Assembly (NCBI GenBank): GCA_016235545.1
Contig: JACRKB010000046.1
Span: 1 to 55,935 of the forward strand
Direction: 5' to 3'
Source of the DNA: Verrucomicrobiota bacterium
GTDB taxonomy: Bacteria > Verrucomicrobiota > Verrucomicrobiia > Limisphaerales > SXTU01
DNA: 55,935 bases
A program made the translations under genes and the position numbers. The notes under the pieces were generated by a model. It was not told the origin of the DNA and searched no databases. It worked only from the letters and a program-made list of their open reading frames with translations. Position 1 is the first letter of the stretch; every line of letters starts with the position of its first letter. Below are positions 1 through 55,935 of the stretch, one piece after another.

Positions 1-258
1 CTCAGTTTCTTGCAACCCGGGTCGGCAGGGCTGAAAGCCCGTCATTCGTCAGCCTGGGGTGGAGTGAACGTAGTGAACGCAGCCCCAGGTGGCCCCGCCA
101 GGCCGTGCCGAGGGCTGTAAGCCCGCCACGCCGCCGCCCGGTTGCCAAGGTGACGCGCTTACAGCGCTCGGCCTCCTCGTGGCCTCGTTGACCTGGGGCT
201 TCACCCCAGGCTAGCGAATGCCGGGCTTTCAGCCCGAAGCAACGACTCGCGTCCGGTC
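1..258. repeat. Cluster of REP-like short hairpins
   Basis: No gene is supported here. The stretch is a run of short palindromes: GGGCTGAAAGCCCG near 29-42, CCTGGGG/CCCCAGG arms around 53-90, GGGCTGTAAGCCCG near 112-125, CTGGGGCTTCACCCCAG near 192-208 and CGGGCTTTCAGCCCG near 222-236. Such GGGCTxxxAGCCC and CCTGGG/CCCAGG hairpins are common intergenic repeats in PVC genomes. Related hairpins recur at 26563-26720. Short ORFs across this area are best explained as by-products of the repeats. Confidence 0.7.
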
Positions 259-280
259 TGCAGGAAACTGAGATGCGCCC
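259..280 (+). repeat. Short dispersed motif (GAAACTGAGATGCGCC), copy
   Basis: Contains GAAACTGAGATGCGCC. The same motif, exact or with a few changes, lies at 42321-42344 and 28111-28132 (plus strand) and, reverse-complemented, at 1-17 (partial) and 26499-26523. All copies are intergenic. Confidence 0.6.
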
Positions 281-326
281 GTGGCGCGGGTTGAGCGCAC
301 AATGTGTTTGCAGGCTCAGGGGGTGG

Positions 327-375
327 GGAATAGTGTCCGCCCGTCCCCAAAATATGGAGCAAGCACTCCCCATCA
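327..375 (+). promoter_or_regulatory. Leader segment shared with the third kinase gene
   Basis: A GGGGAATAG block, then CCGTCCCC and ATATGGAGCA, is repeated with small changes at about 11433-11486, directly before and into the kinase gene at 11467. There the ATATGGAGCA contains the start codon of a peptide starting MEHILPSR. Here the corresponding ATG at 354 would begin MEQALPIR but leads into a different frame from the kinase at 556. It therefore looks like a relic of a duplicated gene start, or a conserved cis element kept in front of both kinases. It is not shown to be a promoter. Confidence 0.45.
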
Positions 376-555
376 GACCGAGAAGCCGCGCGGTTGCGCC
401 CCGCCGCCGTCGGCCCGGCGCACACGGTCACCGGGGCCAGCCACTTTGTTGTTGGGTCGTCCGCAGGCAGTTTCAACCCCGCTTTCATTTCGAGGTTCAG
501 GCTGAGTCAGAAGCGAGTCTCTGGCTCCAGGCAGACCGGCCTTCTCGGTGACCTC

Positions 556-3500
556 ATGAAGATACTCATCGTTGACGACGACGAACCCGCTCGCGACCTG
601 CTGCGAAGGATATTCCAGAAGGAGGGTCTCGTGGTTCTGGACGCGTGCGACGGGATGGAAGCGCTCGATGTGCTCCGGCGTGAGCCCGTGGCCGTCATCC
701 TCACCGACGTTTTGATGCCGAGGCTGGACGGCTACCGGCTTTGCCAGGCGGTGCGGCGGGATGAGCGGCTCAAGGATGTTCCAGTCATTTTTTACACGGC
801 AAACTACGACTCGTCGGCTGATGAAAAAATGGCGTTTGACGTCGGTGGGGACGCTTTCCTGCGCAAGCCAGTCAGCGGGCAGACCCTTTTGGAAACGCTG
901 CGCCGGGTGACTAGCCTCCCACGCGCGGCCCAGCCGCGGCCCGCCGGGGCGATGCCCGACCCGCAGGTGCTCCAGGAATACAGCGACCGGCTGGTGAGCA
1001 AGCTGGAGGATCGCAACGCCGAGCTGGGGCTGCTCAACACTTCCCTCAAGGCGAGCGAGGCTCATTACCGGCTGCTGGCAGACCACACAGAGGATTTCGT
1101 CTTTCTCCACGACACCGGTGGAAGCCGCCTCTACATCAGCCCCTCCTACTTGCGCGTCACTGGCTGGACGTTTGAAGAAATCCAGAGCACTGACTGGCGC
1201 GCCCGCCTGCATCCGGACGACCTGCCGCTTGTCGAAAAAACCCGCGCCGACACTCTCGCCGGCCGGTCCACGAGCGTCGAACACCGCATCCGTTGCAAGG
1301 ATGGCCGCTGGCTCTGGTTGGAGACCCGCTGCAAGCTCATCGCCGGCCAGGATGGGGGCGTCCCCCAGGTCCTCCTTACGAGCCGGGACATCACCGCGCG
1401 CAAGCAGGCGGAGGCGGAGCTGCTGCGCTCGCGCGGGCAGGTGGAGGCCATCGTCCACTCGGTGGACGGGATAGTTTGGGAGGCGGAGCTCCCGACGTTT
1501 CAATTCACATTCGTCAGCCAGCAGGCGGAACGCATACTCGGCTATCCCGTGAGGCGGTGGCTGGAGGAGCCGGATTTTTGGAAGGATCACCTTCATCCCG
1601 AGGACCGGGATGCGGCCCTCGAGTTTTGCGTGACTTGCACTCAGAAGATGGAGTCGCACGAGTTCGAGTATCGGATGATTGCGGCGGATGGGCGTGAGGT
1701 GTGGCTGAAGGATTTCACCACCGTGATGGTTGCGGAGGGCCGGCCAGCGCAGTTGCGCGGCATCATGGTGGACATCACCGCGCGCAAGCGGGCCGAGCAA
1801 CGGCAGGCGGCCTTCGCCAGCCTGGGGCAGCGGCTCAATGCCGCCGCCGATGTCGAGACGGCTGGCCGCATCATTGTGGACATCGCCGATGAGCTGTTCG
1901 GCTGGGACGCCTGCTCGCTCGATCTGTATGATGCAGCGACGGATTTGTGCCACCCGGTCCTCACCATGGATTTGGTCAACGGCCAAAGAGCGGAAGTGCC
2001 GGCGGCTTACACGGACAAGGCTCCCTCGCCGCGCATGCGCCGGATCATGGAGGCCGGCGCGGAGCTGATCCTTCGCGAGGAAGTCGCGGGCATGATGCCG
2101 GGTTTGATTCCTTTCGGAGACGACAACCGCCCATCGGCATCGCTGATGTTCGTGCCGCTTCGCGATGACCAGAAGGTCATCGGCGCCCTCTCCATCCAAA
2201 GCTACCGGCTCAAAGCCTACGGCCAGGCGGAACTCCAGGCGCTCCAAGCGCTGGCCGAGTATTGCGTCGGGGCGCTGGATCGGATTCGGAGCCGGGAGTT
2301 GCAACAAGCGAGCGAGGAGAAGTTCCACAACCTCTTCGAGTCCTCGCCTGACGCAATCGTCGTCGCCACGCGCTCGGGCATAATCCACGCCGTCAACCGG
2401 CAGGCAGAGAAGCTCTTTGGCTACACGCGGGCCGAACTGGTCGGCCAGGTGATTGAATCTTTGATGCCCGCCCGTTTCGGTCCGAGCCACGTCGCGCAGC
2501 GCGAGCGGTTCCACCACAACCCGCACCTGCGGCCCATGGGCGAGGGGCGCGACCTGTGGGCGCGGCACAAGGACGGGACCGAGTTCCCGGCGGACATCAG
2601 CCTCAGCCCGATGATGACGACGGAGGGGGCGATGGTGATCAGCACCATCCGAGACATCACCAAGCGCAAGCGGGCGGAAACCGAGCTGCGCCACAGCCGG
2701 GACCGTTTTGAGTTGGTCGCCTACGGGGCCGTGGACGGCATCTGGGATTGGAACGTGGTGACGAACGAGGATTACTTCTCCGACCGGTGGTGCGCGCTGC
2801 TGGGCTACACGGCCCGGGAGTTGCAGCCGCGGTATGAGACGTGGGTGGAGCACCTGCACCCGGAGGACCAGGCCCGCGCCTTGGCGGCGGTCAAGGCTCA
2901 CTTGGAAAAGTGCGCCCCTTACGATCTCGAATACAGGCTGCGCACCAAGTCCGGCCAATACCGCTGGTTCCACGCCAGCGGACAGGCGATGTGGGACGAG
3001 GCGGGCAAGCCCTTGCGCATGGCCGGCTCGATCACGGACATCACCGCACGCAAGGAGGCCCAGGAGGCGCTGCGGGAGAGCGAGGCTCGTTACCGCAAGC
3101 TCTTCGAGCATGCGCCGGTTGGCATCGTCACCGCCGATCCCACAGGCCGCTATCTCGACGCCAATGCAGCCATGTGCCGGATGATCGGCCATCCCCGTGA
3201 CGAGCTGATCGGACTGCACATCTCGGACATCGTCTCCGAGAAGGAGCTTGAGCATATTGAGCCGGGACTGGGCGCGGTCAACAGCCGGCTGGATCACCGC
3301 CGGGAATGGGAGTTCCGCCGCAAGGACGGATCGCTCTTCGAGGGGGAAGTGATCGCAACCACGATGGCTGACGGCAACCTGCTCGGGATGGTCAGTGACA
3401 TCACCGAGCGGAAACAGGCTGAGGCCGCGCTGGTGCAGCTCTCCGGCCGCCTGCTGCGCGCGCAGGATGACGAGCGGCGGCGCCTCGCGCGTGAGCTGCA

Positions 3501-4107
3501 CGACTCGACCGCGCAGAGCCTCGCCGCGCTGGCCATGAACCTCGCCGTGCTGGGCCGCGACGCCGCCAGCCTCGACGCCTCCAACCGCGCGTTGCTGGGC
3601 GAGTGCGAGGCGCAGGTGAAGCGCGCCACGGCGGAGCTGCGCACCTTCGCCTACCTGCTGCACCCCCCGGCGCTGGAGGCGCTGGGACTGGCCCGCGCAG
3701 TGCAGGATTACGCGGAGGGCTTCGCCAAGCGCAGCGGCATCCGCGTCGAGTTCACGGTGGAGGAGAACTTCGTCCGGTTCGCTGCGGAGACGGAGCTGGC
3801 GCTCTTCCGCGTCCTCCAGGAAAGCCTGGGCAATCTCCACCGCCACTCCGGCACCGCGACCGCCACCATCCGCCTCGCGTGCGACGCGGAGGGCTTGACT
3901 CTGGAGGTGCGGGACACGGGCCGCGGGCTGGAGGAGGCGCAGCTCCAAGCCCTGCGCCACGGGCACGCGAGCCTGGGCGTGGGCATCGCCGGCATGCACG
4001 AGCGGCTGCGGCTGCTGGGCGGGCGGCTGGAGATCGAGCCAGCCTTGCCCGGCCTGCGCGTGCGTGCCACGCTGCCCATCGCGGTGGGTGGCGGTGAAGA
4101 CATTTGA
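556..4107 (+). CDS. Receiver/multi-PAS/GAF sensor histidine kinase (HisKA_3 type)
   Basis: A 1183-aa cytoplasmic sensor kinase without an obvious membrane segment. Approximate domains: receiver 1-120 (acidic pocket VDDDE near the start, phospho-acceptor Asp51 in TDVLMP, Lys in RKP); PAS domains near 170, 295, 589, 715 and 845; GAF about 418-575; HisKA_3 about 958-1031 with the NarL-type H-box RELHD; HATPase_c from about 1071, with N-box ESLGNLHRHS and a GxGIAGM lid. An HisKA_3 kinase usually pairs with a LuxR-type regulator, and one follows at 4324. The ORF is open upstream to 394, but the ATG at 556 begins exactly at the receiver motif MKILIVDDDE, so it is chosen. The first PAS and the GAF closely resemble those of the kinase at 11467, which suggests paralogy. 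Confidence 0.93.
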   Translation: MKILIVDDDEPARDLLRRIFQKEGLVVLDACDGMEALDVLRREPVAVILTDVLMPRLDGYRLCQAVRRDERLKDVPVIFYTANYDSSADEKMAFDVGGDAFLRKPVSGQTLLETLRRVTSLPRAAQPRPAGAMPDPQVLQEYSDRLVSKLEDRNAELGLLNTSLKASEAHYRLLADHTEDFVFLHDTGGSRLYISPSYLRVTGWTFEEIQSTDWRARLHPDDLPLVEKTRADTLAGRSTSVEHRIRCKDGRWLWLETRCKLIAGQDGGVPQVLLTSRDITARKQAEAELLRSRGQVEAIVHSVDGIVWEAELPTFQFTFVSQQAERILGYPVRRWLEEPDFWKDHLHPEDRDAALEFCVTCTQKMESHEFEYRMIAADGREVWLKDFTTVMVAEGRPAQLRGIMVDITARKRAEQRQAAFASLGQRLNAAADVETAGRIIVDIADELFGWDACSLDLYDAATDLCHPVLTMDLVNGQRAEVPAAYTDKAPSPRMRRIMEAGAELILREEVAGMMPGLIPFGDDNRPSASLMFVPLRDDQKVIGALSIQSYRLKAYGQAELQALQALAEYCVGALDRIRSRELQQASEEKFHNLFESSPDAIVVATRSGIIHAVNRQAEKLFGYTRAELVGQVIESLMPARFGPSHVAQRERFHHNPHLRPMGEGRDLWARHKDGTEFPADISLSPMMTTEGAMVISTIRDITKRKRAETELRHSRDRFELVAYGAVDGIWDWNVVTNEDYFSDRWCALLGYTARELQPRYETWVEHLHPEDQARALAAVKAHLEKCAPYDLEYRLRTKSGQYRWFHASGQAMWDEAGKPLRMAGSITDITARKEAQEALRESEARYRKLFEHAPVGIVTADPTGRYLDANAAMCRMIGHPRDELIGLHISDIVSEKELEHIEPGLGAVNSRLDHRREWEFRRKDGSLFEGEVIATTMADGNLLGMVSDITERKQAEAALVQLSGRLLRAQDDERRRLARELHDSTAQSLAALAMNLAVLGRDAASLDASNRALLGECEAQVKRATAELRTFAYLLHPPALEALGLARAVQDYAEGFAKRSGIRVEFTVEENFVRFAAETELALFRVLQESLGNLHRHSGTATATIRLACDAEGLTLEVRDTGRGLEEAQLQALRHGHASLGVGIAGMHERLRLLGGRLEIEPALPGLRVRATLPIAVGGGEDI

Positions 4108-4117
4108 TTGACGACCT

Positions 4118-4285
4118 TTGAACGCAAACTCCGAAGCTCAGCCGCGAAAGGGCGCAAAGAAAGAAGTCAGAAGACAGAAGTCAGAATGGGTGGAAGCGCA
4201 AGCTCGGTCTCCTGGCTTCTGGCTTCTGACTCCATTCCTTTGCGCCCTTTCGCGGCCATTCCATTTCGGAGTTTGGATTGAAACC
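4118..4285. repeat. Long imperfect hairpin repeat, family 1, copy 1
   Basis: The left arm holds CCGCGAAAGGGCGCAAAGAA and then AGAAGTCAGAA-type 8-nt units; the right arm holds CTGACTCCATTCC and then TTTGCGCCCTTTCGCGG. The arms are inverted repeats of about 60-70 nt. The copy at 5083-5253 is nearly identical over its whole length. More diverged copies are at 11151-11322, 15097-15274 and 30286-30431. The element sits between the kinase and its regulator and could attenuate or stabilise the transcript. Confidence 0.8.
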
Positions 4286-4323
4286 ATGGCTGGACTCGAA
4301 CCGGCACGATGCTTCCCCGCTCG

Positions 4324-4971
4324 ATGAACAAGGTCCGCATCCTGATCGCCGATGACCACGCGCTGGTGCGCGAGGGGCTGCGCCGAGTGCTTGAGACGCG
4401 GCGCGATTGGGAGGTCTGCGCCGAGGCCGTCAATGGACGCGATGCGGTGGCCAAGGCGTGCGCGTGCAAGCCGGATGTGGTCATCGTGGACTTTTCCATG
4501 CCGGAGCTGAACGGGCTGGAGGCCACCCGGCAGATCCACGCCGCCCTGCCGCGCACCGAGGTGCTCGTGCTGACCATGCACGAGACCGACTCGCTCGTGC
4601 GCGACGTGCTGGCGGCGGGCGCGCGCGGCTTCATCCTCAAGTCCGACGCCGGGCACGCGCTGGTGGAGGCCATCGAGACACTGCTGCTGCACAAGCCCTA
4701 TTTCACCGCGAAAGTTACCGAGCTGGTGCTGCAGGGCTACCTCAATCCCGCGTCGGCTCCGGGCGAGATCTCCAGCCCGCTCACCGCGCGCGAGCGGCAG
4801 GTGGTGCAGCTCGTGGCCGAGGGGAAAAGCTCCAAGGAGGTCGCGGACTCGCTGGGCGTGAGCGCCAAGACGGTGGAGTCGCACCGCGCAAACATCCTGC
4901 GCAAGCTCGGCCTCCGCTCCTCTGCCGAGCTGGTCCGCTACGCCGTGCGCAACAAAATCGTGGAGGCGTGA
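4324..4971 (+). CDS. NarL/FixJ-family response regulator (REC + LuxR HTH)
   Basis: A 215-aa DNA-binding response regulator. The receiver spans about 1-125 (acidic pair in IADDH, phospho-acceptor Asp56 in VIVDFSMPE, switch region LVLTMHE, Lys in ILKSD). The LuxR-type helix-turn-helix spans about 150-212 (LTARERQVVQLVAEGKSSKE, then SAKTVESHRANILRKL). It follows the HisKA_3 kinase, the usual partner class, and is its likely output. An in-frame ATG lies five codons upstream at 4309; the start at 4324 fits the usual receiver N-terminus better. Confidence 0.93.
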   Translation: MNKVRILIADDHALVREGLRRVLETRRDWEVCAEAVNGRDAVAKACACKPDVVIVDFSMPELNGLEATRQIHAALPRTEVLVLTMHETDSLVRDVLAAGARGFILKSDAGHALVEAIETLLLHKPYFTAKVTELVLQGYLNPASAPGEISSPLTARERQVVQLVAEGKSSKEVADSLGVSAKTVESHRANILRKLGLRSSAELVRYAVRNKIVEA

Positions 4972-5082
4972 GAGAGGCGAGGAGTCAGGAGTCGGAAGCC
5001 AAGCACTCCTCCCTCCTGACTTTTGCCTCCATTCATTCGCGTCCTTTGAGCGAGGCAACTGCGGGTTTTAGCCAACGATTCC

Positions 5083-5253
5083 TTTGAACTCGAAATCCGA
5101 AGTTCAGCCGCGAAAGGGCGCAAAGAAAGAAGTCAGAAGTCAGAATGCGTGGAAGCGCAAGCTCGGTCTCCTGACTTCTGGCCTCTGACTCCATTCCTCT
5201 GCGCTCTTTGCGCCCTTTCGCGGCCATTCCATTTCGGAGTTCGGGTTGAAACC
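5083..5253. repeat. Long imperfect hairpin repeat, family 1, copy 2
   Basis: Nearly identical to 4118-4285. The left arm has GTTCAGCCGCGAAAGGGCGC, then AGAAGTCAGAAGTCAGAA (tandem 8-nt unit AGAAGTCA); the right arm has CTGACTTCTGGCCTCTGACT, then GCGCCCTTTCGCGGCC. The high identity of two copies 1 kb apart points to recent copying. Confidence 0.8.
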
Positions 5254-5425
5254 ACAAAGGCACAAAGGACACGAAGGCCAGGCAGGGAAATCTGGTGTTT
5301 GGCAAAGGCACTGAAGGCACACCAAACGGTGCGGCTAGATTTGTTGAACGGCGCCGTTCCTGCGGCTCTTCTTCGTGCTCATTGTGCCCTTGTGGTTCAA
5401 GCCAACTGCATGGTTCCGGTTTTTA
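5246..5425. repeat. Inverted repeat with ACCACAAAGGCACAAAGG arms
   Basis: The left arm AACCACAAAGGCACAAAGGA, followed by CACGAAGG, is mirrored by CTTCGTGCTCATTGTGCC and CTTGTGGTT on the right. The outer right end, AACTGCATGGTTCCGG, matches reverse-complemented the CCGGAACCAT(T/G)-type ends at 5975, 25307 and 42098. It abuts the family 1 repeat at 5083-5253, so 5083-5425 is a compound repeat without a gene. Confidence 0.65.
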
Positions 5426-5523
5426 GGTGAAAACACCTAGTCTCCTCTGCGGGTAAGCCCCACGGGTTTTCCGTGTAGCTGCGGATTTTACGGGGCTGCG
5501 CTTGCGCGCAAGATGCGGTGACA

Positions 5524-5943
5524 ATGAATGCTTCCGCCGACGCTGCGCTATGTCCTCCCGAACTTTTTCCCCGGCCGCTTTCCATTCTCGTGGTGGATGA
5601 CCACGCCGAGTATCTCGCCGCAGTCGCCTCGTTCCTCACCCGCCTGCCGCGCGTGCGCGTCGTCGGCACCGCGATCAACGGGCGCGAGGCGATCCGGCTC
5701 GTCCGCGAGCTGGCGCCCGACCTCGTGCTGCTGGACATCACGATGCCGGAGATGGATGGGCTGACGGCCGCGCGCATCATCAAGGGGCGGCCCGGCGCGC
5801 CCTTGGTGGCGATCGTCACGGCGGAATCCACGCTGGCGTGCAGCCTGGCCGTCGCCGCGTGCGGGGCAGACGCGCTGGTCAACAAGTCAGACGCGGTGGA
5901 TCGGCTCCCGGTGCTCATCGGCCAGCTCTTTCCCTCCCCATGA
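5524..5943 (+). CDS. Stand-alone receiver-domain response regulator
   Basis: A 139-aa single-domain response regulator with a 15-20 residue N-terminal extension. The receiver begins at PLSILVVDDH; phospho-acceptor Asp71 lies in LVLLDITMPEMDG and the conserved Lys121 in LVNKSD. It has no output domain, so it is likely a phosphate relay or a partner of the neighbouring kinases. A GTG at 5518 gives two extra residues; the ATG at 5524 is preferred. It sits between two repeats, upstream of the large CHASE3-like kinase. Confidence 0.88.
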   Translation: MNASADAALCPPELFPRPLSILVVDDHAEYLAAVASFLTRLPRVRVVGTAINGREAIRLVRELAPDLVLLDITMPEMDGLTAARIIKGRPGAPLVAIVTAESTLACSLAVAACGADALVNKSDAVDRLPVLIGQLFPSP

Positions 5944-5974
5944 AATCCAAGACTCAAAGCAGAGCAGGACTAGC

Positions 5975-6172
5975 CGGAACCATTCGATTGAAATTCAACG
6001 CAAAGGCGCAAAGACGCAAAGAAAACCACTGGCGAACAGGGGCAGAGCAGCGGGCGATATGGGCGCACCGAACAGTGGAATCCAAAGCGGCTGGAAACAG
6101 TTTTCAAAAACCCTGCGTCTTTGCGTCCTTGCGCCTTTGCGTCAAAGGTCTTCTGCATGGACTCGGAATAGG
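5975..6172. repeat. Inverted repeat, family 2 (CGCAAAGGCGCAAAGACG)
   Basis: The left end CCGGAACCATTCGATTGAAA leads into AACGCAAAGGCGCAAAGACG; the right arm has GCGTCTTTGCGTCCTTGCGC, then TTTGCGTCAAAGG and CTGCATGGA. Related elements are at 25307-25380 (left arm only) and 42098-42280. Translation gives the well-known spurious peptides of the type NAKAQRRKE and ASLRLCVK, so these ORFs should not be annotated. Confidence 0.75.
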
Positions 6173-6231
6173 ATCAGGATTACGAGCGGGAGCAGATCGC
6201 GCGGCGCGGACTCCTGCTCGTAATCCTGCTC
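6171..6231. repeat. Hairpin of GGATTACGAGCAGGAG units
   Basis: The left arm (6171-6192) and right arm (6210-6231) are inverted repeats matching at 20 of 22 positions, with the core CAGGATTACGAGC. The same unit type is used in the hairpin at 28016-28070. With 5975-6172 it fills the gap before the kinase at 6288. Confidence 0.65.
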
Positions 6232-6287
6232 CTTTCCCGCCCAGTTCATGGTCTCAGTGCGCGGTTTTTGGATCGTGGTAGCTCTCC

Positions 6288-9200
6288 ATGAAAACTTTCC
6301 TCCATCGTTCCTTGCGCGCCGGGCCAGTCGTGATGGCGGTGGTCGCACTGCTGCTGGTCTTCCTCACCAACCACGCCGTGCAAGGGCTCCTCGACGACAA
6401 TCGCTGGGTGGTCCGCACCATACAGGCGCGCGATGGCGCGGAGAACATCCGGCAGTTGTTGCTGGAAGAAAGCTCCGCGCGCTTCGCGTGGCGGACGACC
6501 GGGGAGGATGCGCACCGGCTCGTGATGGAGCAGGCTGGCCGGGCTGCGATCCGGAATCTGGCGAGCGTCCGTGCGCTCACCAGCGACAGTCCCGCGCAGC
6601 AGGCGCGCTTGCGCGAGCTGGAGCCGCTGGTGCGCCAGCGGCTGGAAGTCAGCGCCCGGCGCGACACGCTGCCGCGGCAGACCAACTCCCCGACTTCCGT
6701 CGGGCGGGAGTTGCAACGGGAAGGAATCCGGCTCAACGGCGAGATTAGCGCGGTCGTCGCTGCGATCGTCTTGGAGGAGGATGCGCTGCTGGCCTCCCGC
6801 ACTTCGGCCAGTGAGCGGAGCGCTTTGATCACAGTGGGCATCGTGGCCACGGTGAGCGTCCTGAGCATCGTTGGGATTCTTGGCGCGGCAGGGATGCTCC
6901 GGCGCGAGCTGCAGGTCCGCGAGCAGGCTGAGACTTCGCTTCGCCAGGGGGAGGAGCGCTTCCGCAGCCTGCTGGAGTCCGCGCCGGACGCGATGGTCGT
7001 CGCGGACGAGGCGGGCCGCATCGTGTTGGTCAACGCACAGGTGGAAAAACTCTTTGGCTGGACGCGCGCGGCGCTGGTGGGCCAGAAGGTGGAGGTGCTG
7101 GTGCCCGATCATCTGAAGGCCGCCCATGTGGCGCAGCGGGAGGGCTACGCCGCAGACCGCAGCGCACGCCCGATGGGCGCTGGGCGTGAGTTGAACGTGC
7201 GCCGCAGGGACGGCTCGGAGTTTCCGGCTGAGATCAGCCTCAGCCCGCTGCGCACGGACGAGGGGATGCTGGTCACCGCCGCCATTCGCGATCTCACCGG
7301 GCGCAAGCAGGCGGAGCAGGCGTTGCATGATTCAGAGGCGCGATTCCACACGCTGTGGGAAATATCCCAGGATGCCATGCGCCTGCTGGATGAGAAGGGC
7401 ATCCTGATCACGGTCAATGAGGCGTTCTGCCGGCTTGTGGGCTTGCGGCGCGAGGAATTGGAAGGGCAGCCATTCACCGTGGCCTACGCGGGTGACCGCG
7501 ATCCCGCCGAGCTGATGCGCCGGTATCAGGAGAGGTTCCGCGAACGCCGCATCGCGGCGCAGGAGGAGCGGCGCATGGTGTTGCAGGGTGGCCGCACGGT
7601 GGACTTGGAAATGACCAGCACCTTCATCGAGCTGCCGGGCAGGCCCACACTGCTGCTGGGTGTGCTGCGGGACATCACCGAGCGCAAGCAGGCCGAGCAG
7701 TTGGTGCGCGAGTCGGCGGCGGCGGTCTCCATGATCTTCCGGGCCAGCCCGGCGGCCATCAGCATCAGCACCGTGGAGAGCGGCCGGCTGATCGAGATGA
7801 ACGAGCGCTGCTGCGAGTTCTACGGATACCAGCGGGAGGAGCTGGTGGGCAGAACCATACCGGAGCTAAACCTGTGGGCGGAACCGGAGGCCCGGCTGGC
7901 AGCCGTCCAACGCGTGGTTCAGGAGGGAAAAATCCACAACCTCGAAGCCCGGCACCGCCGCAAGTCCGGCGAGGAGCGGGACGTTCTGGTGTCCATGGAA
8001 TTAATCGATCTGGCCGGGGAAACAGAGCCGGTGCTGATCGCGATGTTCACGGACATCACCGAGCGCAAGCAGGCGGAGGCGCACGGGCGGGCTTCCGCGG
8101 CGCTCTACCATTCGCTGGTGGACACCATCCCGCTGGCCGTGTTCCGCAAGGACATGGCGGGGCGGCTCGTCTTTGGCAACACGCGCTTTTGCCACGCCCT
8201 GGGCCGGCCCTGGGAGCAGCTCGCGGGGCGCACGGACAGGGATCTTTTCCCGCCGGAACTGGCCGCCAAATACACCGGGGACGACGCGCGGATGCTGGCC
8301 AGCGGGGCGAACCTTGAGCTGGACGAGGAAAATCTCGGTGCGGACGGCGTGACGCATCATGTCCATGTCATCAAAAGCCCGGTGCGCAATTCCGAGGGCG
8401 AGATCATCGGCGTGCAGGGCATCTTCGAGGATGTGACCGCCCGGCATCAGGCGGAGGCCGCCTTGCGCGAGAGTGAGCGGCGCTTCCGGCAGCTCGTCCA
8501 CACCCTGCCAGTCGCCGTCTATGCCTGTGATGCCGGAGGTCACATCACGCTCTACAACGAGGCAGCCGTGGCTCTCTGGGGCCGCGAGCCGGAGATGGGC
8601 CGGGACTTGTGGTGCGGCGCTTGGAAGACCTTCAACCCGGACGGCAGCCCATTGGCGTTGGAGGATAGCCCGATGGCCGTGACCTTGCGCGGGGGACGGC
8701 CCGTGCGCGGGCGCGAGATGGTGATCGAGCGACCCGACGGCACGCGTGCCCATGTCCTGCCGCACCCCGTGGCGACGCGCGACATCACTGGCACGCTGAC
8801 TGGCGGGGTCAACATGCTGGTGGACCTCACCGAGCGGCTGAAGGCAGGGGAGGCGCTGGCCCGTGAACGGCGCCTGCTGCGCACGGTGATAGACAACCTG
8901 CCGGGCTACATCTTCGCGAAGGATGCCGCTGGCCGCTACACCGTGAGCAACCTCGCGCATGGCCGCCTGCTGAAGGTGGCGAGCGAGGCGGAGCTGCTGG
9001 GCAAGACCGCGTTTGATTTCTTCCCGCCGGAGACCGCCCAGCGCTTCGCCGAGGATGACCGGGGGCTCCTGCAAACCGGCCAGCCCGTGCTGGACCGCGA
9101 GGAGTGCTCGGAGGTCAACGGCGCGCGCGCATGGCATCAGTTGAGCAAGATGCCACTGCGGGACGAGCACGGCGGCATCGTCGGCCTGGTCGGCATCAAG

Positions 9201-10763
9201 CAGGACATCACCGCCCACAAGCAGGCGGAGGAATCCCTGCGACAGGCCGAGGCGAAGTTCCGCGCGATCTTTGACAACGCGGTGGAAGGCATCGTCCAGA
9301 CAGACCCCTCGGGCCGCATCATCACCGCCAATCCCACCATGGCCCGGCTGCTGGGCTTCGAGACGCCGGAGGCGCTCCTCGCCGCCGCCCTCAACATGGA
9401 CCGGGATGTTTATGCAAAATCGGGGGATCAAACGTCTCTGCTGCGGCGGGCGCGGACGGGTGAGCGGGACTTCATCCAATGCCAGTTCAAGCGCCGGGAC
9501 GGGCAGTTGATCTGGATTTCCATGAATCTCCGCGTCGTGCGGGACGAGCGGGGCGAGGCGCAGTTCTTCGAGGGCACCTGCGTGGACATCACCGAACACA
9601 AGCAGATGGAGGAGCAGTTGCGGCAGTCGCAAAAAATGGAGGCCATCGGCCTGCTCGCCGGCGGCATCGCGCATGACTTCAACAACATCCTGGGAGCCAT
9701 CCTGGGCAACGTGGAGCTCATCCGCCTGATGCCCGAGAACGACCCGGGCCGCCAGGAAAGCCTGGATGCAATCCTGAGCGCAAGCCAGCGCGCGGCAGAT
9801 CTGGTGAAGCAGATTCTGGCCTTCAGCCGGCGGCACGAGCAGGAACGCGAGCCGATCCAGCTGCAAATCGTCATCCGCGAGGCGCTCAAGCTCCTGCGAG
9901 CCACCGTGCCGGCGGAAATAGTGTTCAAGACGAACCTGGCCCGGACGCGCACCGTGCTGGCGGACGCCTCGCAGATCCACCAGATCGTCATGAACCTCTG
10001 CACCAACGCCGCGCACGCCATGAAGGACCGTCCGGGCGTCCTCCAAGTCGAGCTGTCCGAGATGGAGCTGGACGCGGACTTCGCGCGGACACACACCGAC
10101 ATTTCGCCGGGCCGTTATGTGCGGCTGGAGGTGACGGACACCGGCTCGGGCATGGACCGCGCCACGGTGGCGCGGATGTTTGAACCCTTTTTCACCACCA
10201 AGGCGCCCGGCGAGGGCACAGGCCTGGGGCTGTCCGTGGTCCACGGCATCGTCAAGAGCCACGATGGAGCCATCACCGTCCAAAGCGAGCCCGGCGTTGG
10301 CACCACGTTCCACCTGTATTTCCCCGCGTTCGAGGTGGAGGCCGCAGAGCCTGTGGGCGAGTCGTCTCCGCTGCCCTGCGGCAACGGGGAGCACATCCTC
10401 TTCGTGGATGACGAGGAGCCGCTGGCCCGGCTGGGCGAGACAATCCTCAAACGCCTCAACTACCGGGTCACCGCCATCACCAACTCCACGGAAGCGCTCG
10501 CCCTCTTCCTCGAGAAGCCCGACCAGTTCGATCTCGTCATCACCGACCTGAACATGCCGGTGATGAATGGCGTGAATTTCGCCCGCCAGCTTTTGCTCAT
10601 CCGCCCGCAGGTGGCGATAATCCTCACCACTGGTTACAGCGCCACTCTGACCCCTGAAGTGGCGCGAGAGATGGGCTTCCGGACAATGCTGCCCAAGCCA
10701 AGCAACTTCCGCATACTTGGAGAAACCGTGCAACGCGTCCTGACGGAGGCCAACCCAGACTGA
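6288..10763 (+). CDS. Membrane hybrid histidine kinase with seven PAS domains
   Basis: A 1491-aa hybrid kinase. The N-terminus has two membrane segments, about 12-31 and 178-204, enclosing an extracytoplasmic helical region of about 145 residues that resembles CHASE3 (by topology and length, not by a firm motif). Seven PAS domains begin near 223, 351, 477, 605, 731, 863 and 989, most ending in the D(I/L)T(E/G/A)xKQAE linker. HisKA at about 1114-1180 has the H-box GGIAHDFNN; HATPase_c spans about 1224-1342 (N-box MNLCTNAAHAM, GTGLGLSVVHGIV); the C-terminal receiver about 1367-1488 has the acceptor Asp in VITDLNMPVMNG. A receiver gene follows after 4 nt and is probably co-transcribed. The catalytic block and receiver are close paralogues of those in the kinase at 11467. 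Confidence 0.95.
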   Translation: MKTFLHRSLRAGPVVMAVVALLLVFLTNHAVQGLLDDNRWVVRTIQARDGAENIRQLLLEESSARFAWRTTGEDAHRLVMEQAGRAAIRNLASVRALTSDSPAQQARLRELEPLVRQRLEVSARRDTLPRQTNSPTSVGRELQREGIRLNGEISAVVAAIVLEEDALLASRTSASERSALITVGIVATVSVLSIVGILGAAGMLRRELQVREQAETSLRQGEERFRSLLESAPDAMVVADEAGRIVLVNAQVEKLFGWTRAALVGQKVEVLVPDHLKAAHVAQREGYAADRSARPMGAGRELNVRRRDGSEFPAEISLSPLRTDEGMLVTAAIRDLTGRKQAEQALHDSEARFHTLWEISQDAMRLLDEKGILITVNEAFCRLVGLRREELEGQPFTVAYAGDRDPAELMRRYQERFRERRIAAQEERRMVLQGGRTVDLEMTSTFIELPGRPTLLLGVLRDITERKQAEQLVRESAAAVSMIFRASPAAISISTVESGRLIEMNERCCEFYGYQREELVGRTIPELNLWAEPEARLAAVQRVVQEGKIHNLEARHRRKSGEERDVLVSMELIDLAGETEPVLIAMFTDITERKQAEAHGRASAALYHSLVDTIPLAVFRKDMAGRLVFGNTRFCHALGRPWEQLAGRTDRDLFPPELAAKYTGDDARMLASGANLELDEENLGADGVTHHVHVIKSPVRNSEGEIIGVQGIFEDVTARHQAEAALRESERRFRQLVHTLPVAVYACDAGGHITLYNEAAVALWGREPEMGRDLWCGAWKTFNPDGSPLALEDSPMAVTLRGGRPVRGREMVIERPDGTRAHVLPHPVATRDITGTLTGGVNMLVDLTERLKAGEALARERRLLRTVIDNLPGYIFAKDAAGRYTVSNLAHGRLLKVASEAELLGKTAFDFFPPETAQRFAEDDRGLLQTGQPVLDREECSEVNGARAWHQLSKMPLRDEHGGIVGLVGIKQDITAHKQAEESLRQAEAKFRAIFDNAVEGIVQTDPSGRIITANPTMARLLGFETPEALLAAALNMDRDVYAKSGDQTSLLRRARTGERDFIQCQFKRRDGQLIWISMNLRVVRDERGEAQFFEGTCVDITEHKQMEEQLRQSQKMEAIGLLAGGIAHDFNNILGAILGNVELIRLMPENDPGRQESLDAILSASQRAADLVKQILAFSRRHEQEREPIQLQIVIREALKLLRATVPAEIVFKTNLARTRTVLADASQIHQIVMNLCTNAAHAMKDRPGVLQVELSEMELDADFARTHTDISPGRYVRLEVTDTGSGMDRATVARMFEPFFTTKAPGEGTGLGLSVVHGIVKSHDGAITVQSEPGVGTTFHLYFPAFEVEAAEPVGESSPLPCGNGEHILFVDDEEPLARLGETILKRLNYRVTAITNSTEALALFLEKPDQFDLVITDLNMPVMNGVNFARQLLLIRPQVAIILTTGYSATLTPEVAREMGFRTMLPKPSNFRILGETVQRVLTEANPD

Positions 10764-10767
10764 TCAT

Positions 10768-11154
10768 ATGAAAAAAATCCTGCTCGTGGACGACGACGAA
10801 CTGTTTGGCGAGATGGTCCACAAGACTCTCACCGCATTCGGCTACGAAGTGCTGCGCGCCCGTGGCGGCAAAGAGGCCCTCGAACTCTACGACCCGCTCA
10901 CCGTGGACCTCGTGCTCACCGACCTGATCATGCCTGACATGGAGGGAGTCGAGTTGATCATGGCGCTGCGCCGCCTTCAGCCGGGCGTCAAAGTCATCGC
11001 CATGTCAGGCGGCGGACGCAACCGGCCCGAGGTCTATCTCCAGATCGCGCAGAGGATCGGCGCGCTGCGCACACTGGCCAAGCCCTTCCCGCTGGCGACG
11101 CTGCGGGCGGCCGTGGAGGAGTGTCTGGCGGAGAAGAAGTCCGAGGAGAGTTGA
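10768..11154 (+). CDS. Single-domain response regulator (REC)
   Basis: A 128-aa receiver with no output domain. The acidic pocket is in LLVDDDE, phospho-acceptor Asp52 in LVLTDLIMPDMEG, the switch Ser in VIAMSGGG and the conserved Lys in TLAKPF. It starts 4 nt after the stop of the hybrid kinase, so the two are almost certainly one transcript, and it is the likely last element of a phosphorelay fed by that kinase. Confidence 0.92.
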   Translation: MKKILLVDDDELFGEMVHKTLTAFGYEVLRARGGKEALELYDPLTVDLVLTDLIMPDMEGVELIMALRRLQPGVKVIAMSGGGRNRPEVYLQIAQRIGALRTLAKPFPLATLRAAVEECLAEKKSEES

Positions 11155-11322
11155 GCCCGAACTCCGAAATGGAATGGCCGCAAGAAACGCAAAGAGACGC
11201 AAAGAGAAAAGATTGCGGCCAAGGCTGCGCGCAGTGAAACAGTTCCGGGCAATGCGATGAAAGACCCTGTCTTCTTTGCGTCTTCTTGCGTGCTTTGCGG
11301 CCAACTTCGGAAATCGGGTTGA
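11151..11322. repeat. Long imperfect hairpin repeat, family 1, diverged copy 3
   Basis: Begins CCCGAACTCCGAAATGGAAT, then GGCCGCAAGAAACGCAAAG; the right half has TTTGCGTCTTCTTGCGTGC, then TTTGCGGCCAACTTCGGAAA. Compared with 4118 and 5083 the inner sequence is replaced by CGCAAAGAGACGCAAAGAG units. A GAGAGTTGAA unit follows at 11321-11330 and is mirrored by TTCAACTCTC at about 11368. It could act as the terminator of the kinase/receiver transcript, although no U-tract is present. Confidence 0.65.
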
Positions 11323-11466
11323 GAGTTGAAGCGTGTGAACCACGGCCTCGTTGTTCAGGTTCCCCTTTCAACTCTCTCCTCTCAACTCCCAACTCCGCCC
11401 CCTCGTCTCACAAAATATTTGCTCCCCACAGGGCGCGGGGAATAGGGTGACCACCGTCCCCGACAT

Positions 11467-14400
11467 ATGGAGCACATCCTCCCCAGCAGATCAGCACCGA
11501 CGGAACGAGAGGAGTTCCATCAGTTGCTGGCGGATCACGCGCAGGACATCGTGGGCCTCAACCACGTGGACGGGCGGCGGCTCTACGTCAGCCCGTCCTA
11601 CTACCGGGTGACGGGCTGGACAGAGGAGGAAATCCGCACGACGGACTGGCGGACGCGGATGCACCCCGATGATCTGGCGCTGGTGGAGGGGACGCGGGCT
11701 GCCAACCTGCGGGGCGAGCGCACGGTCATCGAGCACCGGGTGCGCTGCAAGGACGGCGCATGGCTCTGGCTGGAAACCCAGTGCAAGCCGCTGGCCGGGC
11801 CGGATGGAGAGGTGGAGCGGATGGTCCTCTGGTCCCGCAACATCACCCCTCGCAAGCAGGCGGAGCTGGCCGCGAAGGAAGTGCTGGACCGCCTCCACAA
11901 AATTGCCAGCAACGTGCCGGGCGTCGTCTATCAATTCCGTCTGCGGCCCGATGGCAGCTCCTGCTTTCCCTTCGCCAGTGAGGCCATCCGGGAAATCTAC
12001 CGGGTCAGCCCAGAGTCAGTCCGCGAGGATGCCTCCGGCGTCTTTGCCGTCCTGCACCCGGAGGACTACGACCGCATCGTGGCCTCCATCCAGGAGTCGG
12101 CCCACGCGTTGACGCCGTGGCATCTGGAGTATCGGGTGAAATTCGCCGACGGCACCGTGCGCTGGCTCCTGGGCGACTCGCTGCCACAGCGCGAAGCCGA
12201 TGGCTGCACGCTCTGGCACGGCTTCATCACGGACATCACCCCGCGCAAGCTGGCGGAGCTGGCGGGAATTGAGGCCCGCGCTGCGCTGGCGGCCAGTGAG
12301 AGCCGGCTGCGCGCGATCTTCGACGGCGAACCCGAATGCGTGAAGCTGCTGGCCGAAGATGGCTCGCTGCTGGAGATGAATCCCGCCGGCCTGCGGATGA
12401 TCCAGGCGGATTCCTTCGAGCAGGTCGGACACTTGTGTGTTTATTCACTCATCGCCGCCGAGCACCGCGCCGCGTTCCGCGAGCTGAACGCAAGGACCTT
12501 TGCCGGCGAGTCGGGCAGTCTTCAGTTCCAGATTGTCGGCCTCAAAGGACGACGGCTGTGGCTCGAGACCCACGCCAGCCCGCTGCGGGACGCGACGGGC
12601 CTGGTGACCGCGCAACTTAGCATCACGCGCGACATCACGGAGCGAACGGAGGCGGAGGCGAAGTATCGCGCGATCTTCGAGCACGCGGTGGAGGGCATCT
12701 TCCAGTCCACACCCGGCGGGCGATTCCTCACCGTCAACCCGGCGCTGGCCCGCATCCTGGGCTTCGCCTCCCCGGAAGAGTTGATGGAGCAGCGCACCGA
12801 CATGGCCTTGCAAGGCTACGTGCGCCCGGAGGAACGGGAGGAGTTCAAGCGCAGGCTCGCCGCACACGGCAGCGTGAGCGGCTTCGAATACGAATCCTTT
12901 CGCAAGGACGGCAGCCGCCTCTGGCTCTCCGAGTCCGCGCGGGCCGTCCACGATGCCGCCGGACGCATCGCCTATTACGAGGGAACCATCGAGGACATCA
13001 CGCAGCGCAAGCAGGCCCAGCAACGGCTGGCTGCCTTCGCCAAGCTGGGGCGTCAGCTCAACTCCATCCAGCACGCCGACGCAGCGGCCCGCATCATCGT
13101 CAGTGTCGCCGATGATCTTCTGGGCTGGCACGCCTGCACACTCTCGCTCTACGAGCCTTGGTCGGACCGGTGCAATTCACTCCTGTGCATGGACTTGATC
13201 AATGGCCAGCGGCGGGAGGTGCCGCCGGCCTATGTGGCCGGGCCACCCTCGACGTGGATGCGCCGCGCCCTGCAACACGGCGCGGAGCTGCTGCTGCGTG
13301 AAGAGCCTCTGACAATGTCCCTCGCGCCGGGCGAGCTTCCCTTCGGCGACACGAGCCGGCCCTCCGCCTCGCTGATGATTGCGCCGCTGCGGGACGGCCA
13401 GCAGGCCATCGGCGCACTCTCCATCCAAAGCTACCGCTTCCATGCCTACACGCCCGAGGACCTTGAGACGTTGCAGGCGCTGGCAGACCACTGCGGCGGC
13501 GCGCTGGCCCGCATCCAAGCCCGGCTGGCGTTGGGCGAGACGGAACGCCGCTTCCGCCTCGTGTGGGAAAGCGCTGTGGACGGCATGAGGCTGACGGACG
13601 CGCAGGGCCGGATTGTCGCCGCCAATGCCGCATACTGCCGCATGATGGGCCGCCCGCAGCACGAGGTGGAGGGGGAATCCATGGCGGATGTTTATGCCGA
13701 GCCGGAACGCGCCCGCATCCTGACGCGCCACCGGGAACGCTTCGCAAAACGCGAGGTCCCGGAGCACCTGGAGCGGCAGATGACCCTCTGGGATGGCCGC
13801 ACCCTCTGGCTGGACGCGTCCAACTGCCTGGTCGAGACGGACCCGTCGCGCCCGCTCCTGTTGAGCATCCTGCGGGACATCACGCCCAGCAAACAGATGC
13901 AGGATCAGCTCCACCAGTCCCAGAAAATGGAGGCCATCGGCCAGCTCGCCGGAGGCATCGCGCACGACTTCAACAACATCCTCGGCGCCATCCTGGGCAA
14001 TGTGGAGCTGGCCAAGACCATGCCGCCGGGCGACCCGGCATTGCATGAGAGCCTCGACGCCATCTTCAACGCCAGCCGGCGAGCTGCGGACTTGGTGTAT
14101 CAAATACTGGCCTTCAGCCGCCAGCAGGAGCAGGAGCGCCAGCCGCTGCAATTGCACCTCGTAGTCAAGGAAGCCCTCAAACTCCTGCGCGCCACCGTGC
14201 CGGCCAGCATCGAGTTCCGCGCCACACTCGCCAGCACGGCCATCGTCCTGGCCGACCGCACTCAGATTCACTCCGTGGTCATGAACCTGGGCATCAACGC
14301 CTGGCACGCCATGCAAGGCCGACCCGGCACCTTGACCGTCGATCTGGCCGAGACCGTGGTGGACGCCGACTTCGCGCAGCGCCAGCCGGACTTGCGACCA

Positions 14401-15069
14401 GGCCGCTACGTGCGCCTGGCCATCTCGGACACCGGCTGCGGCATGGCGGCAGCCACAGTGAGCCGCATCTTTGAACCTTTCTTCACCACCAAGGAAGTGG
14501 GGAAAGGCACCGGCCTGGGCCTGTCCGTGGTCCACGGCATCATGAAGAGCCACGACGGCAGCATCACGGTCGCCAGCCAGACCGGAGTGGGCACCGTGTT
14601 TGAATTGTATTTCCCTGCCTTCGCCACAGGAGTCACCGACGCCGCTCCCGACCCAGAGCCGCTGCCCCGCGGCAGGGGCGAGCACATCCTCTTCGTGGAT
14701 GACGAGGAACCGCTGGTGTTGCTGGGCCAGCGCCTCCTGGAGCGGCTCGGCTACCGCGTCACTGTGCATGCAAATCCGCTCGAAGCTGCGGCTGCCATCC
14801 AGGCGCAGCCGGCGGAGTTCGACGTCGTCATCACCGATCTCAACATGCCGATCCTGAACGGTATGGAGCTTGCCGAAAGGATGCTGGCCATCCGTCCGGG
14901 CCTGCCGATCATTCTCACCACCGGCTACAACGCGAGCCTGACCGACGAGTTCGCGCGAGTGCGTGGCTTCCGCGAGCTGCTCCTCAAACCCTACGATATG
15001 CGCGAGGTGGGCAACGCACTTCAGCGCGCGCTGGCGGGGCCGAAAGAGACGATCGAAACTCGAGGATAG
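11467..15069 (+). CDS. Soluble hybrid histidine kinase (PAS/GAF/HisKA/REC)
   Basis: A 1200-aa hybrid kinase without membrane segments. PAS domains begin near 17, 144, 280 and 400; GAF about 522-681; a fifth PAS near 695; HisKA about 819-885 with H-box GGIAHDFNN; HATPase_c about 931-1050 (MNLGINAWHAM, GTGLGLSVVHGIM); receiver about 1074-1195 with the acceptor Asp in VITDLNMPILNG and Lys in LLLKPYD. The first PAS and the GAF match those of the kinase at 556, whereas the HisKA-to-receiver block matches the kinase at 6288. It is thus a mosaic of its two neighbours. The ATG at 11467 lies in a leader sequence also found at 327-375. Confidence 0.94.
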   Translation: MEHILPSRSAPTEREEFHQLLADHAQDIVGLNHVDGRRLYVSPSYYRVTGWTEEEIRTTDWRTRMHPDDLALVEGTRAANLRGERTVIEHRVRCKDGAWLWLETQCKPLAGPDGEVERMVLWSRNITPRKQAELAAKEVLDRLHKIASNVPGVVYQFRLRPDGSSCFPFASEAIREIYRVSPESVREDASGVFAVLHPEDYDRIVASIQESAHALTPWHLEYRVKFADGTVRWLLGDSLPQREADGCTLWHGFITDITPRKLAELAGIEARAALAASESRLRAIFDGEPECVKLLAEDGSLLEMNPAGLRMIQADSFEQVGHLCVYSLIAAEHRAAFRELNARTFAGESGSLQFQIVGLKGRRLWLETHASPLRDATGLVTAQLSITRDITERTEAEAKYRAIFEHAVEGIFQSTPGGRFLTVNPALARILGFASPEELMEQRTDMALQGYVRPEEREEFKRRLAAHGSVSGFEYESFRKDGSRLWLSESARAVHDAAGRIAYYEGTIEDITQRKQAQQRLAAFAKLGRQLNSIQHADAAARIIVSVADDLLGWHACTLSLYEPWSDRCNSLLCMDLINGQRREVPPAYVAGPPSTWMRRALQHGAELLLREEPLTMSLAPGELPFGDTSRPSASLMIAPLRDGQQAIGALSIQSYRFHAYTPEDLETLQALADHCGGALARIQARLALGETERRFRLVWESAVDGMRLTDAQGRIVAANAAYCRMMGRPQHEVEGESMADVYAEPERARILTRHRERFAKREVPEHLERQMTLWDGRTLWLDASNCLVETDPSRPLLLSILRDITPSKQMQDQLHQSQKMEAIGQLAGGIAHDFNNILGAILGNVELAKTMPPGDPALHESLDAIFNASRRAADLVYQILAFSRQQEQERQPLQLHLVVKEALKLLRATVPASIEFRATLASTAIVLADRTQIHSVVMNLGINAWHAMQGRPGTLTVDLAETVVDADFAQRQPDLRPGRYVRLAISDTGCGMAAATVSRIFEPFFTTKEVGKGTGLGLSVVHGIMKSHDGSITVASQTGVGTVFELYFPAFATGVTDAAPDPEPLPRGRGEHILFVDDEEPLVLLGQRLLERLGYRVTVHANPLEAAAAIQAQPAEFDVVITDLNMPILNGMELAERMLAIRPGLPIILTTGYNASLTDEFARVRGFRELLLKPYDMREVGNALQRALAGPKETIETRG

Positions 15070-15096
15070 AAGAAGGACGCTTCCCCACTTTTTTCA

Positions 15097-15274
15097 GCAC
15101 GAATCCCGAATTCCGAAGTTCAGCCGCGAAAGGGCGCGGAGAACACAGAGGAACCGAGTCGCGGATCACCGGAGCTGGGACTATATCCAACCGCCCCGTT
15201 CTCCTGCCAGAAACTTGGCTTTGGGCTCTTTACGCCCTTTCGCGGCCATTCCATTTCGGAGTTCGGGTTGAACT
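15097..15274. repeat. Long imperfect hairpin repeat, family 1, copy 4
   Basis: The left arm has TTCCGAAGTTCAGCCGCG, then AAAGGGCGCGGAG; the right arm has CGCCCTTTCGCGGCCATTCC, then ATTTCGGAGTTCGGGTTGAA. The middle differs from the other copies. It lies between the convergent kinase (plus strand) and operon (minus strand). The remainder to 15431 has no gene, but carries a tandem CCCCCTTCG tract near 15400-15420. Confidence 0.75.
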
Positions 15275-15431
15275 CGGACCCAGAGTGGTCTCCGTTGCGC
15301 TCCGCCAACCTTGGACTCCATTCCTTTGCCCGTTGAGACAACCAATGGGAGGCCCGCCAAACGGACGCGGACAGTTGACCTCGTGCCCTCATCTTCTTCG
15401 CCCCCTTCGCCCCCTTCGCGCGAAACCACTT

Positions 15432-16976
15432 TCACTTCTCCAGCAGATACTCCGGCACCTTGATGTCCTTGCTCTTGAGCGCCGGCTCGTTGCCTCGCCA
15501 CTGGAAACCGGCTGCCTCGAACTCGCCGCGATTCGCCTTGAGCAAGTCCAGCAGCCGCCGCGCAAGGTGGCGGTTCGGCGAGCGCTCGCGCACGGCGAAG
15601 GGTTGTATCGCCCGCGCGCCCTCGTGCTTGATGGGGAAGAACTCGATGTGCTCGGCCTGCGGCGCGGCGTTCACGCGATAAACGATGGCCGCCTCCAAGC
15701 CGCCCGCGCGCATCTGGTTGATGAGGAAGTCCGCTGTGGGCACCTCGACGACGACATTCTTGCGGACGGATTCGAGCAGGCCGGTTTGCTTGAGCATCCC
15801 GCGCGTCATGAACCCGAGCGTGCTCTGCTCGGCGTTGCACAGGCCGAGCTTGAGGCCGGGCTGCGCGAGGTCGGCGAGGGTCTTCACGTTCTTCGGGTTG
15901 CCCTTCCGCACCACGATGCCGATCTCCGTCTCAGTCAGCAGGAAGGCCTCGGGGAACTGCGCGGCGACCGGCGGCACGAAGCACAGGTCGCACGCGTAGT
16001 AGGCGTCCGGGAAGCGCGGCGAGGTGGCGGAGTCCATCGTCTTCATCGTGGCGCACAGCACGCCGCAGCCGTTGAAGACCGTGGTGACGTTCACGCCCTC
16101 ACGGTCAGCGAAGAGCTTCAGGAGTTTCTCGATTGCCAGCCGGTTCACGCCGCCGCTGGAGAGGATCAACTCCGGCTTCTCCGCCCACTTGTCGCCGTCC
16201 GCGAGCTGGAAGCCGTGCGACTGGAAGACCGCGCTGCCCTTCTCCGGCGCGGCGAGGTAGCGCGCGAACTTGAGCGCGGCGGCCGGCTGCGAACACGCCG
16301 CCAGCACGGCGGCGCTGGCATTCTCGACGCGGTCTTTCAGCTCCGGCACCTCGACGGCGGCGAGGCCCTTGAACTGCGGCACCGTCGCGTCCCAGAGAAT
16401 CGCGGCGTCCACCGAGCCGAGCGAAAGGTCGGCGGCGATTTCCGTGACGGTGGGCTTCATCACCGTGGCGCGGGCGGCGAGCTTGCCCCAGGAGTCGCCG
16501 AGCGCGGCTTTGGACACGCGCGAAATGCTGGCCGCGTCGGGATTGGTCAGCGCGAGCTTCACGTCGTCGCGGAGCAGGTCGGCGAGTGTGCGGATGTTCT
16601 TCGGGTTGCCCGCGCGCACGGCGATGACGGGATGCTGGCGCACGAGCGGCAGGACTTCGCGCACCAGCTCGAACTTCCGCGCGTCGGCCACCGAGCCATC
16701 GTCGGCGGCGATGAAGAGGTCGCCGCGCTTGGCGACGCGGAGGTTGCTGATGAGCGCGCCCGTGGGGCCGTATTGCAACTGCACCTCCACGCCAAACTCC
16801 GCGCGATACTTCGCCGCGATGGCCTCGACCGGCTGCTTCAACCCGGCGGCGCAATACACAGTGAGCGCCGTGGTGCGAGCCGAGCCGTTGGGCGGTGCAG
16901 CATCGCGACGCTGCAAGAGCGCGAGCGCCGCGAACAACGCGGCGATGGCGAAGAGAAGGGCGGCGAGTTTTTTCAT
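15432..16976 (-). CDS. Fused double periplasmic substrate-binding protein (ModA-like)
   Basis: A 514-aa secreted or membrane-anchored protein (hydrophobic segment about 4-22). It contains two consecutive type 2 periplasmic binding domains, each resembling molybdate/anion-binding ModA proteins. Domain 1, about 37-260, begins LTVYCAAGLKQPVEAI and has TGALISNL, DLFIAADD and a VRAGNPKNIRTLADL block. Domain 2, about 280-505, has the parallel VRKGNPKNVKTLADL block. The near-identical GNPKNxxTLADL signatures show that the halves are homologous. Domain 2 is cysteine-rich (NGCGVLC, YYACDLC), which is not usual for ModA. No permease or ATPase gene is nearby, so transport is unproven. The ATG at 16976 is chosen because the ORF upstream lacks a signal sequence. 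Last gene of the operon, 14 nt after its neighbour. Confidence 0.8.
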   Translation of the reverse strand: MKKLAALLFAIAALFAALALLQRRDAAPPNGSARTTALTVYCAAGLKQPVEAIAAKYRAEFGVEVQLQYGPTGALISNLRVAKRGDLFIAADDGSVADARKFELVREVLPLVRQHPVIAVRAGNPKNIRTLADLLRDDVKLALTNPDAASISRVSKAALGDSWGKLAARATVMKPTVTEIAADLSLGSVDAAILWDATVPQFKGLAAVEVPELKDRVENASAAVLAACSQPAAALKFARYLAAPEKGSAVFQSHGFQLADGDKWAEKPELILSSGGVNRLAIEKLLKLFADREGVNVTTVFNGCGVLCATMKTMDSATSPRFPDAYYACDLCFVPPVAAQFPEAFLLTETEIGIVVRKGNPKNVKTLADLAQPGLKLGLCNAEQSTLGFMTRGMLKQTGLLESVRKNVVVEVPTADFLINQMRAGGLEAAIVYRVNAAPQAEHIEFFPIKHEGARAIQPFAVRERSPNRHLARRLLDLLKANRGEFEAAGFQWRGNEPALKSKDIKVPEYLLEK

Positions 16977-16990
16977 CTGCAAAGCACAGC

Positions 16991-18142
16991 CTAGCTCCGC
17001 CGGGCAAAGAGGAACAGGCCGACGAGGGCGCACATTGCAGCCCCCAGCCACAAGGCCTTCGGTGAACCGCCGCTTGGCTCTGCGGCAGCTGAACCGGGCG
17101 CGCTGGTGATGGTCACGGTCTGCACCTCGTTGGTCGGGTTGTTCTTGGGAATAGCGGCGGGAGGGCTGGCGGTGGTGGTCTGAGCTGAACTCGCCTTTTC
17201 CGCAGCGGCTTGAAGTTCCTCCGGCCAGTTCACGTTCATCAGCATGTCCCAACCGGGGTTCTGGCGCTTTACCTGGCAGGAGCATGCGCCGAGGAGAAAG
17301 AGGCACGCTTCCTCGATTTCCGCGTCGCCGAAGTCGGCGGCGGGCCAGGCACCAAGGACGCGTCCACGACCGAAGACGGCGGCGAGCCATGGGCCGGTGG
17401 CGAGTTCGGCGGCGGGCTTCGGGCCAGCGAGCATTTTGAGGAAGAGGGATTCATCGGCGTGGGCCGATTGCTTTGGAGCGCGGACGCCCACGTCCGCAGC
17501 CGGCTCCGTTCGCACAAGGGCTGCTGCGGACGTGGGCGTCCGCGCTCCGTGCAAGGCGGCGACGCGCAGCAGCGAGAACTTCACGCGCAGGGCAGGGCCG
17601 GGGCCGAGCTTGCTGGTCGGGTCGTTCGGGTCAATGGGTTGGAGAATTGCGACCTGCTCCAGGTAGCGCAGTCGTTTCTCGACGCGCGCGGCGATGGCGT
17701 CGTCTTCAGCCTTGTTGCCCGACTCGGCGAGCACCCACACGACGGATTCGCCGGCGAGGATGCGGCGGGCGAGTTCCTTGCGCGCGGGGGAATCGGTCAG
17801 CGCGGCGAGGCTCGCGGGCGTGAGCGCACCAGTCCAGACGACGGGGGATTTCGACTCCTCGGGATGCGGGAAGAGGAGACGCGCTTCAGTGCCGGTGCCG
17901 GGCTTGGCTTCAAGGTTCACCGGGAGCGCGGTGCCGAGGTTGCGGAAGAAGTCGGCGAGCTTGCCGTCCTGCAACGCGGCGGCAGGGAATTCGAGGCGAT
18001 AGGCGTCTGCCTGCCAGTTGTCCAAGCCGTAGCGGAAGACGGGGACGGTGCAGCATTCGGCACTGAACGCGACGCAACAGAGCCAAGCGAACATCGCGGC
18101 GAACGACGCGAGCGGTGCCAATGTAAGCCGTCGAGTCTTCAC
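16991..18142 (-). CDS. Exported protein of unknown function with C-terminal membrane anchor
   Basis: A 383-aa protein; I cannot assign a function. It has an N-terminal signal segment (about 8-28) followed by ECCTVPVFRYGLDNWQADAY; from memory, similar CxVPVFRYAL-x2-W openings occur in uncharacterised PVC proteins. Near the C-terminus comes a Thr/Ser/Pro-rich linker, then SGGSPKALWLG, a hydrophobic stretch and terminal ARRS, resembling a GlyGly-CTERM-type sorting tail. The GTG start at 18142 overlaps the stop of the upstream gene (GTGA), indicating translational coupling. Residues about 198-222 are encoded by a perfect 25-bp palindrome (see the repeat at 17475), which looks like an in-frame insertion. 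Confidence 0.75.
   Translation of the reverse strand: MKTRRLTLAPLASFAAMFAWLCCVAFSAECCTVPVFRYGLDNWQADAYRLEFPAAALQDGKLADFFRNLGTALPVNLEAKPGTGTEARLLFPHPEESKSPVVWTGALTPASLAALTDSPARKELARRILAGESVVWVLAESGNKAEDDAIAARVEKRLRYLEQVAILQPIDPNDPTSKLGPGPALRVKFSLLRVAALHGARTPTSAAALVRTEPAADVGVRAPKQSAHADESLFLKMLAGPKPAAELATGPWLAAVFGRGRVLGAWPAADFGDAEIEEACLFLLGACSCQVKRQNPGWDMLMNVNWPEELQAAAEKASSAQTTTASPPAAIPKNNPTNEVQTVTITSAPGSAAAEPSGGSPKALWLGAAMCALVGLFLFARRS
17475..17548. repeat. Perfect 25-bp palindrome inserted in frame
   Basis: Arms 17475-17499 and 17524-17548 are exact reverse complements over 25 nt (core CGGACGCCCACGTCCGCAG), separated by a 24-nt loop. The element lies inside the gene at 16991-18142 and keeps the frame, adding peptide of the type GARTPTSA and ADVGVRAP. 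Known analogues of in-frame palindromic inserts are the Rickettsia palindromic elements. Confidence 0.85.
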
Positions 18143-21100
18143 TTCGCCTTCCCGAAACACCTGACCACCCCATCGAGGCTCGACACATACAGCCGGCCTT
18201 GCGCCACGGCCATACCGTCCCAGACGGGCGGGCTGGCGAGGTCGAGGCCGGTGCTTTGGTTGCCGTTGTCCACGGCCACGGCCCAGAGCTTGGCACCGCG
18301 CTTGCCTTCGAGGGCGTCGTCCTGTTCCTGGAGCTGCTGGAGGATGCTCTTGTCCTTCGCGGCGAGGCGCTCGAAGGCATACTCCTCGTCCACCAAATCC
18401 TCCGCGCCGCTCACGATGAGCGAGTTGCCCGCCTTGGCCATCGCGCGCGTGATGATGGGCACGTAACGTTGCCAGTCGTTCGCCACAAACGTGCCCTTCT
18501 GTGCGGGCGCGGGCGCGGCGGGGTGTCCGGGCTGCGCGGGGTTCGCGGGAGAAGGCGTCGTGGTTGCGGCTTTTGCGGCGGCCTTCTTGCCACCCTTCGC
18601 GGCAACTTGCGCGGGTGCGCCCGGCGCGCGGCGGAACCACAGCGCGGCTCCGCTGCGGCCCTTGCCGGTCTCGATGCCGGGACCGGAAACGCCGTGGTTC
18701 GTGCCGGCTTCGTCGCGGGCGTCGCCCTTGTCGAAGGAGGAGAACTGCGCGAGCGACTTGTCCGTCTTCGCGGTCGGGTCGGCGAGGCGGGCTTGAATCT
18801 CAATGCCACTGAGCGCGCGCGTGTAAATCGCGAACTGGTCCATCATGCCGGTGTAGGCAGCGTTGAGCGTGTCGCCGGTCAGGTTGTTGTTGCCGTCGCC
18901 GCCGAGACGGAGCGGCTGCTTCGGTTGCGAGGGGATGAACTCGGACTTCGCCTGCGCGACAATTTTGCCGTCCACGTAGAGCTTCATTGTTTTGTCCGCC
19001 TCCAGCACGCCGACGATGTGGTGCCAGCCTTCGAGCAACGGAGCGGGCGCGTTGGCGCGGGCGCGGGTGGAGTTGCTGTTGATGACGAAACCGGGCTTGC
19101 CCTCGACGAGCACCAGGCCTGCACCGTTCTGCGGACCACCGTGGCTGATGAGCACGCCGTCCTGGCCGTCGGGCAGCGCCCAAATCTCCAGCGTGAAGGG
19201 CTTGCCCGCGATGTTGTTCTTCTCGGTCTGCGCGTAGGTGACGACGAGCGGCGTGTTGCCGGTGGCGGCAGTGGTTGCGGGCGCGTTCTTTGCGTTTTGC
19301 TTCGCGGCCTGCTTGCCGGCCTTCGTCGCGAGCGTCAGGTCTGCGGCGACGGCGGGCGGCTCCTTGGGCATCTTCATGAGCTGGTGCTCCATCGTGGTGG
19401 TCCACTTGAAATACTGCGCCTCGCGCCCGTAGCCATACACGTTCTTGTCGTCGTGGACGATGATGCGGCCCGACGGCGTGTATTTGCCGGCCTGGTAATA
19501 TCCGTTGTGGCCGCCGGCAAAGCTCTTGCCGTAGACCCAGTAGCTGCGATGGAACCACGAGTCGTCGAGGAAGCCCATCGGCGCGAAGAGATGCGCGCCC
19601 TCGCCCTTCTGCGACGCGCCCTGCTCGATGGCGTTGTTGCTCACCGGGCCGATGTCCACGCGCTTGCCGTCGGCGGCAATCTTCTGCGTGCGGAGGTAAG
19701 TCCACTTGCCGTCGCTGGAAAGAATGTCATTCAAGCCCACGGGCATTTGCAGCGTCTTGTGGCGGTCGTTGAAGTCCTTGCCCGTCTCGGGGTCAACGTG
19801 GTTGTAAGTCTGCTCAGTCAACAGCCTGCCGCTCGTGGCGTCGAGGCGCACGAAGCGCAGGCCGTTGTCGAGGAACACGCTGCGGCCCGCGACGAAGCTG
19901 ACCTTGCCGTCCTCCACGAGCACGCTGCCATGCACCGGCCAGACGCTCTCAACCTGTTCCAGCGCGCAATGCCGGCGGTCGCTGGGCGCGCCGTGATACT
20001 GCCAGACGAGCGCGCCGTCGCTCGCGCGGAGGCAATAGACCACGCCGTCCTTGCCGCCGAAATACACGCGGCCCTTCCAGTAGGTCGGCGGTGAATCCAC
20101 CCGCCCGCCCCCGATGAAGTGCCACTTCGGCAGGCCGGTGGCGTGGTCGAGCGCGTGAACCGTGTGCGCGTCCACCTGCGCGACGAACACCTTGCCGCCC
20201 GCGATGGTCAGCGCGGAGAGCGGGCCGCCCAGCTTCACTTCCCACGCCTTGGCGAGGTCGGGCAGGAGCGGTTGGTCGGAACTGCCGCTGCGCTTCGCGT
20301 CGTGACGGTAGGTGGGCCAGTCCTTCGCGTCGGCATCGGCGGTGAGCGGAGCGTCGAAGGCCGGGCCTTTGACGAGGCGCGTGGCCTCGGCGCGAATCGG
20401 ATGCGGCGTGCCCTGGCCGCCGGCCATCGCGTTGAGGCCGTCGAGCTTCGCCTCTGGGTAGCACGCGCAGTTGTGCGGGCCGGCGTAGGTGAGGCCGTTG
20501 GCGGGCATCACGCCGTAAAGGCACGCGCCGCGCACCCAGTGGTTCAAGTCCCAGTGCTCCTTCGCGTGGTCCACGAACTCGATGCCCGTGCGCGAGGGAA
20601 TCAGATACTTCTCCGTCGCCTTCGCGATGTAGCAGCGGTGGTGGAACCAGTAGGTGCCGTCCGGCACGTCGGGGGAAAACTGCTTCTTCACCGCGCCGGT
20701 GCGCAGGTCGCGGCCCTTGAACTCGCCCTTCTGGTTGCCTTGCAGCGTGCCCGCGTTCCACACGAGCCCGCCAGCGACAATCAAATCCTCGGGCGACCGG
20801 TAGCCGGACTTCTCGTGCGTGTCCTGCCAGAGCGTCTTGCCCGTCACCGTGTCAATGCCCCGCTGCGCGCCGTCGCCGCCGGCGTAGAGGACCGTGTTGC
20901 CGGAGAGCAGCACGCGCGGCGAGTAGTTGAACTCGAAGAGCGTGCGCTTGCTGGCCTTCTCGCTCGCCCACTGCTGCGCGCCGGTCTTCGGGTCGAGCGA
21001 CACGAGCGAGTCGCCGTCGTGATACACGAGCCGCGTGCCGTCGCAGGCGAGCGTGATGGGCGCGATTTGCTGGTCGGCTTTCCGCCAGAGCAGCTTGCCC

Positions 21101-22176
21101 GTCTTCGCGTCGAACGCCGCGATGTCACGCGGTTTCTTGTCCCAGTTGTATTCCGTTTCTACGCGCTTCTGGTCGCTCTGCTGCTTCACGGCGAATTCCT
21201 CCAAGACCCACGGGCGCGGGTTGATGAGCGCATAGACCACGCCGTTCGCGTGCACAAATTCCTCCGCGCCCCGCGAGCCTTCGCAGGTGAACAACGTCTG
21301 GCCCGTCGCGCCGTCGAGGCAACTGATGGGCGCCTCGATGCCCATCGTGACGAAGACGCGCTCGCCGTCCGCCACAAGCCGGCGCGTGAGCTGCGTGGGG
21401 CCGGACTTGAGCGGCCAGAGGTGCGTGTTCCACGACGCGATGGGCAGCTTCCAGAGCGGCGTGCCGTTGAACGCGTCGCGCGCGATGAGATGCCATTTGG
21501 CCGGCAGCAGGATGGAGATGCGCGAGCCTTCGTCCATGATGTAGAAGAGCCGGCCCGCCGAGGAAACCTGCGCGCTGAGGCTGCTCATGCGGTCGTGGTG
21601 ACGCGACCAGCGCGGCGAGCCGACCCACTGAAGCCGCTCCGGCGGCGCGACGAACGTGTCCTTCGAGGTGGTGTTGCCCTTCGCGTCGTAGAAGTAGTGC
21701 GTCCAGTCGTCGAAGCCGGGGTCCTTGGGCTTCACCGTCTTCTGCCACTGGCCGCCGGACTTGGTGAGCAGCACGCCGTTCGGCACCAGCACGCGCAACG
21801 CCTCGATGCGCGGCACGCTGCCGAGGTTCTCGGCCACGAGCAGGTTCACGAGGTTGTCAATGAACGGGAGCTGCGCGCCGGTGAACTGCTCGACGCTGAT
21901 GGGGCCGTATTTGCCCGCCGCGAAAATCGCCTCGCGCGCGGCGGCAACCTTCTTCGCATCCGCATCCAGCGCGACGATCTGGTAACTGGCATTCGCCCGC
22001 AGCGCGCTGGTCAACGCGGCGTCGCCGAGGCCGAGCTGGACGACGAGGCCGCCCTTCACGCCGGACGTGGCGAGGATTTGCCGCGCGTCATCCGCCGGCG
22101 CGGCGGAGAGCGGAGCGGAGCCGAGTTGCAGCGCGAGCGCGACGGCGACAGGCGCGAGGAAGGTGCGAGTGTTCAT
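18139..22176 (-). CDS. Secreted PQQ-type beta-propeller protein with LamG domain
   Basis: A 1345-aa exported protein with signal peptide about 1-25. Residues 30-125 resemble a degenerate Rossmann methyltransferase (VVQLGLGDAALTSAL, IVALDADAKKVAAAREAI). About 190-900 is a PQQ-like/BamB-like propeller with repeated blades of the type VSLDPKTGAQQWASE and VYCLRASDGALVWQYHG. A LamG/concanavalin-like domain follows at about 972-1130 (FTLEIWALPDGQDGVLISHGG, GWHHIVGVLEADKTMKLYVDGK). After an Ala/Lys/Pro-rich linker there is a last propeller blade (AVDNGNQ, LYVSSLDGVVRCFG), so LamG appears inserted before propeller closure. It is first in a three-gene operon; its TGA overlaps the next gene's GTG. Likely an envelope or extracellular binding or oxidoreductase-like protein; substrate unknown. 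Confidence 0.85.
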   Translation of the reverse strand: MNTRTFLAPVAVALALQLGSAPLSAAPADDARQILATSGVKGGLVVQLGLGDAALTSALRANASYQIVALDADAKKVAAAREAIFAAGKYGPISVEQFTGAQLPFIDNLVNLLVAENLGSVPRIEALRVLVPNGVLLTKSGGQWQKTVKPKDPGFDDWTHYFYDAKGNTTSKDTFVAPPERLQWVGSPRWSRHHDRMSSLSAQVSSAGRLFYIMDEGSRISILLPAKWHLIARDAFNGTPLWKLPIASWNTHLWPLKSGPTQLTRRLVADGERVFVTMGIEAPISCLDGATGQTLFTCEGSRGAEEFVHANGVVYALINPRPWVLEEFAVKQQSDQKRVETEYNWDKKPRDIAAFDAKTGKLLWRKADQQIAPITLACDGTRLVYHDGDSLVSLDPKTGAQQWASEKASKRTLFEFNYSPRVLLSGNTVLYAGGDGAQRGIDTVTGKTLWQDTHEKSGYRSPEDLIVAGGLVWNAGTLQGNQKGEFKGRDLRTGAVKKQFSPDVPDGTYWFHHRCYIAKATEKYLIPSRTGIEFVDHAKEHWDLNHWVRGACLYGVMPANGLTYAGPHNCACYPEAKLDGLNAMAGGQGTPHPIRAEATRLVKGPAFDAPLTADADAKDWPTYRHDAKRSGSSDQPLLPDLAKAWEVKLGGPLSALTIAGGKVFVAQVDAHTVHALDHATGLPKWHFIGGGRVDSPPTYWKGRVYFGGKDGVVYCLRASDGALVWQYHGAPSDRRHCALEQVESVWPVHGSVLVEDGKVSFVAGRSVFLDNGLRFVRLDATSGRLLTEQTYNHVDPETGKDFNDRHKTLQMPVGLNDILSSDGKWTYLRTQKIAADGKRVDIGPVSNNAIEQGASQKGEGAHLFAPMGFLDDSWFHRSYWVYGKSFAGGHNGYYQAGKYTPSGRIIVHDDKNVYGYGREAQYFKWTTTMEHQLMKMPKEPPAVAADLTLATKAGKQAAKQNAKNAPATTAATGNTPLVVTYAQTEKNNIAGKPFTLEIWALPDGQDGVLISHGGPQNGAGLVLVEGKPGFVINSNSTRARANAPAPLLEGWHHIVGVLEADKTMKLYVDGKIVAQAKSEFIPSQPKQPLRLGGDGNNNLTGDTLNAAYTGMMDQFAIYTRALSGIEIQARLADPTAKTDKSLAQFSSFDKGDARDEAGTNHGVSGPGIETGKGRSGAALWFRRAPGAPAQVAAKGGKKAAAKAATTTPSPANPAQPGHPAAPAPAQKGTFVANDWQRYVPIITRAMAKAGNSLIVSGAEDLVDEEYAFERLAAKDKSILQQLQEQDDALEGKRGAKLWAVAVDNGNQSTGLDLASPPVWDGMAVAQGRLYVSSLDGVVRCFGKAK

Positions 22177-22306
22177 GGTTGAAGGTGCGGGCAGTATGCG
22201 GGAGTCAGGAGACGTTGCAATGCGGCAACAGACGCGGAGGAGGCGGGGGGAGTTACTGAACCGAAAGTGTCAGGCCCAACGGAAGGGTGCGCAGCCTGTC
22301 AACTGG

Positions 22307-22744
22307 TTAGACCTCATGTTTTGTTTCAATAACGCATCTCTCATCAATCCTCTCTACCCTTGGTGCGCCTGCCGCCAATAGCTCAACAACATCGTCCGCG
22401 CCAAAAATTATGTAGTGCCGTAGGTCTGGCCACTTCAGAAAGTCAACAGCCCAACCATGACTCGCGCGCAACCACGGAGAGTCTGGCCAAACATAAGCGC
22501 AGCCGGAACTCTGAGCGCCTGCAACTACCGGATACTTGCCGCGTAATCCAAGCGCCTCCTCGTAATAGAGCGCAACTAGGACTTTGTCGAAGCGCACGAG
22601 ATGCTTTGGATACTGGTCAGTGCCATGCGGAGCAACAACGACTATAACAGAACTCCCGAACTGCTCGGTAATGAGACTGACGCTCGGATGCTCTGACTGC
22701 GCAAACGGCACATCCAAAGGCACGAGATTTGTCGTGGCGTCCAT
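22307..22744 (-). CDS. Hypothetical protein, base composition unlike neighbours
   Basis: A 145-aa soluble protein that I do not recognise. It is rich in aromatic and charged residues (e.g. VALYYEEALGLRGKYPVV, SHGWAVDFLKWPDLRHYI) and has no signal peptide or membrane segment. The reading frame looks genuine (balanced composition, no low complexity), but the DNA is clearly less GC-rich than the genes around it, which suggests recent acquisition. It has the size of a small immunity or defence accessory protein, but there is no partner gene beside it. It is flanked by the PQQ operon and a 180-nt palindromic repeat. Confidence 0.6.
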   Translation of the reverse strand: MDATTNLVPLDVPFAQSEHPSVSLITEQFGSSVIVVVAPHGTDQYPKHLVRFDKVLVALYYEEALGLRGKYPVVAGAQSSGCAYVWPDSPWLRASHGWAVDFLKWPDLRHYIIFGADDVVELLAAGAPRVERIDERCVIETKHEV

Positions 22745-22852
22745 GAGGCCTTACCGGTGATAGACTGCACACCACACAGCCCATCCCATCCGGCCAGCGC
22801 ACCCTGTTCCGAACCCCGCCCGCTGTCCAGCCTCCGGCGCGCGCTTTGGAGT

Positions 22853-23031
22853 GCGGCGAGTTCTCGCCGCTTTCCGCAGGCGACTCGTCGCCGTCGCGGA
22901 CCATTGGCGTCCAGATGGACAGGCGGTGTGGCGCTCGCGCGAGCGCGGGAGCATTGCAGGTCCGAGCACGGCTCGGGTTTTGACGGCGACAAGTCGCCTG
23001 CGGAAAGCGGTGACAAGTCCCCGCACTCCAC
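22853..23031. repeat. 180-nt palindromic element with about 48-nt arms
   Basis: The left arm starts GGAGTGCGGCGAGTTCTCGC and continues through CGCTTTCCGCAGGCGACT; the right arm ends in the reverse complement, AAGTCGCCTGCGGAAAGCG then CAAGTCCCCGCACTCC. The arms match over about 48 nt with a few substitutions. It lies at the 3' end of lysA. Its translation gives CGDLSPLSAGDLSPS-type strings, which I recall as spurious tails in verrucomicrobial annotations. Confidence 0.75.
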
Positions 23032-23033
23032 AA

Positions 23034-24332
23034 CTACTTCAACCACCCCGCCACGCTCTCGTTGGCCCAGATGGCCTCGACGGGCTGGCGCGTGCGGACG
23101 ACGGCGGATTGCTTGCCGTGGACGAGCACCTCGGTGGGGAGCGAGCGGGAGTTGTAGTTCGAGCCCATCACGGAGCCGTAGGCACCGGCGCTCAGGAGCG
23201 CGAGGCAGTCGCCTTCGCCGACCTTCGGCAGCGGGCGGTCCTTGCAGAAGTAGTCGCCGCTCTCGCAGATGGGGCCGACGACGTCGGAGCTGACGGTTGC
23301 GCCGCCCTTCTTCGTGAGCGGGACAATCTCGTGGTAGCTGTCGTAGAACGCTGGGCGGATGAGGTCGTTCATCGCAGCGTCCACGATGACGAAGTTCTTC
23401 TTGCCGGTCCGCTTCACATACTCGACGCGGGTGACGAGGATGCCGGCGTTGCCGACGATGAAGCGGCCCGGCTCGATGAGGATGCGCAGGCCCAGCGGCT
23501 TCAGGAGCGGCACGACGCGCGCGGCGTAGGTGGCGGGCGTGAGGATGTCCTTGGCAGCGGCGGACTGCCACCACTTGGCGTCGCCGCTGGCGAGGGCGGG
23601 GTTGTAGATGATGCCCAGGCCGCCGCCGATGCTGAAGAACTCGAAGTGGTATTTCGCGTTCAGTTTGGTGACGAGGGGCAGAAGTTTCTTCACCGCCGCC
23701 TCGAAGGGCTTCACGCTCGTGAGCTGCGAACCGATGTGCGTCTGGATGCCGCGCAGGCGGAGGTTCTTGAGCTTGGCCGCGCGGGCATAGACCCCCTCGA
23801 CCTCCTCGAAGGCGATGCCGAACTTGTTCTCGTAAGTGCCGGTGGTGATCTTGGCGTGCGTGCCGGCGTCCACGTTCGGGTTCACTCGCACGGCGACGGG
23901 GGCGATCTTCTTGAGCCGCGCGGCGACTTTGTTGATGCGCTGCAGCTCGGGCTCGGACTCGCAGTTGAAGCAGTAGATGCCGGCCTTGAGCGCGAACTCG
24001 ATCTCGCCCTCGGTCTTGCCCACGCCGGCGAAGACGCACTTGACGGGGTCGCCCCCGGCGGCGATGACGCGGCGCAGTTCGCCCTCGCTCACGGTGTCGA
24101 AGCCGCCGGCCGCGTTGGCGAGCACGCGCATGACGGCCTGGTTCGAGTTGGCCTTCATCGCGTAGCAGATGAGGTGGTCCAGCGGCGCGAGCGCGGCGTG
24201 GAGCTTGCCGAAGTGGTCCTCGAGCGTGGCCTGCGAGTAAACGTAGAGCGGCGTCCCGTGCTTCTTCACGAGCGACGCGATGGCGACGCCCTCACAACTC
24301 AGCTCTTTCCCGACATAGCGAAACGAATGCAT
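23034..24332 (-). CDS. lysA: Diaminopimelate decarboxylase
   Basis: A 432-aa PLP enzyme converting meso-diaminopimelate to L-lysine and CO2, the last step of lysine synthesis. The alanine racemase-like barrel carries the PLP lysine Lys60 in CYAMKANSN, the glycine-rich phosphate-binding loop in FFSIGGGLGI, and HIGSQL. The C-terminal beta domain has the catalytic cysteine motif CESGDYFCKDR and a downstream GAYGSVMGSNYNSR. Length is normal for the family. It lies downstream of the FKBP gene but behind that gene's terminator, so it probably has its own promoter in 24333-24449. Confidence 0.96.
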   Translation of the reverse strand: MHSFRYVGKELSCEGVAIASLVKKHGTPLYVYSQATLEDHFGKLHAALAPLDHLICYAMKANSNQAVMRVLANAAGGFDTVSEGELRRVIAAGGDPVKCVFAGVGKTEGEIEFALKAGIYCFNCESEPELQRINKVAARLKKIAPVAVRVNPNVDAGTHAKITTGTYENKFGIAFEEVEGVYARAAKLKNLRLRGIQTHIGSQLTSVKPFEAAVKKLLPLVTKLNAKYHFEFFSIGGGLGIIYNPALASGDAKWWQSAAAKDILTPATYAARVVPLLKPLGLRILIEPGRFIVGNAGILVTRVEYVKRTGKKNFVIVDAAMNDLIRPAFYDSYHEIVPLTKKGGATVSSDVVGPICESGDYFCKDRPLPKVGEGDCLALLSAGAYGSVMGSNYNSRSLPTEVLVHGKQSAVVRTRQPVEAIWANESVAGWLK

Positions 24333-24449
24333 GGCGGCGCGTTATGCCTGCCGGCAGGGAATGGGGAAAGGGGAAAAGTGCAAGAGTGCGAGACCCAAGT
24401 CACGCGATCCGTGGCCAACTGGACAGTGAACACTTCCGGCCAAGCCCGC

Positions 24450-24479
24450 AAAAAAACCGCGTCCGTTGCCAGACGCGGC
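24450..24479 (-). terminator. Rho-independent terminator of the FKBP gene
   Basis: On the minus strand CCGCGTC and GACGCGG form a 7-bp GC stem with an 8-nt loop, followed directly by seven T. It sits about 25 nt after the FKBP stop codon at 24503, so it separates that gene from lysA. Confidence 0.85.
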
Positions 24480-24502
24480 TCTCGCAAAAGTTGAGCTGAA
24501 GC

Positions 24503-25204
24503 TTACTGCCCGGCCTTCACCGAGAGCAGCTCGATGTCGAAGATGAGCGTCGAGTTGGGGCCGATGTCCTTGCCCGCGCCGCGCTCGCCGTAGGCCAGAT
24601 CGGAGGGGATGTAGAGCTGCCACTTCGCGCCCTCCTTCATGAGCTGAAGCGCCTCGGTCCAGCCCTTGATGACGCCGTTGACGGGGAACTCCGCCGGCTC
24701 GCCGCGCTTGTAGGAGCTGTCAAACTCGGTGCCGTTGATGAGGGTGCCACGGTAGTGGGTCTTCACGGTGTCGGTGGCCTTGGGCGTCTTGCCCGTGCCG
24801 TCCTTGATGACCTTGTATTGCAGGCCGCTGGCGGTGGATTTCACGCCTTCCTTCTTCTTGTTGTCGGCGAGGAATTTCTCGCCCTCGGCCTTGTTCTTGC
24901 CGAGACCTTCCTCGCGGGACTTCATCTGCTTGGCGGCCATCTCCTTCTGGAAGTTTTGCATGACCGTCTGGACTTCCTCATCCGTGAGCTGCGGCTTGGC
25001 CCCGGAAAACACGTCCTTCAGCGCGGCTGCAAGGGCGTCAGGGTTGATGGCCAGCCCCTCGGACTTCATGCTGCGGCCGATGTTGAGGCCGATGCTGTAG
25101 CTGACTTTGTCCTTGTCGTCTTTCAGGGTCATTTTGGTGTCGGCGGCGGTCGCGGAACTGGCCAGAAGGCCGAGGGCGAGGGCGGCGGTGGTGATGGCTT
25201 TCAT
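24503..25204 (-). CDS. Exported FKBP-type peptidyl-prolyl isomerase
   Basis: A 233-aa periplasmic protein-folding isomerase of the FkpA/Mip type. The signal peptide spans about 1-20 (cleavage after ATA). An N-terminal helical dimerisation domain follows, about 30-115 (KVSYSIGLNIGRSM). The FKBP catalytic domain, about 130-230, has VKTHYRGTLINGTEFDSSY, IKGWTEALQLMKEG and IPSDLAYGERG. Length and architecture are normal. It is transcribed alone, closed by the terminator at 24450. Confidence 0.95.
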   Translation of the reverse strand: MKAITTAALALGLLASSATAADTKMTLKDDKDKVSYSIGLNIGRSMKSEGLAINPDALAAALKDVFSGAKPQLTDEEVQTVMQNFQKEMAAKQMKSREEGLGKNKAEGEKFLADNKKKEGVKSTASGLQYKVIKDGTGKTPKATDTVKTHYRGTLINGTEFDSSYKRGEPAEFPVNGVIKGWTEALQLMKEGAKWQLYIPSDLAYGERGAGKDIGPNSTLIFDIELLSVKAGQ

Positions 25205-25306
25205 TGCGTTTGTTGTCGGTGCGAACGGAACTGACCGGACGCTAATCCGGCGAACCTAGCAGCGGCCTTTCCGCCGAGGCGAGGGGAAAATTTCCGCCGC
25301 TCTCAG

Positions 25307-25380
25307 CCGGAACCATGAAGTTGAAACACGATGGATTCGCCTCAACGCGGAGACGCAGAGGAAGCAAAGCTGCGCGGGAG
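25307..25380. repeat. Family 2 repeat, left arm only
   Basis: CCGGAACCATGAAGTTGAAA followed by CAACGCGGAGACGCAGAGGA. It matches the left ends at 5975 and 42098, but no matching right arm is seen before the next gene. It occupies the gap 25205-25524 between the divergent FKBP and cytochrome genes, where no other feature was found. Confidence 0.55.
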
Positions 25381-25524
25381 AAGCGCCCGCAGTGCCTGGC
25401 CCTGTGGTGTGCCAAGCTTGGCGGTGATTTGGACAAAATCGGAAAGGTTTGGAGCTCGCGCTCACGGTCAATCCTCGCTTCAAGCCCCGTGGCCCGGCAG
25501 GGTGCCGGAGCGGGCGACTATTGC

Positions 25525-26487
25525 ATGAGAACAAATCGTAACCGGTTGCGCACGTGGGTCTGGCTGGCGGTGGCATTCGTGGGCGGCGGCATGTTCCTCC
25601 CGGCAGCCTCGGCGGCGCAGAGCGGCGGGTTGTTTCAATGGCGCCCGTTCCTCGGACCGTTCCATTCCGTCCTGCTTCACTTCCCCATCGGCTTCGTGAC
25701 GATGGCGTTCCTCGTGGACCTCTATTACCTCTGGCGGCGCAAGGCGGAGGTGCAGCAGGTGATCACATTGATGCTCGGCCTCAGCGTGGCCACCACGCTG
25801 CTGACCATTGTGCTGGGCCTGCTGCGCGCGACCGGCGCGGAATACGACGCCAAGATGCTCGGGTCGCACCGGAATTTCGGCATCGCCGTGGGCGCGCTCA
25901 CGGCGGTGACGCTGGTCCTCCAGTGGCTGGGCTACCGCGCGGGCACCGACGCCGTGACAGACCGGCTTTTGCGCGGCGGCTATCGCGTGCTGTTGTTCGT
26001 CAACATCGTGCTGCTCATCATCGCCGGCCATCAGGGCGGCAACCTCACGCACGGATCAAGCTACCTGACCAAGAACGCACCGGAGTTCGTGAAGGCGATG
26101 GTCGAGGACGAGCCGGAACCGGCGCTGGCCACGGCAGTCGGCGGCACGGAGCAGGAGAAGTTCTATCTCGAAAAGGTGAAGCCGCTCCTCGACTCCAAGT
26201 GCCTGAGCTGCCACGGCCCGGAAAAGCAGAAGGGCAAGTATCGCATTGACCAGCCAGCCCTCGCGCTCAAGGGCGGCGACAGCGACAAGCTCGCGGTGAA
26301 GCCGGGCGATCCCTTCGCGAGCAACCTCGTGCGCCTCATCCTCCTGCCCCCCGCTGACGACGACGTGATGCCGCCCGCCGGCAAAGGCTCGCTCACACCC
26401 GAGGAGGTGATGCACATCATCCGCTGGATTCAGCAGGGCGCGCACATCCCCGGCCACACACCCGACGCGGCCAAGACGCCGAACTGA
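25525..26487 (+). CDS. Membrane protein with C-terminal planctomycete-type cytochrome c domain
   Basis: A 320-aa protein. The N-terminal half has a leader helix and several membrane segments (e.g. LLHFPIGFVTMAFLVDLYYL, VLLFVNIVLLIIAGHQGG) and resembles the DUF2231 membrane fold; the conserved His in LHFPIGF suggests cofactor or metal contact. The C-terminal extracytoplasmic domain is a cytochrome c-like module of the PSCyt1 type, with CLSCHG at about 226-231 for covalent haem, KYRIDQPALALKGG and DDDVMPPAGKG. It probably transfers electrons or binds haem at the membrane. The ORF is open further upstream across a repeat; the ATG at 25525 gives a sensible leader and is chosen. Confidence 0.85.
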   Translation: MRTNRNRLRTWVWLAVAFVGGGMFLPAASAAQSGGLFQWRPFLGPFHSVLLHFPIGFVTMAFLVDLYYLWRRKAEVQQVITLMLGLSVATTLLTIVLGLLRATGAEYDAKMLGSHRNFGIAVGALTAVTLVLQWLGYRAGTDAVTDRLLRGGYRVLLFVNIVLLIIAGHQGGNLTHGSSYLTKNAPEFVKAMVEDEPEPALATAVGGTEQEKFYLEKVKPLLDSKCLSCHGPEKQKGKYRIDQPALALKGGDSDKLAVKPGDPFASNLVRLILLPPADDDVMPPAGKGSLTPEEVMHIIRWIQQGAHIPGHTPDAAKTPN

Positions 26488-26498
26488 ACGGAACGCGG

Positions 26499-26523
26499 GG
26501 CGCATCTCAACTTCGTGCAACCC
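26499..26523 (-). repeat. Short dispersed motif (GAAACTGAGATGCGCC family), copy
   Basis: The reverse complement reads GAAGTTGAGATGCGCCCC, a two-base variant of the motif at 259-280 and 42321-42344. Confidence 0.5.
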
Positions 26524-26562
26524 ATGTGGCGATCGGGGGCAGCAACGGAGTTGCGAAAGAAA

Positions 26563-26720
26563 GTAGCCCACGGCGTGAGCCGTGGGTCAGGAGGTGACGA
26601 GGGCGAGCCGCAGCGCGGCGGCAGAGGAGCTGCCATCCATTCATGTCGCAGTCGGAGTCTGCCGCCCCGCTGGGGCTCAGTTGGGGCGCTTCCACCCAGG
26701 GCTTGCGCCCTGGGCTACTC
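26563..26720. repeat. REP-like hairpins in the gap before ruvB
   Basis: Contains AGCCCACGGCGTGAGCCGTG near 26566-26586 and CCCAGGGCTTGCGCCCTGGG near 26695-26714, both short perfect palindromes of a type widespread between genes in PVC genomes. The surrounding gap 26488-26856 has no gene; the ruvB frame stays open across it only because the repeats lack stops. Confidence 0.7.
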
Positions 26721-26856
26721 ACTGCCGCTGCTCCGCAGCTGGGAGAGTTCACCGTGTCCAGAGCCGTTTGCAGGAATGTGGGATGCGTCCTCCAGCACGG
26801 GAAAGCACGGGTTTCCCCTTGCCGCTGCCGCGCTCGCTCTCGCATCCTTTCGCGCG

Positions 26857-27873
26857 ATGTCCGACCGACCGCTTGCCACCCTCAACAATCCCGAGCCAGC
26901 GCTGGAAACCACGCTGCGCCCGTCGGTGTTCGCGGACTTCACCGGTCAGGCGAAGGTCAAGGAGCGGCTCGAAATCTCCGTGCAAGCCGCCCGCCAACGC
27001 GGCGTGGCGCACGACCACATTCTCCTCAGCGGCCCGCCCGGCCTCGGCAAGACCACCATCGCGAACATCCTTGCGAAGGCGATGGGCGCGAACGTCAAGG
27101 CCACCAGCGGCCCGACCATCGAGAAGGCCGCCGACCTCGCGGGCCTGCTCACGAATCTTGAGGAAGGCGATGTGCTCTTCATTGATGAAATCCACCGGCT
27201 CCAGAAGACCATCGAGGAGTATCTCTACCCGGCGATGGAGGACTTCAAGCTGGACATCATCATTGACCAGGGGCCGAACGCCCGCAGCGTGCGGCTGAAC
27301 CTCCCGCGCTTCACGCTCATCGGCGCGACCACCCGCAGCGGCCTGCTCTCCGCGCCGTTGCTCACGCGCTTTGGCATGCGCGAGCGGCTGGACTACTACG
27401 ATGCCGCGCAGCTCCAGAAAATTGTCGTCCGCTCCGCGCGCCTGCTGAACGTGGAGATTGACGAGACCGGCGCGCATGAAATCGCCCGGCGCAGCCGAGG
27501 CACGCCGCGCATCGCGAACAACCTCCTGCGCCGCGTGCGCGACTACGCGCAGGTCCGCCACGACGGCCGCATCACCGAGCTGGTCGCCGACAAGGCGCTG
27601 GCGATGCTGGAGATTGACCAGAACGGCCTCGACGAGATGGACAAGCGCATCTTGGAGACGGTCATCGTGAAGTTCGGCGGCGGTCCGGTGGGCGTGAGTT
27701 CCCTCGCCGTGGCCGTGGGCGAGGAACCGGACACCATCGAGGAAGTCTATGAGCCTTACCTCATCATGGAAGGCTACCTCCAGCGCACCCCGCAAGGCCG
27801 CGTCGCGACGGAGTTGAGCTACAAGAAACTCGGGCTGAAGCCGAACACCGGGCGGCAGGCGAGTTTGCTCTGA
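26857..27873 (+). CDS. ruvB: Holliday junction branch migration ATPase RuvB
   Basis: A 338-aa AAA+ motor that drives RuvA-bound Holliday junction migration. Walker [10 protein letters not shown] at about 59-67, Walker [10 protein letters not shown] at about 106-114, sensor 1 [13 protein letters not shown], arginine finger region APLLTRFGM, and the C-terminal winged helix ([36 protein letters not shown]). The length is normal. The ATG at 26857 (MSDRPLATL) is chosen over upstream in-frame starts, which lie in repeats. ruvA and ruvC are not in the window. Confidence 0.97.
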
Positions 27874-28015
27874 GCCACGTAACCGCCGAGGTCAGGAGCG
27901 GATTCCAAGCAGGTCAACGCGTCGCGCCTGTCCTTCCATCTTCCCCCCGCTTGAGCGGAATTCTTCCAGTCAGAAGTCAGGCGGGATGCACTGACCTGCT
28001 TGCAGCGAATCCCCC

Positions 28016-28070
28016 GATCCCAATCCTGCTCCGCTGATCGAAACGGGACGGAAGGAGCAGGATTAGGATC
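28016..28070. repeat. Hairpin of GGAGCAGGATTAGGATC units
   Basis: Arms 28016-28032 and 28054-28070 pair at 16 of 17 positions; the unit GGAGCAGGATTA is shared with the hairpin at 6171-6231. The gap 27874-28272 between ruvB and the kinase has no gene; it also holds the short motif at 28111-28132. Confidence 0.6.
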
Positions 28071-28110
28071 AGGATTGGGGTTGCGAGCAGGAGCGGAAAG
28101 CCCTCTGCGT

Positions 28111-28132
28111 GGCAAGAAACTGGGATGCGACC
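28111..28132 (+). repeat. Short dispersed motif (GAAACTGAGATGCGCC family), copy
   Basis: GCAAGAAACTGGGATGCGAC, a variant of the motif at 42321-42344. Confidence 0.45.
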
Positions 28133-28272
28133 GCAGCCGCGGCCACGACAATCCCAGCCTTGTGCCCAGGGCCGAGCACGTGCATTGTCCGTGCGTCGTG
28201 GCGTCAAGGATGCGACCGGTAACAAACTTTCCCCGCTCGCCGACGCCTGCTGACGGATGGAGATTTTGAATC

Positions 28273-29331
28273 ATGGCCAGTTTCGTTGATTTGATTCGTG
28301 GATTGGTGGACGACGGCGAGGAGCTGAAGGCCACGGCGCGTTTCCGCCTGGGCAAGCTCATCGCCAAGGGCGGCATGGGCGTGGTGTATGAGGCCGAGCA
28401 AATCGGCGCGTATGGCTTTGCCAAAAAGGTCGCGCTCAAGCTCATCGAGCCTTCCACCTCCGGGCAGGCCGAGGTCATCAAGGCGTTCATCGGCGAGGCG
28501 CGGCTGGTGGCGCGGCTCGTCCACCCGAACATCGCGCAGGTCTATAATCTGGGCCGCACCTCGAACCACATCTTCATCGTGATGGAGCACATCCACGGGC
28601 TGAACTGCCAGGATTTGCTCGCGCGGCTGGCGGCGCAGGGCGGGCGGCTGCCCCGGGATTTCGCGGTCTATATCGTCCATCGCGTGCTGCGCGGGCTGGC
28701 TTACGCGCACGACATGACGGGCGAGGATGGCACGCCTCTGGGCCTCGTGCATCGGGACGCGCACTTGCGCAACATCCTCGTCAGCTTTCAAGGGGACGTG
28801 AAGCTCACCGACTTCGGCATCGCGCGCGCGCGCGGCTTTCTGCCCAAGGACAGCCCTGATGTGATTATTGGCCGGCCCGACTTCATGAGCCCGGAGCAAA
28901 TCACCGGGCAGCCGCTGGACGAGCGGTCGGATGTGTTCACCGCCGGAGTGGCGCTGGCGACGTTGCTGTTGAATCACAACCCCTTCGCCGGGGAAAACCT
29001 GGAGGACACGCGCCGGCGCATCACCACCGCGCCGCTGCCGGACTTCACAGTGCTCGACAGCCGGGTGGACGGGGAGCTGTGCGACATCCTCCGCAAGGCC
29101 TTGGAGCGCGACCCCTCGAAGCGTTACGCCGGCGCCGAGGCGATGATGAACGACGTGGAGCGCTACCTCTTCATCAACCGCGTGGGGCCCAACACCGAGA
29201 GCCTGCGCCGCTTCATGCAGGACCTCATGACCCCGGTGGACGAGACGCGGATGCTGCGCCCGGAGGATTTCAACGACACCGACCACATGGTGCTGCCGTC
29301 CACTTCGGCGCTGCCGCTGGCGGGCGTGTAG
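28273..29331 (+). CDS. Bacterial Ser/Thr protein kinase (Hanks type), soluble
   Basis: A 352-aa kinase without a membrane anchor. Glycine loop AKGGMGVVYEAE at 31-42, ATP-binding Lys56 in KVALKL, catalytic loop HRDAHLRN at 160-167, DFG at 180-182 and MSPEQ in place of APE. The catalytic Asp162 and Asn167 are present, but the usual Lys of HRDxK is His164, so catalysis or its regulation may be altered. The domain ends near 300; the tail of about 50 residues (NTESLRRFMQDLMTPVDETR) has no known domain. Target unknown. Nearest neighbours are ruvB and a secreted isomerase, with no obvious functional link. Confidence 0.92.
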   Translation: MASFVDLIRGLVDDGEELKATARFRLGKLIAKGGMGVVYEAEQIGAYGFAKKVALKLIEPSTSGQAEVIKAFIGEARLVARLVHPNIAQVYNLGRTSNHIFIVMEHIHGLNCQDLLARLAAQGGRLPRDFAVYIVHRVLRGLAYAHDMTGEDGTPLGLVHRDAHLRNILVSFQGDVKLTDFGIARARGFLPKDSPDVIIGRPDFMSPEQITGQPLDERSDVFTAGVALATLLLNHNPFAGENLEDTRRRITTAPLPDFTVLDSRVDGELCDILRKALERDPSKRYAGAEAMMNDVERYLFINRVGPNTESLRRFMQDLMTPVDETRMLRPEDFNDTDHMVLPSTSALPLAGV

Positions 29332-29365
29332 AAACGCGCTTTCCCTCCACCGCGTCTCCCGCTAT

Positions 29366-29371
29366 AGGAGG
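29366..29371 (+). promoter_or_regulatory. Canonical Shine-Dalgarno site
   Basis: AGGAGG three bases before the ATG at 29375. It is one of the few full consensus ribosome-binding sites in the window and supports that start. Confidence 0.7.
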
Positions 29372-29374
29372 CGC

Positions 29375-30235
29375 ATGAAAAGCTTCCTCCACGCCATTGC
29401 GCTCGTCCCTCTCCTCGGCCTCGCCGCTTTCGCCGCTGACACGGGCACGGGCGCGAGTTTTCAAGGCCCCATCGGCCTCCAGCTCTACAGCCTGCGCGGC
29501 ATAGCCACGCAGAACCCGCCCAAGGCTCTCGCGCAGACGAAGGCGTTTGGCCTCACGCTGGTGGAGACCGCCGGCACCTACAACCTGCCGCCGGAGAAGC
29601 TCAAGGAGTTGCTCGCCGAGCACGGCTTGAAACCCGTCAGCGGCCACTTCCCCTACGACCGTTGGAAGGCCGAGCCGGAGAAGGTCCTCGCTGAAGCCAA
29701 GGCCATCGGCCTGCAATACGCGGGCTGCGCATGGATCACGCACAAGGCCCCGTTCAGCGAGGCCGCCACGCGCGACGCCATCGCGGTCTTCAACAAGGCG
29801 GGCGAACTCGGCGCAAGGCAGGGCATAAAGGTCTTCTACCACGCACACGGCTTCGAGTTTCAAAAACACGGCGACTCGACGCTGATGGATCTGCTCATCC
29901 AGGAGACGAACCCGAAACACGTGAGCTTCCAGATGGACGTGCTATGGGTCGTCCTCCCCGGGCATGACCCGGTGCAGTGGCTCAAAAAATATCCAGGCCG
30001 CTGGGAGCTGATGCACCTCAAGGACCTCAAGAAAGGCGTGAAGACCGGCGACCTCTCCGGCAAGACCGACGTGAGCAACGACGTGCCGCTGGGCACGGGC
30101 CAGATGAACTGGCCGGCCATCCTCAAGGCCGCCAAGGAGAGTGGCGTGAAATTCTACTTCATCGAGGACGAGTCCCCGGCGGTCGTGGAGCAGATTCCCC
30201 AGACACTCAGGTTTTTGGAGCGTGTCAGGTTTTGA
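29375..30235 (+). CDS. Exported sugar phosphate isomerase/epimerase-like protein
   Basis: A 286-aa protein of the xylose isomerase-like TIM-barrel superfamily (AP endonuclease family 2 fold). Signal peptide about 1-20 (cleavage after AFA). Fold motifs include GLQLYSLRGIA at the first strand, VSGHFPYDRWK, KVFYHAHGFEFQK, SFQMDVLWVVLPGHDP, WELMHLKDLKKG and FYFIEDESP; the Glu, Asp and His residues in these match the metal site of the family. Exported members are frequent in PVC genomes and are presumed to act on sugars outside the cytoplasm; the substrate is unknown. Confidence 0.88.
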   Translation: MKSFLHAIALVPLLGLAAFAADTGTGASFQGPIGLQLYSLRGIATQNPPKALAQTKAFGLTLVETAGTYNLPPEKLKELLAEHGLKPVSGHFPYDRWKAEPEKVLAEAKAIGLQYAGCAWITHKAPFSEAATRDAIAVFNKAGELGARQGIKVFYHAHGFEFQKHGDSTLMDLLIQETNPKHVSFQMDVLWVVLPGHDPVQWLKKYPGRWELMHLKDLKKGVKTGDLSGKTDVSNDVPLGTGQMNWPAILKAAKESGVKFYFIEDESPAVVEQIPQTLRFLERVRF

Positions 30236-30285
30236 CAGCGATCGCCACCACGGCTGTCGCGTTGCCCGTCTTCCTGCCCAGATTG

Positions 30286-30431
30286 GCTTGAGGGCGTATT
30301 CCGGAGTTCGGCCGCGAAAGGGCGCACAGGAAAGAAGGCAGGAGCCGGAAGTCAGAAGCCGGCATCCACCCACTCCTGCCTCGTGACTTCGGACTCCTTT
30401 CGTGGTGATTCGATTTCGGAGTCCGGCATCA
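30286..30431. repeat. Long imperfect hairpin repeat, family 1, copy 5
   Basis: The left arm has CCGGAGTTCGGCCGCGAAAG, then GGCGCACAGG and GGAGCCGGAAGTCAGAAG units; the right arm has CGTGACTTCGGACTCC and TTTCGGAGTCCGG. It lies between convergent genes (isomerase and MFS transporter), where it could serve as a bidirectional transcript end. Confidence 0.7.
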
Positions 30432-30460
30432 GCCCACACGAACCAATTTTCCCAGAGCGG

Positions 30461-31693
30461 TCATTTCCCCGGCATGGCAGGCGGATGCGCCGGATTGCCG
30501 CCACGCCCGCGATACGTGAGGAGGAAGTAGGCCAGCACCGCCGCGACCGCCATCGCGAGGCCGCTCCAGAAGACCGGCCAGTTCTCCCCGCCGGGCCTCG
30601 CGTTGGCGGCGAACCACCAGCCGGTGCCGAGGTAGCCGATGAGATTTCCCACGCCGCCGGTCATCAGCGACATGAGCGCCTGCGCCCGCGCGCGCCACGC
30701 GGGATCGATCCGTTCATCCAGATAAATCTGCGCGGTGATGTAGACCAATGTGAAGGAGCAGCCGTGCAGCGAGACGCCCAGGAGAATCCACGCCCGGCTG
30801 TCGAGCGCGCAGAGGGCGAAGCGCACGACACCGAAGACGAGGCCGGCGGTGAGAATCCACTTGAGCCTCCAAGTCGTCAGCAGCCGTGCGAGAAGGAGCA
30901 TGGTGAAAACTTCACTGACCTGGCCGAGCGTCATCCACGCGGTCGTGTGCGTAAGCCCCAGCTCCTTCAGGTGCGGCGGCGTGTAGGGATAGAACGCGGC
31001 GAAAGGGATGTTAAAGAGCGCGGCGGTGACGAAGACGACGCGGTGATCGCGGTCCTTGAGCAGCGCGAGCGCGTCGAGGCCCAGCCGCTGGCCCAGCGTG
31101 ACGCTCCCGGCGGGGTTGGGCGGAGCCACGCTGGGCAGCAGGAAGGTGAACGCGGCGACCACCAGCCATGTGAGCGCGCCGTTGTAGCCGGCGAGCGGCG
31201 AGGCGTCGGCGTTGAGAGCGCTGACGAGCCAGCATCCGCCCATCCAGCCCAGCGTGGCCGCCGCGCGGATGGGGCCGAACTCGCGCTTTGCGTCGCGCAG
31301 TCGCGCGAAGACGATGGTGGAGGCGATGCTCCATGTGGGCGTGGAGCAGAACGCGTGGAGCTGGATGAGCGCCAGGACCAGCCAGGGATTCCAGCCGAGT
31401 TGAATCCCGAGAGATGCCAGCGCCATCGCGGCGGCGGTGGCCAGCGAAAGGCCGCGCAGGACTTTGACCGGGGCGGCATGACGGTCCGCCATGGCACCAA
31501 AGAACAGTGGCGAGACGAATGCGGCCATCGCGGTGGTCGCGAAGGCGAATGGCTTGATGGCGTGCAGGCCGTGCGCGTCCAGCACGGTGCTCAGCGGCAC
31601 GAGCCACATCGCCATCGCCGCGCCTTGGATGAAGAACAGCGCGGTCAGCTCGGTGTATTCGACCCACGGACGGGTCTGGCGCTGGTCTGGCAC
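30461..31693 (-). CDS. MFS transporter (nucleoside/sugar:H+ symporter-like)
   Basis: A 410-aa integral membrane protein with about 12 hydrophobic segments in two halves, for example FFIQGAAMAMWLVPLSTVL, FVSPLFFGAMADRHAAPV (the MFS loop 2-3 signature region) and LGWMGGCWLVSALNAD. The start YTELTALFFIQGAAM and the AMADR loop resemble the nucleoside:H+ symporter/NupG-like branch, so uptake of a nucleoside or sugar is a reasonable guess. It lies 60 nt downstream of the DUF4380-like gene on the same strand and may be co-transcribed with it. Confidence 0.88.
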   Translation of the reverse strand: MPDQRQTRPWVEYTELTALFFIQGAAMAMWLVPLSTVLDAHGLHAIKPFAFATTAMAAFVSPLFFGAMADRHAAPVKVLRGLSLATAAAMALASLGIQLGWNPWLVLALIQLHAFCSTPTWSIASTIVFARLRDAKREFGPIRAAATLGWMGGCWLVSALNADASPLAGYNGALTWLVVAAFTFLLPSVAPPNPAGSVTLGQRLGLDALALLKDRDHRVVFVTAALFNIPFAAFYPYTPPHLKELGLTHTTAWMTLGQVSEVFTMLLLARLLTTWRLKWILTAGLVFGVVRFALCALDSRAWILLGVSLHGCSFTLVYITAQIYLDERIDPAWRARAQALMSLMTGGVGNLIGYLGTGWWFAANARPGGENWPVFWSGLAMAVAAVLAYFLLTYRGRGGNPAHPPAMPGK

Positions 31694-31753
31694 GGGTGAA
31701 GTGTGGTGGCTGCGGCGGATTTGTCGCGTTGGGAAGCGGGACGCAAGGCTCGG

Positions 31754-32779
31754 CTACGGCCTCGGCGCGAACGGGGATGGCGGCACCTTCTTCGCCGCAG
31801 CAGACGCATCATCGAAAGTTGTCACTGGCTGCTTCAGCTCAATGAGCTGCCACAGCTCCGGGAAGTCGAACGCCTTCCCCGGCTGCAGCGCCGTCAGCGG
31901 GCTGAACAGCTCCAGCGCCGCCATCTGGTCGTTCCACGAAAACTCCACCGTGTGCCCCGCGCCCGCATACAATGCTCCGCGCCAGGTCTGAAAATACTTC
32001 ACGAACAGGAGCCGCCCCCGCACGTAAGCCACCCAGCCCGCGTCCGCGTCGGAGCCGAGCTTGCCCGGCGCGCCCAATGCCTGCGCCACGAGCAAATCAC
32101 CGAAGACTCGCGCGTTGGGTGAAGCCGGCTGCTCGCCATCGAAGGACGAACCCTCCTCCGTCGCGCGCAGCAGCGCCCAGCCCGCGCGATGGTGGCTCTG
32201 CCTCGGCAGCGGGAGCAGGACAAAGCCGCCCGCCGGGCAGAGCGTTCGGTCGTGGAGATTTTGCCGTGAGGGATTGGGCGACGTGTTCACCATGCGCTGC
32301 ACCACGCCGAGCGCACCAGTGTCCGGGTCGAGCGTGAAACTCTTGAGCAGGCGCAGGCCGGTGACGGCATCCAGCGGGCTGGCCGTCTCCGCCGTCTGGT
32401 CGCGCGGAGCGACGGAGGCGTGCGGTCCCAGCCACACCGCCTGCCGCTCCGGTCGGCCCAGCAAGCCGGGGCCAAAGTCGCACTGGTAGCCTCCCACCCA
32501 GAAACCGCCGGGGAATTGCGCCAGGGTTCTGCCATTGCTGTCGGGATTCTCCAGCAGCGCGTTCACGCCGCCACGGCTGTATTGCACCACTCGCCCGCCG
32601 ATGTCCGGCACCACGACCGTCATCACCTTCCCGTGGTCATCGCGCAGGCTCAACGCGTTCGTCCAGCCGAGGAACTCCCCCTGGCTCACGCCCGCTGGCA
32701 GCGCCGCTCGCAGAGAGGCGGGAGCCAGTGCAAGCCACAGCGCCAACGCGCGCAGGGCCAAGCCTCGGAGAAAACTCAT
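31754..32779 (-). CDS. Exported DUF4380-like protein
   Basis: A 341-aa protein with a signal peptide at about 1-22 (LALWLALAPASLRA). The mature part begins QGEFLGWTNALSLRDDHG, then VVVPDIGGRVVQYSRGG, a pattern typical of galactose-mutarotase-like beta-sandwich proteins such as DUF4380; later motifs are FWVGGYQCDFGP and LCPAGGFVLLPLP. It probably binds or processes a carbohydrate outside the cytoplasm. An upstream GTG at 32836 would add 19 residues; the ATG at 32779 places the signal peptide at the N-terminus and is preferred. Family assignment is from memory and moderate. Confidence 0.7.
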   Translation of the reverse strand: MSFLRGLALRALALWLALAPASLRAALPAGVSQGEFLGWTNALSLRDDHGKVMTVVVPDIGGRVVQYSRGGVNALLENPDSNGRTLAQFPGGFWVGGYQCDFGPGLLGRPERQAVWLGPHASVAPRDQTAETASPLDAVTGLRLLKSFTLDPDTGALGVVQRMVNTSPNPSRQNLHDRTLCPAGGFVLLPLPRQSHHRAGWALLRATEEGSSFDGEQPASPNARVFGDLLVAQALGAPGKLGSDADAGWVAYVRGRLLFVKYFQTWRGALYAGAGHTVEFSWNDQMAALELFSPLTALQPGKAFDFPELWQLIELKQPVTTFDDASAAAKKVPPSPFAPRP

Positions 32780-32850
32780 GCGCGCGAAAGCTAGCAGCCC
32801 CCGCCGCAGGCTCAATGCTGTTCGCGAACGGTTCACTCAAAGCCTGTCGC

Positions 32851-33165
32851 TCACCACGTCATCTCGCGATACTCGCCGGGCTTCATGGCTTCAACTGCAA
32901 CGGCGACCTCGGCTGCGTGTTCACGAATCTCCGGCCACCGGGTTGTGGGCAGCACCAGAATCGCAAGCCGGCGGCCGGTGAGGTTTTGCTGGTAGCCAAG
33001 GTTTTGGTCCGTGGTGACGAACACGTCGAACTCAGCCTCGGCCGCACGAAGCAGATTGCCGTTGGAAATGTTCGCCCAGCCGCGTTCGTAAGCCGTGGCC
33101 ACGGTGTGGCCGGGCAGGAGGCGACGCAAAGGAGCGGGCGTGCCTTGGTCGAAGAGAATCCTCAT
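32851..33165 (-). CDS. DUF5615 family PIN-like toxin
   Basis: A 104-aa protein starting MRILFDQGTPAPLRRLLPGH, with FVTTDQNLGYQQNL and IRE motifs. These are hallmarks of the DUF5615 (Mut7-C/PIN-like) family, presumed RNases of type II toxin-antitoxin modules; acidic positions Asp6 and the Asp of TTDQN would form the metal site. It starts 9 nt after the DUF433 gene on the same strand, the usual order (antitoxin first), so the two form a module. Confidence 0.88.
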   Translation of the reverse strand: MRILFDQGTPAPLRRLLPGHTVATAYERGWANISNGNLLRAAEAEFDVFVTTDQNLGYQQNLTGRRLAILVLPTTRWPEIREHAAEVAVAVEAMKPGEYREMTW

Positions 33166-33174
33166 GTCAGGCAG

Positions 33175-33393
33175 TCAGGCCACTGCCAAACTGCGTTCAG
33201 CGTGTTCGAGGACTGCCTCGACTTGCTCGCGGGTGACGCCGGGAAACCACTCCAGGAATTCGTCCACCCGGGCACCAGCCTCCAGGTTCTCGAACAGCGC
33301 GCGCACCGGGACGCGCGTGCCGCGAAAAACCCATGCGCCGCTGACCTTCTCAGCGTTCCGTTCCACCGCCGCGCACTGGGACCAATCAAGCAT
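33175..33393 (-). CDS. DUF433 family antitoxin
   Basis: A 72-aa protein with the DUF433 signature VFRGTRVPVRALFENLEAG and EFLEWFPGVTREQVEAVL. DUF433 proteins are small winged-helix antitoxins that usually precede a DUF5615 toxin, as here. They probably neutralise the toxin and repress their own operon. Confidence 0.9.
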   Translation of the reverse strand: MLDWSQCAAVERNAEKVSGAWVFRGTRVPVRALFENLEAGARVDEFLEWFPGVTREQVEAVLEHAERSLAVA

Positions 33394-33450
33394 GGCTCAA
33401 GAGTAGTTCTCCCAACACCGAGTAACAAGCCCCGGCCTTCGCAGGCGCGC

Positions 33451-34905
33451 TCACGCCATCAACTCGCGTATGACCTGCCCGCCGAACTGCGAGAGCTGCT
33501 TGAAGCGGCCGCCGTGGAAGTAGGTGAGTTTGTTGTCATCCAAGCCCAGCAGGTTCAGCAGCGTGACGTGCACGTCGCGGATGTGGTGGACGTGCGCGAC
33601 GGCCTTGTCGCCCAGTTCGTCGGTCGCGCCGATGGTGTGGCCGGCCTTCACGCCGCCGCCGGCGAACCACATCGTCATCGCGTGCGGGTTGTGGTCGCGG
33701 CCGTAGGCGGTGCCGCCGCGCACGCCGTTGTCGGGCGAGCGGCCGAACTCGCCGCAGCAGACGACCAGTGTGGAGTCGAGCAGGCCGCGCTGCTTGAGGT
33801 CGGCGAGGAGCGCGGCGATGGGCTGGTCCACCTGGCGGACAAGGTTGCCGTGCGCGCGCTCGATGTAGTCGTGGCTGTCCCAGGTGCCGGCGTAGAGCTG
33901 CACGAAGCGCACGCCGCGCTCGACGAGCCGCCGCGCAAGCAGGCATTTGCGCCCGAAGGCGTCCGTCGGTTCCGCGCCGATGCCATAACTGGCCTTGAGC
34001 TGCGCGTTTTCCTTGTCGAAGTCGAGGATGCCGGGCACTTCCATCTGCATGCGGAAGGCGAGTTCGTAGGCGTCCATGCGCGCGGCGAGCTCGTCGTGCT
34101 GCGGGTGGGCGTCTCGGTGCGCGGAGTTGAGCTTGGCGAGCAGGTCGAGGTTCTGGCGCTGGTGCTCTGGCGTGATGCCCGGCGGCGGCGTGAGGTCGAG
34201 GATGGGCGAGCCTTTCGCGCGCAGCGGCGTGCCTTGGAAATGCGCGGGGAGAAAACCGTTGCCCCAGTTCGCCGCGCCGCCCTGCGGGTAGCTCACCTCC
34301 GGCAGCACGATGAAGCCCGGCAGGTTTTGGTTCATCGAGCCGAGGCCGTAGGTCACCCACGAACCGATGGCCGGGTCGCCGCCGAAGCGGTTGCCGGTGT
34401 TCATCTGATACATCGCGGTCGGGTGGTTCACCGAATCCACCTGTGCGCCGCGGAAGAAGCAGAGGTTGTCGGCGACCTTCGCGAGGTGCTCCCAGTTCTC
34501 CGCGATGTCCGCTCCGCTCTGGCCGGCCTTGCGGAACTTGAACGGGCTTTGCACGTAGTAGCGTTTCCCGCTCTCCATCGCGGACTTCATCTTGCCCTCA
34601 CGGACAAATTCCTTCAGGTGCATCTCTACGAGCTTCGGCTTCGGGTCGAAGGTGTCGATGTGAGACGGCCCGCCTTCCATCATGAGGAAGATGCAGCGCG
34701 TGGCCTTCGCGGGGAGGTGGACCGGTTTCGGCGCGAGCGGCGAAACGGGTTTCGAGTTTTGGGTTTGGAGTTTGGAGTTCACCTCCGCAGCCAGCAGCGA
34801 ACTGAACGCCACACTGCCGAGGCTTGCGCCGAGCGAATACACGAAGTCCCGGCGAGTCGGTGCGTGCAAGGCGCGGCGACCGGCGCAGGGAAAAAACGGC
34901 TGCAT
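33451..34905 (-). CDS. DUF1501 protein, Tat-exported (sulfatase-fold)
   Basis: A 484-aa protein with a twin-arginine leader (APTRRDFVYSLGASLGSVAF). The mature part has DUF1501 signatures: CIFLMMEGGPSHIDTFDPKP, SWVTYGLGSMNQNLPGFIVL, WDSHDYIERAHGN, VVCCGEFGRSP and GRDHNPHAMTMWFAGGGVK. DUF1501 is an alkaline-phosphatase/sulfatase-like fold of unknown substrate, normally encoded next to a PSD1 protein. Here the PSD1 partner at 35580 is separated from it by an opposite-strand gene. Residues about 40-55, between leader and domain, are encoded by tandem GAGTTTGG-type units (see repeat at 34741). The ATG at 34905 is chosen because it begins the leader. Confidence 0.92.
   Translation of the reverse strand: MQPFFPCAGRRALHAPTRRDFVYSLGASLGSVAFSSLLAAEVNSKLQTQNSKPVSPLAPKPVHLPAKATRCIFLMMEGGPSHIDTFDPKPKLVEMHLKEFVREGKMKSAMESGKRYYVQSPFKFRKAGQSGADIAENWEHLAKVADNLCFFRGAQVDSVNHPTAMYQMNTGNRFGGDPAIGSWVTYGLGSMNQNLPGFIVLPEVSYPQGGAANWGNGFLPAHFQGTPLRAKGSPILDLTPPPGITPEHQRQNLDLLAKLNSAHRDAHPQHDELAARMDAYELAFRMQMEVPGILDFDKENAQLKASYGIGAEPTDAFGRKCLLARRLVERGVRFVQLYAGTWDSHDYIERAHGNLVRQVDQPIAALLADLKQRGLLDSTLVVCCGEFGRSPDNGVRGGTAYGRDHNPHAMTMWFAGGGVKAGHTIGATDELGDKAVAHVHHIRDVHVTLLNLLGLDDNKLTYFHGGRFKQLSQFGGQVIRELMA
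34741..34785. repeat. Tandem GGGTTTGGAGTTTGGAGTT units inside the DUF1501 gene
   Basis: The 7-nt unit GGAGTTT/GGGTTT is repeated in frame just after the Tat leader and gives peptide NSKLQTQNSKP. Such NSKLQTPNSK strings are the usual translation of an intergenic repeat. Confidence 0.65.
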
Positions 34906-34990
34906 CGAGCAATAGACTTCACGACCGCGCTGGTTTCTCAACTGGAAATTTCTGTCTGACAAAACCCGCGCCAGCCACCATCGTGCCGAC

Positions 34991-35557
34991 GTGGAAACAG
35001 AGGGCGCATACGTCCTGCGCGAGCAGACCGGCACAAGTGGACTGGAGCAAACAGTCCGCGCCGCCGTCGCGTCGCTTGCCGAGCACGACATCCCGCACCT
35101 CATCGCCGGCGGGCTGGCGGTGCAGGAGCACGGTTACTTTCGCGTCACGCTGGACGCGGACATCATCGTGCCGGACGCTGCGGAAGCCGCAGAGTTTCTG
35201 ACTGGTGACTTGTCCGGCCCGTTCGTGCGCGAGCCGGGCTTCGAGGACACGCTCCGCGATAAACGCACCGGCATCCAAATCAATTTCCTCCCCGCCGCCG
35301 GAGTGGTGAAGGCCGGCTGCCGCGTGCCGTTCCCGGTGCCAGACAAAGTTTCCGCCACGCCGCAGTTCGTCCCGCTGGAGGCTCTGCTCTCCCTCAAGCT
35401 CGACAGTTGGAACAACAGCCCCGCCCGTCGCGCGCGGGACAAGGGCGACGCGGTGGAACTCATCCTGAAGCGCAAACTCCCGCGCGATTTCGCCGTGGAT
35501 GCCGCAGTGCGCGCACTCTATGTGCAGCTCTGGGATGAGCTGACGGCGGAGAAGTAG
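34991..35557 (+). CDS. Nucleotidyltransferase-like protein (AbiEii-like fold)
   Basis: A 188-aa protein with IAGGLAVQEHGYFRVTLDAD, which resembles the GG...DxD core of small nucleotidyltransferases such as the AbiEii/DUF6036 group, followed by FEDTLRDKRTGIQINFLPAAG and FVPLEALLSLKLDSW with an RRARDKGDAVELI tail typical of these proteins. Such proteins act in some type IV toxin-antitoxin systems or as stand-alone transferases. No obvious partner is adjacent. It lies on the opposite strand between DUF1501 and PSD1, and so interrupts that usual pair. Confidence 0.7.
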   Translation: METEGAYVLREQTGTSGLEQTVRAAVASLAEHDIPHLIAGGLAVQEHGYFRVTLDADIIVPDAAEAAEFLTGDLSGPFVREPGFEDTLRDKRTGIQINFLPAAGVVKAGCRVPFPVPDKVSATPQFVPLEALLSLKLDSWNNSPARRARDKGDAVELILKRKLPRDFAVDAAVRALYVQLWDELTAEK

Positions 35558-35579
35558 CGGCGGCGTTCCGAACGCTGGC

Positions 35580-38555
35580 TCAGTAAACGTAGGCGAACTC
35601 GTTCGCGTTCAGCAGCACGAGGCAGACCTCGGCGAGTCCGCGCAACTCTGGCGAGGCGCCGGCAGGTTGGAGGTCCGGGACGAAGTCGGCGGCGGCTTCG
35701 AGCGGCTCGGTGAACTTGAACTTCTCGCCGGTGTTTTCCTCCACGGCCTCGCGCGTGACAGAGCGCGGCGGCGCGGCCGTCTCGAACTTCAGCGTGCGAT
35801 GCCGCACCGTCATCGCGTCCCAGTGGGCAAGGCACGTCTTCAGCTCGTCCGGCTTGGGGGCGCGGTTGAACGCCAGTTGAAACGCACGCTCAATCACCGC
35901 CGGCCGCTGCCCGCTGGCCGCTGCCCGCTCCCGCAGCGCGCGGCTCGCAAACGCCAGCGCGCGGTCATACGTGGCCTTGCTGTTGAAGAGCGCGAAAACC
36001 TGCGGCGTGACGGTCGAGGCCTCGCGGGCTTCACAGCTCAGGTCGGGCGAGGGCGCGTTGAAGACTTCCATGAACGGGTCGCCGAGGCCGCGAATCTTCA
36101 GCGCGTAAAGGCTGCGCCGGTGGCGCTGCTCTGGCTTGGGCGAGGGCTGCCACGCCTCGGCGAACGTGCCCATGACCTGCCGCGGCTGGAGTGCGGCTTC
36201 GAGGTTCATCTCCGGCCGCACCGGGATGCCGCCGAGCGCGGGGTTCAGCTCGCCGGAGACGCGGAGCATGGCGTCGCGCAGTTCCTCGGCGGTGAGGCGG
36301 CGTGGGTTGAACAGAGAGTAATTAGTGATTAGTGAGTCAGTGCTTAGTTGGCTGGGTGACTTCGCGGCGCCCTTCGCTGACTGATTACTAATTACCTCCT
36401 CACTAATCACTGCCCCCCTCCGATACGCCTCGCTCGACATGATGAGCCGATGCATCGCCTTCACCGACCAGCCGCGCTCGACGAACGTCGCGGCGAGCCA
36501 GTTGAGCAACTCGGGATGCGTGGGTTTCTTGCCGGTCGCGCCGAAGTTGTTCGGGTTGCCCGCGAGCGCCTGGCCGAAATGCCATTGCCAGATGCGGTTG
36601 ACCATCACGCGCGCGGTGAGCGGGTTGTCCGGGGCGGCAATCCAGTTGGCGAGGTCAAGGCGTCGGCCCGTGATGGAGTTCGTGATGCGTGATGCGTGAT
36701 GCGTGATTGCCGAAAGCGCGCCGGGTGCGACCTTCGCCGCCGGTGAGAACGGGTCGCCGCCGGTGAGGATGCATGTCTCCTCAAGCTCCCCAATTGCCAC
36801 GCGGTTCGCCGGCATCCGCATCGGGTTCACGACGGCCTTCACCTCCGGCGTGCGCCCGCCATAGACGGCGAAGGCGACCGGCTCGAAGCGCTCCAGCTCC
36901 CACTTGAGGCGCTCCAGTCCCTTGCGCGCGATGCGCTCGTGGCCGTAGTCCTCGGGCGTGAAGCCGATGAGCTTCGGCGGAATCTGCGCCTCGGGGAGGC
37001 CGCGTCGCGTAAGAACGGCGCGCACCTCGGAGTAACCGGCTTCGCGTCCGCGCTTGTCCGTCTTGCCGGTGACTTCCTCTACGGCCTGCTCAAACACTTT
37101 CGCGTCGAGCTTTCGTTCCGCATACCATGCACGCGCAGCGGCGAGGGACTTGTCATCGAGTCGCTTGAGCTGCGCGAGGTAGAACTCGCGGCGCTGCTCG
37201 AGATTTTTTTTCTCCTCGAAGCCGTCGATGTTCTCGCCGGGCAGGAACTCCGCCGGACGGTCGGCCATCTGCGTGGTGCTGAAGACGGCTTGGAAGGAGT
37301 AGTAATCGCGCGTGGGAACGGGGTCGAACTTGTGGTCGTGACAACGCGCGCACTGGAGCGGGTGCGCTAGGAAGACCTGCCCGACGCTGTCCGTCACGTC
37401 GTCGAGGAAGCGCTGGCGCGCGACCTTGGCGACCTCCATGCCGGTGAGTTCCCACGGACCCATGCGCAGGAAGCCGGTGGCGACCAGAAGTTGAGAGTCG
37501 AGAGTTGAGAGTTGAGAGGCTTCCGCGAGCTCGTCGCCGGCGAGTTGCTCGCGGATGAACTGGTCGTAGGGCTTGTCGCTGTTGAAGGCGCGCACCACGT
37601 AGTCGCGGTAACGCCATGTGCTGCCGCGCGCGTAGTCGTTCGCGAAGCCGCTGGAGTCGGCGTAGCGGACGACATCGAGCCAGTGGCGGCCCCAGTGCTC
37701 GCCGTAGTGCGGCGAGGCGAGCAATCGGTCCACCAGCTTTGCGAACGCCTTGCCATCGCTGTCCTTGTCCTGCACGAACGCAGAGACTTCCTCCGGCGTG
37801 GGCGGCAGGCCGAGCAGGTCGAACGTAGCGCGGCGGATGAGCGTGCGCCGGTCGGCGAGCGGGGCGGGGCGGGCGTTCGCAGTAGCGAGCTTCTGGTTGA
37901 TAAAGCCGTCAATCGGGTTCGCGGGGAGAGTGTTCAGTATCCAGTGTTCAGTTTTCAGTGGGGACGGCGCGCCGGACGCGGCGGGCTGCGCGCTTCGGGA
38001 CTGAATACTCACTGCCGGAACCGCCGGTTTCCTCACCGGCTGATACGCCCACAGATTCTCCGGCTTGTAGCGGCGGTTCGTCCACTCGGCGGAGAGGCCG
38101 CCGCTGGTCTTCACTGTGATGCCGTCCTCGGCGGACCACTTGTCGGCGTTGGCCTTGGAAATCTCTGCTAGCCGATTCGCATCCGGCCAAGGCGCGCCGC
38201 CAGTAATCCACTCCTTCACCCAAGCAAGCTGCTCCTTCGTGAGCTTGTCGTTTTCCTTCGGGGGCATCGCAGCCCAGTTCTCGTCCACGTGCTCGCGTGT
38301 GACGGCGAGCCAGAGCGGGCTGGCATCAGGCTTGCCGGGGACGACCGACGGCTTCTCGCTCTCGCCGCCCTTGAGCAGGCCGGCGCGCGTCCTCATGTCG
38401 AGGCCGCCCTTGATTTTCCTCGAGTCATCGCCGTGGCAGGCGAGGCACTTCTCCTTGAAGAGCGGCTGGATGCGGCGGGCAAACAGTTCCTCGGCTGACG
38501 CGAGGGGCGGCAGAATCAAAACGAGAAACAGAGTGGCGGCGGTGCGCGGGTTCAT
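35580..38555 (-). CDS. PSD1-type protein (cytochrome c + DUF1549 + DUF1553)
   Basis: A 991-aa exported protein with signal peptide about 1-21. The PSCyt1 module at about 22-110 has CLACH at 37-41 and GLDMRTRAGLLKGGESEKPS. DUF1549 follows (RRATFDLLGLPPTPEEV, GRHWLDVVRYADSSGFAND), then DUF1553 (DWIAAPDNPLTARVMVNRIW type text, FNPRRLTAEELRDAML, LGDPFMEVFNAPSPDLSCEA). PVC genomes pair it with DUF1501 and sulfatases; a role in polysaccharide use is suspected. Five or more in-frame stretches are low-complexity repeats rather than protein family sequence, at about residues 182-209, 343-355, 614-627, 712-749 and 873-885. The ATG at 38555 is chosen because it starts the signal peptide. It lies 89 nt behind the sulfatase. 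Confidence 0.92.
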   Translation of the reverse strand: MNPRTAATLFLVLILPPLASAEELFARRIQPLFKEKCLACHGDDSRKIKGGLDMRTRAGLLKGGESEKPSVVPGKPDASPLWLAVTREHVDENWAAMPPKENDKLTKEQLAWVKEWITGGAPWPDANRLAEISKANADKWSAEDGITVKTSGGLSAEWTNRRYKPENLWAYQPVRKPAVPAVSIQSRSAQPAASGAPSPLKTEHWILNTLPANPIDGFINQKLATANARPAPLADRRTLIRRATFDLLGLPPTPEEVSAFVQDKDSDGKAFAKLVDRLLASPHYGEHWGRHWLDVVRYADSSGFANDYARGSTWRYRDYVVRAFNSDKPYDQFIREQLAGDELAEASQLSTLDSQLLVATGFLRMGPWELTGMEVAKVARQRFLDDVTDSVGQVFLAHPLQCARCHDHKFDPVPTRDYYSFQAVFSTTQMADRPAEFLPGENIDGFEEKKNLEQRREFYLAQLKRLDDKSLAAARAWYAERKLDAKVFEQAVEEVTGKTDKRGREAGYSEVRAVLTRRGLPEAQIPPKLIGFTPEDYGHERIARKGLERLKWELERFEPVAFAVYGGRTPEVKAVVNPMRMPANRVAIGELEETCILTGGDPFSPAAKVAPGALSAITHHASRITNSITGRRLDLANWIAAPDNPLTARVMVNRIWQWHFGQALAGNPNNFGATGKKPTHPELLNWLAATFVERGWSVKAMHRLIMSSEAYRRGAVISEEVISNQSAKGAAKSPSQLSTDSLITNYSLFNPRRLTAEELRDAMLRVSGELNPALGGIPVRPEMNLEAALQPRQVMGTFAEAWQPSPKPEQRHRRSLYALKIRGLGDPFMEVFNAPSPDLSCEAREASTVTPQVFALFNSKATYDRALAFASRALRERAAASGQRPAVIERAFQLAFNRAPKPDELKTCLAHWDAMTVRHRTLKFETAAPPRSVTREAVEENTGEKFKFTEPLEAAADFVPDLQPAGASPELRGLAEVCLVLLNANEFAYVY
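35900..35935. repeat. In-frame GCCGCTGCCCGCTG tandem units in PSD1
   Basis: CCGCTGCCCGCTGGCCGCTG followed by CCCGCTC: near-tandem repetition of an approximately 8-9 nt unit, encoding RERAAASGQRPAVIE. Confidence 0.5.
36308..36420. repeat. Inverted AGTGATTAGTGATTAG cassette inside PSD1
   Basis: The left arm has GTAATTAGTGATTAGTGAGT; the right arm has ACTGATTACTAATTACC, then CTCACTAATCACTG, the inverted form of the same 8-nt unit. The AT-rich cassette stands out from the GC-rich gene and is translated in frame (EEVISNQSAKG ... LITNYSLFNPRRL), just before the conserved FNPRRLTAEE of DUF1553. Confidence 0.85.
36675..36712. repeat. Tandem GATGCGT units inside PSD1
   Basis: GTGATGCGTGATGCGTGATG then CGTGATT: four 7-nt units, in frame, encoding ITHHASRITNSITG. 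Confidence 0.85.
37490..37525. repeat. Tandem GAGAGTT units inside PSD1
   Basis: GTTGAGAGTCGAGAGTTGAG then AGTTGAGAG: 7-nt units, in frame, encoding SQLSTLDSQLLV. The same unit occurs between genes at 11321 and 43849. Confidence 0.85.
37928..38010. repeat. GTGTTCAGT units inside PSD1
   Basis: GTGTTCAGTATCCAGTGTTC then AGTTTTCAGTGG: in-frame units encoding KTEHWILNTLP, within a longer low-complexity linker. The same unit forms the intergenic hairpin at 53132-53201. Confidence 0.8.
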
Positions 38556-38644
38556 GCCGGTGTGGCTCGTGCAGTTGGACGGGGACTGGCGATGGCTGGT
38601 CACATCCGAATCAGGGCGCAACAGGGGTGGCTTCAAATCGGGTT

Positions 38645-40480
38645 TCACTTCTTCAGCGTGAGCATCACCTGCCGCACTTCCATCACGCTCTCACCGGGAA
38701 TCTCCAGCGCGCGGAGCGTGAGCGGGCCGCGACCTTTTTCCAGCCGCAGCGTCCCGAGGTGCAGCGGGCGAAACTCCTTCATCTGCGACTCGGCGGGCGG
38801 GCGCGCGATGGTGTCCTGATTTGTGCGGAGCGGCGGGTTCCACGCGGGCGCGACTTTGCCGGTGAGCTTGCTGCCGTTGAAGCTGAGTTCAATCGTCGAG
38901 CCGGGATCGGCGGCGGCGTAGAGGATTGTCACGTCATAGTTGCCGGTCGTGTTGACGGCTATGTCCCACGTCAGCTTGTCCTCGGTGGACTTCCAGTTCA
39001 CGAAGTAGGAGGAGTTCGGCGCGCTGGCACTGCGCTTGATTGCGCCGTGTGCCACGCCGTCGCGCGCGGGAAGCGGCGTGAGGGGAAACTCCGCGTAGCC
39101 GACGGGATAGGGGCGGTCGTCGGACGGGAGGCCGCCCCCCTTGGCCTTGCCCTTCGCATTGGGCACGGGCGCGGTGGTTTGGCCGAGCACGTCCGTGCGC
39201 CAGCCGGCGACAGCGGCGGCGAACCTCGCGCTCACCTCGGGCTTCTCCGTCGCGATGTTCTTCAACTGGCCGGGGTCCGCGATCATGTCGAAGAGGGCGC
39301 CGGAGTTGTCGAAGCGGTATTGCTGCGTGCGTGCGCCGACGTTGCCGCCCCAGTGTGAGAAAATCATCCGGTCCGGCCAGCCGCGCCGCTGCGCGCCGGC
39401 GAGCAGGCTGGAAAGATCTTGTCCGTCGAGGGGCTTCTCCCCGACGCGCTTCACCCCGGCCAGCGCAGTGAGCGTGGGCAGCAGGTCAATCGCCCCGGCG
39501 ATCTCGCGCACGACCGTGCCGGGCTGTATGCCACCGGCAGGCCAGCGGATGAAACACGTCGAGCGCACGCCGCCCTCGTCGGTGGTTCCCTTGCGGCCCT
39601 TCATGCCGCCGTTCCAGCGCCACGAGTTCGGGCCGTTGTCGGAGAAGTAGAGGACGATGGTGTTCTCCGCGAGCTTGAGAGCATCGAGTCGCCTGAGCAC
39701 GCGGCCCACGTTCCAGTCGAGGTTTTCGACCATCGCGAGCGCGCAACGGGTCTGATCGATATCCTCCGGATCGCCGGGCTTGGCGCGCAGCGGAACGGGC
39801 TGGCCATCGAACCGTTTCCAATACTCCTGCGGCACGGCCCAAGGCGAATGCGGCGTGTTGTAGGGCACGTAGCAGAAAAACGGGCTCGCCTTGCTCTTCT
39901 CGATGAATCCAAGCGCATGCTCGGTGAGATCGTCCGCGATGAAGCCCTTGCCCCGCACGAGCTTTCCGTTCTGCTCCAGCGGCGGGTCGAAGTATTCGCC
40001 CCAGTGGCCGGAGGTGAAGCCGTAGTATTCGTCGAAGCCGCGCGCGTTGGGGTGGAACGGCCACTGGCTGCCGTTGTGCCATTTGCCAAACGCGCCGGTC
40101 ACGTAGCCGGCAGCCTTGAAGGCGTCGGCGATTGTTTTCTCGTCCACGTTCAGCCGCTCCAGCCCGGTCGAGACACCGCGCACGCCACCGCGCGGATGGT
40201 AGCGGCCCGTGAGGAACTCCGCGCGCGTGGGGGCGCACACGGGGCAGACATAGAAGCGGTCGAGCACAGCGCCGCCACGCGCGAGGGAGTCAATGTTCGG
40301 CGTGCGGATGTTCGAGTTCCCGTTGAACGAGTAGTCGCCCCAGCCCGAGTCGTCGGCGAGAAAGATGAGGATGTTTGGCCTCGCGGCCGCGCTGGCGTGG
40401 CCGCACAGGCCGCACAGGACGCACAGGACGTGAAGAATCGTGACGAAAGCGAGGCAGGCGTGGCGCATGGCTTTGAGCAT
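38645..40480 (-). CDS. Exported sulfatase with C-terminal accessory domain
   Basis: A 611-aa type I sulfatase hydrolysing sulfate esters. After the signal peptide come NILIFLADDSGWGDY (metal Asp43/Asp44) and the formylglycine site CAPTR (Cys82 to Arg86), followed by LTGRYHPRGG. Further family motifs are KWHNGSQWPFHP, YVPYNTPHSPW and IVLYFSDNGPNSWRWNGGMKG. From about residue 470 a beta-rich domain (NYDVTILYAAADPGSTIELS) resembles carbohydrate-binding accessory domains such as DUF5077. The signal peptide contains HVLCVLCGLCGHA, encoded by tandem GCACAGGAC units. An alternative ATG is four codons downstream. It begins the minus-strand series sulfatase - PSD1 - DUF1501. Confidence 0.94.
   Translation of the reverse strand: MLKAMRHACLAFVTILHVLCVLCGLCGHASAAARPNILIFLADDSGWGDYSFNGNSNIRTPNIDSLARGGAVLDRFYVCPVCAPTRAEFLTGRYHPRGGVRGVSTGLERLNVDEKTIADAFKAAGYVTGAFGKWHNGSQWPFHPNARGFDEYYGFTSGHWGEYFDPPLEQNGKLVRGKGFIADDLTEHALGFIEKSKASPFFCYVPYNTPHSPWAVPQEYWKRFDGQPVPLRAKPGDPEDIDQTRCALAMVENLDWNVGRVLRRLDALKLAENTIVLYFSDNGPNSWRWNGGMKGRKGTTDEGGVRSTCFIRWPAGGIQPGTVVREIAGAIDLLPTLTALAGVKRVGEKPLDGQDLSSLLAGAQRRGWPDRMIFSHWGGNVGARTQQYRFDNSGALFDMIADPGQLKNIATEKPEVSARFAAAVAGWRTDVLGQTTAPVPNAKGKAKGGGLPSDDRPYPVGYAEFPLTPLPARDGVAHGAIKRSASAPNSSYFVNWKSTEDKLTWDIAVNTTGNYDVTILYAAADPGSTIELSFNGSKLTGKVAPAWNPPLRTNQDTIARPPAESQMKEFRPLHLGTLRLEKGRGPLTLRALEIPGESVMEVRQVMLTLKK
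40395..40432. repeat. Tandem GCACAGGAC units in a signal peptide
   Basis: CCGCACAGGCCGCACAGGAC, then GCACAGGACG: a 9-nt unit repeated about three times, in frame, encoding the Cys-rich VLCVLCGLCG part of the sulfatase signal peptide. Confidence 0.75.
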
Positions 40481-40706
40481 ACACGGTGTAGGACGGCGGC
40501 GGAAAGGCCGGAGGTGACGACTTGTCCTCAGCCAGCGATTGAACGGGCACGGATGAAATACAGGTGAAACACCGACTGGGACGAGGCGAACACATCCTCC
40601 GATTATTGTTCCGGCTCAAGCCGGGCAACCCCAGCACGACCCGATGCAACGAGCGTGCTTTTGCTTGAGCTGCCGGGCCGCCTGAGCATCATGTCGCCCA
40701 CGCACT

Positions 40707-42086
40707 ATGAAACCGACCTCGCCTGCCCCCTCCACTTCCACCATCACCCGCCGCACCTTCCTCAGAACCGGTGCCGTGCTGACCGCCAGCGTTGCCGCCC
40801 TCTCCGGACCGGCGCGGGCGCAGGTCAATAAGAACAGCCGGCTGCGCATTTTCCAGGCAGGCGTCGGCGGCATTGGCGGCCTCCAGCGCAACGGCCTGAA
40901 AGGCCACCCGATGGTCGAGTGGGCCGGCTTCTGCGACGTGGATCAGCGCGAGCTCGACAAGATGAAGCGGGAGCATCCCGGTGCCTGGATGGTGAAGGAC
41001 TACCGCGAGGCCTACGCCAGCCGCGCGGGCGATTTCGACGCCGCGATTGTGGACACGCCGGACTTCCACCACGCGCCGATGATGCTCACCGCGATGAAGC
41101 ACAACAAACACCTCTACGGCCAGAAGCCGCTGGTGCACCAACTGGATGAACTGCGGATGATCCGCGCCGGGCTCAAGGCGCGGCCCGGGCTTGTGACGCA
41201 GATGGGCAATCAACGGGCCTGCAACACCGGGCGCATGCAGGCCGTGGAGGTGCTCCGCCGCAACCAGCTCGGTCGCCCGGTCGAGGCCTGCGTCTGGACC
41301 GGCTCCGTCGAGCGCGGCCACTATTTCGCCGACGCATGGAGTGCTTACGCGCCCGCCCAGCCGGTGCCTGTTTATCTCGACTGGAACCTGTGGCGCGGCC
41401 CCATCAGCGCGGACCTTCCCCACAGCGAGGACCTCGCTCCGCGCCGTTGGCGCGCCTTCTGGGAAACCGGCGGCGGCCAGCTTGCCGACTGGGGCTGCCA
41501 CCTGCTCGACCTGCTTTACTTCGCCTACGACCTGCCTTCGCCGGAGGCGGTGCTCACCCAAACCATCCGCCCTTCCAACACGGGACACTCGGCGCACAAC
41601 CAAAGCACAGTCACCTATCCGGGCGGCGGGAAGTTTGCCCGTGACAAATTTGTAGTGCGCTACAACGACAGCGGCCTGCAACCGTCGTTTGCCGCGCTGG
41701 GCCTGCCGCCGATGAAGGTGGGTGCCAACCGCACCATGGTCGTGTGCGAGGAAGGCACCTTGCTGCTGGAGGCCGACGGCAAAATCGCCATCTTCCGCAA
41801 GGGCAAGGCCGTGGAGAACGAACCGCTGCCGCAGGTCGAGCCGCGCCACCATTGGAAGGACTGGGCGGACAACTGCCTCGGCGCGAGGAAGCCGCTGTGG
41901 ACCCCCTTCGACATCGGATCACGGATCACCGAACCCGCGCTGCTGGCGGTGAAGGCCACCCGCTTCCCGGGCCAGGAACTGCGTTGGGACGCTGCCAGCT
42001 TCCGCTTCACCAACCACGACAAGGCGAACGCGGAAATCCTCTCACGCACCTACCGGGAAGGTTTCGCCCCGCCGCCGGTGGGCTGA
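40707..42086 (+). CDS. Tat-exported Gfo/Idh/MocA family oxidoreductase
   Basis: A 459-aa NAD(P)-dependent sugar dehydrogenase-like protein. The twin-arginine leader is TRRTFLRTGAVLTAS (14-28). The Rossmann fold follows (LRIFQAGVGGIGG, VEWAGFCDVD) with YGQKPLVHQLDELR in place of the usual EKP motif. The C-terminal alpha/beta domain includes WNLWRGP, WETGGGQLADWGCHLLDL and HHWKDWADNC. Exported members are abundant in PVC bacteria and may be pre-folded with cofactor. It is transcribed divergently from the sulfatase across a 226-nt gap in which I see no clear repeat or promoter. Substrate unknown. Confidence 0.93.
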   Translation: MKPTSPAPSTSTITRRTFLRTGAVLTASVAALSGPARAQVNKNSRLRIFQAGVGGIGGLQRNGLKGHPMVEWAGFCDVDQRELDKMKREHPGAWMVKDYREAYASRAGDFDAAIVDTPDFHHAPMMLTAMKHNKHLYGQKPLVHQLDELRMIRAGLKARPGLVTQMGNQRACNTGRMQAVEVLRRNQLGRPVEACVWTGSVERGHYFADAWSAYAPAQPVPVYLDWNLWRGPISADLPHSEDLAPRRWRAFWETGGGQLADWGCHLLDLLYFAYDLPSPEAVLTQTIRPSNTGHSAHNQSTVTYPGGGKFARDKFVVRYNDSGLQPSFAALGLPPMKVGANRTMVVCEEGTLLLEADGKIAIFRKGKAVENEPLPQVEPRHHWKDWADNCLGARKPLWTPFDIGSRITEPALLAVKATRFPGQELRWDAASFRFTNHDKANAEILSRTYREGFAPPPVG

Positions 42087-42097
42087 ACCATAAACCG

Positions 42098-42280
42098 GAA
42101 CGATGCAGTTGAAATCCGATGGCTCCGCTTCAACGCAGCAACGCAGAGGACGCAAAGATGCGCGGAGAAGCCACCGGCGAGGAGCACCAAATGGTGAACA
42201 CAAACCCCTTCGCTCAACTCTCCGTTCCTCTGCGTCTCTGCGTTAAAGGGAGCGCATCTTCAACTGCATGGATTCGGTCA
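42098..42280. repeat. Inverted repeat, family 2, full copy
   Basis: The left end CCGGAACGATGCAGTTGAAA leads into CAACGCAGAGGACGCAAAGA; the right arm has CTCTGCGTCTCTGCGTTAAA and the end TTCAACTGCATGGATTCGG. The terminal inverted repeat (CCGGAAC-ATGCAGTTGAA) is best preserved in this copy. Confidence 0.75.
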
Positions 42281-42320
42281 AGTGGAAGCCCTGCGGGCTT
42301 CTCCGCAGCCGCAAGGTCCG

Positions 42321-42344
42321 TTGCAAGAAACTGAGATGCGCCCC
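42321..42344 (+). repeat. Short dispersed motif (GAAACTGAGATGCGCC), reference copy
   Basis: TTGCAAGAAACTGAGATGCG followed by CCCC. The best copy in the window; others are at 1-17, 259-280, 26499-26523 and 28111-28132. Confidence 0.6.
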
Positions 42345-42412
42345 TCGCCGCCCAAGTGAGTGCAGTTGAACCTTGCGCTCTGTCCCCGGCACGCGCAGAA
42401 AGGGCCCAGCCC

Positions 42413-42802
42413 ATGCCGAAAATCCTTCTGGTCGAAGACAACGAGATGAACCGCGACATGCTGTCCCGGCGGCTCATCCGCAGGGGTTACGAGGTGGCCA
42501 TTGCCGTGGACGGCGCGCAGGGAGTGGCGATGTGCGCCGAGCTGCTGCCCGAGATGGTCATCATGGACCTCGGCCTCCCCGTCATGGACGGGTGGGAGGC
42601 CACACGGCAAATCAAGGCGGCTGCGGCCACGCGCCACATCCCCGTCATCGCGCTTACGGCACACGCGATGTCGGGCGAGGAGGAGCGCGCGCGCGCGGCC
42701 GGGTGCGATGATTTTGAAACCAAGCCTGTCGAGATTGATCGGCTGCTGAGTAAGATGGCCGCGTGGTTGCAACCGCCACCCAGCCCGGCCGGCGTGCCAT
42801 GA
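42413..42802 (+). CDS. Single-domain response regulator (REC)
   Basis: A 129-aa receiver with the acidic pocket in LLVEDNEMN, phospho-acceptor Asp52 in VIMDLGLPVMDGWEATR, the switch Thr in VIALTAHAM and the conserved Lys in ETKPVEI. There is no output domain. Its stop overlaps the start of the next gene (ATGA), so both are translated together. A GTG at 42356 would add 19 residues unlike any receiver; the ATG at 42413 is preferred. Confidence 0.92.
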   Translation: MPKILLVEDNEMNRDMLSRRLIRRGYEVAIAVDGAQGVAMCAELLPEMVIMDLGLPVMDGWEATRQIKAAAATRHIPVIALTAHAMSGEEERARAAGCDDFETKPVEIDRLLSKMAAWLQPPPSPAGVP

Positions 42803-43242
42803 GCGAGGCGCCGCCACCGGGACCAAGGCTGCGCCTCCCATCGGCCGCCGAGGCATTGCGTGCCCTCCGGCACGATCTGCGCACGCCCATCAACCCGAGT
42901 CTGGGCTACTGTGAACTAATCGTGGAAGAGGCGGGAGACGCCGCGCCGCCTGTGCTGCTCGCGGGGCTTGGAGAGCTGCACTCGGCGGGCAGGCGGATGT
43001 TGACGCTCACCAACGAAGTCTTCTCCGACCAGCCCTCGGTGCTGCGGCAGTTGAACGTCCCTGAGCTGAGGCGCGAGTTCCGTGCGCCAGCCGAGACGGC
43101 TGCGGCGCTTTGCACGAAGCTGGAGCAGCAGGCCAATGCCGCCGCGATGCCAGTCGCGGCGCGGGACTTGCAGCGCATCGGCATCGCCACCGGCCGCTGG
43201 CTGGCGCGCGTGGAAGAGTTGCTGGAGCAGAACTGCCGATGA
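42799..43242 (+). CDS. HisKA-like dimerisation/phosphoacceptor protein without ATPase domain
   Basis: A 147-aa protein. Residues 15-85 look like a HisKA four-helix bundle: ALRALRHDLRTPINPSLGY, with the potential phospho-acceptor His25 in the H-box RHDLRTPIN, then a helix around LHSAGRRMLTLTNEV. The remaining 60 residues are helical. There is no HATPase_c domain, and it is far too short for a kinase. It overlaps the receiver gene by 4 nt. It may be a histidine phosphotransfer protein or a scaffold that uses a kinase elsewhere; whether His25 is phosphorylated is unknown. Confidence 0.75.
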   Translation: MSEAPPPGPRLRLPSAAEALRALRHDLRTPINPSLGYCELIVEEAGDAAPPVLLAGLGELHSAGRRMLTLTNEVFSDQPSVLRQLNVPELRREFRAPAETAAALCTKLEQQANAAAMPVAARDLQRIGIATGRWLARVEELLEQNCR

Positions 43243-43320
43243 GGCGAGGAGGAGAGACCGCGGTAAAAAGGGAGTGCTAAAGTCCGAAGGCGCATCTGCC
43301 GTTGGAGAACTGAACGTGTC

Positions 43321-43824
43321 ATGAGCATCCTTGCCGCCATCCCAAGCAATTTTTCTGGCTTCACCGCCGAGGGCCCGATGTTCTGGACGTTGATCGTCCT
43401 GCTGGGATGCCTTGTGTATATGCGCACCGGCCAGCGGTTCATGGAGCGCCAGGCAAAGGTCGAGGCTGAGAATGCGCGCAGGCAGGAGCAGACTTATCAG
43501 GCGATGGTGCAGCACTACCGCCAGGTCGCAAACGAGCAGCAGATGCGGATGGACTCTGGCGGCCTTCACGGGCATCACGCCCCGCCCGCCGCCAGCTCGG
43601 GCGGTGCTCTGGAGCTGTTCCAATTGCTGTCTGAAAGCAGCCTGCAGAAGTTCTCCAAGCTGGATGTCCGGGTGGAATCTCTCGCGAAGGAACTCGCAGC
43701 CACCCGGCGCGAGCTGGAGGAGAGCACGGTCATGGCCACGCAGTTGCTCGGCGTCATCTCCGACATGCAGCACAAGATGAACAACCTGAGCAACGCGATG
43801 CACGCGGTGCTGGAGAAGGAGTAG
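43321..43824 (+). CDS. Membrane-anchored coiled-coil protein of unknown function
   Basis: A 167-aa protein with one membrane helix (about 20-34, MFWTLIVLLGCLVYM). A charged helix with coiled-coil character follows (RQAKVEAENARRQEQTYQAM), then a Gly/His/Pro-rich linker (GGLHGHHAPPAASSGG), then a second heptad-rich helix (VESLAKELAATRRELEEST). It has no enzymatic motif. It follows the receiver/HisKA pair on the same strand after about 80 nt and may be part of that unit. Confidence 0.7.
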   Translation: MSILAAIPSNFSGFTAEGPMFWTLIVLLGCLVYMRTGQRFMERQAKVEAENARRQEQTYQAMVQHYRQVANEQQMRMDSGGLHGHHAPPAASSGGALELFQLLSESSLQKFSKLDVRVESLAKELAATRRELEESTVMATQLLGVISDMQHKMNNLSNAMHAVLEKE

Positions 43825-43887
43825 CCGCCGAGGCCTGTGGGCGGGGTTGAGAGTTGAAAGTTGGAATCCGCCGACTCACCCCGGCAA

Positions 43888-44679
43888 CTACGCGACGCTT
43901 CGCTTCCGTTTCCGCGCCAGCGCCCGCATCCCCGGCACTGCGAAGAGAGCCGCGCCAACGATGCCGGCGTCGTTGCCCATCGTGGCGGGGACGATCTTGG
44001 CCTCCACGTTCTCGAGATAGCGGAAGAACTGCTCCGGCTCGCTGCTCACGCCCCCGCCGATGATGAAGAGGTCGGGCGCAAGCATGTATTCCAGCGTGGT
44101 GAGATAGCGGTCCACGTTCCGGCCCCACTGCTCCCACGTCCACTTGTTGCGCTCGCGGGCGACGGTGGAGGCGAACGTCTCCGCGTCTTTCCCGCTGATT
44201 TCGAGATGGCCAAGCTCCGTGTCGGGCAGCAGGGAGCCGTTGTGCAGCACGGCGGAGCCGATGCCTGTGCCCAGTGTGACAAGCACGACGGTGCCGCGCA
44301 CGCCACGGCCCGCACCGTAGCGTGCCTCGGCGAGGCCGGCGGCGTCCGCGTCATTGCCCACGGCGACGTGGCTCACGGCCAGCGCGCGGCGCAGGTGGTC
44401 CACGATCTCGTGCCGCACCCACGCGGGGTCGAGGTTGGGCGCACGGCGCACGACGCCGTGCTTGATAAGTCCTGGGAAGCCGACGCCCACGGGACCGTGC
44501 CACTTGAGCTTGCGTGCAAGCTCGGCGATGGCGGCGACGACGCCCTTGGGCGTGGCGGGCTGAGGGGTCCGGGCGCGGAGGACGGTGGTGGTGAGCGCGC
44601 CCTTGCGCGTGTCCACGACAGCGGCCTTGATGCTGGTGCCGCCGATGTCCACGCCAAGGATGAGGTGCGAGTCGTTCAT
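43888..44679 (-). CDS. ppgK: Polyphosphate glucokinase (ROK family)
   Basis: A 263-aa sugar kinase with the ROK phosphate-binding motif LGVDIGGTSIKAAVVD, GPVGVGFPGLI, the nucleotide motif VTLGTGIGSAV and the family-specific ELGHLEISGKDAETFAS, which separates polyphosphate/ATP glucokinases (PPGK) from other ROK proteins. It phosphorylates glucose using polyphosphate, and perhaps ATP. It is monocistronic; the gap to the IS remnant holds a CGCAGAGGGCGCAAAGCAGC repeat fragment near 44780. The substrate preference (polyphosphate or ATP) is inferred from the family. Confidence 0.88.
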   Translation of the reverse strand: MNDSHLILGVDIGGTSIKAAVVDTRKGALTTTVLRARTPQPATPKGVVAAIAELARKLKWHGPVGVGFPGLIKHGVVRRAPNLDPAWVRHEIVDHLRRALAVSHVAVGNDADAAGLAEARYGAGRGVRGTVVLVTLGTGIGSAVLHNGSLLPDTELGHLEISGKDAETFASTVARERNKWTWEQWGRNVDRYLTTLEYMLAPDLFIIGGGVSSEPEQFFRYLENVEAKIVPATMGNDAGIVGAALFAVPGMRALARKRKRSVA

Positions 44680-44846
44680 GGAACTGCTGGCAGGTGATTA
44701 CTCCCAAAACCAAAAGTTGACCAGCCGTGAAAGGTCACCTGTCGGAGCAGGACCGACACAGTTGAAGAAGAACGCTTCATTTCAGCGAGGCGCAGAGGGC
44801 GCAAAGCAGCGCAGGGACAAGACAGGGACAAATGCCAAGCGCTAAT

Positions 44847-45748
44847 GATTTTCGGCACAATGCGCTTGGACAAACTGTTTGCTTGAGCGTGCAGCCAGTG
44901 ATGCACCTGCCGCAACCCCCGGCCCGGCTCCTCCCAAAACAGTCGCAACCGCTCCGTCACCGCCGCCTGGAGCTCGTCCAGCGTCGCGAACACCCGGTTG
45001 CAGGTCGCGTCCTGCGTAGTCCCACACGCCCTCCACCGGATTGAGCTCCGGACTGTAAGGCGGCAGCAGCACCAGATGCACCCGCGCCGGCACCCGCGCA
45101 TCACCGGGCCGCAGATGGAAGCCCGCCTGATCATAGACCACCACGTGCTCCGCCTGCGGGTCGCTCGCCGCCAGTTGCGTCAGAAACAGCGCCGTCAGGT
45201 CCAACCCCACCGAGGGCAGAAAGGCAAAGCAGCTCTGACCCTCGACTACTTCCAGCGCCCCATGCAGGTATTCCCATTCGTAACGGTGCTGGCGCGGCAT
45301 CCCCACCGGCACCCCCGCAGGCCACAGCAGCGGCGCGTCTGGCTGTGCAGCCAGAAGCGGGCTTCGTCCAGCACCCACACCTTCACCGCTCGGCCCGCTG
45401 GCAGTTGCAGGTCAGCGAACTTCTGGCCGAACTCGGCCCGGAACGCGGCGGCGGCGCTCGGGTCCCGTTTGATGTGGACGGGGCGCGGAACCCGCAGCAC
45501 CCCGGACAATTTTCCCAGCCAGTAATAGATGGAGCGCTCGGCCCGTTTGATGTGGTGGGTCTTTTCCAACCACTCCCGCACCTGGCCAGCGGTGCGCCAC
45601 TGGCCCGCTTGGAGGCCGGCTTGGAGTTGGGCCTGGACGTCCGGCGCCTGACGCCCGGCTTGGGGCAGGGTGAGTTTGAAATAGGGGTGAGGCATGCGTG
45701 TGGTTCCCAGATGAGTCACGGGATGTCCGGCTTATTGTGCCGAATATC
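44847..45748. mobile_element. Decayed IS630-family insertion sequence
   Basis: About 900 bp bounded by imperfect terminal inverted repeats. The left end GATTTTCGGCACAAT (44847-44861) and the reverse complement of the right end, GATATTCGGCACAAT (45734-45748), match at 14 of 15 positions. TA lies directly outside the right end, as expected for IS630 targets; on the left TA is two bases away. The transposase inside is broken by frameshifts. No second copy is in the window. Confidence 0.8.
44850..45695 (-). pseudogene. IS630-family transposase, frameshifted twice
   Basis: The N-terminal part (from about 45695) has the helix-turn-helix region WRTAGQVREWLEKTHHIKRA and the first DDE Asp in VWVLDEARFWLHSQTRR. 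Near 45330 the reading continues in a second frame, with WPAGVPVGMPRQHRYEWEYL, the second Asp in VVVYDQAGFHL and the Glu motif LPPYSPELNPVEGVWDYA. Near 45020 it returns to the first frame with NRVFATLDELQAAVTERLR. The two shifts compensate each other, so the C-terminus is back in the original frame. All three DDE acidic residues survive, but not in one frame. Confidence 0.82.
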
Positions 45749-45883
45749 TATGGCGTTTAGTATTACAATGCGGAGGCGCGTTCGCCTTCGGGGTGAAGTT
45801 GGGAGCGAAACGAACCATGTCGATTGTTTCGCGGCCCCGCGTCTGTGCGGCTTGGCGTCAAGTTTCAACTGCTGGATTCAGGA

Positions 45884-47092
45884 TCACTCCATCGCCGCCG
45901 TCACCATCGGCGGCTTGGCATAATCATTCCACAGCCGGTCCAGCTCGGCCTTGTCCGCCGGCCCATCGCTGATGACGAAGCGATAGCGTGAGACGTAGGG
46001 CTTGCCAGGGCTGATTTCCCAGTCGCCGGTCGCCGATGGCGCGACGCAGAGCTGGGGGTTCTTGGGGTTGAGGCGCAGCGGTTGGGGTGAGCGGAAGTTG
46101 TCCGGATGAATGAGCACCGCGAGGCCCGCCAGCGCGCCTTCCACCTGGCCGCCCATGTGGACCCAGTTCGCCATCGACGCGTCGCCCTTCTTCCGGTCGT
46201 CACCGGTGGAGGTGAGAAAGCTGACAGCGTCCACCGGATCCCACGCCGCCTGGCCGCGCACGCCGAGGCCGCCGTAGAAATATTTGGGCAACTTGAGCGG
46301 ACTCGTGCTCGCGCACTCCTGCGTGGAGACGAAGTCCAGCAGCCACGCCTTGCCACCGCTGGCCGCGACGTTGTAGGCGGTCACCACCCACTGCTCCCGC
46401 AGCACGGCCTTCGGCTCCGGCGCGAGGTAGTCCATGAAACGGTGCCGGCTCGCGAATCCGCCATGCACCGGCCCGCTCCATGTGCGGTCCAGGGCGGCGA
46501 ACTCCGTGGCCGCCGTGACCTGCTCGGTGCCTTTGCCAAGATTCCAGAAATCCGGCTCCCGACCTTCAAAGTGTGTCTTCGTCCACGCGAAGAAGATGCC
46601 GCGCTGGTGGCGGTGGTCCGAAGGGTAGTCGCCGGTGACGAGCCGCCCGGAGGGGGTGATCACGGGATGGAGATAAGCGCCGTGCCGGTAGTGGGCGGGC
46701 ACGCCGGCCGGTGGTTCGCTGGGCGTGGTCTGATAGGTCGCGACGGGTTTTCCATTTGCCGCGAGGCGCACCAAGGCGCCGTCTTTCTTCGCCGTCACAG
46801 CCTCGGCTGCGGACGCCCCAGACGTGAGGCGAAATGACTTCGTGGCTCCAGCCTTCAAGTCCTCAAGCACGAACCAGCCTTTGCCATCCACATCCGCCTG
46901 GAACGGCACCGCGCTCCCGGACTCCGTTTCCAGCCGCTGCCAATCGCGCGCAGTTGTCGGCAGGTTGAAGGAGACGATGGATCCTTGCCGGTCGAATTCC
47001 CCCGCTTGCACCGAGACGCGCAGGGCGGCGGCATCGGCCGGGTGATGAACTGCAACGAGAAGGCTGGCGAGGAGCAAGGGCGCGGGTTTCAT
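45884..47092 (-). CDS. Exported DUF6807 (PmoA-like) protein
   Basis: A 402-aa protein with signal peptide about 1-22 (MKPAPLLLASLLVAVHHPAD). Conserved DUF6807 signatures: HYRHGAYLHPVITPSG, VTGDYPSDHRHQRGIFFAW, DFWNLGKGTE, VAASGGKAWLLDF and YFYGGLGVRG. The family has been labelled methane oxygenase PmoA by distant similarity, but in PVC bacteria it accompanies sugar-related genes and is not a methane oxidation marker. Function unknown. The ATG at 47092 is chosen because it begins the signal peptide. Confidence 0.85.
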   Translation of the reverse strand: MKPAPLLLASLLVAVHHPADAAALRVSVQAGEFDRQGSIVSFNLPTTARDWQRLETESGSAVPFQADVDGKGWFVLEDLKAGATKSFRLTSGASAAEAVTAKKDGALVRLAANGKPVATYQTTPSEPPAGVPAHYRHGAYLHPVITPSGRLVTGDYPSDHRHQRGIFFAWTKTHFEGREPDFWNLGKGTEQVTAATEFAALDRTWSGPVHGGFASRHRFMDYLAPEPKAVLREQWVVTAYNVAASGGKAWLLDFVSTQECASTSPLKLPKYFYGGLGVRGQAAWDPVDAVSFLTSTGDDRKKGDASMANWVHMGGQVEGALAGLAVLIHPDNFRSPQPLRLNPKNPQLCVAPSATGDWEISPGKPYVSRYRFVISDGPADKAELDRLWNDYAKPPMVTAAME

Positions 47093-47223
47093 AGGCTGGC
47101 TTGGAGCGGGAGGATGAACGCGCTGTCCGATGTGTCCACACTTTTGGAGGTTGGAGCTTGGCCTGCCAGGTCGCAGCGGATGGTTCGCGCCACGGCGTGG
47201 CATTCGCCCGCGCACCGGGGCCG

Positions 47224-47811
47224 CTACAACAGCCAGGCGTTCTGGCTTTCCTTGTAGTGGCGGCGGCAGACGGACACGTAGCGCTCGTTGCCGCCGATCT
47301 CGATCTGCGCGCCGGTCTTCACGGGCGCGCCGCTGGCGTCGAGGCGCAGGACCATCGTGGCTTTGCGGCCGCAGTGGCAGATGGTTTTCAGCTCAATCAA
47401 GTTGTCCGCCCACGCGAGAAGCCATTGGCTGCCCTCGAAGAGATTGCCCTGAAAGTCGGTGCGAAGCCCGTAGCAGAGGACGGGAATGCGCAGTCGGTCG
47501 GCGAGGTCGGTGAGCTGCTCGACCTGGGCCTTGGTGAGGAACTGCGCCTCGTCCACGAGCACGCAGGAGAGGATGCGCTTCTCGTGGTCCTCCTCGGCGA
47601 GGGTGTAGAGGTTATCGTCCCGCTTGAAGGCCCGCGCCTCCGCCGAGAGGCCGATGCGGGAGGCGACCTTGCCCGGTCCGGCGCGGGTGTCGAGTTGCGG
47701 CGATAGGACGAGCGTGTTCATGCCACGCTCCTGGTAGTTGTAACTGGACTGGAGGAGCAGGGTGCTCTTCCCCGCGTTCATCGCCGAGTAGTAGAAATAG
47801 ACTTTGGACAT
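47224..47811 (-). CDS. tdk: Thymidine kinase (type II, bacterial)
   Basis: A 195-aa enzyme phosphorylating thymidine for nucleotide salvage. P-loop [13 protein letters not shown] (about 7-19), DEAQFL with the catalytic Glu, the lasso-type region [16 protein letters not shown] with the zinc Cys pair, and the second zinc half CRRHY near the C-terminus. Length is normal. It lies between the DUF6807 and radical SAM genes on the same strand; a hairpin repeat at 47819-47895 separates it from the latter. Confidence 0.96.
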
Positions 47812-47818
47812 GAGCGAC

Positions 47819-47895
47819 GTGTTCCGTGCTTCGTGTTCCGTGATTTAGTCCGAGCGCGTTCTGCCGTAGTCACGCAGCACGGAGCACGGAACACG
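47819..47895. repeat. Hairpin of CGTGTTCCGTGCTTCGTG units
   Basis: The left arm CGTGTTCCGTGCTTCGTGTT (47819 on) and the right arm CACGCAGCACGGAGCACGGA (ending near 47895) pair over about 25 nt with three mismatches; each arm is itself made of 8-nt GTTCCGTG/GCTCCGTG units. The same cassette appears at 49759-49838 at the start of trmB. Confidence 0.75.
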
Positions 47896-47903
47896 TTTCG
47901 TTC

Positions 47904-49088
47904 TCACACCTTCCCAATCCACTTGCGGTCTTCCCACACGGCTTTGAGCGAGGTGAGGTTCTTCGAATCGAGCACCTTCATCGCGGCGGTGCCCACGTCG
48001 CCTTTCTTCAGCGCGTGCCAGGCGTCGCTGGCGTTGATGGCGACGTGCTGGAGGACGCTGGGGTCGCGGTAGCAGTCAATCATGCACTTGGTGCAGCCAT
48101 CGCGGATGAGCTTGGAGTCGTCCCACTCATAGACCTTGCACATGGGCTTGTCCCACGCGTGGCAGCGGTAGAGGTCGAGGTTCCAGTCGAGGTAGAAATA
48201 CTTGTGTCCGCCGAGGCAGCCGAACTGCTCCTTCTCCCCGCGCAGGTGGCGTTGCATCTCGTCGAGCGACTCGGTGGGGTTCACCACGGGGTAGCCGCTG
48301 GTGTGCTTCATCTTCTTGATGTTCTCGAAGAGCGCGAGCAACTCGGTGTTGTTGAAGTTCACCAGGCCGCTGTCGCTGAAGCTCAGGTAGCTGGAGGCGA
48401 GGCTGGTGAGAGGATAGCTGAAGGTGCAGCTCTCGAAGCCGAGCGTGCGGAGGAAGTCGGGCAGCTTTGCGTAGTCCTCGATGAGCCGGCTCGCCGTGAT
48501 GCTCGCGGTGCATTGGATGCCGACGGTCTTGAAGAACTCGTTCGCCTTCTTGATCTTCCGGCACACGTCGGGCAGGCCGCGATTGGCCTCGTGCTTGGCG
48601 ACGTCGTGGGCGTCGATGGACATGATGACGCTGGTGAGGCCGTCGTTGGCGAGGGCCTTCATGTTGTCGTCGTTCCACAGGCCGCCGTTGGTGCAAATCA
48701 TCGGGTGGATGCCTTGCTCGGCGGAGTAGCGGACCATCGCGCGGAGGTCGCGGTGCGCCATCGGCTCGCCGCCGACGAAGAGCAGGTAGCCGATGTGGTT
48801 GCGCTTGGCGATGTCCACGACGTCCTTCGCCTCCTGAAGCGTGACGCTGTGGCGTTTCTTGGGGTCGAATTGCGAACGCGCGAAGCCGCAGAAGCCGCAG
48901 TCGGCGTTGCAGATATTCGTGATGGCGAACTGGAGGTAGCCGGGGCCGCCGTGGTTCAGCACGTCCTTGAGGAGCTGCCATTTCGAGGTCTGCGGGCGCG
49001 CGACGGGCTTGGAAAAGTCAGCGGCAGGCGAGGGCCTCGGCGCGGGGGCGACGGGGGCGACGGGCGGTTCAGCGACAGCGGTGCTCAT
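47904..49088 (-). CDS. Radical SAM enzyme with C-terminal cysteine cluster
   Basis: A 394-aa protein. After a Pro/Ala-rich leader of about 30 residues comes the radical SAM core with CNADCGFC (Cys60, Cys64, Cys67), the SAM-binding GGEPMAHRDL and MSIDAHD. The C-terminal part has further cysteines (FGCLGGHKYFYLDWNLDLYR, CTKCMIDC) that could hold an auxiliary iron-sulfur cluster, similar to HpnH-like and SPASM enzymes. The reaction cannot be named from sequence alone. There is no adjacent small peptide precursor gene. It is transcribed divergently from the exonuclease gene at 49185. Confidence 0.87.
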   Translation of the reverse strand: MSTAVAEPPVAPVAPAPRPSPAADFSKPVARPQTSKWQLLKDVLNHGGPGYLQFAITNICNADCGFCGFARSQFDPKKRHSVTLQEAKDVVDIAKRNHIGYLLFVGGEPMAHRDLRAMVRYSAEQGIHPMICTNGGLWNDDNMKALANDGLTSVIMSIDAHDVAKHEANRGLPDVCRKIKKANEFFKTVGIQCTASITASRLIEDYAKLPDFLRTLGFESCTFSYPLTSLASSYLSFSDSGLVNFNNTELLALFENIKKMKHTSGYPVVNPTESLDEMQRHLRGEKEQFGCLGGHKYFYLDWNLDLYRCHAWDKPMCKVYEWDDSKLIRDGCTKCMIDCYRDPSVLQHVAINASDAWHALKKGDVGTAAMKVLDSKNLTSLKAVWEDRKWIGKV

Positions 49089-49184
49089 TCAGTTACAAAC
49101 CGGCGGATGGTGCGGGACGGTCGGAGGCCGGGCAAACTTTTCTTTCCGCCACCGGACACGCTGGCTACGCTCTCTCCGCCGCGC

Positions 49185-49724
49185 ATGAAGAACATCGTCT
49201 ATTTCGACCTCGAAACGCAGAAGTCTGCGGACGACGTGGGCGGCTGGGGCAACATCCGCCGCATGGGCATGAGCATCGGCGTGACCTATAGCACGGCGGC
49301 GGGGGCGTATCGCATCTACGGCGAGCGCGAGGTGAACGAACTCATCGAAGAGCTGCGCCGCGCGGACCTCGTGGTGGGCTTCAACACCGAGCGGTTCGAC
49401 TTCGAGGTGTTGCAGGGCCACAACGAGTTCTTCGACTACAGCACACAACTGCGTTCGCTCGACTTGCTCGTGGACTTGACGAAAACCCTGCCGCACCGCG
49501 TCTCGCTCGACGCCATCGCCACGGCGTCGCTGGGCGTGGAGAAGACCGCCGATGGGATGCAGGCGCTGCGGTGGTATAAGGAGGGCAAGCTCATGGAAAT
49601 CGCCGAGTATTGCTGCTACGACGTGAAGGTGACGAAGCTCGTCCACGAGTTCGGCCAGGCGAACAAGCAGTTGTTCTACACGAACAAGTTCGGCGCGAAG
49701 CTGTCCGTGCCGGTGAAGTGGTGA
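49185..49724 (+). CDS. RNase H-fold 3'-5' exonuclease-like protein (YprB type)
   Basis: A 179-aa stand-alone nuclease domain. The DEDD-type motifs are VYFDLETQK (Asp8, Glu10), VGFNTERFDFEVL and YCCYDVKVTKLVH; this order is that of the YprB-like ribonuclease H domain. There is no helicase or TPR extension. The substrate (DNA or RNA) is not determined. The ATG at 49185 is chosen because MKNIVYFDLET is the family's usual beginning. It lies 11 nt before the trmB start and is probably co-transcribed with it. Confidence 0.82.
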   Translation: MKNIVYFDLETQKSADDVGGWGNIRRMGMSIGVTYSTAAGAYRIYGEREVNELIEELRRADLVVGFNTERFDFEVLQGHNEFFDYSTQLRSLDLLVDLTKTLPHRVSLDAIATASLGVEKTADGMQALRWYKEGKLMEIAEYCCYDVKVTKLVHEFGQANKQLFYTNKFGAKLSVPVKW

Positions 49725-49735
49725 ACGCGACCGAG

Positions 49736-50425
49736 ATGGCAACCGAAGCAGACTCGAACGTGCTCCGTGCTCCGTGTTCCGTGAGCATGGCAGGGACGCG
49801 CTCGAACCTAATCACGGAGCACGGAACACGGAGCACGCTCCTCCACGAGTTCCGCACCATCCTCCAGCCGCTCACGCTCGCCGACCACTTCCCCACGCCC
49901 CAGCCGCTCGAAGTCGAACTCGGCTGCGGCGACGGCTCCTTCATCGTTGAGTGGGCGCAGCGGAATCCGGGCCGGAACTTCCTCGGCGTCGAGCGCTTGC
50001 TGGGCCGCATCCGCAAACCGGACAAGCGAGGCCGTCGAGCGGGTTTGACCAACCTCAGCCTCGTGCGAATCGAAATCGGCTACTTCCTCGAATACCTCCT
50101 GCCGCCCGCAAGCGCCGACGCCATCCACGTCTATTTCCCCGACCCGTGGCCGAAGGTGAAGCACGCGCGCCATCGCCTCATCAGCGAGCGCTTCACCGCA
50201 CTGGCCCGGCGCGCGCTCAAGCCCGGCGGCGTGGTGCATCTGCGCACCGACCATGTGGATTACTTTGCGCAGATGCTCGCCGTCTTCCGAGCGGATGCAG
50301 CCTTCACCGAGGTGGAAACGCCGGCCGATCTGGCCGCCGTGACGACGGACTTCGAGCGGGAGTTCAACGCCAGGGGAATTCCCACGAACCGCAGTTCGTG
50401 GCGAATCATGGAACGAGGATTTTGA
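49736..50425 (+). CDS. trmB: tRNA (guanine-N7-)-methyltransferase
   Basis: A 229-aa (if begun at 49736) SAM-dependent enzyme making m7G46 in tRNA. Motifs: LEVELGCGDGSFIVEWA (SAM site), FLGVERLLGRIRK, IHVYFPDPWPKVKHARHRL (the family hallmark FPDPWPK) and LRTDHVDYF. The start is uncertain: the ATGs at 49736 and 49787 both lie in or next to an inverted repeat, so the first 15-35 residues (VLRAPCSVSMAGTRSNLITE) derive from repeat DNA. Conserved sequence begins near LHEFRTIL. Confidence 0.93.
   Translation: MATEADSNVLRAPCSVSMAGTRSNLITEHGTRSTLLHEFRTILQPLTLADHFPTPQPLEVELGCGDGSFIVEWAQRNPGRNFLGVERLLGRIRKPDKRGRRAGLTNLSLVRIEIGYFLEYLLPPASADAIHVYFPDPWPKVKHARHRLISERFTALARRALKPGGVVHLRTDHVDYFAQMLAVFRADAAFTEVETPADLAAVTTDFEREFNARGIPTNRSSWRIMERGF
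49759..49838. repeat. Inverted GCTCCGTG cassette at the start of trmB
   Basis: The left arm CGTGCTCCGTGCTCCGTGTT and right arm CACGGAGCACGGAACACGGA are inverted copies made of 8-nt units, as at 47819-47895. The cassette is read through in frame with trmB. Confidence 0.8.
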
Positions 50426-50629
50426 TAAGCAGGAACGAGTCTTTGGCCACGGATGGGGAGGAGCAGGACGCATCCTCCGAGAGAGCTGAACGAGCACACC
50501 GAACGGTGGTGGCGAACACGGCAGGCATCGTCACGACAGTCGGTCGGTGAATTTGCCCCAGCTTCCTCACGTGGTTGCGCCGGGATCCGGGCGGACGTGT
50601 TTGCCGGCATCTCGCACAGAAGGTTCGAT

Positions 50630-52087
50630 TCAGCCTCGCTCCTCCACAGTCTCCGGGACACGAGTGTCCCGCTCACGGGCCGCGTCCAGCACTGCGAGAA
50701 ATCCGCGCGCCTTTGCCAGCGTCTCGTCATATTCCGCGGCAGGAACGGAGTCCGCCACGATGCCGGCGCCGACGTGGAAATGCGTGCGGTCCGCCTGCCG
50801 CACCGCCGTGCGGATGGTGATGCTCAACTGGCTCTCGCGGTTGAAGCCGAGGTAGCCGAGGCAGCCGCAATAAGGCCCGCGCGTGACCGGCTCCAGCTCA
50901 TCAATGATCTCCATCGCGCGGAACTTCGGCGCGCCAGTGATGCTGCCGCCGGGGAAGCAGCAGGCAAACGCGGCGAAGTGCGTCACCTCCTCGCGCAGCC
51001 GGCCTTCCACCGTGCTGACGAGGTGCTGCACCTGCGGGTAGCGCTCCAGCCGCACCAGCTCGGGCACCTGCACGGAGCCGTATTCGCAGACGCGCCCGAG
51101 GTCGTTGCGCAACAGGTCCGTGATCATCACCAGCTCGGACATTTCCTTCGCGCTTGTCTGGAGCTCGTAGGTGAGCTGGGCGTCGCGCGTCGGGTCGGCA
51201 GAGCGCGGGCGGGTGCCTTTGATGGGGCGCGTGGTGATGTGCGGGCCGCTGAGGCGGAGGAAAAGCTCCGGGGACGAGGAGGCGATTTGAAACTCGCCGC
51301 AGTCGAGGAAAGCCGCGAATGGTGCGGGTGAAACATCCAGCAGACGCCCGAACATTTCCCAGCCGGTGAGCTGCGTCGGCGCGCTGAGGCGCTGCGAAAT
51401 GTTCACCTGATAAATGTCCCCCGCTCGGATGTAGCGCTGCGCATGCTCCACGCGCGCGATGAAGGCGTCGCGGGTGAGGTTCGACTGAACACCGGACACG
51501 GGACACTGGGCGCTGGTTGCACCTCCGGTCGCCGGCTCCTCCTGCCGTGCCAGTCGCTCGCGCCACCACGCCGCACGCTCCTCCGCCCGCGCTTCGCTAC
51601 GCGAGCCGTCCACATCCAGGCCGGTGGAGACAACCCACGTCTTGCCGAGGCGATGGTCAAAGACGACAAGGCTGTCGTGGAAGCCGACGTGGCAGTCGGG
51701 CAGTTCGAGGTCATTGACCGCACGGCGCGGAAGCTTCGGCTCGACGAAATGTTTCAGGTCATATCCCCAGTAGCCGAAGCAGCCACCCAGCGGGAAAGGC
51801 AGGTCCACCTCGTCGAGCAGCTCGTAGCGCGCCATGAGCTCGTCCAGCACACGCCACGGATTGCCGAATTGGGTTTTGGGTTCTGAGTTCCCGGCTCTGA
51901 GTTCGCAGCGGGTGTCGAAGGAGCGGAAGGTCAGGAACGGGCGCGCGGCGACGAACGAGTAGCGCGCGTGCGGCGAGTCGAACCCGGCGCTGCGGAGCAG
52001 GACCACTCCCGGCTGGCCAGCCAGCGAGGCGGCAAGCATCTCCGGCGTGGAGCCGGACTCCACCTCGACTAGCAGCGGTGTCTTCAT
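50630..52087 (-). CDS. pabB: Aminodeoxychorismate synthase component I
   Basis: A 485-aa chorismate-using enzyme of folate synthesis. The N-terminal domain has FPLGGCFGYWGYDLKHFVE; the chorismate-binding domain has YIRAGDIYQVNISQRL, IASSSPELFL, TRPIKGTRPR, MITDLLRNDLGRVCE and CFPGGSITGAPKFRAMEII. Whether it makes aminodeoxychorismate or anthranilate cannot be settled completely by eye; the PIKGTRPR motif and the lack of a trp neighbourhood favour PabB. Two in-frame low-complexity stretches, near residues 61-75 (ELRAGNSEPKTQFG) and 191-201 (AQCPVSGVQSNL), look like inserted repeat units. pabA and pabC are not in the window. Confidence 0.9.
   Translation of the reverse strand: MKTPLLVEVESGSTPEMLAASLAGQPGVVLLRSAGFDSPHARYSFVAARPFLTFRSFDTRCELRAGNSEPKTQFGNPWRVLDELMARYELLDEVDLPFPLGGCFGYWGYDLKHFVEPKLPRRAVNDLELPDCHVGFHDSLVVFDHRLGKTWVVSTGLDVDGSRSEARAEERAAWWRERLARQEEPATGGATSAQCPVSGVQSNLTRDAFIARVEHAQRYIRAGDIYQVNISQRLSAPTQLTGWEMFGRLLDVSPAPFAAFLDCGEFQIASSSPELFLRLSGPHITTRPIKGTRPRSADPTRDAQLTYELQTSAKEMSELVMITDLLRNDLGRVCEYGSVQVPELVRLERYPQVQHLVSTVEGRLREEVTHFAAFACCFPGGSITGAPKFRAMEIIDELEPVTRGPYCGCLGYLGFNRESQLSITIRTAVRQADRTHFHVGAGIVADSVPAAEYDETLAKARGFLAVLDAARERDTRVPETVEERG
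51484..51515. repeat. GGACACGGGACACTGG units inside pabB
   Basis: ACACCGGACACGGGACACTG: a 7-8 nt unit repeated in frame, encoding CPVSGVQS between the N-terminal and chorismate-binding domains. Confidence 0.6.
51862..51905. repeat. GGGTTCTGAGTTC units inside pabB
   Basis: GGGTTTTGGGTTCTGAGTTC then CCGGCTCTGAGTTC: in-frame units encoding ELRAGNSEPKTQF, of the same sort as the insert in DUF1501 at 34741. Confidence 0.65.
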
Positions 52088-52177
52088 GCGCAGCGGCGCG
52101 GAGTCTGCGCGCCCGAGGGATGCAATGCAACCGGGCGGCGATTGCCAAGCCCGCGCGAGGCGCGTTAGCTTCCCCCC

Positions 52178-53107
52178 ATGATGACCACCCGCACGTTCCT
52201 GCGACGCCTTCCCCTGTCCCTCGCTGTCCCGGCTGCCCTCTCCGGCTGCGCCTCGCCCGGCACCGGTGAGCCGCTCTGGACACCGCGTGCTCTCACCCAG
52301 CCCGGCGAGTTCACCCCCGGCATCGAAGGCCCCTGCTGCGACCGCGAGGGAAACATCTACGCCGTCAACTTTGCGCGCCAGCAGACCATCGGCAAAACCA
52401 CGCCCGACGGGCGCACGGAAATCTTCCTCACCCTCCCCGGCCAGAGCACCGGCAACGGGATCGTCTTCGACCGCGCCGGCACAATGTTCATCGCGGACTA
52501 CGTGGGGCACAACGTCCTGCGCGTGGACATGAAGACGAGACGAGTCTCCGTTTTCGCGCACGAGCCCCAGATGAGCCAGCCCAACGATCTCGCCATCGCG
52601 CCGGACGGCACGCTCTTCGCCAGCGACCCGAACTGGAAGGAGGGCACCGGCCAGCTCTGGCGCGTTGACCGCGACGGGAAAACGACGCGCCTCGCGTCCG
52701 GCATGGGCACGACCAACGGCATCGAGGTCAGCCCGGACGGCAGGCAACTCTACGTGAACGAAAGCGTGCAGCGGAACCTGTGGGTCTTCGACATCGCGCC
52801 GGACAAATCGCTGACGAACAAGCGGCTCCTCCGCAAGTTCGAGGACCACGGCTTCGACGGCCACCGGTGCGACGTGGACGGAAACCTCTACATCGCCCGC
52901 TACGGCGAGGGCACCGTCGCCGTCGTCTCACCGAAGGGGGAAACCATCCGAAAGGTGCCCGTGCTCGGAGCCAAGCCCAGCAACATCTGCTTCGGCGGGA
53001 CGGACGGACGCACGGCCTACGTGACCGAAGTGGAACACACGCGGCTCGTGACCTTCCGCACCGAGCGGCCCGGCCTCGCGTGGTCGCGCTGGCAGGAGCT
53101 GAAGTAG
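52178..53107 (+). CDS. SMP-30/gluconolactonase-like lipoprotein
   Basis: A 309-aa six-bladed beta-propeller protein. The N-terminus (RRLPLSLAVPAALSGCAS) has a lipobox with Cys24, so it is probably a lipoprotein. Propeller motifs typical of SMP-30/gluconolactonase are GIEGPCCDREGNIYAVNF, GNGIVFDRAGTMFIADY, PNDLAIAPDGTLFASDP, TTNGIEVSPDGRQLYVNES and FDGHRCDVDGNLYIARYG; they supply the metal ligands (Glu, Asn, Asp). Likely a lactonase or calcium-binding hydrolase outside the cytoplasm. It is transcribed divergently from pabB across 90 nt. Confidence 0.9.
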   Translation: MMTTRTFLRRLPLSLAVPAALSGCASPGTGEPLWTPRALTQPGEFTPGIEGPCCDREGNIYAVNFARQQTIGKTTPDGRTEIFLTLPGQSTGNGIVFDRAGTMFIADYVGHNVLRVDMKTRRVSVFAHEPQMSQPNDLAIAPDGTLFASDPNWKEGTGQLWRVDRDGKTTRLASGMGTTNGIEVSPDGRQLYVNESVQRNLWVFDIAPDKSLTNKRLLRKFEDHGFDGHRCDVDGNLYIARYGEGTVAVVSPKGETIRKVPVLGAKPSNICFGGTDGRTAYVTEVEHTRLVTFRTERPGLAWSRWQELK

Positions 53108-53131
53108 TCGTCCGTGGCGGGACCGAAAGTA

Positions 53132-53201
53132 TTCAGTGTTCAGAAGTGAGCGGCAGACGATTCCCCTTGCGCGTTCTGAACACATAAAACTGAACACTGA
53201 A
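53132..53201. terminator. Possible bidirectional terminator from GTGTTCAG repeats
   Basis: TTCAGTGTTCAG (53132-53143) and CTGAACACTGAA (53190-53201) are perfect 12-bp inverted repeats in the gap between two convergent genes, followed by AATTTT on the plus strand. The arms are the GTGTTCAG unit also found inside PSD1. The loop is long (46 nt), so terminator function is only a suggestion. Confidence 0.45.
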
Positions 53202-53224
53202 AATTTTCCCCCAGAGGCTCCGCC

Positions 53225-54826
53225 CTACTTCGCGTCCGACTTCTTCTTCTTCTTCGCGCCCGGCTCACCCTTCGGCGCGTTCGGGCGGATGATGCTCTCG
53301 GGCGCATCCTGGTCGGGGACTTTGAGTTCCTTGCGCAAGCGCGTCAGCTCGGTGTGCAGTTCGGCGCGCGTCTTCGCGTAGGCGGGGTCTTCGGAAAAAC
53401 TCCGCATCTCCTGCGGGTCCTTCACGCGGTCAAAGAGCTCCCAGTAGTTCACGTCCGGCTCGTAGAAGTGGACGAGCTTGTAGCGGTCGGTGATGACGGC
53501 GTAGTGCTTGCGCACGCTGTGCGCGCCGGGGAACTCGTAGTAGTGGTAGTAAAAGCTCTTGCGCCAGTCAGCCGGCGTCTGGCCGCGGAGGATGGGGAGC
53601 AGGCTGCGGCCCTGGATGTCGCCGGGAATGGGCTGCCCCGCGGCTTCGAGGAACGTGCTGGCGAAGTCGAGGTTGCTGACGATGTCGCGGTTCACGCTGC
53701 CGGGCTTGGTCACGCCGGGCCAGCGCGCGAGCAATGGCGTGCGCAGCGACTCCTCGTAAAACCACCGCTTGTCGAACCACCCGTGCTCGCCGAGGTAGAA
53801 GCCCTGGTCGCTGCTGTAGACGACGATGGTGTCCTTCGCGAGGCCCTCGTCATCGAGGAACTTCAGCAGCCGGCCAACGCTCTCATCCACGCTCAGGATG
53901 CACGCGAGGTAATCGTGCATGTAGCGCTGATAGCGCCAGCGGACGAGCTCCTTGCCGGTGAGGCTGGCCTTTTCCAGTTCGGCGTTGCGCGGCTCGTAGT
54001 AGGCATTCCAAGTCTTGCGCTGCTCCTCGTTCAAGCTGCCCGGCACCGTGAGCTTGGCGTCGAGCTTGGTGAAGGTCTTCTCCAGCGACATGTCCTGCTC
54101 GTATTCGGCGCGACCCCGACCAGTGTAGTTGTCGAAGAGCGTCGGCGGCTCGGCGAACTTCTGGTCCTTGTTCCAGCCGAGGTTTTTCAGGTTCGGCGAC
54201 CACTCGCGGTGCGGCGCCTTGTGCTGCGCCATCATCAGAAACGGCTTGGACTTGTCGCGCCGCTTCAACCACTCGAGCGAGAGGTCGGTGATGATGTCCG
54301 TGGTGTAGCCGGTGTGCTTGACCTGCTGGCCCATGCGGTTCATGGGCGGGTTGTAATAGACGCCCTGCCCCGGGAGAATTTCCCAGTAGTCGAAGCCCAG
54401 ACTCGAAGGCTCCGCGCCGGTGAGGTGCCACTTGCCGACGATGGCGGTCTGGTAGCCGGCGGCCTTGAGCAGCCGGGGGAAGGTCTGCTGCGCGCCGTCG
54501 AAGCGGCTGTTCGAGTTGTTGTAAAAGCCGTTCAGGTGATTGTATTTCCCCGTCATCACCGTCGCGCGGCTCGGGCCGCAAATGGAGTTGGGCACCATCG
54601 CGCGGTGAAAAATCATGCCCTCCTTGGCGATGCGGTCAAGGTTGGGCGTCTGCACCAGCTTGATGGAATGCTGGTAGGCGCTGATGGCCTGATACGCGTG
54701 GTCGTCGCTGAAGATGAAAAGGATGTTCGGCTGCTTGGGCGCGGCGAGGACGTGCGTGGCGAGCAGTGCCAACACGCTGAACAAGAGCGTGCGGACGGAG
54801 AAGGTGACCATGTTCATGAAGAGCAT
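53225..54826 (-). CDS. Exported sulfatase
   Basis: A 533-aa type I sulfatase. Signal peptide, then [18 protein letters not shown] (metal Asp41/Asp42) and the formylglycine motif CGPSR (Cys83 to Arg87), followed by [15 protein letters not shown]. Other motifs: [49 protein letters not shown] and PLLARWPGV. The C-terminus ends in a Lys-rich tail ([11 protein letters not shown]). ATGs at 54826, 54817 and 54811 could all start the signal peptide; the first is used. It is a different subgroup from the sulfatase at 38645, so the organism has several sulfate-ester targets. A formylglycine-generating enzyme gene is not in the window. Confidence 0.94.
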
Positions 54827-54890
54827 GCTAACGGCAGTTCGCCACCGGCACAACGACCGAGAAGCAGAACGACCTTTTGACACCGTGAAC

Positions 54891-55124
54891 TCAGCGAGAC
54901 TGCTTCGCCGCGCGTGCCGCACTAAACTCCAGTTTGGTGATGTGGTTCGCGTCCACCAATGTCACACAGCCCTGCAGGTCCACGACGATGACCGTCCCGC
55001 CGACGGGTGGGATGAACAGGAAGTCGGGGTGCGGCACAGGAAGCCCGTCGCCGTCAGACACGCGCACCGTGTAGGGTTTGAACGGATTCGCCTCGTTGAT
55101 TTTGCGGATTTCTTCGATTCTCAT
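54891..55124 (-). CDS. Small conserved hypothetical protein
   Basis: A 77-aa protein starting [20 protein letters not shown], with [19 protein letters not shown] and [21 protein letters not shown] recall similar small proteins (an E-x4-Pro-F-x-P-[FY] start followed by V-x-HPDF) as conserved hypotheticals in PVC bacteria, often isolated. Function unknown. It is upstream of and co-directional with the sulfatase, and divergent from the pirin gene over 60 nt. Confidence 0.8.
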
Positions 55125-55184
55125 GGCCGGGCCTTTCCAGTAGCAGTGGGCAACAATTATACCTGCCGAAACCCAAATGCCAGC

Positions 55185-55880
55185 ATGATTACCCTCCGCC
55201 CCGCCGCCGAGCGCGGCCACGCCGACCACGGCTGGCTCCAGTCCGCGCACACCTTCTCCTTCGCCGATTACCACGACCCGCGCTGGGTCCACTTCCGCCA
55301 CCTGCGCGTGCTCAACGACGACGTCATCGCCGGCGGCGGCGGCTTCGGCATGCACCCGCATCGCGACATGGAAATCCTCACCTACGTCCTGCGCGGAGCG
55401 CTCCGCCACCGCGACAGCATGGGCAACACCGCTGTCATGCGTGCTGGCGACGCCCAGCAAATGAGCGCCGGCACAGGCGTGACCCACAGCGAGTTCAACG
55501 ACTCGCCCACCGAGCCGCTGCGCCTTCTGCAAACGTGGATTCTCCCCGCGCGCAAGAACGTCGCTCCCAGCTACGCCGAGAAATCCTTCGCCACTGCCGC
55601 GACCGGCCAGCTCCACCTCATCGCCAGCGGCGGCGGACGCGACGGCAGCCTTCCCTTGCAACAAGACTGCGACGTCTGGCTCGCGAAGTTCGTCGGTGGC
55701 GAAACCATTTCCCTCCCTCTCCAGCCCGGCCGCCACGCGTGGGTGCAGGTGGCGGAAGGCGAACTGACCTTGAACAGCACGCCCCTGCGCGAAGGCGACG
55801 GCGCAGGCCTGTCCGAGGAAACCACGTTGAACCTCACGGCGTGTGAGCCCGCGCAAGTGCTCGTGTTCGACCTGACGTAG
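55185..55880 (+). CDS. Pirin family protein
   Basis: A 231-aa bicupin. The N-terminal cupin has FSFADYHDPRWVHF, GFGMHPHRDMEILTYVLRG (metal His57 and His59) and GTGVTHSEFND (further His/Glu ligands), the pirin hallmark. The C-terminal cupin is shorter. Bacterial pirins such as YhhW can have quercetin dioxygenase activity; others are redox or regulatory proteins, so the role here is open. The ATG at 55185 begins the family-typical MITLRPAAERGH. Confidence 0.93.
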   Translation: MITLRPAAERGHADHGWLQSAHTFSFADYHDPRWVHFRHLRVLNDDVIAGGGGFGMHPHRDMEILTYVLRGALRHRDSMGNTAVMRAGDAQQMSAGTGVTHSEFNDSPTEPLRLLQTWILPARKNVAPSYAEKSFATAATGQLHLIASGGGRDGSLPLQQDCDVWLAKFVGGETISLPLQPGRHAWVQVAEGELTLNSTPLREGDGAGLSEETTLNLTACEPAQVLVFDLT

Positions 55881-55892
55881 GCCGGAACGAAG

Positions 55893-55935
55893 TGAACGAG
55901 TCGCGCGAAGGCCGCGAAGGAGGCGAAGGCAGGCC
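55893..55935. repeat. GCGAAGGCC tandem tract at the window end
   Basis: GCGCGAAGGCCGCGAAGGAG then GCGAAGG: short units like the inverted CCCCCTTCG tract at 15400-15420. Probably the left arm of another hairpin element cut by the window edge. Confidence 0.5.

Follow-up and report, generated by a model that had tools for sequence, protein, structure and literature searches.

Tandem heptamer cassettes in a Verrucomicrobiota gene suggest a little-noticed class of spreading element associated with S23/IVP genes

How does a single intact gene come to carry five arrays of tandem heptamers, each of a different unit, and keep its reading frame? The question is raised by a gene in a window of 55,935 nucleotides (the whole stretch of DNA analysed here, from a Verrucomicrobiota bacterium). 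The answer put forward below, to which we give a probability of about two in three, is that all five cassettes belong, as gene-less copies, to a family of intervening-sequence-like elements with heptamer arms, which spread in operons and survive in genes wherever frame and fold permit.

Five cassettes in one reading frame

The gene and its cassettes are the following:

35583..38555, minus strand: host gene, PSCyt1 - PSCyt2 (DUF1549) - PSD1 (DUF1553), 991 codons, open (Pfam search)
35897..35934, minus strand: cassette E, four AGCGGSC-type heptamers
36308..36420, minus strand: cassette D, inverted arms of TTAGTGA-class heptamers with a GC-rich centre between them (hairpin)
36681..36707, minus strand: cassette C, CATCACG x3.9, 100% matching, in a predicted coil
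37489..37518, minus strand: cassette B, TCTCAAC (GTTGAGA) x4.3
37928..38010, minus strand: cassette A, TGAACAC/CAGTGTT-class heptamers flanking a GC-rich centre

Tandem Repeats Finder located arrays at 35897-35934 (two overlapping rows), 36317-36348, 36681-36707, 37489-37518 and 37929-37960, so the five sites recognised in the first-pass annotation are real; the unit, which had been given as 7-9 nt, is 7 nt throughout, some rows being listed as 14. Comparison with homologues of 59-85% identity shows that the frame is open and conserved on either side of all five sites. That the arrays sit between conserved blocks and keep the frame, as had been claimed, is true both of this gene and of six further genes with arrays (DUF58, SpoIIM, where the array sits at the C-terminal end, HhH-GPD/NUDIX, DUF1501, and two more DUF1549/DUF1553 genes). 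Coding-array lengths taken from DNA anchors include three that are not multiples of three (-1, +1 and -23), for which anchor errors are an unproven explanation; the arrays in the six genes are nonetheless judged to be in frame because protein comparison shows uninterrupted frames, running through the array places or alongside them, in two genomes, G000 and the closest congener, G006. Insertion may be tolerated or, as had also been suggested, selected for; only the survivors among in-gene arrays are visible.

The proposal that the cassettes are in-frame insertions fits several sites; some others replace a segment and are not simple insertions. In a comparison of interval lengths from which one homologue with a run of N (L023) was left out, the host gene is longer by 12 nt at cassette E (against 12/13 homologues), by 39 nt at D (10/13) and by 18 nt at B (9/13), while cassette A is the longest among 14 variants of one linker. 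At D, however, an ancestral segment of ~22 residues was replaced, and the interval around C (the 36675-36712 site) is 90 nt compared to 93 nt in seven homologues, a net change of -3 nt, so that here too an ancestral segment must have been replaced. Cassette E, at the GC-rich site 35900-35935 that stands out least among the five, lies across a predicted loop connecting two helices and reaches into the helix ends; pLDDT is below 50 at residues 729-740 for D and 186-208 for A. As RNA, D folds with a z of -3.8, and A folds no better than shuffles (z -0.5). The G012 homologue has two in-frame stops, one of them within its site-A insert, and 38 named homologues contain only 3 arrays, in two genes.

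Heptamer arrays in the genome and in relatives

The window contains other heptamer arrays, none with an assigned strand:

34749..34779: GTTTSGA heptamer array inside the neighbouring coding gene 33454-34905; class kept in G006
4162..4229: gene-less heptamer hairpin, AGAAGTC / GACTTCT, with a related copy at 5128-5179
47817..47895: gene-less intergenic heptamer hairpin, CGTGTTC / GAACACG class
49759..49837: gene-less heptamer hairpin, CGTGCTC / GAGCACG class, within a predicted ORF

A host-genome sample of 455,335 bases (the window plus 20 stretches of ~20 kb) gave, at a score of at least 14, 30 arrays of period 7 and 9 of period 14, which re-list period 7; the other periods from 4 to 16 gave at most 8 each, and one order-2 Markov simulation of the sample gave 0 arrays at any period. 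With homopolymers left out of the counts, 47 arrays fall into 29 unit classes, and these recur: one class is common to both members in 24 pairs of arrays lying over 2 kb from each other, where letter-shuffled units give 1.0 such pairs on average and 4 at most, which upholds the annotation's statement that the unit types occur elsewhere. Moreover, 14/21 intergenic arrays have an inverted partner within 150 nt, as against 5/141 control places. No conserved loop or fixed element ends were seen by eye across the inverted pairs.

Relatives were compared place by place. In G006, three of the host gene's five sites hold period-7 arrays built of a different unit, and across four syntenic blocks (six arrays without an orthologous interval being dropped) it has an array at 12/19 comparable places, compared to 4/281 control places, and no array at the other 7/19. 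The unit class differs at 9/12 of the shared places, two of the nine being both arms of one S23 element; of the three places with the same class, one is a GC-only repeat. The linker position of cassette A is occupied by AATCGGC heptamers in G006 and by GAAACTC heptamers in G027. In relatives the segments hold other units or are missing, in support of the annotation's reading, which needs one correction: the nearest relative often has an array at the same place. A coding hairpin in L077 folds in G000 (-53.1 kcal/mol, z -4.8, the z being calculated for G000 only) and also in G006 (-37.8), though the units differ. At one junction, an S23 element is carried by G000, G003 and G010 and the junction is empty in G002 and G008; a target-site duplication was looked for there, and no clean one was found.

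S23/IVP genes and their heptamer arms

S23/IVP is a four-helix-bundle protein family (PF05635) known from 23S rRNA intervening sequences; Xanthomonas campestris has an S23-like protein, XCC0516, of solved structure (2gsc). S23 loci were found by a family search and counted as positive when their flanks had an inverted score of at least 16. Inverted repeats, mostly heptamer arrays, flank S23 in 88/105 loci of the phylum (32/36, 35/40 and, across the phylum, 21/29 in the subsets), many of which are insertions common to congeners and hence not independent, and 17/105 fall below the threshold. The control genes, taken only from the host genome, have inverted flanks in 13/294 cases, of which three are S23 genes and one is a neighbour sharing an arm. 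Independent named plasmids from cyanobacteria and Azospirillum give the same picture, with 13/14 S23 loci bracketed by inverted repeats compared to 2/83 control genes, both transposases; in 4/13 of these plasmid positives the arms have a lag-7 identity below 0.5. Plasmid C of Trichormus variabilis ATCC 29413 is one that bears an S23 element. The S23 arms have a lag-7 identity of 0.61 (0.26 in control segments), and their best lag is 7 in 68/88 and 8 in 15. Both neighbours are co-directional with S23 in 32/33 and 36/36 loci with two called neighbours and, in the phylum sample, in 21/23 loci, compared to 169/292 for control genes; on the plasmids, 2/13 annotated S23 genes run opposite to the genes on either side.

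The link between gene and arm extends to the unit. Among 68 loci (L196 was omitted, as were loci that scored below 16, lacked 6-of-7 repeats or had short flanks), S23 pairs from different sites with 60-75% identity have a common unit within one mismatch in 36/38 cases; below 50% identity, 10-17% of pairs per bin do so. Pairs of at least 50% identity share a unit in 74/144 cases (permutation mean 26.7, maximum 41). The units had been called unrelated, a description that is too simple since their classes follow S23/IVP lineages. The host's own S23 units also match exactly 10/44 of its gene-less arrays (47 less three S23-arm arrays; L174 has no countable unit), whereas random S23 sets from the genus average 3.8, with 1/2000 reaching 10, and sets from the phylum average 0.6, with 0/2000 doing so; the host's own set is slightly larger (20 units compared to 16.8). 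At one mismatch the link is weaker (26/44, compared to a genus mean of 17.6, with 90/2000 reaching 26). As for the cassettes, the unit of B is identical to the arms of five S23 elements (L171, L182, L187, L191 and L245), that of A matches the arms of L214 exactly and of L205 at one mismatch, and for C, D and E a match to S23 arms takes two mismatches in 14.

Avd of the diversity-generating retroelements is an S23 relative. In a profile search the S23 of L173 matches bAvd below the bAvd cut-off, and the host genome, which is 95% complete, has no match to RVT_1, the reverse transcriptase of these retroelements.

Origin of the cassettes and known systems

A full element runs from the end of gene 1 through an array of one 7-nt unit, an S23/IVP ORF and an inverted array to the start of gene 2, and in this phylum such elements lie between protein genes, almost always along the direction of both neighbours. 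S23, which is a pentamer in a solved relative, may recognise the hairpin formed by its heptamer arms, in RNA or in DNA, and thereby favour the copying or retention of those arms. Copy number could then change, and units become homogenised, through slippage and arm-to-arm template switching. Inside a gene, selection would spare only copies that lie in tolerant segments, keep the frame and bring no stop, and these would give new linkers. Movement of the elements is inferred, as is the part played by S23, and no transposition of them has been observed. Together, the in-gene cassettes and the S23-bracketing repeats suggest a kind of spreading element that has largely escaped notice and also makes new protein linkers. 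More tentatively, at somewhat short of even odds, S23/IVP proteins may be the missing partners of dispersed bacterial heptamers in general, each S23 lineage recognising its own array as mirror-image arms, in selfish or semi-selfish elements that would spread in operons, leave gene-less hairpins and write in-frame linkers.

The strongest competitor, possible though we consider it unlikely, is a functional RNA element, in which the stem is kept for RNase III cutting or S23 binding in operon mRNA and spread is secondary. S23 elements do lie in sense orientation inside gene runs, stems are retained while units switch, and the 23S intervening sequence of Coxiella is excised by RNase III cutting within the stem, at the first tandem heptamer (PMC4990558); however, copies inside genes would lead to cutting of the message for the very protein in which they sit, several places are empty in close relatives, and cassette A folds poorly. 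Replication slippage is the more doubtful of the two: the polymerase would slip on 7 nt, local seeds would grow where tolerated, and S23 would merely lodge in the hairpins. Among long simple repeats, those of 7 nt are the most frequent in most prokaryotes, a polymerase contact length having been proposed as the cause (Mrazek 2007, as cited in PMC4679880), and some array sites, such as site B, look by eye like proto-repeats in homologues. Against slippage stand unit classes common to distant loci far above chance, the inverted partners of intergenic arrays, and units predicted by S23 lineage and, in gene-less arrays, by the host's own S23 genes. Miniature elements of the REP/RAYT type or derived from insertion sequences, mobilised by a Y1 or other transposase, would share the hairpin shape, and the genome has three Y1_Tnp genes; the gene between the arms is S23 rather than a transposase, the units are many, and arrays rather than fixed ends form the arms, which makes this origin highly improbable. 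An artefact of assembly or contamination in a metagenome-derived draft of 311 contigs can practically be dismissed, the same pattern with coherent frames being found across many separate assemblies and complete named plasmids.

The preferred reading, that of a spreading heptamer-arm family, has its nearest relative in the 23S rRNA intervening sequences of Coxiella and, among those cited, Leptospira, where, as here, an S23 ORF lies in an inverted-repeat stem; in Coxiella tandem heptamers precede the ORF, and the sequence is suspected to be mobile and has no known function (PMC4990558). Those sequences lie in rRNA, whereas S23 loci here adjoin protein genes and the cassettes are within one, with many copies, many units and gene-less in-gene members. 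The inverted-repeat stem is found at S23 loci (88/105, 13/14) and, in the window, at the two-armed cassettes D and A only (the inverted arm of A by eye), B, C and E being single arrays; the ORF in the loop belongs, by construction of the search, to full elements only, the window cassettes being gene-less. Cyanobacterial short tandemly repeated repetitive sequences and the degenerate heptamers of the trnL intron are dispersed degenerate 7-nt arrays with hairpins. Dispersed tandem 7-nt units are present here too, and S23 genes of cyanobacterial plasmids are bracketed by similar degenerate arrays; to our knowledge, the cyanobacterial repeats have not been tied to S23. Rickettsia palindromic elements, palindromes of one or a few conserved sequence families, likewise insert in frame in genes; here, in place of a conserved palindrome family, there are 29 unit classes among 47 arrays, and three of the five cassettes are one-armed.

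Other heptamers are on record. The TAACTGA repeats of Beggiatoaceae, Cyanobacteria and Bacteroidetes lie directly before start codons and in some ORFs, sporadically, with one dominant unit in the main genome as against 29 classes here (PMC4679880). GGGAATC in Xanthomonas and GGGGA(C/T)T in Nostoc lie between aligned ORFs, some as inverted pairs and some in ORFs, and are discussed as G-quadruplex formers (PMC4692102); no link to S23 was found in the consulted parts of either paper. The heptanucleotide elements of Geobacter metallireducens differ, being read as regulatory RNA with one consensus (PMC2700814). No description of heptamer arms around S23 outside rRNA was found in the literature at the level of titles and abstracts, with few subscription journals and preprints covered, and the seen portions of PMC8700078 and PMC11637426 merely list four-helix-bundle genes as strain-specific. 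What is new is the assignment of the arrays to elements with S23/IVP genes. It turns two old puzzles, the maker of the dispersed heptamers of cyanobacteria and other bacteria and the function of S23/IVP, into one testable question, and makes visible a route from repeat DNA to new protein linkers, with orthologous places at the stages of empty, one unit and another unit. Since S23 genes are common in the phylum (above the family cut-off in 165/240 sampled genomes), the consequences could reach many operon structures and gene annotations.

Some further patterns in the arrays were considered and set aside. A telomere-like fusion of arms gave no general rule (the G/T-rich strand leads in 18/32 inverted pairs and trails in 14). 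Unit classes show weak local clustering in the host genome (6/33 compared to 81/1037, p 0.045) and in G006 (6/25 compared to 24/211, p 0.08), and a preference of gene-less arrays for co-directional gaps is unconvincing (17/21, compared to 69% of intergenic bases). Thirteen distant inverted array pairs, left out as evidence, enclose genes among which S23 recurs alongside ordinary neighbours.

The five repeat cassettes and their counterparts in relatives

The repeats lie in one gene on contig C284 of the host draft genome (G000; 5.01 Mb, 311 contigs), where a first-pass annotation had described at least five sites with units of 7-9 nt. Tandem Repeats Finder returned arrays at all five places, but with a unit of 7 nt.

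35583-38555, minus strand: gene for a PSCyt1 - PSCyt2/DUF1549 - PSD1/DUF1553 protein (Pfam domains)
37928-38010: cassette A, inverted arms (judged by eye)
37489-37518: cassette B, single array
36681-36707: cassette C, single array
36308-36420: cassette D, inverted arms
35897-35934: cassette E, single array

The RNA of cassette D folds well relative to shuffled sequence (z -3.8) and that of A poorly (z -0.5). In the predicted protein structure (mean pLDDT 72.5; 13 sequences), A and D fall within stretches modelled at pLDDT <50, some short helices being predicted in D; C is predicted to be coil, and B and E would each cover a loop between two helices, overlapping the helix ends.

Matches to the window protein, paralogues included, occur in 55 of the 58 genomes of the order (the host's own counted). 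In an alignment of 15 sequences, all five places lie between conserved blocks, as had been claimed. Fourteen of these sequences (the fifteenth, interrupted by a run of N, being omitted) hold 10 period-7 arrays of score at least 8 in the five sites, five of them the window's own and five contributed by relatives, versus 1 elsewhere in the gene (1.32 versus 0.03 per kb); the counts in the sites and in the rest of the gene are 4 and 1 at period 6 and 2 and 0 at period 5. Sites A, C, and E carry AATCGGC-class arrays in G006, the closest congener (85% identity); G027, from another family, has a GAAACTC array at A, and G039 has a GCGGAAC array at D. By eye, several further homologues have palindromes of other kinds or degenerate repeats at sites A and D. 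Named homologues are poor in such arrays, with 3 in 38 genes (two in one Verrucomicrobiaceae gene, one in a Prosthecobacter gene). Going by the nearest of the named homologues, the host probably belongs to a verrucomicrobial lineage.

The expectation that the segments would appear as gaps in homologues holds in part. Units differ or are absent among relatives, and the site intervals, counted in codons, vary in length by multiples of three; however, site C, at 90 nt versus 93 nt in seven homologues, has no net gain, so that the segment there was replaced, and the D segment was also replaced, the ancestral one of about 22 residues being gone.

In many genomes, about 30 or more DUF1549/DUF1553 paralogues match the window protein; another such copy (L068, from 18051) carries an array at the linker equivalent to site A. 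The homologue from genome G012 (L017) has two in-frame stops, one of them within a palindromic insert at site A, which reflects either an insert not tolerated by the gene or a draft error.

Heptamer arrays across the host genome

A host sample of 455,335 bases was assembled from the window and 20 stretches, the contigs being chosen from the matches of an earlier search, so that each contains a GTGATTA-like pair. At score 14 or above, it contains 30 arrays at period 7, 9 at period 14, and at most 8 at each remaining period between 4 and 16; one order-2 Markov simulation gave 0. Lowering the score to 12 gives 47 arrays, which represent 29 unit classes. The earlier proposal that unit types recur elsewhere was confirmed by 24 same-class pairs more than 2 kb apart, versus a mean of 1.0 and a maximum of 4 when letters were shuffled within units; units have therefore been passed between places or are strongly favoured, rather than merely grown from random seeds. 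A reverse-complement partner lies within 150 nt of 14/21 intergenic arrays, 7/26 predicted coding arrays, and 5/141 control places. Array density per 100 kb is 10.3 in the host versus 2.5 to 14.7 in the sampled DNA of relatives, two short stretches of which (10 and 8 kb) had no arrays.

Four G000 blocks syntenic with G006 offer 19 arrays with a comparable place in the latter. G006 has an array at 12 of these, of another class at nine (two being both arms of one S23 element, described below) and of the same class at three (one being a GC-only repeat), and none at seven; of 281 control places free of arrays in G000, 4 have one in G006. Frames are open in both genomes at eight coding array places, spread over six genes (DUF58, SpoIIM, HhH-GPD/NUDIX, DUF1501, and two DUF1549/DUF1553), and the DUF1501 array is absent in G006. 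In the DUF58 gene, the hairpin arms are made of GTTCTGA in G000 and GTTCAAA in G006, and fold in both (-53.1 and -37.8 kcal/mol, respectively): the unit switches while place and pairing are retained.

The window also has facing 8-nt units at 5998-6143 and 42131-42243 (ACGCAAAG / TGCGTCTT and CAACGCAG / CTCTGCGT), which are a sister of the heptamer elements.

S23/IVP genes between inverted arms

In one syntenic block (L077), two inverted arrays of G000 enclose an additional gene, and the corresponding place in G006 holds no more than a hairpin built of a different unit. This gene encodes an S23/IVP four-helix-bundle protein (PF05635), for which the sole solved relative found was XCC0516 (2gsc). 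The same stretch (G000:C184) contains, at 9598-9745 and 11207-11350, an inverted pair of a repeat of ~140 nt enclosing a 455-aa gene. Its matches run to dozens in G010, with lower numbers in G006, G001, G004, and G005; this is a different kind of palindromic element, present in high copy.

The host genome has seven S23 genes, and inverted heptamer arrays surround six, arguably seven (by eye), each with its own unit. To measure the arms, the 350-nt flanks on the two sides of each gene were compared for their best inverted match without gaps, a score of at least 16 being the threshold. This was reached at 32/36 S23 loci (the seven own and 29 best-of-genome in the order), at 35/40 further loci, which were hand-chosen from the match list (34 from the genus), and at 21/29 best-of-genome loci of a phylum sample, or 88/105 in all. 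The control, 294 host-sample genes, gave 13; three of these are themselves S23 genes, and a fourth is a neighbour with a shared S23 arm. Arm identity is 0.61 at lag 7, 0.59 at lag 14, and 0.25-0.35 at other lags, versus 0.26 at lag 7 in control segments; the best lag is 7 in 68 of the 88 armed loci and 8 in 15. Both neighbours, where both were called, are co-directional at 32/33, 36/36, and 21/23 loci in the three samples versus 169/292 for ordinary genes.

A search of named-plasmid proteins with two S23 queries gave 26 and 21 records, almost exclusively from cyanobacteria. Among 14 of these 47 matches, 13 have inverted arms scoring at least 16, nine of the 13 with a lag-7 identity of at least 0.64. 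Control genes of two of these plasmids gave 2/83, both IS transposases, which shows that the measure detects the terminal repeats of known mobile elements. On some plasmids S23 is flanked by cas6 and cas4 or by cas10 and a Cmr3-family gene, and elsewhere it precedes a TrbI/VirB10 gene by two genes; of the 13 annotated copies, 2 run antisense to the genes on both sides. In three of the cyanobacterial plasmid loci (L315, L322, L324), S23 sits inside CRISPR-Cas gene runs, with cas1d adjoining in L324.

Units follow S23 relatedness. Among pairs at different sites with 60-75% identity, the unit agrees within one mismatch in 36/38 (L282 with L294 being one of the two that disagree) versus 10-17% in bins below 50%. 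At 50% identity or more, 74/144 pairs share a unit versus a permuted mean of 26.7 (maximum 41); the pairs are non-independent, one large GTTGAGA/GTTGATA clade being present, but several smaller groups agree. The units of the host's own S23 genes exactly match 10/44 of its arrays that are not S23 arms, versus 3.8 for random S23 sets from the genus (1/2000 reaching 10), 1.4 from other families, and 0.6 from the phylum (0/2000); allowing one mismatch lessens the contrast (26 versus 17.6, 16.4, and 11.1). Exactly or with one mismatch, the cassette B unit recurs among the S23 arms of L171, L182, L187, L191, and L245, and the cassette A unit among those of L214 and L205; for C, D, and E, S23 arms gave nothing closer than two-mismatch matches.

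One junction lacks S23 in G001, G002, G007, G008, and G009 (in G002 and G008 the genes are only a few bases apart) and is filled by S23 and arms in G000, G003, and G010; G046 has there an array of the element's unit without S23. At another place, G002 (L247, G002:C311, 3027-3633, minus strand) has HEPN and nucleotidyltransferase genes (Pfam) beside a CGTGTTC-class arm, with the end of the neighbouring gene partly duplicated, where G000 and G006 have S23. S23 may thus not be the only cargo.

Standing and possible movement of the elements

Published work records that heptamers are the most frequent long simple repeats and that they occur at start codons, inside genes, and between aligned ORFs (PMC4679880, PMC2700814, PMC4692102); it also describes S23 in rRNA intervening sequences, with heptamers beside one such ORF (PMC4990558). 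A literature search of incomplete coverage found no publication linking dispersed heptamers to S23 genes generally, and there is a fair chance that the heptamer-S23 elements are a class of their own.

According to PMC4990558, Xanthomonas S23 forms a pentameric ring of four-helix bundles, and RNase III, acting in a stem that adjoins tandem heptamers of strain-variable number, removes the Coxiella S23 intervening sequence from 23S rRNA; the paper also notes the view that such sequences were mobile and that their movement required the ORF. Our reading of how the heptamer elements move is a series of proposals. Elements resembling intervening sequences would live in protein operons, their arms doubling as recognition site and stem, and S23 would promote the copying or retention of the arms. 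Slippage and template switching between arms could change copy number and alter both arms jointly. A search of the host genome found no RVT_1-family reverse transcriptase, which weighs against retro-homing by a resident enzyme. Within coding genes, selection would retain only in-frame, stop-free copies in tolerant segments. As 7 is not divisible by three, an array of at least three units exposes every reading frame of its unit, which must therefore lack stops in the orientation that is read; the sense consensus is stop-free in 23 of the 26 predicted coding arrays.
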